DNA of 34,675 nucleotides from Erysipelotrichaceae bacterium (GTDB lineage Bacteria > Bacillota_I > Bacilli_A > Erysipelotrichales > Erysipelotrichaceae), in assembly GCA_030526485.1 (NCBI GenBank), contig JAUNCS010000008.1, positions 1-34,675 of the forward strand, given 5' to 3'. The position numbers and the translations under genes were made by a program. Under the pieces are notes generated by a model. The model saw only the letters and a program-made list of their open reading frames with translations, ran no database searches and was not told the DNA's origin. The number at the start of each line of letters is the position of its first letter. Position 1 is the first letter of the stretch. Shown piece by piece: positions 1-34,675 of the stretch.

Positions 1-80
1 GGAAATCGATACCGAATCTATCTATTTTTACTTGACAGATTCATAGCTGGTCTCCTTAAAAATCACTAGAATATTATATT
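1..80 (-). other. Stretch downstream of the transporter with a strong but quickly closed start
   Basis: On the minus strand, 37 nt after the transporter stop, there is an AAGGAG ribosome site (57-52) and an ATG (44-42) at good spacing. The frame closes after eight codons with TAG. This is either a short leader peptide or the start of a next gene broken near its beginning or continuing in another frame beyond the window edge. A 15-nt stretch (23-37) exactly matches part of the palindrome at 1467-1490. No function can be assigned. Confidence 0.3.
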
Positions 81-1415
81 CTATCTCCACTTAAATGTTA
101 GCATGCCATAGATATAGACAAAGACAATAAGGACGGGTACTACATATTTAAATACTGGTTTCATCCATTCCTTAACCTTTAAACCCTTACCACTGTTGGC
201 TTCACAAACAAAGTTGTCATAGCCCCAGCCAATAGAGGTAGTGCAGAATAAACACAACAGTAAACTACCCAGTGGAAGGATATTATTAGAAACAATAAAG
301 TCCCAAAAGTCTAAGAAAGTAGAGCCTTTCGCAAAGGGTTCAAACTTAATAACACTAAAACCCAAAGCAGTGCTTAATCCTAAAGTAAAAGTAATCAATC
401 CACAGATTGCACTGCCCCTAGGACGGGAGAAACCCGTCATCTCTCTGAACATTGCCAGGATGTTTTCGCAAACTCCTAAAACGGTCGACATTGCCGCAAA
501 GATCATAAATAAGAAGAATAGGGAGCCCCATAATCGGCCATAGCTCATATTATTGAAAACGGTAGCCATGGTATCAAACAAAAGGGAAGGGCCACTTCCT
601 ACTTCCAGATTGTAGGTAAAGCAGGCTGGGAAGATAATGATACCGGCTAAGATTGCGACAAAGGTATCTAATAGTAAAACGTTAATAGATTCGCCTAAGA
701 GACTTCTTTCTTTATCGATATAGCTGCCAAAGATGGCCATTGAGCCCATACCGGTTGAAAGGGTGAAGAAGGCCTGATTCATGGCTGCTACCAGTACTTT
801 TCCATCAATCTTTTTAAAATCAGGTTTTAAATAGAAGGATAATCCCTCTTTTGCGCCTGTTAGTGTGATACTTCTAATAGCTAAAACAAACATCAGCCCA
901 AGAAGTATGCACATAATCACTTTAACAACTCTTTCCAGTCCGCCCTGCAGTTTAAAGCACAGAACCAGGAAAGCTGTAAACAGTGTGATAAACAAATATA
1001 GAACATTTACTTTAGGATTGCTTATCATTTTGATAAAGGATAAATCATAGTGATTACCTGTAAGAAATTCAACAAAATAATAGATAAGCCAGCCACAGAC
1101 TACCGCATAAAAGGCCATCAGGGCGATATTGCCAATAAAACAGATAATGCCAAACTTTGACCAGTACTGACCATCTTTCTGCATCTTTTTATACATAGTA
1201 AGGGGACTGCTTTGAGCGGCTCTGCCAAGGGAGAATTCCATGGTTAAAGCGGGAATGCCCAGTATTAATAGGCATAAAATATATACCAGCATAAAGCTGC
1301 CGCCACCGTTTTGGCCACACATCCAGGGAAACTTCCAGACATTGCCACAGCCTATTGCACAACCCGCCGACAGCATAATAAAGCCTAAGCGGCTTGATAA
1401 TCTTTCTCTTTTCAT
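81..1415 (-). CDS. Sodium:neurotransmitter symporter (NSS) family transporter
   Basis: Membrane transporter that by family would use the sodium gradient to import an amino acid; the substrate cannot be read from the sequence. The 444-residue length matches bacterial NSS proteins of the MhsT/TnaT type. The N-terminal signature GNVWKFPW (residues 24-31), followed by a glycine-rich NGGGSF turn, is the unwound first-helix sodium and substrate site of this family. About eleven hydrophobic segments follow. It ends with a TAG at 81-83. It is the only sizeable minus-strand gene and is divergent from rpsP. A TATAAT box on the minus strand at 1444-1439 lies about 23 bp before the ATG. Family assignment is firm. 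Confidence 0.93.
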   Translation of the reverse strand: MKRERLSSRLGFIMLSAGCAIGCGNVWKFPWMCGQNGGGSFMLVYILCLLILGIPALTMEFSLGRAAQSSPLTMYKKMQKDGQYWSKFGIICFIGNIALMAFYAVVCGWLIYYFVEFLTGNHYDLSFIKMISNPKVNVLYLFITLFTAFLVLCFKLQGGLERVVKVIMCILLGLMFVLAIRSITLTGAKEGLSFYLKPDFKKIDGKVLVAAMNQAFFTLSTGMGSMAIFGSYIDKERSLLGESINVLLLDTFVAILAGIIIFPACFTYNLEVGSGPSLLFDTMATVFNNMSYGRLWGSLFFLFMIFAAMSTVLGVCENILAMFREMTGFSRPRGSAICGLITFTLGLSTALGFSVIKFEPFAKGSTFLDFWDFIVSNNILPLGSLLLCLFCTTSIGWGYDNFVCEANSGKGLKVKEWMKPVFKYVVPVLIVFVYIYGMLTFKWR

Positions 1416-1466
1416 TTTCTACCTCATTCGCAAGACTTATTATAGAGAATAAAAATAAAAAAGATA

Positions 1467-1490
1467 GTGTCAAGTAAAAATACTTGACAC
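1467..1490. promoter_or_regulatory. Perfect palindrome between divergent transporter and rpsP genes
   Basis: Arms GTGTCAAGTA (1467-1476) and TACTTGACAC (1481-1490) are perfect reverse complements around an AAAA centre. Each arm contains a TTGACA hexamer, one per strand. The right one (1484-1489) can serve as the rpsP -35 box, with a weak extended -10 TGTGAATAT at 1504-1512 (17-bp spacer). It is not followed directly by a T run in either direction, so an operator or divergent promoter element is more likely than a terminator. The bound protein is unknown. Confidence 0.6.
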
Positions 1491-1538
1491 GCATATGAAA
1501 GTGTGTGAATATAGATAAGGAAATAGGAGGAAATTACT

Positions 1539-1811
1539 ATGGTTAAAATGAGATTAAAGAGAATGGGTGCTAAGAAGTCTCCTTTCTATCGTGTTGTTGT
1601 TTCTGATTCAAGAAGCAGAAGAGACGGCAGAGAAATCGAAGTTGTAGGTAACTACGATCCAAGAAAGAACCCAGCTGTTATTAATATCGATGAAGAAAAG
1701 GCACTTAAGTGGTTAAATGATGGTGCTGCTCCAACTGATACAGTTAGAAACATCTTATCAACAGCAGGCATCATGAAGAAGTTTGCTGACGGCAAAAAGG
1801 CTGCTAAGTAA
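1539..1811 (+). CDS. rpsP: Small ribosomal subunit protein bS16
   Basis: Component of the 30S subunit, needed for its assembly. The 90-residue protein starts [18 protein letters not shown] and has the conserved [12 protein letters not shown] and [10 protein letters not shown] stretches of bS16. The start is fixed by GGAGG at 1526-1530, eight bases before the ATG. It heads the rpsP-khpA unit: its TAA shares an A with the next ATG (TAATG). This position next to khpA, rimM and trmD is the classical Bacillota arrangement. Confidence 0.98.
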
Positions 1812-2059
1812 TGATTAATCTTGAAAAGGTATTACTTAACATCGTAAAACCTATCTGTGAGGATACTGATTCTGTTATGGTTAAACAGATGGAATCACTT
1901 AACGACAATGAAATCCTGCTTTATGTTTATGCTCCAAGCAAGGATATCGCAAGATTAATTGGCAGACAGGGTACAATGGCTAATTCAATCCGCCAGATGT
2001 TACAGGTTGCCAGTAAGATTGAAAACAAGCGCATTTCAATTAAATTTGAAGCACTATAA
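1811..2059 (+). CDS. khpA: KH-domain RNA-binding protein KhpA
   Basis: Small RNA-binding protein which, in streptococci and other Firmicutes, pairs with KhpB (Jag) and influences cell division and elongation. The 82-residue protein is a single KH fold with the GxxG loop visible as GRQG (residues 51-54), preceded by the ARLI strand. It overlaps rpsP by one base (TAATG), so translation is probably coupled. A terminator begins inside its stop codon, so the rpsP-khpA transcript probably ends here, apart from readthrough into rimM. Confidence 0.93.
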   Translation: MINLEKVLLNIVKPICEDTDSVMVKQMESLNDNEILLYVYAPSKDIARLIGRQGTMANSIRQMLQVASKIENKRISIKFEAL

Positions 2060-2084
2060 GAGATGAATTTTCATCTCTTTTTTT
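2058..2084 (+). terminator. Intrinsic terminator after khpA
   Basis: Perfect 9-bp stem AAGAGATGA (2058-2066) and TCATCTCTT (2071-2079) with a 4-nt loop and a run of T to 2084. It overlaps the khpA stop and is followed one base later by the rimM -10 box. Confidence 0.85.
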
Positions 2085-2085
2085 A

Positions 2086-2091
2086 TATAAT
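2086..2091 (+). promoter_or_regulatory. rimM -10 box, probable leaderless start
   Basis: A perfect TATAAT ends 8 nt before the rimM ATG, so a transcript would begin at or within about two bases of the start codon. No Shine-Dalgarno sequence is present. No good -35 hexamer is seen; at that distance lies the khpA terminator stem. Confidence 0.55.
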
Positions 2092-2099
2092 TTTCGTGC

Positions 2100-2594
2100 A
2101 TGGAATACACATTAATCGGAAAAATAATTAATACCCATGGTATCAGGGGTGAACTGAAGCTGGAAAGCTATACAGATTTTGAAAAGGAGCGCTTTAAGAA
2201 GGGTTCTCTTGTTTATATTGGCGAGGAACATATCGAAGTAGTTGTTAAGTCTTATCGTCCTTACAAGGGCTTTATTTTAGTTGTCTTTGAAGGATTGGAA
2301 GACATCAACAAGGTTGAAAGATATAAGGAAGAAAATGTCTATAAGAATAATGAGGATATTAAGCCTTTAAAGAAAGGTGAATACTACTTTAAGGACTTAA
2401 GAGATCTTGATGTCTATGTAGAAGATATTAAGGTAGGAAAAGTACTGGATGTTGAAGAAGGGATTAACTATAACTTCTTAAGAATCAAAACTGAAAAGGA
2501 AGAAAAGCTGGTTCCTTATTTAAGGGCCTTTGTCTTAAATGTTGATCTGGACAATAAGCGTATCGATATCGTTAAGATGGAGGGCTTACTATGA
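2100..2594 (+). CDS. rimM: Ribosome maturation factor RimM
   Basis: Assists maturation of the head of the 30S subunit and binds ribosomal protein S19. The 164-residue protein has the N-terminal RimM barrel (IGKIINTHGIRGELKLES, residues 5-22) and a C-terminal PRC-barrel (YYFKDLRDLDVYV to the end), the usual two-domain form and length. It overlaps trmD by four bases (ATGA), so the pair is translationally coupled. There is no ribosome binding site before the ATG, and a -10 box sits immediately upstream, which suggests a leaderless mRNA. Confidence 0.96.
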   Translation: MEYTLIGKIINTHGIRGELKLESYTDFEKERFKKGSLVYIGEEHIEVVVKSYRPYKGFILVVFEGLEDINKVERYKEENVYKNNEDIKPLKKGEYYFKDLRDLDVYVEDIKVGKVLDVEEGINYNFLRIKTEKEEKLVPYLRAFVLNVDLDNKRIDIVKMEGLL

Positions 2595-3313
2595 AAATAA
2601 AAGTGCTTACCTTATTTAAGGAACAGTTTGATGGTTTCTTAAATACTTCAATTATTAAAAGAATTATTGAAAAAGGTTTAGTGGAAGTAGAACTGGTTGA
2701 CATCAGGGATTATTCAATTGATAAACATCGCCATGTCGATGACACGCCTTATGGTGGTGGAGCAGGTATGCTGATGCGAGTGGATGTCGTGGCTGAAGCT
2801 ATTAAAGATAACAGAAGTGATAATACCCATGTCTTATTAACTTCACCTAAGGCTAAGCCCTTTAAGGAAGAAGATGCTTATCGTCTATTACAATATGATG
2901 AGCTGATGTTTGTCTGTGGTCACTATGAAGGTGTAGACCACAGAGTCAGTGACTATGTCGATGAAAATATCTCTATTGGTGACTTTGTCTTAACTGGTGG
3001 TGAGTTGGCTACAATGGTAGTTATGGATGCGGTAATGCGTCTTATCAATGATGGCATTTCCAGTGACAGCTTAAAAGAAGAATCTTATACCAATGGCTTG
3101 CTGGAATATCCCCAATACACTAGACCCCTAGTCTATGATGGCAAGGAAGTGCCATTTGTTTTAACAAATGGTGATCATGAAAAGATCAGAAAGTTTAATC
3201 TTAAGAACTCTTTAAGAGAAACTTACTTATATCGCAAAGATTTGTTAGAAAAGAGAGAACTCAATAAAGAAGAGAGACAGATGATGGAGGAAATTATTGA
3301 TGAGCTTGGATAA
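2591..3313 (+). CDS. trmD: tRNA (guanine-N1)-methyltransferase TrmD
   Basis: Methylates G37 next to the anticodon in tRNAs reading CNN codons, using S-adenosylmethionine, and prevents +1 frameshifting. The 240-residue protein carries the SPOUT trefoil-knot motifs: VDDTPYGGGAGM, LLTSPKAKPF, CGHYEGVDHRV and SIGDFVLTGGELA. The start overlaps rimM by four bases. The 3' end overlaps the HAD phosphatase gene by 14 bases. Length and motifs are fully typical. Confidence 0.98.
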   Translation: MKIKVLTLFKEQFDGFLNTSIIKRIIEKGLVEVELVDIRDYSIDKHRHVDDTPYGGGAGMLMRVDVVAEAIKDNRSDNTHVLLTSPKAKPFKEEDAYRLLQYDELMFVCGHYEGVDHRVSDYVDENISIGDFVLTGGELATMVVMDAVMRLINDGISSDSLKEESYTNGLLEYPQYTRPLVYDGKEVPFVLTNGDHEKIRKFNLKNSLRETYLYRKDLLEKRELNKEERQMMEEIIDELG

Positions 3314-4121
3314 TATTAAAGTATTTATGTTTGATATTGATGGTACTATTATCAACCGTAAAGCTGAAATGACAGAAAATACCAAGAAAGCTTTAACTTA
3401 TTTAAAAGATAAGGGCTATACTCTGATAATTAATTCAGGACGTCCTACTTTTTCAAGTATGAAAGTCTTGGAAAAGAATGGAGTAGCTGACTTATTTGAA
3501 TACTATTATGGCTGTAATGGTATTGAACTGGTAAATAGAAAAACCGGTGAAAAGGAATTTGTCACAAGTCTCTCACCAGAAACTATCAGGGATTTTGACA
3601 AGATTTTCCATGAAGACTACCTGTCTTTATGTTTCTATCGCAATGGTGATACTTTGATGATGAATCACTTTATTCCTAATAAGGAACAGATTGATGAGTG
3701 GACAAAGCTTAGATTCGTAAAACCTCAAGAACTGGATTTCCAGACGGTAACTGAGCCAGAACCTAAGATGATTCTTTTATTTGAAAAAGATAAAAAAGAA
3801 GAAGTTACCAAGAAATTCAGAGCCATTGAAGATGAAAGAGTTGATATGTTCTTCTCAGGTGTTGACGTTATTGAAGTAATGCCAAAAGGTGCCAATAAAG
3901 GTTTGGCGGTAGATGCCTTTGCCAAGAAGATGGGAATAGATCCAAAAGACATCATGTGCTTTGGTGATGCGGAAAATGATACTCCAGCATTAGCTAAGGG
4001 TACAGGCGTTTATTTAGGCAGCAGAGAAGATGCTGATAAGTTTAATGTAGCTTATAATACCGTCTCAGTTGATGAAGATGGTGTCTATAAGTTCTTAAAT
4101 GAAAATGGACTATTGAAATAA
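3300..4121 (+). CDS. HAD-superfamily hydrolase, Cof type (IIB)
   Basis: Cytoplasmic phosphatase of the Cof/YbjI/YidA class, which act on sugar phosphates, flavin phosphates or other small phosphoesters; the substrate is not predictable. Motif I is DIDGTI near the N-terminus, motif II is the INSGRP strand, motif III a lysine in MPKGANKG, and motif IV GDAENDTPAL. The cap between motifs II and III is of the IIB kind. ATG 3300 is preferred over an in-frame TTG three bases earlier, because GGAGG at 3286-3290 stands nine bases before it. It overlaps the end of trmD. About 273 residues, the usual size. Confidence 0.9.
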   Translation: MSLDNIKVFMFDIDGTIINRKAEMTENTKKALTYLKDKGYTLIINSGRPTFSSMKVLEKNGVADLFEYYYGCNGIELVNRKTGEKEFVTSLSPETIRDFDKIFHEDYLSLCFYRNGDTLMMNHFIPNKEQIDEWTKLRFVKPQELDFQTVTEPEPKMILLFEKDKKEEVTKKFRAIEDERVDMFFSGVDVIEVMPKGANKGLAVDAFAKKMGIDPKDIMCFGDAENDTPALAKGTGVYLGSREDADKFNVAYNTVSVDEDGVYKFLNENGLLK

Positions 4122-4141
4122 TTGTTTAATTATGGTTTAAT
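4113..4141 (+). promoter_or_regulatory. rplS promoter
   Basis: TTGAAA (4113-4118), 17-bp spacer, TTTAAT (4136-4141), with TGG directly before the -10 giving an extended -10. The -35 overlaps the end of the upstream phosphatase gene. Predicted start near 4148. Confidence 0.65.
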
Positions 4142-4147
4142 AATTAA

Positions 4148-4221
4148 GCGTTTCGCATTATTGTTCCGCTTTTCGTTATGATTATGAGCAGTAATTATAT
4201 ACATGATAAAGGAGAGATAAA
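4148..4221 (+). ncRNA. Candidate L19 leader (5' untranslated region of rplS)
   Basis: About 74 nt lie between the predicted transcription start and the rplS ATG, long for this compact genome. An imperfect stem can pair ATTATTG (4157-4163) with CAGTAAT (4189-4195) through one G-U pair. Bacillota rplS genes are known to carry an L19 autoregulatory leader. I infer this from position and pairing only and cannot confirm a covariance match. Confidence 0.35.
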
Positions 4222-4569
4222 ATGAATTTAAACTTAGTTAATGAAGTTACTTCAAATCAACTAAAGAATGATCTTCCTGCATTACGTCCTGGTATGACTG
4301 TTAGAGTTGACGTAAAGATCAAGGAAGGCGACAAATCTCGTATCCAGGCTTTTGAAGGCGTTGTAATCAGAATCAAGGGCACTGGTATTGGCCAAACTTT
4401 CACTGTAAGAAAGATTTCTAGTGGTGTAGGTGTTGAAAGAACATTCCCTGTTCATTCTCCACTTGTAGACAAGATCACAGTTCTAAGAGTAGGTAAGGTT
4501 AGAAGAGCTAAGCTATACTACTTAAGAGAAAGATCTGGTAAGTCAGCTAGAATCAAAGAAGTTCGCTAA
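4222..4569 (+). CDS. rplS: Large ribosomal subunit protein bL19
   Basis: Component of the 50S subunit at the interface with the 30S subunit. The 115-residue protein shows the conserved [27 protein letters not shown] and [17 protein letters not shown] stretches, and its C-terminus [17 protein letters not shown] is typical. GGAGAG at 4211-4216 sets the start. It has its own promoter and a terminator at 4574-4597, so it is probably a single-gene transcript. Confidence 0.98.
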
Positions 4570-4573
4570 TCTT

Positions 4574-4597
4574 AAAAGTCGCTTAGGCGACTTTTTT
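4574..4597 (+). terminator. Intrinsic terminator after rplS
   Basis: Perfect stem AAAAGTCGC (4574-4582) and GCGACTTTT (4587-4595), loop TTAG, T run to 4597. Confidence 0.9.
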
Positions 4598-4609
4598 GAT
4601 GGATTTTAA

Positions 4610-4615
4610 TACAAT
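4610..4615 (+). promoter_or_regulatory. lepB -10 box, probable leaderless start
   Basis: TACAAT ends six bases before the lepB ATG (4622). The AGGAAT between them is too close to the ATG to act as a ribosome site. No convincing -35 is seen. Confidence 0.5.
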
Positions 4616-4621
4616 AGGAAT

Positions 4622-5125
4622 ATGAAAAGATTGTTTAAGCTTTTAAGAGATTTATTGGAAGTGATAATTGCAGCAGTAGTGATTACTTTTATCCTATTTA
4701 ACTTCGTACTTTTCAGTGCTGATGTTGTAGGATCATCAATGTATGACACCCTGGAACATGGCGATAGAGGCTTTAGTTTTATCATTACCAGAAATATCAA
4801 GATCAAGCGTTTTGATATCTGTGTAATTGATTCCGATAAATGTCATAATCTGATAATTAAAAGAGTTATTGGTTTACCAAACGATAAACTGGTTTATGCC
4901 AATAACAAGTTATATATAAATGGTGAAGAACTAAGAGAAGAATACTTAAATGGAGCCATTACGGAGGATTTTGAAATCCAGTTAAAGGATGATGAATACT
5001 TTGTAATGGGTGATAATCGCCAGGTATCTAATGATTCAAGATACTATGGTACTTTCAAAAAAGATGAGATTGTCGCCACCAACTTCTTTGTATTCTATCC
5101 TTTTAATAGAATAGGTTTTAAATAA
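4622..5125 (+). CDS. lepB: Signal peptidase I
   Basis: Membrane serine protease that removes signal peptides from exported proteins. The 167-residue protein has one N-terminal membrane helix (about residues 12-31). The catalytic serine is S39 in GSSMYDTL, the general-base lysine K80 in IIKRVIGLP, and box E is MGDNRQVSNDSRYYG (129-143). Single-helix, short forms are typical of Bacillota. It lies between rplS and rbgA, as in related genomes, and rbgA starts two bases after its stop. The start has no ribosome site. Confidence 0.96.
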   Translation: MKRLFKLLRDLLEVIIAAVVITFILFNFVLFSADVVGSSMYDTLEHGDRGFSFIITRNIKIKRFDICVIDSDKCHNLIIKRVIGLPNDKLVYANNKLYINGEELREEYLNGAITEDFEIQLKDDEYFVMGDNRQVSNDSRYYGTFKKDEIVATNFFVFYPFNRIGFK

Positions 5126-5126
5126 T

Positions 5127-5975
5127 ATGAGTGAAGTAAAGACAAATATTAACTGGTATCCCGGTCATATGGCTAAGGCCAGAAGACAGATGGAAGAACA
5201 GTTAAAAATGGTAGATATCGTCATTGAACTGCGTGATGCCCGTATGCCTTTAGCCAGCGCCAATCCAATGCTGGAGGAATTGACTAAAAACAAGGCGCGT
5301 TTAATCATTTTAAACAAGTCAGACAAGGCTGATTCAAAGGAAAATCAGCTATGGGTAAAGCACTTTGAAAGAGCTATTTTGACTGACAGTGCTAATGAAA
5401 ATATCACAAACAAGGTTGTAAATGAGGTTAAGGATATCTTAAAGGCCAAACTGGAAAAGGCTAAGGCCAGAGGTATCAGAAACAAGTCACTAAGAGCCAT
5501 GGTTGTTGGTATCCCAAATGTTGGCAAGTCTACTTTTATTAATAATGTCGTTAAAAAGAAGATGGCTAAAACCGAAAACAGACCTGGTGTTACCAAGAGT
5601 CTGCAGTGGATCAGGATCAATGATGACCTGGAATTACTAGATACACCAGGTGTTTTATGGCCTAAGCTGGATGATCAGAATAAGGCGATTATCATGGCCT
5701 TGCTTGGCAGTATTAACGATATTATCCTGGATCAGGAAGAGCTGGTTTTATATGGTCTTGAATACATCAAAAAGGAATATCCTGGTCTATTAAATAAACG
5801 CTATGATGTTGATGAGACAAGTTCTGATTTAATTGAAGCGATTGGCTTAAGTAAGAAGTGGTTAAAGTCAGAAGGTGAAGTCGATAGAGAAAGAGCTATC
5901 AAGATGATTTTAACGGATATTCGTTCAGATAAAATTGGAAGGATTACCTTTGAGAAACATGAGTCTGTTGAATGA
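5127..5975 (+). CDS. rbgA: Ribosome biogenesis GTPase RbgA (YlqF)
   Basis: Circularly permuted GTPase needed for late assembly of the 50S subunit. The permuted order is visible: G4 NKSD (63-66) comes before G1 GIPNVGKS (128-135) and G3 DTPG (172-175). The N-terminal NWYPGHMAKARRQM is the family hallmark. The C-terminal domain is RNA binding by family. It starts one base after the lepB stop, without a clear ribosome site, so coupling is likely. Its end overlaps rnhB. Length 282, usual for RbgA. Confidence 0.97.
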   Translation: MSEVKTNINWYPGHMAKARRQMEEQLKMVDIVIELRDARMPLASANPMLEELTKNKARLIILNKSDKADSKENQLWVKHFERAILTDSANENITNKVVNEVKDILKAKLEKAKARGIRNKSLRAMVVGIPNVGKSTFINNVVKKKMAKTENRPGVTKSLQWIRINDDLELLDTPGVLWPKLDDQNKAIIMALLGSINDIILDQEELVLYGLEYIKKEYPGLLNKRYDVDETSSDLIEAIGLSKKWLKSEGEVDRERAIKMILTDIRSDKIGRITFEKHESVE

Positions 5976-6582
5976 GTTTGAAAATAAACTGTGGCCAGAA
6001 GATAAACTGGTTATGGGCATTGATGAAGCGGGCAGAGGACCACTTTGTGGACCACTGGTTGTCGCTTCATGTATCTTTCCAGTAGGTTATGATAATGAAC
6101 TTATCAATGACTCCAAGAAATTAAGCGAAAAGAAAAGAGAAAAGCTATACGATATCATTGTCAATGACGCCTTGTTCTTTTCTATTAAAGTAGTAACACC
6201 CAAGGAAATTGATGAATACAACATCTATGGCGCTACTCAAAGAGCGATGAGAGAACTCTCTTATGAATATGATGTGGAAACAGTTTTAACTGATGCCATG
6301 CCGATTGAAGATAATCCAAAAGTAGTGCCGATGATTAAGGGTGATGCCAAGTCAATTTCAATTGCTGGAGCTTCAATTCTGGCTAAGGTGACAAGAGATA
6401 GGCTGATGTATGAACTTGATGCCTTATATCCGGAATATGAATATAAGAAACATAAGGGTTATCCTACTAAAAGACATCTGGAATTAATGGAAGAATATGG
6501 GGTTTTCGATATTTATCGTTTCTCATTTCGACCATGTCAGGATAAGAAAATAAGAGAAGATATAAAGTTTTACGAAAAGTAA
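5959..6582 (+). CDS. rnhB: Ribonuclease HII
   Basis: Removes ribonucleotides from DNA by cutting the RNA strand of RNA-DNA hybrids. Catalytic acids are visible in GIDEAGRGPLCGPL (D22, E23), with further acids in LTDAMP and in the KGYPTKRHLELM region; GASILAKVTRD is conserved. ATG 5959 gives about 207 residues. An in-frame TTG at 5950 stands closer to a purine-rich GGAAGGA (5938-5944) and is a real alternative start. The gene overlaps rbgA by 17 bases, as often in Bacillota. Confidence 0.95.
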   Translation: MSLLNEFENKLWPEDKLVMGIDEAGRGPLCGPLVVASCIFPVGYDNELINDSKKLSEKKREKLYDIIVNDALFFSIKVVTPKEIDEYNIYGATQRAMRELSYEYDVETVLTDAMPIEDNPKVVPMIKGDAKSISIAGASILAKVTRDRLMYELDALYPEYEYKKHKGYPTKRHLELMEEYGVFDIYRFSFRPCQDKKIREDIKFYEK

Positions 6583-6591
6583 AACTTTTTT
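6565..6591 (+). terminator. Intrinsic terminator after rnhB
   Basis: Stem AAGTTTTAC (6565-6573) and GTAAAACTT (6579-6587), loop GAAAA, T run. It overlaps the rnhB stop and closes the housekeeping block. Confidence 0.85.
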
Positions 6592-6596
6592 ATTAT

Positions 6597-6625
6597 TTGG
6601 CTAAAAGAGAAAAATAGGATAGAAT
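6597..6625 (+). promoter_or_regulatory. Promoter of the lipoprotein gene
   Basis: TTGGCT (6597-6602), 17-bp spacer, TAGAAT (6620-6625), followed by a GAGAGG ribosome site before the ATG at 6654. Confidence 0.5.
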
Positions 6626-6653
6626 GGAATCTCGAAAGAGAGGTATGTAAAAA

Positions 6654-7115
6654 ATGAAAAAACTATTAGTAGTATTATTAACTGCTTTACTATTATGTGG
6701 CTGTTCAGGTAAGAAGGAAGACAACAATACTGTTGAAGCTAACACTGTTGGTACAAAACAGTTAGCTGTTTTCGCTGCTAGCTCTGAAACAGACTTAAAC
6801 AAGTTAGCTGAAGAACTTATCAAAGCTAATTCAATCAAGGACTTAACATTAGTATCTATGGAAGTTGAACCAGGCTGGTTAAATGGTTTCACTGATGATG
6901 TAACTAACTTCACTAAGGGTGTTGTAGTTTCTCCAATGATCGGTACTATTCCTTACGTTTCATATGTATTTGAAACAGAAGATACTGCGGCTTTAATCGC
7001 TGAACTAGAAGAAAAGTCAGACTTAAGATGGAATATCTGTACTGAAGCTGATGAAAAGGTTAGCGGCGAAAGAGGCAACCTTGTATTCTTCATCATGTGC
7101 TCAAACGATCAGTAA
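6654..7115 (+). CDS. Small predicted lipoprotein of unknown function
   Basis: 153 residues with a lipoprotein signal: short KK, a hydrophobic core, and the lipobox LCGC, with the modified cysteine expected at C17. The mature part is about 135 residues, acidic and soluble, with no cysteine-rich or repeat structure and no family that I recognise. Predicted location is the outer face of the cell membrane. A promoter and a ribosome site are present. Codon use resembles that of well-expressed genes (many GCT, AAC, ATC), suggesting good expression. The next gene starts two bases after its stop, so the two are likely one operon. Confidence 0.8.
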   Translation: MKKLLVVLLTALLLCGCSGKKEDNNTVEANTVGTKQLAVFAASSETDLNKLAEELIKANSIKDLTLVSMEVEPGWLNGFTDDVTNFTKGVVVSPMIGTIPYVSYVFETEDTAALIAELEEKSDLRWNICTEADEKVSGERGNLVFFIMCSNDQ

Positions 7116-7116
7116 G

Positions 7117-8031
7117 ATGAAAGTAAATAAAAAGGTATTACAGCTTATTGCGGCTATCCAGATACTGATTTTCCATTTCTGGATTAATTCAAGTAATACC
7201 GGTGTTGAAAACTTTATCAGAACAATTTCCTATATTGGTGTCGATATCTTCTTCTTTGTCTCTGTTTATTCCATGAGTCAAAGATATGATGAAAACTTTA
7301 ATTATTTAAGTTTCATCAAAAACCGTTTTAAGAACATCTTCATCAAATACTGGATCTTACTGGCTATTGCGATTGTCTATAAAAGATATTCATCAGTAAT
7401 CTATAAGATTCTGGGAATTGAAATCTTTATTAAGGGCGGGGGAGCTTTTCTTTGGTTTATCCCTGGCATTATGCTGGTTTATCTGTTATTTCCATTCTTT
7501 CTTAAATGGAAGAATAAATATAAGACCTATATTGTATTAGCTGTTTACCTGTTGGTATCAATAGCTGTTACCAATTTTACTTCTTATAAGGAAATCTTTA
7601 TTCTTTTAAACAGATTGCCAGTCATGCTGTTTGGCTATGAACTTAGCAAGCGCAAATTAAAGGGTAACAAGTTAATTGGTGTTGTATCAATTATGCTCTC
7701 GCTGGCTTGTTTATATAAGTTTGGCTATAAGGCTAAATTAAACTTCCCAATCTATGACTTCTACTATATCTTCGCAATTCCATTCATCTATGGCTTATTG
7801 CCTTTAGTAGAAAATATAAAGCTAAATAAAGTCTTTGATAAGGTAAGTAAGACAACACTAGAAATCTATGGTCTGCAGATGATTTTTGGTTTCGATATTT
7901 CAAGCAAGATATATCTTCTATTCAAGAATCCTTTAATCAGTAATATCGTTTCACTGTCATTAATCATTCTATTGGCTATTATCTTTAAAACAGTTTATGA
8001 TTTTATAAACTCTAAGATCAGCTTTAAGTAG
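7117..8031 (+). CDS. Acyltransferase-3-like integral membrane protein
   Basis: About 304 residues with roughly nine to ten membrane helices. The N-terminal pattern, with FHFW in the first helix and later YIGVDIFFFVSVYSMS, resembles the acyltransferase-3 (OafA/NodX) family, which moves acyl groups onto cell-surface sugars. The match is by eye and the target is unknown. ATG 7117, just after the lipoprotein stop, is chosen over an in-frame start at 7051, which would overlap that gene by 65 bases. A strong terminator follows, partly inside the last codons. Confidence 0.7.
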   Translation: MKVNKKVLQLIAAIQILIFHFWINSSNTGVENFIRTISYIGVDIFFFVSVYSMSQRYDENFNYLSFIKNRFKNIFIKYWILLAIAIVYKRYSSVIYKILGIEIFIKGGGAFLWFIPGIMLVYLLFPFFLKWKNKYKTYIVLAVYLLVSIAVTNFTSYKEIFILLNRLPVMLFGYELSKRKLKGNKLIGVVSIMLSLACLYKFGYKAKLNFPIYDFYYIFAIPFIYGLLPLVENIKLNKVFDKVSKTTLEIYGLQMIFGFDISSKIYLLFKNPLISNIVSLSLIILLAIIFKTVYDFINSKISFK

Positions 8032-8045
8032 CTGATCTTTTTTTG
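8014..8045 (+). terminator. Intrinsic terminator after the acyltransferase-like gene
   Basis: Perfect 10-bp stem AAGATCAGCT (8014-8023) and AGCTGATCTT (8030-8039), loop TTAAGT, seven or more T. It overlaps the end of the coding region. Confidence 0.9.
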
Positions 8046-8113
8046 TTTATAGACGTCATGGCAATACTGGTTTAAATAAGGTGAATAAAATCGTTTCTTA
8101 TCGAATTATTTTA

Positions 8114-8142
8114 TTGACGTATATATCGTAAGACGATATACT
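8114..8142 (+). promoter_or_regulatory. padR promoter
   Basis: TTGACG (8114-8119), 17-bp spacer, TATACT (8137-8142). The first operator copy covers the spacer and the -10 box, so binding should block RNA polymerase. Confidence 0.75.
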
Positions 8143-8173
8143 TGTATTGCGATATATCGTAAGACGATATACT
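8121..8173 (+). promoter_or_regulatory. Two identical PadR-type operators
   Basis: A 22-bp sequence occurs twice without change (8121-8142 and 8152-8173), 31 bp apart start to start, about three helical turns, so both copies face the same side. Each contains the palindrome ATATCG-TAAGA-CGATAT. Position over the padR promoter points to autorepression, as is usual in PadR families. Confidence 0.75.
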
Positions 8174-8220
8174 GAATAAAAGAAACAAGGATAAAAATCT
8201 AAATAAAGGAGAATAGGAGT

Positions 8221-8544
8221 ATGGCGGAACAAACGGCTCTAACAGAGAGTACATTTTACATCCTACTTGCTTTATATAAACCGATGCATGGCTATGGCAT
8301 TATGCAACAGGTTCTTGAATTAAGTAAGGGACGCATCCGTATGGCACCTGGAACTTTGTATGGTGCGTTAAATACTATGTGTGAAAAAGGGTGGATTATC
8401 CAGCTTCCGGTGGAGGATGGAAGCAGAAAAAAGGACTACAAATTAACCGAGAAAGGAAAACAGATACTTCTTGGGGAAATTGGAAGATTAAAAGAATTAG
8501 TAAAAAATGCAGATTTAGTGATAGGAGAAATTAACAATGACTGA
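8221..8544 (+). CDS. PadR-family transcriptional regulator
   Basis: 107-residue winged-helix repressor. The PadR signature is clear: LTESTFYILLALYKPMHGYGIMQQV, then MAPGTLYGALNTMCEKGWI and KDYKLTEKGKQIL, with a short C-terminal helix for dimer contact. GGAG just before the ATG sets the start. It overlaps the DUF2812 gene by eight bases. Two copies of a palindrome sit in its own promoter, so it very likely represses the two-gene unit; the inducer is unknown. Many PadR proteins respond to toxic compounds or membrane stress. Confidence 0.93.
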   Translation: MAEQTALTESTFYILLALYKPMHGYGIMQQVLELSKGRIRMAPGTLYGALNTMCEKGWIIQLPVEDGSRKKDYKLTEKGKQILLGEIGRLKELVKNADLVIGEINND

Positions 8545-9034
8545 AAGAAGAACTGAATATAAATGGTTTTGGGCTTGGGATTTTGAAATAGAAGAAAAAT
8601 GGCTTAATGAGATGGCTATGCAGGGCTGGGCCCTTGTAGAAGTTGGATATGCCAAATTTACTTTTGAAAGAACAGAACCAGGAGAATATACTATAAGACT
8701 TGAGATGCATGACAAAGATCTTTCTTATGAGGAACTTCTTGAAGATGACAATATTGAAGTTTTAGGTCAGGTTCTTAAATGGAAATATATGAGAAAGAAA
8801 TCAGAGTATGGTTCATTTGATGTTTTCTCTGATATTGATTCGCGTATAAATCATATGAATAAGATCTGCACTCTTATAAAAATTATTATTTTCCTGAATC
8901 TGCTTTCCGGATTAACTAACGCGCATACAATGGGCTGGATTAATTTGCTACTGGTAGCTCTTCTGGCTTATGGCTTGGGCAAACTTGAAGGTAAAAAAGA
9001 GCTTCTTACAAGAGAAAGGGAGCTTCACGAATAA
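8537..9034 (+). CDS. DUF2812 domain membrane protein
   Basis: 165 residues. The N-terminal half (YKWFWAWDFEIEEKWLNEMAMQGWALVEVG, then a Y-x-F and an EYTIRLEM strand) is the pattern of DUF2812, a family usually found beside PadR regulators and of unknown function. Residues about 110-150 hold one or two membrane helices; the tail is charged. AGGAG at 8523-8527 drives it, and the gene overlaps padR, so the two are co-translated. PadR-DUF2812 pairs often sit with ABC transporters; here an exporter lies 3 kb downstream but behind its own terminator and promoter. Confidence 0.85.
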   Translation: MTERRTEYKWFWAWDFEIEEKWLNEMAMQGWALVEVGYAKFTFERTEPGEYTIRLEMHDKDLSYEELLEDDNIEVLGQVLKWKYMRKKSEYGSFDVFSDIDSRINHMNKICTLIKIIIFLNLLSGLTNAHTMGWINLLLVALLAYGLGKLEGKKELLTRERELHE

Positions 9035-9067
9035 TTAGCATTAGATAAGTGTATCTAAATCAAAATT

Positions 9068-9099
9068 AGGACTTGCCTTGCGCATGTCCTTTTATTTTC
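9068..9099 (+). terminator. Terminator after the DUF2812 gene
   Basis: Stem AGGAC/GTCCT extended across a T-T mismatch by TGC/GCA (9068-9090), then a T-rich tail. The intergenic stretch 9035-9197 holds this, a second terminator and a -10 box, with no gene seen. Confidence 0.7.
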
Positions 9100-9141
9100 T
9101 TAAAAAGTCAATATTTTCAAGCGTCAGTAAATAATATTTTG

Positions 9142-9169
9142 AGTCTAAGTGTAATGCTTAGACTTTTTT
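9142..9169 (+). terminator. Second intrinsic terminator before the histidine kinase
   Basis: Perfect 8-bp stem AGTCTAAG (9142-9149) and CTTAGACT (9157-9164) with a T run to 9169. No gene lies between this and the preceding terminator. Confidence 0.75.
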
Positions 9170-9170
9170 G

Positions 9171-9176
9171 TATAAT
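9171..9176 (+). promoter_or_regulatory. -10 box of the histidine kinase gene
   Basis: Perfect TATAAT one base after the T run of the terminator. The ATG is at 9198, giving a leader of about 15 nt with only a weak AGG as ribosome site. Confidence 0.45.
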
Positions 9177-9197
9177 TAGAAAGTACAGGTACTTTAT

Positions 9198-11312
9198 ATG
9201 TTTGATATCAATATATTATTAACTGCAGAAATCATGAGCGTCGTCATGATGGCTATTGGACTTTTGGGCTTATTTACCAAAAGAAATCGTTCAAAGAGTT
9301 CCAATGCCCTGGTTCTGGTTTTCTTATGTAATCTATTAAGCTTATTTGCGGATATTTGCGCTTATTCCTTCCAGGATTTGCCAAGAATGCTGGTTCTAAT
9401 AATCTGGACGATAGCCTACAGTTCTGGTTCTTTAACCATCATTGCGATGATTAATTACTGGTATCATCTTATTTCTGAATACACCACAGTTAAAAAACTA
9501 TATTTTCAGATTCCACAGTTTATCTTTGTTGGAACCTTTATTCACCAGGTATTCAGATGCTTAACAGGCCAGATTATGACTATTGGTGATGGTGTTGTCA
9601 CCTATATTGATGATGGGGCATATCTGGTAAATATTCTTTACTTTATAATCATTGTTTATCTGATTGTTATTACACTGAGAAAGTCTAAACAACTTGGTTT
9701 TAGAAATACTCAGCTCTTTGTCTTTGTTTTGGCGCTGCCGTTTGTTTCCGGCTTGGCATCATTTATTTTCAGCAATCAGGGTGACTTTATCTTTGTTTCC
9801 ACAGCTATTTCTTTAATTCTGATTTATATCCTGATTCAAAACTATCGTCTTATTGAAAGAGATGAAATGCTACTTGATAAGAATAAGGCCCTGATGGATA
9901 GAATGCATAATATCGAGGCTATGCATAGTATCTATACCTCAATGTATGACATTGATATGAGTACTGGCGATTTTGTGGAATTATCAGCTCTTGATGATGT
10001 GGAGAATTATATTCCCAAGAAGGCTAACTGTCGTATTACTAATCCTGAATTCTGTAAGAAAATGATGCTTTCGGAGTTTAGTGAAGAGATGCTGGCCTTT
10101 GTTGATATTGATACTTTAGATGAAAGAATGGGTGATAAGAAGTTTATTGCCAAGCGTTATTTAAGTACCATCCCAATTCCTGGCTATGATGAGAAAAAGG
10201 GTATCTGGACTGAGGTTTGTCTGATAGATGATGGCCGAAATCCCGATGGAAGCTTATCCCATGTCTTATTTACAACCCGCACAATTCATGATGAAGTGAT
10301 CAAGGAGCTTGAACATCAGGAAAAGCAGAAAAAGAATTTAAGCATCTTTAAATCTTTAGGTGAAATCTATGCTTCACTTTACTATATCGATTTAAACAAG
10401 AATCGTTTTGAAGTCATCACTTCACCAAATGCCGTTCAAAATCAAATTGGTAAGGGCGGTAATGCTCAAGAACCTTTTTATCATATGTGTGATCATATGG
10501 TGCTTCCTGAATACAGGGAGGCTATGTTAAGTTTTACTGACTTAAGTACTTTAACTGTTCGTTTAAATGAAAACAAGATTGTTAAACAGCAGTTTCAAAG
10601 TTCCTTACCTTTAGGTCCAAACAAGGAAGTTGGTACCTGGGTTGAAGCACAGTTTATTGATGCTGGTCGCGATGAAGAAGGAAATGTAACTAATGTTATT
10701 TTTGCGACTCAATCAATTCAGTATGAAAAACTGAAGGAACTGGAAGCTAAGGATAAAATTGAAAAAGCCTTGGAAGAAGCTAAAACAGCTAATAAGGCTA
10801 AGACCGACTTCTTGTTTAATATGTCTCATGATATTCGTACACCAATGAATGCGATTATCGGCTTTAGAGACTTATTGGAAAAGAATCAGGATGATCCACT
10901 TAAGAGACAGGACTATCTTGATAAGATCAAGAATGCCAATGATGTCTTATTATCAATTATTAATAATGTCTTAGAGATGACCCGTATTGAACAGGGTAAT
11001 GTTGAACTGGACGAGACAGTTGGCAATATTGAACAGTTTGTTAATGCGGTGGAATCAATGTTTATTGAAATGATGGAGCAGAAAAACATCAGCTTCACGC
11101 ATTCAATAAATGTTGAACATGAATATGTCTATGGGGATATGACCAAGGTTAGAGAAATCTATATCAACCTGTTGTCTAATGCCTATAAGTACACTAACGC
11201 CGGTGGCAGTATTCACTTGGCGGTTGATGAATTACCTGGTGAAAAAGAGGGCTATGCCTTATTAAGAACCACTATTTCCGATAATGGTATCGGTTGGATG
11301 AGGAATTCTTAA
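9198..11312 (+). CDS. Hybrid sensor histidine kinase, N-terminal part (gene frameshifted)
   Basis: Membrane sensor kinase. About seven membrane helices fill residues 1-215. Then come two related sensory units of about 130 residues (start patterns MHSIYTSMYDIDMSTGDF and EIYASLYYIDLNKNRFEV; end patterns VLFTTRTI and VIFATQSI), probably PAS-like and duplicated. A short coiled coil leads to the HisKA helix, NMSHDIRTPMNAIIGF, with phospho-acceptor H544. The ATPase N-box is EIYINLLSNAYKYTNAGG. The frame then runs DNGIGWMRNS and stops, in the middle of the G1 box. The missing parts continue in another frame at 11294. Read together they give about 912 residues. The ligand is unknown. Confidence 0.85.
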   Translation: MFDINILLTAEIMSVVMMAIGLLGLFTKRNRSKSSNALVLVFLCNLLSLFADICAYSFQDLPRMLVLIIWTIAYSSGSLTIIAMINYWYHLISEYTTVKKLYFQIPQFIFVGTFIHQVFRCLTGQIMTIGDGVVTYIDDGAYLVNILYFIIIVYLIVITLRKSKQLGFRNTQLFVFVLALPFVSGLASFIFSNQGDFIFVSTAISLILIYILIQNYRLIERDEMLLDKNKALMDRMHNIEAMHSIYTSMYDIDMSTGDFVELSALDDVENYIPKKANCRITNPEFCKKMMLSEFSEEMLAFVDIDTLDERMGDKKFIAKRYLSTIPIPGYDEKKGIWTEVCLIDDGRNPDGSLSHVLFTTRTIHDEVIKELEHQEKQKKNLSIFKSLGEIYASLYYIDLNKNRFEVITSPNAVQNQIGKGGNAQEPFYHMCDHMVLPEYREAMLSFTDLSTLTVRLNENKIVKQQFQSSLPLGPNKEVGTWVEAQFIDAGRDEEGNVTNVIFATQSIQYEKLKELEAKDKIEKALEEAKTANKAKTDFLFNMSHDIRTPMNAIIGFRDLLEKNQDDPLKRQDYLDKIKNANDVLLSIINNVLEMTRIEQGNVELDETVGNIEQFVNAVESMFIEMMEQKNISFTHSINVEHEYVYGDMTKVREIYINLLSNAYKYTNAGGSIHLAVDELPGEKEGYALLRTTISDNGIGWMRNS

Positions 11313-11935
11313 AACATATTTTTGAACCATTCTCTAGAGAAAACAATACTACCGATGCCAAGGTTGAAGGTACTGGTTTAGGTATGCCGATTGTTAAGCG
11401 TCTGGTGGAAATTGAAAATGGTACTATCGATATCAAATCCAAGAAAAATGAGGGTACTACCATTACTGTTACAGCCTACCATAGAATCGCTTCAGCTAAT
11501 GAAGTGAAGGGTGATGTAGCTAAGGATGTCAATCCAGAAATCTTTAAGGATAAGCGCATCCTGCTGGTTGAAGATAATGAATTGAATGCGGAAATCGCCA
11601 TGGAAATCTTAAAAGATGCTGGCTTTATCATTGAACACGCTTCTGATGGTCTAATCGCCTTAAATATCTTAAAGGAAAAAGAAATTGGCTATTATGATCT
11701 GGTGTTAATGGATATTCAGATGCCAAACATGAATGGCTATGAGACAACTGTAGCTATCAGATCATTAAATGATGAAAGAGCCAATATTCCAATTATTGCG
11801 ATGACTGCCAATGCCTTTGAAGAAGACAAGAGAGAAGCTTTAAGAGTTGGTATGAATGGCCATATCGCTAAGCCAATCAATGTTAAGGGTGTTTTAGAAC
11901 AGCTGGCTAAAATAATCAGACAAAGTACAAAATAA
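11294..11935 (+). CDS. Hybrid sensor histidine kinase, C-terminal part with receiver domain (gene frameshifted)
   Basis: Continuation of the kinase at 9198 after a one-base loss. It begins with the rest of the G1 box (MDEEFLKHIFEPFSR), then the G2 box GTGLGMPIVKRLVE of the HATPase, and a full receiver domain: acidic DN pair in VEDNELNAEI, phospho-acceptor Asp (codon 11711-11713) in LVLMDIQMPNMNGYE, TAN and the KP lysine in GHIAKPIN. The apparent start is TTG and no ribosome site precedes it, so independent translation is unlikely. With no DNA-binding output domain, the receiver would signal through another protein. Confidence 0.85.
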   Translation: MDEEFLKHIFEPFSRENNTTDAKVEGTGLGMPIVKRLVEIENGTIDIKSKKNEGTTITVTAYHRIASANEVKGDVAKDVNPEIFKDKRILLVEDNELNAEIAMEILKDAGFIIEHASDGLIALNILKEKEIGYYDLVLMDIQMPNMNGYETTVAIRSLNDERANIPIIAMTANAFEEDKREALRVGMNGHIAKPINVKGVLEQLAKIIRQSTK

Positions 11936-11959
11936 GCTCCGTACGGAGTTTATTTTTTT
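11931..11959 (+). terminator. Intrinsic terminator after the histidine kinase
   Basis: Stem AATAAGCTCC (11931-11940) and GGAGTTTATT (11945-11954) with one G-T pair, loop GTAC, T run to 11959. It overlaps the kinase stop codon and touches the next -10 box. Confidence 0.85.
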
Positions 11960-11960
11960 A

Positions 11961-11966
11961 TACAAT
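11961..11966 (+). promoter_or_regulatory. -10 box of the ABC exporter operon, probable leaderless start
   Basis: TACAAT starts two bases after the terminator T run and ends nine bases before the ATG at 11976. No Shine-Dalgarno sequence is present. Confidence 0.5.
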
Positions 11967-11975
11967 AATGTTTAT

Positions 11976-13736
11976 ATGAAAAAGTATTATAAGAAATATG
12001 CTTATTTATTAATATTTGGAATTTTAGCCAACGTAGTTGTTGACTATGTTCAGCTTTACATTCCGGAATATCTGGGCCAGATAGTTGAAATAGTAAGAAG
12101 CAGTGAATCGCTGATTTTAAGTGATATCTCTACTATTCTTATAATGACCATGCTGGTGTCTTTAATACTGTTTATTGGCCGTATAATAATGCGTTATTGC
12201 ATACTTGGTGCTTCATCAAGAATGGAAGCTGCTATTCGCCACGACATGTTTTTAAAAAGCGAAAGACTATCGCAAAGATACTACCACCAGAACAAGGCTG
12301 GCTCTATTATGTCAGTCTTTACTTCCGATACCGAGACTATTGAAGAATTTGTAGGCTGGGGCACTGTAATGCTGGTAGATGCGATATTCTTATCAACACT
12401 GTCTTTATATAAGATGTTCAGGCTGGACTTTGTACTTTCGGCTATTACAATTATCCCAATGCTTATCTTGATTATCTGGGGTAATTCAGCGGAAAAGATT
12501 ATGTCTAACTTATGGTTAAAAAGACAGGAAAACTTTGATAAGCTTTTTGATTTCACTCAGGAAAACTTTACCGGTATCAGAGTAATCAAGGCCTTTGTTA
12601 AGGAAAAACAGGAACAGAAGGCTTTTGATAAGGTAGCTAAAGAGAATGCTGAGGTCAATGTGAAATTCGGTATGCAGTCAGTAGGCCTGGATGTATCAAT
12701 TGAAGTCCTTATTGGCTTGATTATGGCCTTATTATTGGGACTGGGCGGTTACTTTGTCTATTTAACTGTTAATGGTAATCCCTTTATCTTATTTAATCAT
12801 CAGGTGATTATTAAACCAGGCGATCTGGTAACTTTTATTGGCTATGTTGATACTTTAATCTGGCCGATGATGGCTATGGGTATGATTATGCAGGTATATT
12901 CCCGCTATTCAGCTTCAAGTAAAAGAATTATCGAATTCCTGAATCAGGAAGAAGAGATTAAAGATAGTGATAATTGCATCCTTTTAAATAACTGTAAAGG
13001 GAATATTGAATTTAAGAACTTTAGCTTCAATTATCCTGGAACAGAGGAAAATGTTTTAAAAAATATTTCTTTAAGTATTAAGGAAGGAGAACTGATTGGG
13101 GTTGTTGGCAAGATTGGTTCAGGCAAGAGTACTTTAGTTAATTCCTTATTACATTTATATAATGTTGAAAATAATCAGATCTTTATTGATGGTATTGATA
13201 TCATGGATATCTCTTTAAAGAGTCTAAGAGACAATATTGCCTATGTACCACAGGATAACTTCCTGTTTTCAGATACAGTGGCCAATAATATCGCTTTTTC
13301 TGATATGAACAGTGATATTAAAAACATTGAAGAAGCAGCGGTATTTGCTGATGTTGATGAAAATATCAGGGGCTTTATGGATGACTATGATACGGTAACT
13401 GGTGAAAGAGGGGTAACTCTTTCTGGTGGGCAGAAACAGCGTATTTCAATTGCCCGTGCATACTTAAAAGAAGCACCAATCATGATACTGGATGATTCAG
13501 TATCGGCAGTCGATGTTAAGACCGAGGAAACAATTATTTCCAATATCTTAAATAAGCGTAAGGGTAAAACAACTATTTTAATCGCTTCCCGTTTATCAAC
13601 CGTTAAAAGGGCTGATAAGATTATTGTTCTTAAAAATGGCGAACTGGAGGCCTTTGATACTCCAGAGAGATTAATGGAAATCTCAAAAACTTATCAGAAG
13701 ATGTCTTATCTTCAGCAACTTGAAAGTGAGCTTTAA
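11976..13736 (+). CDS. ABC exporter half-transporter, degenerate-site subunit
   Basis: 586 residues: six-helix membrane domain (about 1-330) and a nucleotide-binding domain. Walker A is GKIGSGKS (378-385), signature LSGGQ (482-486), Walker B ILDD with D506. The catalytic Glu is replaced by D507, and the switch His is replaced by S538 in IASRLST. Such changes mark the non-hydrolysing site of heterodimeric exporters such as BmrC/BmrD, LmrC/LmrD and TM287/288. It overlaps the partner gene by one base (TAATG). Substrate unknown; drugs or lipids are typical. Confidence 0.92.
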   Translation: MKKYYKKYAYLLIFGILANVVVDYVQLYIPEYLGQIVEIVRSSESLILSDISTILIMTMLVSLILFIGRIIMRYCILGASSRMEAAIRHDMFLKSERLSQRYYHQNKAGSIMSVFTSDTETIEEFVGWGTVMLVDAIFLSTLSLYKMFRLDFVLSAITIIPMLILIIWGNSAEKIMSNLWLKRQENFDKLFDFTQENFTGIRVIKAFVKEKQEQKAFDKVAKENAEVNVKFGMQSVGLDVSIEVLIGLIMALLLGLGGYFVYLTVNGNPFILFNHQVIIKPGDLVTFIGYVDTLIWPMMAMGMIMQVYSRYSASSKRIIEFLNQEEEIKDSDNCILLNNCKGNIEFKNFSFNYPGTEENVLKNISLSIKEGELIGVVGKIGSGKSTLVNSLLHLYNVENNQIFIDGIDIMDISLKSLRDNIAYVPQDNFLFSDTVANNIAFSDMNSDIKNIEEAAVFADVDENIRGFMDDYDTVTGERGVTLSGGQKQRISIARAYLKEAPIMILDDSVSAVDVKTEETIISNILNKRKGKTTILIASRLSTVKRADKIIVLKNGELEAFDTPERLMEISKTYQKMSYLQQLESEL

Positions 13737-15499
13737 TGGAAGAAGAATTAGAAACTTTGAAGGGTGATAAAAAGATCCCTTTAAAAGAATTGTTGAAAAG
13801 AATACTTAAATATATTGCACCGGAACGTGTGAGTTTTATTAGTGCTTTATTGCTGGTAGCCTTTAATGTCTTCTTAGATACCTTGTCACCTTTATTTACC
13901 AGCAAGATAACTGATGAACTGGTAAGTGATAATATCCGTTTAAACTTTGTTATCAGACTGGCGGTACTATCGTTTGTTATTGTTTTAATCAATCAGATTT
14001 TCTTATATCTTGAATCGAAGATATTACAGAACTGTGGCCAGAGAATCATTTATCGTATGCGAAATGAAGTCTTTGAACATATTGAAAATCTGTCTTTGAA
14101 TCAGTTTGCCCAGATGCCTGTTGGCTCTTTAGTAACTCGCGTTACTTCTTATACAGCCAGCATGTCAGAACTCTTTACTGGCGTCTTTGTAAGAATACTA
14201 AGAGATATTACAACGCTCTTTGGTGTATATATTGTCATGGTCTATATTTCACCATCACTGTCTTTTTCAATGCTGAGCATAATAGCCCTGGTCTTTGGAA
14301 TCTCTTTATTCTTTTCCAAGAGAATTTCCAATTACTTTAGAAAAGACAGGGCAGCATTGTCGGATTTAAATTCCTTCCTTTCTGAGAATATTGCGGGTAT
14401 GAAGATTACCCAAATCTATAATCAGGAAGAGAGAAAAGATAATGAATTCAAAAAGAAAAATGATGAATGCTTAAATAATCGTCTAAGTATTGTCAGAAAT
14501 AATGGTATCTTTAGACCCTTAATATCTTTTATCTACACTTCTTCAATTGCCTTGTGCTTTGCCTTAGGCATTAAGTATCAGTTATCAGCGGGTGAAATTG
14601 TTGCTTTCTATCTATATTTATCAAGATTCTTCCATCCAATACAGAATCTGGCTGATCAGTTAAATACCTTCCAGAAGGCGATGACTGCATCTGAGAGAAT
14701 CTTTAATTTACTGGATGTAAAAGCTGATGTCTTGGATAGGGAGGGAGCCATTGAAGTAGATAATTTAAAGGGACGCATTGAATTTAAAAATGTCTGGTTT
14801 GCTTATGAAAAAGAAAACTGGATTTTAAAAGATGTTTCCTTTGTGATTGAACCAAAACAGACTGTCGCCTTTGTTGGGGCAACCGGTGCTGGCAAGACCA
14901 CTATCTTACAATTAATAGTCAGAAACTATGAAGTTCAAAAGGGTGAGATTTTAATTGATGGTATCAATATCAACAATATTAAGATTGATTCTTTAAGAAA
15001 GGCTATTGGCCAGATGCTTCAGGATGTCTTCTTATTCTCAGGTACTATTGCCAGCAATGTTAGCTTGCATGATGAGTCTTATACAAAAGAAGAAATCATG
15101 GAAGCCTGCCGCTATGTAAATGCCGATAGCTTTATTAATAAGCTGCCTAAGGGTCTTGATGAAGAAATTATTGAAAAGGGTGAAAACCTTTCTCAGGGTC
15201 AAAGACAACTGCTGTCTTTTGCCAGAACCGTCATTCATAAACCTCAGATTTTAATACTGGATGAGGCTACTGCCAATATCGATACCGAAACAGAAGTACT
15301 TATTCAAAAGTCTTTGGAGAAGATGAAAAATATTGGAACTATGCTGGTGGTGGCTCATCGTCTTTCGACTATTCAGCACGCCGATAAGATTATTGTTTTA
15401 CAAAATGGTGAGCTGATTGAAGAAGGTAATCACCAGGAGCTTCTTAAAAATCGTTCTTATTACTATAAGCTTTATCAGTTACAATTTGAAAATAATTAA
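13736..15499 (+). CDS. ABC exporter half-transporter, catalytic subunit
   Basis: 587 residues with the same architecture as its neighbour. Walker A is GATGAGKT (381-388), signature LSQGQ (485-489), Walker B LILDE with D509 and catalytic E510, and the switch H541 in AHRLST. These are all intact, so this subunit supplies the canonical catalytic residues. The signature motif has Q instead of the second G (LSQGQ), consistent with an asymmetric pair. The one-base overlap with the first half supports a 1:1 heterodimer. A terminator follows. Confidence 0.93.
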   Translation: MEEELETLKGDKKIPLKELLKRILKYIAPERVSFISALLLVAFNVFLDTLSPLFTSKITDELVSDNIRLNFVIRLAVLSFVIVLINQIFLYLESKILQNCGQRIIYRMRNEVFEHIENLSLNQFAQMPVGSLVTRVTSYTASMSELFTGVFVRILRDITTLFGVYIVMVYISPSLSFSMLSIIALVFGISLFFSKRISNYFRKDRAALSDLNSFLSENIAGMKITQIYNQEERKDNEFKKKNDECLNNRLSIVRNNGIFRPLISFIYTSSIALCFALGIKYQLSAGEIVAFYLYLSRFFHPIQNLADQLNTFQKAMTASERIFNLLDVKADVLDREGAIEVDNLKGRIEFKNVWFAYEKENWILKDVSFVIEPKQTVAFVGATGAGKTTILQLIVRNYEVQKGEILIDGININNIKIDSLRKAIGQMLQDVFLFSGTIASNVSLHDESYTKEEIMEACRYVNADSFINKLPKGLDEEIIEKGENLSQGQRQLLSFARTVIHKPQILILDEATANIDTETEVLIQKSLEKMKNIGTMLVVAHRLSTIQHADKIIVLQNGELIEEGNHQELLKNRSYYYKLYQLQFENN

Positions 15500-15500
15500 T

Positions 15501-15530
15501 AAAATTCCTGCCAGGTGTAGGAATTTTTTA
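15501..15530 (+). terminator. Intrinsic terminator after the ABC exporter
   Basis: Perfect 9-bp stem AAAATTCCT (15501-15509) and AGGAATTTT (15519-15527), 9-nt loop, T-rich tail. Confidence 0.8.
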
Positions 15531-15552
15531 TTTGAATTCACAATAATACTAT

Positions 15553-16266
15553 ATGGAGAACAGAGAACTGCTGATAAGTTTGGCCATTAAATATAATGGT
15601 GAATATTCTTTGATTAAAAAAGCGATTGAGAATAATGAGATATGTGAACTAAGAGAATGTAGAAACTGTATAACAATACTGGATAAGGAGTATCCCAAGA
15701 GATTACTGGACTTAAAAAGGCCGCCCTATGTCCTGTTTTATAAAGGGGATATTAATCTTTTAAATGAAGAAAGTATTGGGATAGTTGGTTCCAGAAAACC
15801 CTGTGACTATGCCTTGAGGGCGACAAGGGAAGTGGTCTTAAATAGAAGGGATAAAGTCGTAATATCAGGTATGGCCAAGGGAATAGACGCCTGTGCCCAC
15901 AAATACGCAGACAGGACCATTGGGATACTGGGTTGTGGTATCAATTATATCTATCCCTATTGCAATAAGGATTTATTTAAAGAGGTGGAAAAGAAGGGCT
16001 TACTCATATCGGAATATCCGGATAAGAGTTTGCCTTATGCCTATCATTTTCCTTTTCGCAATCGTTTAATTGCCGCTTTAAGTGATGAGGTGTATATAAT
16101 GGAGGTCCATGAAAAAAGCGGGACTATCACTACCGTAAATGAGAGTCTGGAGCTTGGTAAGGATATCAGAGTTTTGCCCTATGATGTCTTTAATGAAAGT
16201 GGATCTTACAATAATTATCTGATTAATGAGGGCGCTTTAATGATAAATATAAAAATTGACAAATAA
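15553..16266 (+). CDS. dprA: DNA-processing protein DprA (Smf), short form
   Basis: Binds incoming single-stranded DNA and loads RecA during transformation. The Rossmann-like core is complete: VGSRKP, VISGMAKGIDACAH, IGILGCGINYIYP, FPFRNRLIAALSDEVYIMEVHEKSGTITT. At 237 residues it is shorter than many DprA proteins: it has a small N-terminal region and no C-terminal winged-helix domain. The start lacks a ribosome site; the upstream stretch has only weak -10-like sequence. The place before topA is the same as in Bacillus. No other competence genes are in the window. Confidence 0.92.
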   Translation: MENRELLISLAIKYNGEYSLIKKAIENNEICELRECRNCITILDKEYPKRLLDLKRPPYVLFYKGDINLLNEESIGIVGSRKPCDYALRATREVVLNRRDKVVISGMAKGIDACAHKYADRTIGILGCGINYIYPYCNKDLFKEVEKKGLLISEYPDKSLPYAYHFPFRNRLIAALSDEVYIMEVHEKSGTITTVNESLELGKDIRVLPYDVFNESGSYNNYLINEGALMINIKIDK

Positions 16267-16284
16267 GAAAGTTTTGGTTTAAAT
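16256..16284 (+). promoter_or_regulatory. topA promoter
   Basis: TTGACA (16256-16261) lies over the last dprA codons. A TGG-extended -10 TTTAAA (16278-16283, 16-bp spacer) or TTAAAT (17-bp spacer) follows. Predicted start is near 16291, just before the AAGGTGA ribosome site. Confidence 0.55.
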
Positions 16285-16306
16285 AATTAACTGAAAAAGG
16301 TGAAGT

Positions 16307-18430
16307 ATGAAAAATTTAGTAATTGTGGAATCGCCATCTAAATCAAAAACAATCGAAAAGTACCTGGGAAAAGACTATAAAGTTGTTTCCAGCAAGGGCC
16401 ATATCCGTGATCTGGCTACTTCAGGTAAAGAGGGTTTAGGTGTTGATGTAAAGGATGGCTTTAAGCCAACTTATGTAATATCAAAAGATAAAAAAGATGT
16501 TGTGAAAGAGTTAAAGACTCTTGTGAATAAAGCAGAACATGTCTATCTGGCAACCGACCCGGATAGAGAAGGGGAAGCTATTTCTTGGCATCTATTGGAT
16601 GAACTTGGATTAAATATTGAGGATGAAAATCGTATTGTCTTTAATGAAATCACTAAGAATGCGATTTTAAAGGCTATCACTGAGCCAAGAAAGATTGATA
16701 TTAATCTGGTTAAGTCTCAGGAAACAAGAAGAATCTTAGACCGTATTATTGGTTTCAAACTGTCTAAGCTTTTACAGAAAAAGATTAAGTCCAAGTCTGC
16801 TGGTAGAGTGCAATCTATCGCTTTAAGAATGATTTGTGACCGTGAAAGAGAAATTGCGGCTTTTGTTCCAGAAGAATACTGGACTATCAAGGCTATCTTA
16901 AATAAGGGTGCTAAGAAATTAGATACCAACTTAATTAAGATCAATGGCAAGAAGGCCAATATCAAGAATGAGGCTGAGGCTGATGAAATAATCGCTTCTA
17001 TAAGTGGTGACTTCATTGTTGATAGCGTCGTTCAAAAGAAAAAGAAGAGAGCTCCATATCTGCCTTTTATTACTTCAACTCTACAGCAGGAAGCTTCTTC
17101 CAAGCTGGGCTTTAGTGCCAAGAAGACCATGATGCTGGCTCAAAATCTATACGAAGGTATCGACTTAAAGAATGAAACTGTCGGTTTAATCACTTATATG
17201 CGTACTGACTCAACCAGACTTTCAAATGAGTTTGTAGCCAGTGCCTATTCTTTAATCGAAGAAGAATACGGTAAGGAATATAGAGGTTTCTATCGCATTA
17301 AAAATGATGAATCATCACAAGATGCTCATGAGGCGATCAGACCTACTTCATTAGCTAACAGTCCTGAAAGCGTTAAGGAATACTTAACTAATGATCAGTA
17401 CAAACTTTATAAGTTTATTTATTGTCGTGCTCTGGCTTCTTTAATGGCTGATGCGGTAAGTAATACTGTTACTTATAACTTTACAAATCAGAATTTCTTA
17501 TTCTCAGTTTCTGGTTCAGAACTGATTTTTGATGGTTTCTTAAAAGTATATAAGGACTATGATTCAAGTAAGGATGTTATCCTTCCTTCGTTAAAAGAGG
17601 GTGAAGCACTTCCTTTAAACAAGATGGAAAAGGAACAGCACTTTACTGAGGGTCCAGGCCGCTATACTGAAGCCAAATTAATTAAGGCTTTAGAAGAAGA
17701 AGGTGTTGGTCGTCCTAGTACTTATGCGACTATTATTGATACCAATCTGGCAAGAGGTTATGTTGAACTTAAAAAGGAAAGTGCTACTTCCAAGACTAAG
17801 TATTTCTTCCCAACTGAACAGGGTGTTTTAACTGACGAAAAGTTAAAGGAATACTTTGAATCCGTAATCAACGTTAAATATACAGCTAATATGGAAACAG
17901 GGCTTGATGAGATTGCCTTGGATAAGATTGACCAGCTAAAGTATCTTGAAGACTTCTATAGTGAGTTTGTTCCACTTGTGGACAATGCTTATGAAAAGAT
18001 GGAAAAGAAACAGGATGAAAAGACTGGCGAAAAGTGTCCGGTATGTGGCAGTGACATGGTTTATAAAGACAGCAAGTATGGCAAGTTTGCTGCCTGCTCA
18101 AACTATCCAGAATGTAAGTATGTTGAAGTTGAACAGGTGGGCAGGGACTGTCCGGATTGTGGTGCGCCACTAATCTATCGTACTGGTCGTTATGGCAAGT
18201 TTATTTCTTGTTCAAAGTATCCTGAATGCAAGCATATTGAAAAGATGAATGAAGAAAAGCCAGAAGATATTGGCAGAGAATGTCCAGATTGTGGTAAGCC
18301 ATTATTAAAGCGTAAATCAAGATATGGCAACTACTTCATTGGCTGTTCAGCATATCCAAAGTGTAAACATATTGAAAATATCGAGGGTGAAGAAAAGCCT
18401 AAGTTTACTAGAAGAAAAAAGAAAAAATGA
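16307..18430 (+). CDS. topA: DNA topoisomerase I
   Basis: Relaxes negative supercoils by cutting one strand. The Toprim domain is at the N-terminus (LVIVESPSKSKTIEKYLG; ATDPDREGEAISWHL). Catalytic tyrosine is Y297 in LITYMRTDSTR. HEAIRPTS and the EEEGVGRPSTYATII stretch are conserved. The C-terminus has three zinc ribbons, each with CPxCG and a CSxYPxCK half. 707 residues, the normal size. AAGGTGA at 16297-16303 sets the start. It overlaps trmFO by four bases (ATGA). Confidence 0.98.
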   Translation: MKNLVIVESPSKSKTIEKYLGKDYKVVSSKGHIRDLATSGKEGLGVDVKDGFKPTYVISKDKKDVVKELKTLVNKAEHVYLATDPDREGEAISWHLLDELGLNIEDENRIVFNEITKNAILKAITEPRKIDINLVKSQETRRILDRIIGFKLSKLLQKKIKSKSAGRVQSIALRMICDREREIAAFVPEEYWTIKAILNKGAKKLDTNLIKINGKKANIKNEAEADEIIASISGDFIVDSVVQKKKKRAPYLPFITSTLQQEASSKLGFSAKKTMMLAQNLYEGIDLKNETVGLITYMRTDSTRLSNEFVASAYSLIEEEYGKEYRGFYRIKNDESSQDAHEAIRPTSLANSPESVKEYLTNDQYKLYKFIYCRALASLMADAVSNTVTYNFTNQNFLFSVSGSELIFDGFLKVYKDYDSSKDVILPSLKEGEALPLNKMEKEQHFTEGPGRYTEAKLIKALEEEGVGRPSTYATIIDTNLARGYVELKKESATSKTKYFFPTEQGVLTDEKLKEYFESVINVKYTANMETGLDEIALDKIDQLKYLEDFYSEFVPLVDNAYEKMEKKQDEKTGEKCPVCGSDMVYKDSKYGKFAACSNYPECKYVEVEQVGRDCPDCGAPLIYRTGRYGKFISCSKYPECKHIEKMNEEKPEDIGRECPDCGKPLLKRKSRYGNYFIGCSAYPKCKHIENIEGEEKPKFTRRKKKK

Positions 18431-19731
18431 GAGAAGTAAAAGTAATTGGCGCCGGACTTGCAGGGTGTGAAGCAGCTTATCAGCTGGCAAATCTTGGCGT
18501 AAAAGTTAAATTATATGAACAGAAGCCAGTTAAAAGACATGAGGCTTTTAAGACGGATTATTACAGTGAACTTTTATGTTCCAATTCTTTAAGAAGTGAT
18601 GATCCAATAACTGGTGCTGGTTTATTAAAGGAAGAGATGAAAATTCTTAATTCCTTAATTATTGAGGCGGCCTTAGCTACCCGTGTTGAAGCAGGTAGAA
18701 GCCTGGCGGTTGATAGAGAAGGATTCTCTAAATACATCACTGATAAGATTAACAGTCATCCAAATATCGAAGTAATCAATGAAGAAGTAACAGAAATTGA
18801 TACTGAAGTTCCTACACTGATTGCTTCTGGTCCTTTATGTGAGGGTGAACTTTCTAAGAATATTCAAAAGCTATGTGGCAAGGATTACCTGTATTTCTAT
18901 GATGCAGTAAGTCCAATTGTCGAAAAGGATTCAATTGATTTTTCCAAGGCTTACTACAAGTCAAGATATGAGGATACAGGTGACTATATCAACTGTCCTT
19001 TAACTAAAGAAGAATTCTTTGATTTCTACAATGCAGTATTAGAGGCTAAAAAGATTGCTGCTCATACTATTGATGATGAAATCTACTTTGAGGGCTGTAT
19101 GCCTTTTGAAGAAATGGCCAGAAGAGGCAGAGATACGCTCTTATTTGGTCCAATGAAACCGGTAGGTCTGGAACACAATGGTGTTAGACCTTATGCGGTA
19201 GTGCAGCTTAGAAAAGATAATGCGATTGATACTTTATACAATATCGTTGGTTTCCAGACTCATTTAACTTTTGGTGAACAGGAAAGAGTTCTAAAGATGG
19301 TTCCAGCTTTAAGAAATCTTTCGATTGTCAGATATGGTGTAATGCATAGAAATACCTATATCAATTCACCTAAAGTTTTAAATAATAAGTATCAGTTCAT
19401 CAATTATCCAAATGTCTTTATCGCTGGTCAGATTTCTGGCGTAGAAGGCTATATTGAATCAGCTGCCAGTGGCTTATACAGTGCTTTAAATATGTATCAG
19501 TACTTAAATGGTGAATTTAAGGTTGAACTTGAGGCTGATACAATGATTGGAGCGATGGCTAACTATATTTCTGATGAGTCTATTGATAAGCTTGTTCCGA
19601 TGAATGCCAACTTTGGTATCTTCAAGATTGCTTATAATGGCCCTAAGAAAGAGAAGAAGGCATACTGTTCAAATCACGCTCAGGAAAAGGTTAAAGAGTA
19701 TAAAGAAAAATTTGATAATTTGTATCGCTAA
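18427..19731 (+). CDS. trmFO: Methylenetetrahydrofolate-tRNA-(uracil-5)-methyltransferase TrmFO
   Basis: Makes 5-methyluridine at position 54 of the tRNA T-loop, using methylenetetrahydrofolate and FAD. The FAD-binding motif VIGAGLAGCEAAYQLANLG is at residues 5-23; the GRSLAVDREGFS and PFEEMARRGRDTLLFGPMKPVGL stretches are typical. 434 residues. The gene overlaps topA by four bases, the common Bacillota pairing. The stop is inside a terminator. Confidence 0.97.
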   Translation: MREVKVIGAGLAGCEAAYQLANLGVKVKLYEQKPVKRHEAFKTDYYSELLCSNSLRSDDPITGAGLLKEEMKILNSLIIEAALATRVEAGRSLAVDREGFSKYITDKINSHPNIEVINEEVTEIDTEVPTLIASGPLCEGELSKNIQKLCGKDYLYFYDAVSPIVEKDSIDFSKAYYKSRYEDTGDYINCPLTKEEFFDFYNAVLEAKKIAAHTIDDEIYFEGCMPFEEMARRGRDTLLFGPMKPVGLEHNGVRPYAVVQLRKDNAIDTLYNIVGFQTHLTFGEQERVLKMVPALRNLSIVRYGVMHRNTYINSPKVLNNKYQFINYPNVFIAGQISGVEGYIESAASGLYSALNMYQYLNGEFKVELEADTMIGAMANYISDESIDKLVPMNANFGIFKIAYNGPKKEKKAYCSNHAQEKVKEYKEKFDNLYR

Positions 19732-19755
19732 ACTTGGTCAGATGACCAAGTTTTT
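19731..19755 (+). terminator. Intrinsic terminator after trmFO
   Basis: Perfect stem AACTTGGTCA (19731-19740) and TGACCAAGTT (19743-19752), T run. It starts in the stop codon. Confidence 0.85.
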
Positions 19756-19770
19756 CTTTATGCGAATTTT

Positions 19771-19788
19771 TTGTTAAAAGTTTAACAA
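19771..19788 (+). promoter_or_regulatory. Rex operator
   Basis: TTGTTAA-AAGT-TTAACAA fits the Rex consensus reported for clostridia (TTGTTAA, four bases, TTAACAA) at every fixed position. It lies five bases upstream of the -35 box of the alcohol dehydrogenase. Rex is released from DNA by NADH, so the gene should be induced when NADH is high. Confidence 0.75.
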
Positions 19789-19793
19789 AAGTA

Positions 19794-19821
19794 TTGCTAA
19801 ATTATTCACAAGGTCTATAAT
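19794..19821 (+). promoter_or_regulatory. Alcohol dehydrogenase promoter
   Basis: TTGCTA (19794-19799), 16-bp spacer, perfect TATAAT (19816-19821). The leader of about 37 nt holds a GGGTT-GAAA-AACCC hairpin (19833-19846) directly before the AAGGAGAG ribosome site. This hairpin has a GNRA-type loop and may stabilise the mRNA. Confidence 0.75.
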
Positions 19822-19864
19822 GGAATGCGTAGGGGTTGAAAAACCCAAAAGGAGAGATTAAAAA

Positions 19865-21088
19865 ATGGCACGTTTTACATTACCTAGAGATGTATATCAT
19901 GGCAAGGGTTCTTTAGAAGCATTAAAGACATTCCCTGGCAAGAAAGCTATCATTTGTGTTGGTGGCGGTTCAATGAAGAGATTCGGTTTCTTAGATAGAG
20001 CTAAGGCTTATCTTGAAGAAGCTGGTATGGAAGTAGCTATCTTTGACGGTATCGAACCAGATCCATCAGTAGAAACAGTTATGCGTGGCGCTGAAGCTAT
20101 GCTGGCATTTGAACCAGACTGGATCGTAGCTATCGGTGGTGGTTCACCAATTGATGCTGCTAAGGCTATGTGGATCAAATACGAATATCCTGAAACAACT
20201 TTTGAAGATATGTGTAAAGTATTCGGTCTTCCAAAACTTAGAACTAAGGCTAAATTCTGTGCAGTATCTTCAACTTCAGGTACAGCTACAGAAGTAACAG
20301 CTTTCTCAATCATCACTGATTACAATAAGGGTATTAAATTCCCAATCGCTGACTTTGAAATTACACCAGATGTAGCAATCGTTGACCCAGATCTTGCAGA
20401 AACAATGCCTAAGAAGCTAGTAGCTCATACAGGTATGGACGCTATGACTCATGCGGTAGAAGCTTACGTTTCAACTGCTAACTGTGATTACACAGACCCT
20501 CTAGCAATCCACGCTATCGAAATGATTCAGGCTAACCTAGTTAGGTCTTATAACGAAGATATGGCTGCAAGAGATGCAATGCACAATGCTCAGTGTCTAG
20601 CTGGTATGTCATTCTCTAACGCTTTACTTGGTATCGTTCACTCAATGGCTCATAAGACTGGTGCTGCTTTCGCAGACTATGGTGCTCATATCATCCACGG
20701 TGCTGCTAATGCTATGTATCTTCCTAAGGTTGTAGCTTTCAACGCTAAGGATGAAACAGCTAAGAAGAGATACGGTGTAATGGTTGATTACATGGGTATC
20801 GCTCCAAAAGATGCTTCTGATGATGATAAGGTAAAAGCTCTTATCGCTTACTTAAGAAAGATGAATGATGATCTAAACATCCCTCATTGCATTAAGAACT
20901 ACGGCGCTGATTCTTATCCATGTGAACAGGGCTTTGTTCCAGAAGAAGTATTCTTAGAAAGATTACATGATATCGCAGTTAACGCTATCGGCGATGCTTG
21001 CACAGGTTCAAATCCACGTCAGCCAAGTGTTGAAGAAATGGAAAAACTATTCAAGTGCTGCTACTACGATACAGAAGTTGATTTCTAA
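19865..21088 (+). CDS. Iron-containing alcohol dehydrogenase
   Basis: Cytoplasmic type III alcohol dehydrogenase, reducing an aldehyde to an alcohol and reoxidising NAD(P)H; it resembles clostridial butanol dehydrogenases and the C-terminal half of AdhE. The nucleotide site shows GGGS (residues 34-37) and IGGGSPIDAAKAM. Metal ligands are expected in DAMTHAVEAYVS and GIVHSMAHKTG plus IIHGAANAM. 407 residues. Codons are strongly biased (ATC, AAC, GCT), like those of rpsB and tsf, so expression is probably high. It has its own promoter, Rex site and terminator, and sits as a single gene inside the housekeeping order. Confidence 0.95.
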   Translation: MARFTLPRDVYHGKGSLEALKTFPGKKAIICVGGGSMKRFGFLDRAKAYLEEAGMEVAIFDGIEPDPSVETVMRGAEAMLAFEPDWIVAIGGGSPIDAAKAMWIKYEYPETTFEDMCKVFGLPKLRTKAKFCAVSSTSGTATEVTAFSIITDYNKGIKFPIADFEITPDVAIVDPDLAETMPKKLVAHTGMDAMTHAVEAYVSTANCDYTDPLAIHAIEMIQANLVRSYNEDMAARDAMHNAQCLAGMSFSNALLGIVHSMAHKTGAAFADYGAHIIHGAANAMYLPKVVAFNAKDETAKKRYGVMVDYMGIAPKDASDDDKVKALIAYLRKMNDDLNIPHCIKNYGADSYPCEQGFVPEEVFLERLHDIAVNAIGDACTGSNPRQPSVEEMEKLFKCCYYDTEVDF

Positions 21089-21104
21089 TATCTAAAACAT
21101 TTAT

Positions 21105-21130
21105 AAAGAGTCGATTTTATCGGCTCTTTT
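21105..21130 (+). terminator. Intrinsic terminator after the alcohol dehydrogenase
   Basis: 11-bp stem AAAGAGTCGAT (21105-21115) and ATCGGCTCTTT (21119-21129) with one G-T pair, loop TTT, short T tail. Confidence 0.8.
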
Positions 21131-21133
21131 ATA

Positions 21134-21162
21134 TTGTCTTTTATATTCTCATCAGTTATAAT
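21134..21162 (+). promoter_or_regulatory. rpsB promoter
   Basis: TTGTCT (21134-21139), 17-bp spacer, perfect TATAAT (21157-21162). Predicted start is near 21169, leaving a leader of about 104 nt. Confidence 0.7.
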
Positions 21163-21168
21163 TAGAAA

Positions 21169-21272
21169 GCATTTGTATGCATTAACGCACACAGTGAATT
21201 CATTACTCCGTGGCGCAAGCTTAGTAATGTCAGAAACTGTGGAGGAAGAAACGGAAAGAGAGGAAAATTAAA
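21169..21272 (+). ncRNA. Structured rpsB leader, candidate S2 autoregulatory RNA
   Basis: Two nested perfect stems can form: outer CACAGT (21190-21195) with ACTGTG (21236-21241), and inner CATTACT (21201-21207) with AGTAATG (21223-21229), with a small GC-rich apical part. The outer stem ends at a GGAGG (21241-21245) upstream of the ribosome site proper (about 21258-21265). S2 is known to control its own operon in several bacteria; that this leader binds S2 is an inference. Confidence 0.5.
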
Positions 21273-22202
21273 ATGAATTTAGTTTCAATGCGTAAACTAC
21301 TAGAAAATGGCGTTCATTTCGGTCACCAGACTAGAAGATGGGATCCTAAGTGCAAACCATTTATCTACACTGCTAAGAATGGTATTTATATCATCAACTT
21401 AGAAAAGACTCAGGAAGATTTAGCTGTTGCTTATGCTAAGTTAAAGGAAATCACTGAAAACGGTGGTAAGGTACTTTTTGTTGGTACTAAGAAACAGGCT
21501 CAGCAGATTGTTATGGATGAAGCAACTAGATCAGGTAGCTTCTACATCAACCAGAGATGGTTAGGTGGTACTTTAACAAACTTCAGAACTATCCAGAAGA
21601 GAATCAAGAGATTAATTGAAATCAATGAAATGGAAACTTCAGGTACAATTAATGTCTACACTAAGAAAGAAATCGCTTTAATCCGTAAGGAAGCTCAGAG
21701 ACTTGAAAGCTTCTTAGGCGGTATCAAGGAAATGAAGAAACTTCCTGATGCTGTTATCGTTGTTGATCCAAAAGAAGATCATAACGCTGTATTAGAAGCT
21801 AAGAAGTTAGGTATTCCAGTATTCGGTTTAGCTGATACTAACTGTAACCCAGCATTCGTTAACTATGCAGTTCCTGCAAATGATGACGCTATCAAGTCAA
21901 TCAAGTTAATGATGTCTTTATTAGCTGATGCTATCGTTGAAGCTAAGGGTGGTATCCTACAGGATGCTTACCAGGAAGGTGAAATCACTGATGATATCAC
22001 TATGGCTGATGTAATCATCAACGTTGAAAAGCACGCTGAAGAACAGGAAAAGAGAAGAAGAGCTAGAAACGAAGAAAGAAACAGACAGAACGCTCAGAGA
22101 TTCAACAGAAATTCTGAAAGAAGATACATCAACAAGAAGGCTGAAAACAACACTGCTAATGCTGAAGCTCCAAAGGCTGAAGCTGCTAAGGAGGCTGAAT
22201 AA
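21273..22202 (+). CDS. rpsB: Small ribosomal subunit protein uS2
   Basis: 30S component needed for binding of S1 and subunit stability. The core is typical: MRKLLENGVHFGHQTRRWDPKCKPFIY, FVGTKKQAQ, NQRWLGGTLTNF, DAVIVVDPKEDHNAVLEAKKLGIPVFGLADTNCNP. At 309 residues it is about 50 longer than many S2 proteins, because of a charged, low-complexity C-terminal tail (from EEQEKRRRARNEERN onwards, ending in Ala/Glu-rich sequence). It is followed at once by tsf, as almost everywhere. Confidence 0.98.
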   Translation: MNLVSMRKLLENGVHFGHQTRRWDPKCKPFIYTAKNGIYIINLEKTQEDLAVAYAKLKEITENGGKVLFVGTKKQAQQIVMDEATRSGSFYINQRWLGGTLTNFRTIQKRIKRLIEINEMETSGTINVYTKKEIALIRKEAQRLESFLGGIKEMKKLPDAVIVVDPKEDHNAVLEAKKLGIPVFGLADTNCNPAFVNYAVPANDDAIKSIKLMMSLLADAIVEAKGGILQDAYQEGEITDDITMADVIINVEKHAEEQEKRRRARNEERNRQNAQRFNRNSERRYINKKAENNTANAEAPKAEAAKEAE

Positions 22203-22204
22203 TA

Positions 22205-23092
22205 ATGGCTATCACTGCTGCACAGGTTAAAGAATTAAGAGAAAAAACTGGCGCTGGTATGTTAGATTGCAAGAACGCTCTTGCAGCTACAGAAGGCGAT
22301 ATGGAAAAGGCTGTTGACTGGTTAAGAGAAAAAGGTATCGCTAAATCAGTTAAGAAGGCATCAAGAATTGCTGCTGAAGGTCTTTCTAAGATCGTTGTTG
22401 ATGGTAACAAGGCTGTTGTAGTTGAAATCAACTCAGAAACAGACTTCGTTGCTAAGAACGAACAGTTCCTAGGCTTAGTTGATACAGTTGCTAAGACAAT
22501 CTTAGCTGGCAATGTAGCTACTAATGAAGAAGCTTTAGCTCTTTCAGTTGAAGGCAAGACTTTAAATGATTTAATCATCGAAGCTACTGCTACAATCGGT
22601 GAAAAGATCGCTTTAAGAAGATTTGCTATCGTTGAAAAGGCTGATGATGAAATCTTCGGTACTTACATGCACATGGGTGGTAAGATTTCTGCTGTTGCTG
22701 TAGTAAACGGCGGTAATGAAGAAATCGCTAAGCATATGGCTATGCAGATTGCTTCAATGTCTCCATTATATGTTTCAAGCGCTGATATGCCTCAGGACGT
22801 TGTAGAACGTGAAAGAGCAGTTCAGACTGAAATCGTTAAGAACGATCCTTCATTCGCTGGTAAGCCTGAAAAAGTTATCGAAGGCGCTATCAACGGTAAG
22901 GTATCTAAGTCTCTTAAGGAAATGTGCCTTGTTGATCAGGAATTCATCCTTGATCAGAGTCAGAAGGTTGCTGCAGTATTAAAGAGCGCTAACGCTTCTG
23001 TTAAGTGCTTCGTTAAATACGCAGTAGGTGAAGGTCTTGAAAAACGTGAAGAGAACTTCGCTGAAGAAGTAGCAAAACAAATGGGTAACTAA
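22205..23092 (+). CDS. tsf: Elongation factor Ts
   Basis: Nucleotide exchange factor for EF-Tu. The N-terminal UBA-like domain (TAAQVKELREKTGAGMLDCKNAL) is followed by the TDFVAKNEQF signature and two core subdomains, with a coiled-coil region. 295 residues. The ATG comes three bases after the rpsB stop, and AAGGAGG inside the last rpsB codons is its ribosome site. A terminator or attenuator separates it from pyrH. Confidence 0.98.
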   Translation: MAITAAQVKELREKTGAGMLDCKNALAATEGDMEKAVDWLREKGIAKSVKKASRIAAEGLSKIVVDGNKAVVVEINSETDFVAKNEQFLGLVDTVAKTILAGNVATNEEALALSVEGKTLNDLIIEATATIGEKIALRRFAIVEKADDEIFGTYMHMGGKISAVAVVNGGNEEIAKHMAMQIASMSPLYVSSADMPQDVVERERAVQTEIVKNDPSFAGKPEKVIEGAINGKVSKSLKEMCLVDQEFILDQSQKVAAVLKSANASVKCFVKYAVGEGLEKREENFAEEVAKQMGN

Positions 23093-23093
23093 T

Positions 23094-23119
23094 AAAAAGG
23101 GACTTATGTCCCTTTTTTT
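23094..23119 (+). terminator. Terminator or attenuator between tsf and pyrH
   Basis: 10-bp stem AAAAAGGGAC (23094-23103) and GTCCCTTTTT (23108-23117), loop TTAT, strong T run. No promoter is evident before pyrH (only about 20 nt remain), so the downstream genes may depend on readthrough. Confidence 0.85.
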
Positions 23120-23139
23120 CTAGGAAAGAGAGAAAAAAT

Positions 23140-23829
23140 ATGTATAAAAGAGTTCTATTAAAATTGTCAGGAGAAGCCTTAGGTAATCCTTTTGATCCCG
23201 AATTTTTAGATGCTGTATCTTTACAGGTAAAACAGCTGGCTGAAGCGGGTGTAGAAGTGGGCATCGTTGTCGGTGGCGGCAATATCTGTCGTGGCCGTAC
23301 TTTTGAAAAGCTTGGTCTTGATAGAGAAGATGCTGACTACATCGGTATGACAGCTACTGTAATCAATGCCAAGATGTTAGAAGCAGCTTTAAAGAAAAAT
23401 GGTGTTAATGCTACTACATTATCAACTATTGCTGTTCAAAGAGTAGAAGAATACACTACTGAAAAGGCTCTAGATTTACTTTCTAAGGGCGTTGTATGTG
23501 TCTTTGGCGGCGGTACTGGTAAGCCATTCTTCTCAACTGATACTGGTTCTGCTTTAAGAGCTCAGGATATCAAGGCTGAAGTTATTTTAATGGCGAAAAA
23601 TGGTGTTGACGGTGTTTACACTGCTGACCCTAAAACTGATCCAACTGCTAGCCGATATGATGAACTAAGTTTTGATGATATAATTAAAAACAAGTTAGGT
23701 GTCATTGATTTAGAGGCAGCAGAAATCTGCCGTGACAATGGCATTCAGGGCTTTGTCTTTGATATGGCTGCTGAAAACAATATCGTCAAAGCGGCTTTAG
23801 GACAGGCTATTGGAACAGTAATCAAATAA
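23140..23829 (+). CDS. pyrH: Uridylate kinase (UMP kinase)
   Basis: Phosphorylates UMP to UDP with ATP; hexameric amino-acid-kinase fold. Visible motifs: RVLLKLSGEALG at the N-terminus, VGGGNICRG, DYIGMTATVINA, FGGGTGKPFFSTD and NGVDGVYTADPK. 229 residues. AGGAAAGAGAG lies before the ATG. Ten bases separate it from frr, the normal neighbour. Confidence 0.98.
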   Translation: MYKRVLLKLSGEALGNPFDPEFLDAVSLQVKQLAEAGVEVGIVVGGGNICRGRTFEKLGLDREDADYIGMTATVINAKMLEAALKKNGVNATTLSTIAVQRVEEYTTEKALDLLSKGVVCVFGGGTGKPFFSTDTGSALRAQDIKAEVILMAKNGVDGVYTADPKTDPTASRYDELSFDDIIKNKLGVIDLEAAEICRDNGIQGFVFDMAAENNIVKAALGQAIGTVIK

Positions 23830-23839
23830 GGAGAAATTT

Positions 23840-24379
23840 ATGGAAATCAAAGCTATTGAAGAAAAAATGAATAAGGCAATTGAAGCTTTAAATCACAATC
23901 TTACTAAGGTAAGAACTGGTAGAGCTAATCCTAATATGCTTGATAGCGTATTAGTTGACTACTATGGCTGCCCAACACCAGTAAATCAGATCGCTTCAGT
24001 TACAGTGCAGGAAGGTAAAACTTTATGCATCAAACCTTATGACAGCTCTAGCTTAAAAGATATCGAAAAGGCTATCAATACATCTGATATTGGTCTTCCT
24101 ACTTCAAATGATGGTTCAGTTATCAGAATCACTACTCCAGCTTTAACTGAAGAAACAAGAAAAGGTTTCTGCAAGGACATCGCTAAGATGGCTGAAGAAG
24201 CTAAGGTAGCTGTAAGAAACATCAGAAGAGATGCAAACGATGAAGTTAAGAAGGATAAGACTCTTCCTGAAGATACTGCTAAGGACTTACAGGAACAGAT
24301 CCAGAAGCTTACAGACAAGTTTACAGCTAAGATTGATGAAGTAGCTAAGGCTAAAGAAAAAGAAGTAATGACAATCTAA
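23840..24379 (+). CDS. frr: Ribosome recycling factor
   Basis: With EF-G it splits the ribosome after termination. The 179-residue protein starts in the MNKAIEALNHNLTKVRTGRANPNML helix and has the conserved IRITTPALTEETRK and VRNIRRDANDEVKKD helices of the three-helix bundle. AGGAG precedes the ATG. Its stop codon abuts the uppS ATG. Confidence 0.98.
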   Translation: MEIKAIEEKMNKAIEALNHNLTKVRTGRANPNMLDSVLVDYYGCPTPVNQIASVTVQEGKTLCIKPYDSSSLKDIEKAINTSDIGLPTSNDGSVIRITTPALTEETRKGFCKDIAKMAEEAKVAVRNIRRDANDEVKKDKTLPEDTAKDLQEQIQKLTDKFTAKIDEVAKAKEKEVMTI

Positions 24380-25090
24380 ATGAACAATTTAAATCATATT
24401 GCAATTATCATGGACGGCAATGGCAGATGGGCTAAGGAGCGTAATCTGCCTCGTACCATGGGACATAAAAAAGGCGTTGAAAAAGTCAGAGAAATCGCAA
24501 TATATGCTAATAAGTTAGGTGTTAAGTGCCTAACTCTTTATGCTTTTTCAACCGAAAACTGGAAAAGACCAGAGACAGAAGTAAACTATCTAATGTCTCT
24601 TCCTAAGGTTTTCTTTAAGTCTTACTTAAAGGAAATTATGGAAAACAATATTGTTATCAGAATGGTGGGCGATATGGAAAGAATTCCAAGTGAGGCCCGC
24701 GAAATATTTGAAAGTGCCATTGAACAGACCAAAAATAATACTGGTATGGTATTAAACTTTGCGATGAACTATGGCGGTCAGAATGAAATTGTCAAAGCAG
24801 CTTTAAAGTTCGCTAATGACTATAAAGAAGGAAAGAAAGATAGCCTGGATGAAGAATCATTCAAGGACTATTTATATACAGCTGGTCTGCCTGATGTTGA
24901 TTTAATGATCAGAACCAGCAATGAGCAGCGCATTTCCAACTTCCTTTTATATCAGCTGGCATACAGTGAATTTATCTTTACTGATACTTACTGGCCTGAT
25001 TTCTCATGTGAAGACCTGGATAAATGCATTGAAGAATTTAATCATCGTACAAGGAGATTTGGCGGTTTAAATGAAACAAAGAACAATTAG
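24380..25090 (+). CDS. uppS: Isoprenyl (undecaprenyl diphosphate) synthase
   Basis: Extends farnesyl diphosphate to the C55 lipid carrier for peptidoglycan. Catalytic D12 is in IIMDGNGRWAK; FSTENWKRP and RTSNEQRISNFLLYQ are the other family signatures. 236 residues. It begins directly after the frr stop with no ribosome site, so it probably relies on coupling. It overlaps cdsA by 20 bases. Confidence 0.97.
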   Translation: MNNLNHIAIIMDGNGRWAKERNLPRTMGHKKGVEKVREIAIYANKLGVKCLTLYAFSTENWKRPETEVNYLMSLPKVFFKSYLKEIMENNIVIRMVGDMERIPSEAREIFESAIEQTKNNTGMVLNFAMNYGGQNEIVKAALKFANDYKEGKKDSLDEESFKDYLYTAGLPDVDLMIRTSNEQRISNFLLYQLAYSEFIFTDTYWPDFSCEDLDKCIEEFNHRTRRFGGLNETKNN

Positions 25091-25838
25091 TGCAGTTGTA
25101 GCGATAGCTATCTGTATTGGACCCTTAATCTTTGGTGGTTTACCAATCAAGATTCTTTTGGGCTTAATTGGTGCTTTGGGTATTTATGAATTTGTGAAGT
25201 GTACTCATAAGACTCTCAATCTTCCAATACTGGCTATTTTGGAAGCAGGATTTATTGTGACATTTTTATTTCAATCCAAGTTATTGGCTGTTTTAATTAT
25301 TGAAACAATACTGCTTTTTATGCTTGCTGTACAGGATGAAAAGATGAGTGTAGAAGATATTTTTGCTGATATTGTCATGTCAGGTATTATCTCTACCTGC
25401 ATTCCAGCAGTAATGAACTTATATGCTGAGGGTAAGAATCTTTTATTCATCTATATTCTTTTAACTTCACTTGTTTGCGATACCGGTGCTTACTTTGTGG
25501 GCTGCAGGTTTGGCAAACACAAGCTTAATGAGAGAGTTTCTCCAAAAAAGACAATTGAGGGTTCAGTTGGTGGTTGGATTATTGCAGCGCTTGTATCCTT
25601 TGTCTTTGCCTATTTAAATCAGTTCTTTGGCTTACCAATGTTTGTGATTCTGGCTTTAAGCCTGTTATTGCCTTTGGTATCAGAACTTGGTGATCTGGCT
25701 TTCTCTTTAATTAAAAGAAAATATGGAATCAAGGACTATGGCAACATCATGCCAGGACATGGCGGGGTACTTGATAGAGTTGATTCTGTTATTTTCTGTA
25801 TCTTATTATTTGTCGCTATTAAGAGTTTATTATTATGA
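25071..25838 (+). CDS. cdsA: Phosphatidate cytidylyltransferase
   Basis: Makes CDP-diacylglycerol from phosphatidic acid and CTP, the branch point of phospholipid synthesis. Integral membrane protein of 255 residues with about seven to eight helices. The C-terminal signature KRKYGIKDYGNIMPGHGGVLDRVDS is complete, and KKTIEGSVGG precedes it. It overlaps both neighbours (20 bases with uppS, four with dxr). Confidence 0.97.
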   Translation: MKQRTISAVVAIAICIGPLIFGGLPIKILLGLIGALGIYEFVKCTHKTLNLPILAILEAGFIVTFLFQSKLLAVLIIETILLFMLAVQDEKMSVEDIFADIVMSGIISTCIPAVMNLYAEGKNLLFIYILLTSLVCDTGAYFVGCRFGKHKLNERVSPKKTIEGSVGGWIIAALVSFVFAYLNQFFGLPMFVILALSLLLPLVSELGDLAFSLIKRKYGIKDYGNIMPGHGGVLDRVDSVIFCILLFVAIKSLLL

Positions 25839-26980
25839 AAAAGATTTTATTATTAGGTGCTAGTGGATCTATTGGTACCCAAACCGTAGATATCATTAAG
25901 GAACATAAGGACCAGCTTCAATTAGTTGGTGCTTCAGTTGGTTCTAAAACCGACTATCTGGAAACACTATTAGAAGAATTTTCTTTAGAATTTGTTTATT
26001 CAATCAATGAACAGAGTGAACTGGCTTCAAAGTATCCAAATACCAGATTCTATTTTGGTGATAAGGGCCTGGAAGAAATCGTTTTAGAAGAAAATTATGA
26101 CTTATTAGTGAATGCTTTAGTAGGTTTTACTGGTTTTAAACCAACTTTATTGGCTGTTCAGAATAAAAAGGACATCGCCTTAGCTAACAAGGAAACCCTT
26201 GTGGCGGGTGGTGACATTATAAATCAGGCTGTAAAGGAAAACGGGGTAACTCTATTACCTATCGATTCTGAACATTCAGCTATTTTACAGTGCTTACAGG
26301 GGCATAGAAGAGAAGATGTTAAGCGTTTAATCATCACTGCTTCTGGTGGTGCTTTCAGAAACAAATCAAGAGCTGAGCTGGCTAATGTGACCTTAGAGGA
26401 TGCTTTAAATCATCCAACCTGGTCTATGGGTAACAAGATTACTATTGACTCAGCTACAATGATGAATAAGGGTTTTGAAATTATGGAAGCTCATTACTTA
26501 TTTGATATTCCATATTCAAAGATCACTCCGGTTATTCATCCTGAATCAATCATTCATTCAATGGTTGAATTCAATGATGGTACTATTATGGCTCAGATGT
26601 CTAATCCGGATATGCGTTTACCAATCAGATATGCTCTGCTTTATCCAAACAATGTTGGTGACTCATGTGTTAAGACTATGGACTTCGACAAGATGTTCTC
26701 TATGACTTTTAAGCCAGTGGATTACAGCCGTTATCCATTAGTAAAGATCGCTAAGGAAATCGGTGGTTTTGGCGGTAACTTTGGTTCTATTTTAAATGGA
26801 GCTAATGATGAAGCCGTTGATCTGTTCTTAAAGGGTCATATTAAATTTAATGAAATTGAAAACTACGTAATCAAGACTTTAAAGAAAGCTCACTTTATTA
26901 AGCATCCAAGTGCTGAAGAACTTGTTTCTTATAATAAATGGGCTAAGGAATTTGTAAGGAATATTTGGGCTAATAATTAA
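25835..26980 (+). CDS. dxr: 1-deoxy-D-xylulose-5-phosphate reductoisomerase
   Basis: Second enzyme of the MEP isoprenoid pathway, making methylerythritol phosphate with NADPH. N-terminal NADPH site LLGASGSIGTQT; LANKETLVAGG; SGGAFR; and the metal and substrate loop HPTWSMGNKITIDSATMMNKGFE are present. 381 residues. It links to uppS, which uses the isoprenoids made by this pathway. Overlaps cdsA by four bases and rseP by one. Confidence 0.98.
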   Translation: MKKILLLGASGSIGTQTVDIIKEHKDQLQLVGASVGSKTDYLETLLEEFSLEFVYSINEQSELASKYPNTRFYFGDKGLEEIVLEENYDLLVNALVGFTGFKPTLLAVQNKKDIALANKETLVAGGDIINQAVKENGVTLLPIDSEHSAILQCLQGHRREDVKRLIITASGGAFRNKSRAELANVTLEDALNHPTWSMGNKITIDSATMMNKGFEIMEAHYLFDIPYSKITPVIHPESIIHSMVEFNDGTIMAQMSNPDMRLPIRYALLYPNNVGDSCVKTMDFDKMFSMTFKPVDYSRYPLVKIAKEIGGFGGNFGSILNGANDEAVDLFLKGHIKFNEIENYVIKTLKKAHFIKHPSAEELVSYNKWAKEFVRNIWANN

Positions 26981-28053
26981 TGGGCGCAATTAAGACTTTA
27001 ATTCTATTTCTAATCATGCTTACAGCAATCACAAGTGTCCACGAATGTGGACATTTTGTTGTAGCTAAGCTGTTAAATGTCTATGTAAAAGAGTTTTCAA
27101 TTGGTATGGGCAAGGAACTTTTCTCTAAAAAGGGAAAGGAAACCAAATATACCGTTAGAATGTTGCCGCTTGGTGGCTATTGTGCCTTTGTTGGCGAAGA
27201 AGATGGGGTAGGTGAGGAAGACCCCCTTGATGTACCAGAAGATAGAACCCTTTATGGTGCCAAGAAATGGAAAAGATTATTGATTCTATTTGCTGGTACT
27301 TTTATGAATATTGTTCTGGCTATCTTCCTTGTTGCGATGATTTATCTTTCGATCGGCAAGACTTATGAGGCACCTAAGCCAATCATCAGTGAAGTAGTTG
27401 TTGATACACCTGCTTATAATGCAGGTTTAATGAAAGATGACTTTATTAAAGAAGTATCTTTAGATAATGGTTATTCTATAAAGTTGGATAATTTCTCAGA
27501 ATTCTCTGATTTCATGAATATCTATAAGGAAGGAAATATCACTTTAAAGATAGATCGAAATGGTGAAGAAAAGACGGTTGAGCTGACACCTGTTTACAAT
27601 GAAGAAAATGAGGCTTACGTCATTGGTATCAGATCTTATGACTACAGTATCGTAGAAATCAATATCTTTAACTGTTTCAAGTATGCCTTTATTTATGTTA
27701 ATGAAATGGTTAAACTGATTATTACTTCAATCATTGGTTTATTTAGAGGTGTGGGCTATGATAACCTGTCTGGTCCGGTTGGTGTTTATAACATAACATC
27801 ACAAGCTGTTTCATATGGCTTTATGACCTATGTTAATCTGATTGCGACTTTATCTTTAAATATTGGTTTAATCAATTTGGCACCAATTCCAGTTCTGGAT
27901 GGTGGCAAGATTGTCATTACCATTATTGAAATGATTATCAGACGTCGTATTCCTAAGAAAATTGAAGAAGCGATTATGATAGCTTCTGTTGCTTTATTTG
28001 TCCTGCTGATGGTCTTTGCGACTGGCCAGGATCTGTTTAAATTAATGAGATAG
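26980..28053 (+). CDS. rseP: RIP metalloprotease RseP (site-2 protease)
   Basis: Zinc protease that cuts transmembrane segments of anti-sigma factors or leftover signal peptides. The zinc site HECGH (H21, E22, H25) is in the first helix. A PDZ domain follows the second helix (about residues 125-220). The third zinc ligand region is NLAPIPVLDGGK. 357 residues, slightly short but complete. The ATG overlaps the dxr stop (TAATG). Confidence 0.95.
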   Translation: MGAIKTLILFLIMLTAITSVHECGHFVVAKLLNVYVKEFSIGMGKELFSKKGKETKYTVRMLPLGGYCAFVGEEDGVGEEDPLDVPEDRTLYGAKKWKRLLILFAGTFMNIVLAIFLVAMIYLSIGKTYEAPKPIISEVVVDTPAYNAGLMKDDFIKEVSLDNGYSIKLDNFSEFSDFMNIYKEGNITLKIDRNGEEKTVELTPVYNEENEAYVIGIRSYDYSIVEINIFNCFKYAFIYVNEMVKLIITSIIGLFRGVGYDNLSGPVGVYNITSQAVSYGFMTYVNLIATLSLNIGLINLAPIPVLDGGKIVITIIEMIIRRRIPKKIEEAIMIASVALFVLLMVFATGQDLFKLMR

Positions 28054-28063
28054 GAGAAAACTT

Positions 28064-28537
28064 ATGCTAGTTAAATACTTAATTGTCTTTCTGGTATCAA
28101 TGGTACCTTTGATTGAACTAAGAGGAGCAATTCCTTATGCAGTGCTATTTGGATTACCACTTGTTCCATCATATATTATTGCAATTGTTGGTAACATGTT
28201 ACCTGTTCCCTTTATCTTCTTCTTTGCCAGAAAAGTACTTGAATGGGGCAAGGATGTAAAGTGGTCATTATTTGCTAATTTCTGCAAGTGGTGCATTAAT
28301 AAGGGTGAAAAGGGTAAGGAAAAGCTTTTGGCTAAATCCGCTAATGGTATCTATGTAGCCTTATTCTTATTTGTTGGCATCCCACTACCGGGCACTGGTG
28401 CCTGGACTGGTACTTTAGCTGCCAGCTTCTTAGACTTGGATTTTAAGAAGTCAGTAATTTCTGTAGTTTGCGGTGTCATCTTAGCTGGTATTATCATGGG
28501 ATTAGTATCAGGTGGTGTCTTAAGCATCTTTAGATAG
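28064..28537 (+). CDS. Small multidrug export family protein (COG2426 type)
   Basis: 157-residue membrane protein with about four helices. The motifs ELRGAIPYAVLFGLP near the N-terminus and GIPLPGTGAWTGTLAASFLDLDFKKS in the second half mark the COG2426 family, named for putative drug export but of unproved function; the two half-motifs face the membrane in a way that recalls DedA/SNARE-associated proteins. AGGAG precedes the ATG. It follows rseP by ten bases and galE by eight, so it is within the same operon. Confidence 0.85.
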   Translation: MLVKYLIVFLVSMVPLIELRGAIPYAVLFGLPLVPSYIIAIVGNMLPVPFIFFFARKVLEWGKDVKWSLFANFCKWCINKGEKGKEKLLAKSANGIYVALFLFVGIPLPGTGAWTGTLAASFLDLDFKKSVISVVCGVILAGIIMGLVSGGVLSIFR

Positions 28538-28545
28538 GAGTAAAT

Positions 28546-29559
28546 ATGAAGATTTTAGTTACAGGTGGTATGGGCTATATCGGTTCTCATACCGTAGTTG
28601 AATTAATCGCCAAGGGTCATGAATGTGTAATTCTTGATAACCTTTATAACTCTAGTATTAATGTTTTAAACCGTATTGAAGAAATCAGCGGTGTAAGACC
28701 GGAATTTGTTAATGCCGATATCACTGATGAAAATGCTTTAAGAAATGTATTTGAAAATCATCAGTTTGATGCGGTTATTCACTTTGCCGGTTTAAAGGCA
28801 GTAGGTGAATCGGTTACTATTCCTTTAAAATACTATGACAATAACGTAGGCGGTTCTATCAAACTGTACCAGTTAATGGAAGAATATAACGTTAATAACC
28901 TGGTATTTTCTTCAAGTGCTACTGTCTATGGTTCTTCTTTTGAAATGCCTTTAAAAGAAGCTTATGGCAGAGGTACAACTACTAATCCATATGGCACTTC
29001 AAAACTAATGAATGAAATGATTATTGAAGACTATTGTCATGCCAGAAAAGAATTATCAGCAGTAGTACTTAGATACTTTAATCCGGTAGGCGCTCATAAG
29101 TCTGGCTTAATTGGCGAAAGACCTAATGGTATTCCAAATAACCTGATGCCTTATATTTCTGATGTAGCTATTGGCAAAAGAGAAAGACTTAATGTCTTTG
29201 GTGATGACTACGATACTAAAGATGGTACAGGTGTAAGAGACTATATCCACGTTGTAGACTTGGCTAAGGCTCATGTTTTAGCTATTGAATATGCAGCCAA
29301 AAACAAGGGTATGGAAACTATCAATATCGGTACTGGTAATGGTTATTCAGTGCTTGAGATTGTTGAAGCCTACAAGAAGGCCAGTGGCAAGGATGTTCCA
29401 TATGTAATTGCCCCAAGACGTGCGGGTGATGTAGCTACCTGCTATGCTGATCCAAACAAGGCTAAGGAACTTTTAGGTTTTGAAGCTCAGTATGGTATTG
29501 AGGATATGTGTCTGGATTCTTATAACTTTATTATCAAGAATCCTAATGGTATTGAATAA
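28546..29559 (+). CDS. galE: UDP-glucose 4-epimerase
   Basis: Interconverts UDP-glucose and UDP-galactose (possibly also the N-acetyl forms), supplying sugars for surface polymers. The NAD motif TGGMGYIGSHT is at residues 6-16; catalytic pieces are SSATVYG and the YGTSK (Y-x3-K) site. 337 residues. TAGGAG precedes the ATG. It closes the uppS-to-galE run; no strong terminator with a T run follows. Confidence 0.96.
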   Translation: MKILVTGGMGYIGSHTVVELIAKGHECVILDNLYNSSINVLNRIEEISGVRPEFVNADITDENALRNVFENHQFDAVIHFAGLKAVGESVTIPLKYYDNNVGGSIKLYQLMEEYNVNNLVFSSSATVYGSSFEMPLKEAYGRGTTTNPYGTSKLMNEMIIEDYCHARKELSAVVLRYFNPVGAHKSGLIGERPNGIPNNLMPYISDVAIGKRERLNVFGDDYDTKDGTGVRDYIHVVDLAKAHVLAIEYAAKNKGMETINIGTGNGYSVLEIVEAYKKASGKDVPYVIAPRRAGDVATCYADPNKAKELLGFEAQYGIEDMCLDSYNFIIKNPNGIE

Positions 29560-29577
29560 CAATAAATATATTGATAA

Positions 29578-29603
29578 ATTTATAGATATATTTATCTATA
29601 AAT
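29578..29603. repeat. Perfect 11-bp inverted repeat upstream of the Phd-like gene
   Basis: Arms ATTTATAGATA (29578-29588) and TATCTATAAAT (29593-29603) around TATT. No T run follows, so it is a poor terminator. It lies 15 bp upstream of the -35 box and may be an operator, possibly for the antitoxin-like protein next to it. Confidence 0.5.
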
Positions 29604-29618
29604 ATTAATTAAGATAAA

Positions 29619-29647
29619 TGGACATATTTATAGTGAAATGCTATAAT
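29619..29647 (+). promoter_or_regulatory. Promoter of the surface operon
   Basis: TGGACA (29619-29624), 17-bp spacer, perfect TATAAT (29642-29647), then six bases and ATG 29654. A start in the -35 region at 29618 is therefore impossible on this transcript, and the mRNA should be leaderless. Confidence 0.75.
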
Positions 29648-29653
29648 GTTTTC

Positions 29654-29869
29654 ATGAATAAAAAATCTAGTTTAGGACAGATGTTGGACTCACTAGTGCC
29701 TATCAGTGCACTTAACCAGGGAAAGGCTGCCAAGATTATTTCTAGTCTTGGTCCTGATGATGTTAAAATCATCGTCAAGAACAATGAACCAATGGCGGCT
29801 ATCATACCGATTTCCCGTTTTTCCAGAATGGTAGAAGCGGAAGAAAGTATGGAGAAAGAAAATGGCTAG
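29654..29869 (+). CDS. Phd/YefM antitoxin-like small protein
   Basis: 71 residues from ATG 29654 (MNKKSSLGQ). The pattern VPISALNQGKAAKIISSL, then VKIIVKNNEPMAAIIPISRFSRMVE, resembles the DNA-binding N-terminal domain of Phd/YefM antitoxins (an ISA start, a helix, then a hairpin with xKNNxPxAxIxP). It lacks a long toxin-binding tail, and no RelE, Doc or other known toxin is adjacent. A longer reading from ATG 29618 is rejected because the promoter lies inside it. It overlaps the next gene by eight bases. It may be an autoregulator of the surface operon; this is inference. Confidence 0.65.
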   Translation: MNKKSSLGQMLDSLVPISALNQGKAAKIISSLGPDDVKIIVKNNEPMAAIIPISRFSRMVEAEESMEKENG

Positions 29870-30788
29870 TAAGAAAAGGGATAGTTCTTTATTATCGCTG
29901 CTGGTCATTGTAGTACTGGGTGTACTTATAGGCCTTTTAATATTTTTTGGATTTAATCGTCCTAAAAAGCCAATCACTGATAAGCCAACTGTAACTGAGC
30001 CTGACAACAAAATAAAAGAGAGCGTAGAACTTGTTTCCTATAAGGTCTATGAGGACGATGGGAGTATGGGATTTAATTTCGCTTTGGCTGAACTTAAATT
30101 CTTTAATATTGATGGTGTAAACTATGACTTAAAGAATTTAAAGACCGATGAGGGAATTAAGCTTGATGACTACTATTTCTATGAAAAGAAAATGGCTGCT
30201 GCCGGTATTGATTATTCATTACTTGAAGCAGTTAATGAAGTAGTATCAGAAAACACTAGTTTAAACGCTGTGGTATTTATTCCTTATAGTGTTAAGGATG
30301 CTAAGCTTATGCTTACTGATACTGTAAATGCCCGAATTATTGAAATTGATACTTCTAAAAATAAAGAAGATCTGGGAGTTTTCAAATATGTTTCAACTCC
30401 TGATGAAATCAAGACTAAGGACTACGATTTAAGTGTTTCCAAGTCTTATGAATCAACTACTATGAAGATGGATGGTGAAAACTATACACCTTCAATGCTT
30501 AGCATCTATACCTTTGATTTAAATGTAAAAGCTATTTCAAATGGTATTAAAATCACTAAGGCTGAATTTGTACAGTCTGATACAAATGAAAAATACGAGG
30601 CCTTGGATGAAACTTATTATTCAACAAAGATCGGCAATATCATTAACCGTGACTTAAGAGTTGGTGATACCTATGCCTTATTCTTTGAAGTATTCTCTAA
30701 TCCTGAGGAAAAGAGTACATATGCTGGAAAGATTACTCTTTATTTCTCTGATGGATCTGCTGTAACGATTGACACTGTATTAAGATAA
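29862..30788 (+). CDS. Membrane-anchored extracellular protein of unknown function
   Basis: 308 residues. A basic start (MASKKRDSS) and one membrane helix (about residues 10-31) are followed by a proline and charged linker (RPKKPITDKP), then about 260 residues outside the cell. The outer part is rich in beta-type stretches without cysteines, and may be two sub-domains split near residue 185. I recognise no family. It begins inside the Phd-like gene (eight-base overlap), and the glucosaminidase gene follows one base after its stop, so it is part of one operon. Confidence 0.75.
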   Translation: MASKKRDSSLLSLLVIVVLGVLIGLLIFFGFNRPKKPITDKPTVTEPDNKIKESVELVSYKVYEDDGSMGFNFALAELKFFNIDGVNYDLKNLKTDEGIKLDDYYFYEKKMAAAGIDYSLLEAVNEVVSENTSLNAVVFIPYSVKDAKLMLTDTVNARIIEIDTSKNKEDLGVFKYVSTPDEIKTKDYDLSVSKSYESTTMKMDGENYTPSMLSIYTFDLNVKAISNGIKITKAEFVQSDTNEKYEALDETYYSTKIGNIINRDLRVGDTYALFFEVFSNPEEKSTYAGKITLYFSDGSAVTIDTVLR

Positions 30789-30789
30789 A

Positions 30790-33348
30790 ATGAAGAAATT
30801 ATTAAACATCTTATTAGCTGTATTGATATTAGTACCTCTTGTAGGTACTTTTGAGCGTACCGAAGTAAGTGCTCAGGAAACAGCCTGTGGTCTGGACTTT
30901 GAAGTAGCTTATATCAATGATGATGGAACTTTTGTAAGTGAAAGCTGCCATTCTGACTTTAATTCAGCTAAGTCCAAGATGAAGGAAATGGGTGGAGATA
31001 GAGTGGTAAGACACTATGCGTCGCTTTCTGATTCCAAGATTATTGCGATGAATTCAGGTGTAGCTTACTCATATCCTGGTAGAGATAATTCCAAGACCCT
31101 TAATATCTATCAGCATGTTTCCGATCATTCAAAATACTATAAGACAACTTATATTTCCAACCACTATGAAATGACTTATCACGATACTGAAAGATACTTT
31201 GTTTCTAATGGTAAGGGCTTAGGTATGATACAGGTCAGCATCAATGGCTTTGATGGTTATACTGACCTTGAATGCACAGATCTGGTTCCTTCTAAATTCT
31301 TAGATAGAAATCTAAATATCGTACTGGGTGGCAATGATTTATACAGTAATGAACAGCCTTTTGAAGTAAGAGTTCAAAGAAACTACTATGAGGCTGTTAG
31401 AAATGGTAACTATACTGATCTGGTTTATCACTCATTTAGAGCTTATCCAAGCGATGGTTTAAATCCAACTCATGATAAATATACGATTGGTCCAGCCAGC
31501 AAGGAAATGAAGACTGGTGTTAAATATTATTCAAATGATGGTCATACTTTCTATGACAACCCAAGTATGCAGGGTAAGGCGATTTCTTTTTATCCTTACT
31601 ACCAGTATCTGCCACTTCGTTCAAAGACTAATATTAGTGCTGAGACATTAAATAAGTTCATCAGCAGATATTCTGGTTCCATCATGATTGATAAGGGACA
31701 GAACTTTATTGATGCGCAAAATAACTATGGTATTAATGCCTTAACATTGTTTGCGATGGCATGCCATGAATCAGGCTATGGCCGTTCAGCTATTGCCAAG
31801 GCCAAGAACAATCTCTTTGGCTGGAATGCGGTTGACAGCTCTCCTGGGCAAAGTGCAACTACCTTCAACAGTGTTGAACACTGTATCAGTGAACATGCTG
31901 GTGTTAATCTTAGAGGCTTTATTGATATTACTGATGGAAGATTCTTCTCATCTTCATTGGGCAATAAGGGCTCAGGTTTAAATCTAAAGTATGCCTCTGA
32001 TCCATACTGGGGCATGGGTATTGCTTCTCTGGCTTATCAGATTGATAAGTTCCAGAACAACTACGATGGCAATTTAAGCGATTATGAGGTCTATGATCTG
32101 GCTTTAATCAATACCTTTGATGTAGAAGTTAAAGCTGAAGCTAACGCTGCTTCCAAGACTTTATATACAACCCAATATGGTCCATATTACCAAAAGGACT
32201 TTGTAGTAATTACGCTTGATGAGGGCAATGAATTTACCAAGATTCAGTCAACTAATGCGATTGATGAAAATGGCAATATCAAGACTCATCGTACACCAGT
32301 AACTGTAGGTGATGTTAATCCGATTTCAACTTATGACTATGAAAGAAGTGTCGCTTATATTCGAAGTGATTATCTGACTAAGTTGAATGTAGTTAAGGTT
32401 GAAGAAGAAAAGCCAGATATGCCAAGTGAATCAATGGCGATGGTAAATAATCTGAGCATTGATGAAAATACACTGCATATCGAAGGTTTAGGCCTGATTA
32501 AGGGTATGAACTTTACTAATCCTGCCAATATTGAACATTATGTTGTCTTAAAGAATATTGAGGATTATAAGGAAGTTTCAGCTTATCCATGTAAGAATGT
32601 GGAGGCTGAGGGCATTGACTTCAACGATGGCTATATCTATAAATATATTGGCTTTGAAGTAGATATTCCTTTAAGTTCTATTGAAGAAGGTTCTTATGTT
32701 TTTGATATCAGAACTATAAATAAGGATCAGAAATTTGAAAACCGTTTAATGAGCACAGATACTGCTTATACCAATATGAATGTTAAGACTGCTGATAAGA
32801 ATTATCATCTTGCCAGCAACCGTAACTACTCATACCGTATTGAATTAGATATCGAAAGCCTGCCAGAACTTATTGATTACACAGCAATCAATAAGCCTTC
32901 AAGCAAGGTTTCACTCTTCGCTTTTGATTCATCTAATTTAAGTATTAATGAAAATGGTATCTTCCAGCTATATGGTCAGGCAATGATTTATTATCTTGAC
33001 TATGCCAAGGAAGAAGATGTTAAGTACACTATGTACTTAATCGAAGATAAGGACAACTTCAAGGTTGTTCCATTAAGTACTAAGGCTTCTGATTTTGATT
33101 ATCAGAGTCTGCTTGAATCATCATTTAAAATGGACTACATCTGTTTTGAAGGAGAAACTGATTTAAGCGATTTAAGTGCTGGTACATATAAGATGCTGCT
33201 GAAGATTGAAAATGGCTCTTATATTGACTTTATAGAAATGACAAACAGATCTTTTGCTAGTACGCCTAGTAAGACAGTAGGTGATACTACTTACTCAATT
33301 CTTACTAACAGTATTAGAAACAGACTGCAATTAGAGGTGAAAAAGTAA
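30790..33348 (+). CDS. Secreted endo-beta-N-acetylglucosaminidase-type cell-wall hydrolase
   Basis: 852 residues with a signal peptide (core residues 5-18, likely cut after VSA at 28). The glucosaminidase domain spans about residues 290-430: LTLFAMACHESGYGRSAIAKAKNNLFGWNA, with probable catalytic E327, fits the GH73-like family that cuts peptidoglycan glycan strands. The N-terminal 250 residues are unassigned. The C-terminus holds two similar 136-residue units (555-690 and 717-852), probably beta domains for wall or partner binding. No LPXTG motif. It overlaps the PASTA gene by one base. Confidence 0.88.
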   Translation: MKKLLNILLAVLILVPLVGTFERTEVSAQETACGLDFEVAYINDDGTFVSESCHSDFNSAKSKMKEMGGDRVVRHYASLSDSKIIAMNSGVAYSYPGRDNSKTLNIYQHVSDHSKYYKTTYISNHYEMTYHDTERYFVSNGKGLGMIQVSINGFDGYTDLECTDLVPSKFLDRNLNIVLGGNDLYSNEQPFEVRVQRNYYEAVRNGNYTDLVYHSFRAYPSDGLNPTHDKYTIGPASKEMKTGVKYYSNDGHTFYDNPSMQGKAISFYPYYQYLPLRSKTNISAETLNKFISRYSGSIMIDKGQNFIDAQNNYGINALTLFAMACHESGYGRSAIAKAKNNLFGWNAVDSSPGQSATTFNSVEHCISEHAGVNLRGFIDITDGRFFSSSLGNKGSGLNLKYASDPYWGMGIASLAYQIDKFQNNYDGNLSDYEVYDLALINTFDVEVKAEANAASKTLYTTQYGPYYQKDFVVITLDEGNEFTKIQSTNAIDENGNIKTHRTPVTVGDVNPISTYDYERSVAYIRSDYLTKLNVVKVEEEKPDMPSESMAMVNNLSIDENTLHIEGLGLIKGMNFTNPANIEHYVVLKNIEDYKEVSAYPCKNVEAEGIDFNDGYIYKYIGFEVDIPLSSIEEGSYVFDIRTINKDQKFENRLMSTDTAYTNMNVKTADKNYHLASNRNYSYRIELDIESLPELIDYTAINKPSSKVSLFAFDSSNLSINENGIFQLYGQAMIYYLDYAKEEDVKYTMYLIEDKDNFKVVPLSTKASDFDYQSLLESSFKMDYICFEGETDLSDLSAGTYKMLLKIENGSYIDFIEMTNRSFASTPSKTVGDTTYSILTNSIRNRLQLEVKK

Positions 33349-34675
33349 TGAAAAAGTTTTTAAGTAATAAGCTGAATGTTGTACTTTCACTGATTCTGGT
33401 GGCTTTGGTTGCAACTATTACGATTGTGACTTTAAACCTTTTAGGCATTAATGCCAAGGTTGAAGCTATCGACTTCAGTAACTATACAAAAGAAGAAGTA
33501 GAACAGTGGATAGCTGAAAATAAGCTTGAAGAAGGTAAATACACTTATACCTTTGAATATGATGAAGTGATTGAAAAAGATCATGTCATCTACCAGTCTG
33601 TTAAGGTTGGTGAACCAATTGAAGAAAGCTTATACATCATCTATTCCAAGGGTGAAAATCCTGATGCGGAATACGCAATTATGGCAATTGGTGAAGATAC
33701 TACTAAGGATGAGCTTGATAAGTGGTTTTTAACTAATGGCTTTAGCGATGTTAAGTATCAGTACATTTTAAGCGATAAGGAAGTAAATACTGTTTTAAGT
33801 ATCAATAAAGCTTCTGCTAAGAAATATGATGAAGTAATCGTTACCTTATCAGCTAAGGATGATGAAAGCCTGTTATGTACAGTAGTTCCTGATTTATCTT
33901 TATATTCAAAAGAAGACTTATCTTTGTGGGCTGCTTCAAACAATATTGAAATCATTAATAACTATGAAGTAAATGCCAATATGGAAGAAGGCACATTCAT
34001 TAAGCAGAATCCAATTGCTGGTTCTATGGTTAAGCCTGGCAGCAAACTTACTATCACGCTTTCTTCTAAAGAGGAAAAGGCTGACAGCGATGAAATCAAT
34101 GTCCCTGATTCATATCTTGGTTATACAGAAATCAAGTTTGTAAAGGCTATTGAGGCTCTTGGTTTAAAGGCTCAAAAGTCTAGTTCAACTATGAAAAACA
34201 GCAAGTATCAGACCGGTACTGTTATCGCTTATGATTCAACAAGTGATGGCAAGAAGTTCAAGAAGGGTGATACTGTTAACTATACTTTAGTTGATAATGG
34301 TGACAAGGATCAGTTTGTAACTGTTTCTGATAGTTTTATCGGTAAGACTGAAGCGGAATTTGTTAAGGCTATGGAAGCTTTAGGTCTAAAGGCTGAAAAG
34401 CAGAAACAGACTTATAAGTCTAATAAGTATCAGACTGGTGTGGTTTATGCCTATGATTCAACAAGTGATGGTATCAACTTTAAGAAGGGTGATACTGTAA
34501 AGTACTACCTGGTTGATAATGGTGATGCCAACAGTGAATATGTAACAGTTCCTGATACTTATATCGGTTACACTGAGGAAAACTTTGTAAAAGCTATTGA
34601 AGCCTTAGGACTAAAACCGGTTAAACAGGATAAGACATATACATCACAAAAGTACAAGACTGGTGAAGTATATAT
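33348..34675 (+). CDS. Membrane-anchored PASTA-repeat protein (cut by window end)
   Basis: Open to the window edge (442 full codons seen). The start ATG overlaps the hydrolase stop (TAATG). A short basic start, one membrane helix (about residues 10-34), then only extracellular domains. A standard PASTA unit (VVPDLSLYSKEDL to KLTITLS, about 179-240) is seen, with PASTA-like units before it. Then come 74-75-residue units starting at residues 252, 326 and 401. There is no kinase domain and no penicillin-binding domain in the visible part. PASTA domains bind peptidoglycan fragments, so this is probably a wall-binding partner of the hydrolase. Confidence 0.85.
   Translation, partial: MKKFLSNKLNVVLSLILVALVATITIVTLNLLGINAKVEAIDFSNYTKEEVEQWIAENKLEEGKYTYTFEYDEVIEKDHVIYQSVKVGEPIEESLYIIYSKGENPDAEYAIMAIGEDTTKDELDKWFLTNGFSDVKYQYILSDKEVNTVLSINKASAKKYDEVIVTLSAKDDESLLCTVVPDLSLYSKEDLSLWAASNNIEIINNYEVNANMEEGTFIKQNPIAGSMVKPGSKLTITLSSKEEKADSDEINVPDSYLGYTEIKFVKAIEALGLKAQKSSSTMKNSKYQTGTVIAYDSTSDGKKFKKGDTVNYTLVDNGDKDQFVTVSDSFIGKTEAEFVKAMEALGLKAEKQKQTYKSNKYQTGVVYAYDSTSDGINFKKGDTVKYYLVDNGDANSEYVTVPDTYIGYTEENFVKAIEALGLKPVKQDKTYTSQKYKTGEVY
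34101..34675 (+). repeat. Tandem in-frame repeats in the PASTA gene
   Basis: Units start at 34101, 34323 and 34548 (222 and 225 bp). They share FVKAxEALGLK, the QTGxVxAYDSTSDG pattern and the FKKGDTVxYxLVDNGD block almost unchanged at protein level, and much at DNA level. The third unit is cut by the window end, so copy number is unknown. Confidence 0.85.

What the first reader, a model, noticed from the sequence alone, without database searches (positions are those of the whole stretch)
29560..34675. Uncharacterised surface operon: antitoxin-like regulator, unknown anchored protein, wall hydrolase, kinase-free PASTA protein
Four genes are joined by overlaps or a one-base gap behind one good promoter. 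The products form a plausible cell-wall module: a hydrolase with its own duplicated binding domains, a PASTA protein that could position or gate it, and an anchored unknown protein. The first gene is a Phd/YefM-like protein with no toxin, which would be an unusual regulator for such an operon. I know of no described system with this composition.
Basis: partly seen in the sequence, partly recalled or inferred. Interest (0 to 1): 0.75.

Follow-up and report, generated by a model that had tools for sequence, protein, structure and literature searches.

The report
Toxin-less antitoxin heads cell-wall operon
In one family of bacteria the DNA-binding half of a toxin-antitoxin antitoxin, together with its DNA target, appears to have been reused as the on/off switch of a small cell-wall operon, giving a testable case of a 'poison-antidote' part turned into an ordinary gene regulator.

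Summary
Four genes (Phd-like, anchored unknown, glucosaminidase, kinase-free PASTA) are tightly joined behind one promoter. The order recurs across an Erysipelotrichaceae genus (32 of 36 genomes carry both the Phd-like and the unknown gene; the other 4 lack both) and in three further genera, once away from its usual neighbours.

Gene 1 is a 71-residue Phd/YefM-type protein. It lacks the roughly 35-residue C-terminal tail found in 15 related antitoxins, which lie beside ParE/RelE-like or PIN-type toxin genes. Its promoter carries a 12-bp ladder of GATAAATTTATC-like sites reaching into the -35 box. The same motif and period lie upstream of many ParE-type relatives; the motif is nearly absent from 13 loci without the Phd gene. 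YefM operators also use 12-bp-spaced palindromes. The -10 box lies 6 nt from the ATG, so the mRNA is probably leaderless.

Best explanation: a domesticated antitoxin DNA-binding domain, with its inherited operator, autorepresses a wall-remodelling operon, in logic like MraZ at the division cluster. The hydrolase is LytB-like; a PASTA protein gating it is an analogy with StkP-LytB, untested. No binding, transcript or phenotype data exist.

The parts
29561..29632 (+). candidate operator: 12-bp ladder (AATAAATATATT, GATAAATTTATA, GATATATTTATC at 29561/29573/29585; in register with GACATATTTATA at 29621 inside the -35 box)
   Evidence: Sequence; best genome matches of the two-site pattern lie here; 12-bp periodicity over 30 loci
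29619..29647 (+). sigma-70-type promoter TGGACA-N17-TATAAT, -10 box 6 nt before the ATG (predicted leaderless start)
   Evidence: Sequence; -10 exactly 6 nt before the start in 22 of 30 orthologues against 4 of 299 starts of neighbouring genes
29654..29869 (+). Phd/YefM-type DNA-binding protein, 71 aa, no toxin, no C-terminal toxin-binding tail
29862..30788 (+). membrane-anchored extracellular protein, 308 aa: TM helix plus two beta-sandwich domains, the second MPT63/YcdA/YxkC-like
   Evidence: AlphaFold2 pLDDT 77; VIA-align Z 9.4-8.7; no Pfam family
30790..33348 (+). secreted LytB-like N-acetylglucosaminidase (PF01832, residues 304-419; Glu327 invariant) with two repeated C-terminal domains (about 546-695 and 696-852)
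33348..34675 (+). membrane-anchored kinase-free PASTA protein, truncated by the window end and a contig gap

Best explanation
A Phd/YefM antitoxin lost its toxin and its toxin-binding tail but kept its DNA-binding domain and its operator-promoter. It now acts as a dimeric autorepressor of a four-gene envelope operon: it binds a ladder of 12-bp palindromic sites that runs through the -35 box, blocks RNA polymerase, and so holds the dose of a LytB-like glucosaminidase, a kinase-free PASTA protein and an anchored Ig-fold protein at a set level. The first cistron is read from a leaderless mRNA; at least the second and fourth follow with their own ribosome sites. Shown by sequence: conservation of the module, truncation of the protein, the ladder, its link to the Phd gene in two contexts, the promoter spacing. 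Inferred: binding, repression, what relieves it, and that the three envelope proteins work together in daughter-cell separation.
For: Module conservation with joined genes; the Phd gene and the anchored-protein gene are present in the same 32 of 36 genus genomes; cassette away from the galE context in G081. GATAAA/TTTATC 59 sites against 6.2 +/- 2.5 in shuffles, GATAAA-N6-GATAAA 11 against 0.005; lag-12 self-match 0.545 against 0.380 +/- 0.009. Motif (GATAAA, TTTATC or GACAAA) in 30 of 30 Phd-bearing loci; GATAAA/TTTATC in 2 of 13 Phd-less loci, one copy each. Same motif and period upstream of ParE-type relatives (lag-12 0.401 against 0.327 +/- 0.012). YefM/Axe operators: palindromes 12 bp centre to centre, within the promoter (PMC7730913). 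All 33 operon-type proteins lack the tail that all 15 TA-type relatives have; operon type forms one clade, 95/94. Few motif pairs elsewhere in the genomes. LytB is the closest solved structure of the hydrolase, E 6.7e-28.
Against: No binding, transcript or expression data. The AlphaFold2 model of the Phd-like protein is poor (pLDDT 66) and its fold search was uninformative. In the own genome the ladder is less regular than in relatives. Six of the 15 TA-type relatives show no palindrome match better than chance. Upstream sequences are AT-rich and the genomes related, so shuffles overstate significance. One genus member (G008) lacks the PASTA gene.
Confidence: 0.75

Rival explanations
1. The Phd-like protein is a solitary antitoxin kept to neutralise toxins encoded elsewhere (anti-addiction), and merely sits in front of the wall operon.
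For: Solitary antitoxins are known; relatives pair with ParE-like and PIN-type toxins.
Against: The toxin-binding tail is missing in all 33 operon-type proteins; the protein stays in the same operon across genera; no other Phd homologue was found in the own genome (that search was for the antitoxin family only).
Confidence: 0.07
2. The 12-bp ladder is the site of another regulator or a DNA-structure element, and the Phd-like protein has another role.
For: The sites are AT-rich and overlap an inverted repeat that looks like a galE terminator in some relatives.
Against: The motif follows the Phd domain into unrelated TA loci and is nearly absent where phd is absent; its spacing equals that of YefM operators.
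Confidence: 0.12
3. Ordinary gene clustering: a degenerate, non-functional antitoxin relic upstream of a housekeeping autolysin operon.
For: Weak Pfam score of the single window protein.
Against: The core of the Phd-like protein is nearly invariant (54-80% identity across genera) while its operon neighbour drops to 20-46%: strong purifying selection.
Confidence: 0.04

Closest known systems
Phd/YefM antitoxins and their operators (yefM-yoeB, axe-txe)
   Same: Homologous N-terminal domain; palindromes within the promoter at 12-bp centre spacing (PMC7730913)
   Different: No toxin, no toxin-binding tail, more repeated sites, probable leaderless mRNA, stands ahead of envelope genes
MraZ of the division and cell wall (dcw) cluster
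   Same: Toxin-less antitoxin-like autorepressor as first gene of a wall/division operon, acting on direct repeats found at its own promoter (PMC8475190)
   Different: Different protein family (PF02381; the genome has its own MraZ) and different genes controlled
Pneumococcal LytB and the PASTA kinase StkP
   Same: LytB-like glucosaminidase and PASTA repeats; StkP directs LytB in daughter-cell separation (PMC12077195)
   Different: PASTA protein here has no kinase; no choline-binding repeats were seen in the hydrolase; anchored third partner
MPT63 / YcdA / YxkC beta-sandwich proteins
   Same: Second domain of the anchored protein has this fold (Z about 9); YxkC has been modelled with DacA (title of PDB 9a4z)
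   Different: Sequence identity 6-17%; tandem domains; no Pfam membership

Membership tests
Phd/YefM antitoxin family | homologous N-terminal DNA-binding domain | tested here: met
   10 of 12 members hit PF02604 (best E 1.6e-5); the operon-type profile finds TA-type Phd proteins at E about 1e-10 to 1e-18, which score at or near the Pfam cut-off
Phd/YefM antitoxin family | predicted Phd fold matches solved structures | tested here: inconclusive
   Model pLDDT 66 with plausible order of strands and helices; fold search gave no significant match
Phd/YefM antitoxin family | operator of 12-bp-spaced palindromes over the promoter | tested here: met
   reference spacing PMC7730913; binding itself not tested
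type II toxin-antitoxin module | adjacent toxin gene | tested here: not met
   Next gene is an anchored beta-sandwich protein
type II toxin-antitoxin module | C-terminal toxin-binding segment of the antitoxin | tested here: not met
   Absent in all 33 operon-type proteins, present in 15 TA-type ones
GH73 LytB-like glucosaminidase | catalytic domain with conserved Glu | tested here: met
   PF01832 E 3.7e-16; LytB 7pj3 E 6.7e-28; Glu327 invariant in 19
GH73 LytB-like glucosaminidase | hydrolytic activity | not testable with these tools
   Needs protein
PASTA Ser/Thr kinase | PASTA domains | tested here: met
   PF03793 E 9.6e-26, five stretches
PASTA Ser/Thr kinase | kinase domain | tested here: not met
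   No kinase in orf4; the true PASTA kinase is at C36
MraZ | MraZ domain | tested here: not met
   orf1 has no PF02381 hit
leaderless mRNA | transcription start at the start codon | tested here: inconclusive
   Promoter spacing predicts it; no 5' end mapping
MPT63/DUF4352-like domain | fold and family signature | tested here: inconclusive
   Fold Z about 9 for residues 178-308; no sequence family

The most novel reading that the evidence does not exclude
A toxin-antitoxin regulatory unit (antitoxin DNA-binding domain plus its operator-promoter) was captured whole as the control cassette of a LytB-like/PASTA cell-separation operon, with a leaderless repressor message; the hydrolase is positioned by a kinase-free PASTA protein and an anchored Ig-fold protein.
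Probability: 0.5. Interest if true: 0.75.

Novelty: new variant of a known kind. Interest (0 to 1): 0.62.

Why it matters
It is a clear, conserved case in which an antitoxin seems to have become a plain regulator, with both the loss (toxin-binding tail) and the retained part (DNA-binding domain and its operator) visible, and with toxin-bearing relatives in the same bacterial family for comparison. It makes an evolutionary route testable (MraZ at the division cluster, this protein at a wall-hydrolase operon), and it points to a kinase-free PASTA protein as a likely partner of a LytB-like hydrolase.

Tried and rejected
Chance sites: the other own-genome palindrome I looked at (C33:2331-2354) lies inside a coding sequence. 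The inverted repeat between galE and phd in some relatives was first taken as operator; its arms vary in sequence between genomes while the Phd core does not, and it often ends in a T-run, so it reads better as a galE terminator overlapping the promoter; it has no strong G+C stem in the window itself. PASTA protein as a stand-in for a missing kinase: rejected, the kinase is elsewhere. Fold search with the Phd model: uninformative. Profile of the anchored protein against sequences of solved structures: nothing. PADLOC: only PASTA-driven hits to PD-T4-6, not read as defence. Literature on YxkC-DacA: none held. The MraZ original paper is not held. The first spacing script took the wrong -10 hexamer in some loci, the window's own among them; counts used are.

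Full report
What is there. The window is the first 34,675 bases of a 59.6-kb contig of a 1.95-Mb Erysipelotrichaceae genome; relatives found by protein search are named Solobacterium sp., Erysipelotrichaceae and Firmicutes in their records. Downstream of galE lie four joined genes: Phd-like (29654-29869), an anchored protein (29862-30788), a glucosaminidase (30790-33348) and a kinase-free PASTA protein (33348 onward). The window stops at a 100-N gap inside the PASTA gene; its frame continues after the gap to 35899, and a sugar-transfer-type ATP-grasp gene (PF14397) follows 2 bases later.

Conservation. In the same genus 32 of 36 genomes have the anchored-protein gene, and the same 32 have the operon-type Phd gene; the other four lack both. 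Order and tight joins are kept wherever the contig allows, except that one genome (G008) lacks the PASTA gene. The cassette occurs in three more genera (g45, g47, g91), and in G081 it stands without galE beside it, so it persists as a unit. In more distant family members the anchored protein and the hydrolase stay together without Phd, and a kinase-free PASTA gene often lies a few kilobases away, mostly beside a gene that looks like tex. So the three envelope genes look like the older association and the Phd-like regulator the addition (inference).

The regulator. The 71-aa protein is a Phd/YefM-type DNA-binding domain. A profile of the operon type finds longer Phd proteins in the family and order. 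I fetched 15 such loci (L106-L120): in 14 a ParE/RelE-like or PIN-type toxin gene adjoins, and in L106 a ParE-like frame is cut by the contig end. All 15 carry a C-terminal extension of about 35 residues that all 33 operon-type proteins lack. The operon type is one clade with support 95/94, on few columns. Its core is nearly invariant, 54-80% identity between genera, while the anchored protein falls to 20-46%, which argues for a kept function.

The operator. Upstream of the Phd gene in 30 loci, GATAAA/TTTATC occurs 59 times against 6.2 +/- 2.5 in dinucleotide shuffles, and GATAAA pairs at exactly 12 bp 11 times against 0.005. The ladder sits near -93, -81, -69, -57, -45 and -33 from the ATG, the last inside the -35 box. 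The self-match peaks at lag 12 (0.545 against 0.380 +/- 0.009). The motif is nearly absent from the 13 loci without Phd. In the own genome the best pattern matches lie at this promoter; 16 of 17 relatives have matches, few in number and mostly at this operon, and the reversed control gives none in 14 of the 17. Upstream of the TA-type relatives the same palindrome is found (mean best match 9.67 of 12 over all 15 loci against 8.23 +/- 0.18; examples L108, L109, L114, L120), and the ParE-type ones show the same lag-12 peak (0.401 against 0.327 +/- 0.012); the three PIN-type loci do not show the palindrome. The only element that I found shared by the two contexts is the Phd domain. YefM and Axe operators consist of palindromes 12 bp apart centre to centre within the promoter (PMC7730913). 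The simplest reading is that the Phd-like protein binds the ladder and that domain and operator descend together from a toxin-antitoxin unit.

Promoter and start. The -10 box lies exactly 6 nt before the ATG in 22 of 30 Phd genes against 4 of 299 neighbouring starts, and a ribosome site is seen in 1 of 30, so a leaderless message is likely. Most TA-type relatives have ordinary-looking ribosome sites. In the window the promoter is TGGACA-N17-TATAAT, 29619-29647.

The envelope proteins. The hydrolase's catalytic domain is closest, among solved structures, to pneumococcal LytB, with the catalytic-type Glu327 invariant and two repeated C-terminal domains. The anchored protein is modelled as a TM helix plus two beta-sandwich domains; the second resembles YcdA, YxkC, MPT63 and YjhA (Z 8.7-9.4) at low sequence identity. 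The PASTA protein has no kinase; the genome has a separate PASTA kinase beside a phosphatase-like gene. StkP directs LytB in pneumococcal cell separation (PMC12077195), so a PASTA-hydrolase pairing has precedent; gating is not shown here.

How it works, most likely. Phd-like dimers bind successive 12-bp sites and occlude the -35 box, repressing their own operon. With no toxin there is no conditional cooperativity; this would be a plain feedback loop fixing the dose of wall-cutting enzymes, or a switch if the protein is degraded under stress (inference). MraZ offers a close parallel in logic: toxin-less, antitoxin-like, first in the division operon, acting on direct repeats at its own promoter (PMC8475190); it is a different family.

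Limits. All evidence is from sequence and predicted structure. The shuffles do not correct for relatedness, and the regions are AT-rich. The AlphaFold2 model of the small protein is poor. The literature searches cover open-licence papers only, so absence there is weak evidence of novelty.

Noticed in passing
G000:C37:34676-34775 (just past window end): 100-N assembly gap inside near-identical PASTA repeats; frame resumes after it and ends at 35899.
   Followed up: yes
G000:C37:35902-36900; also L032, L038, L049, L054: Sugar-transfer-associated ATP-grasp gene (PF14397) behind the PASTA gene in some genomes; in G008 (L038) it follows the hydrolase and the PASTA gene is missing.
   Followed up: partly
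L096 (G000:C43:45729-47564): A second kinase-free PASTA protein among ABC-transporter genes; PASTA domains also in a PBP-like protein (C57) and another large membrane protein (C51).
   Followed up: partly
L038, L040, L042, L043, L047, L051, L052 upstream of phd: Inverted repeat with arms that differ between genomes but stay complementary, followed by a T-run, overlapping the phd promoter: probable galE terminator.
   Followed up: partly
L099:4803-5237 (G000:C57): Own-genome MraZ (PF02381) ahead of a division-type cluster, a natural comparison for the Phd-like regulator.
   Followed up: partly
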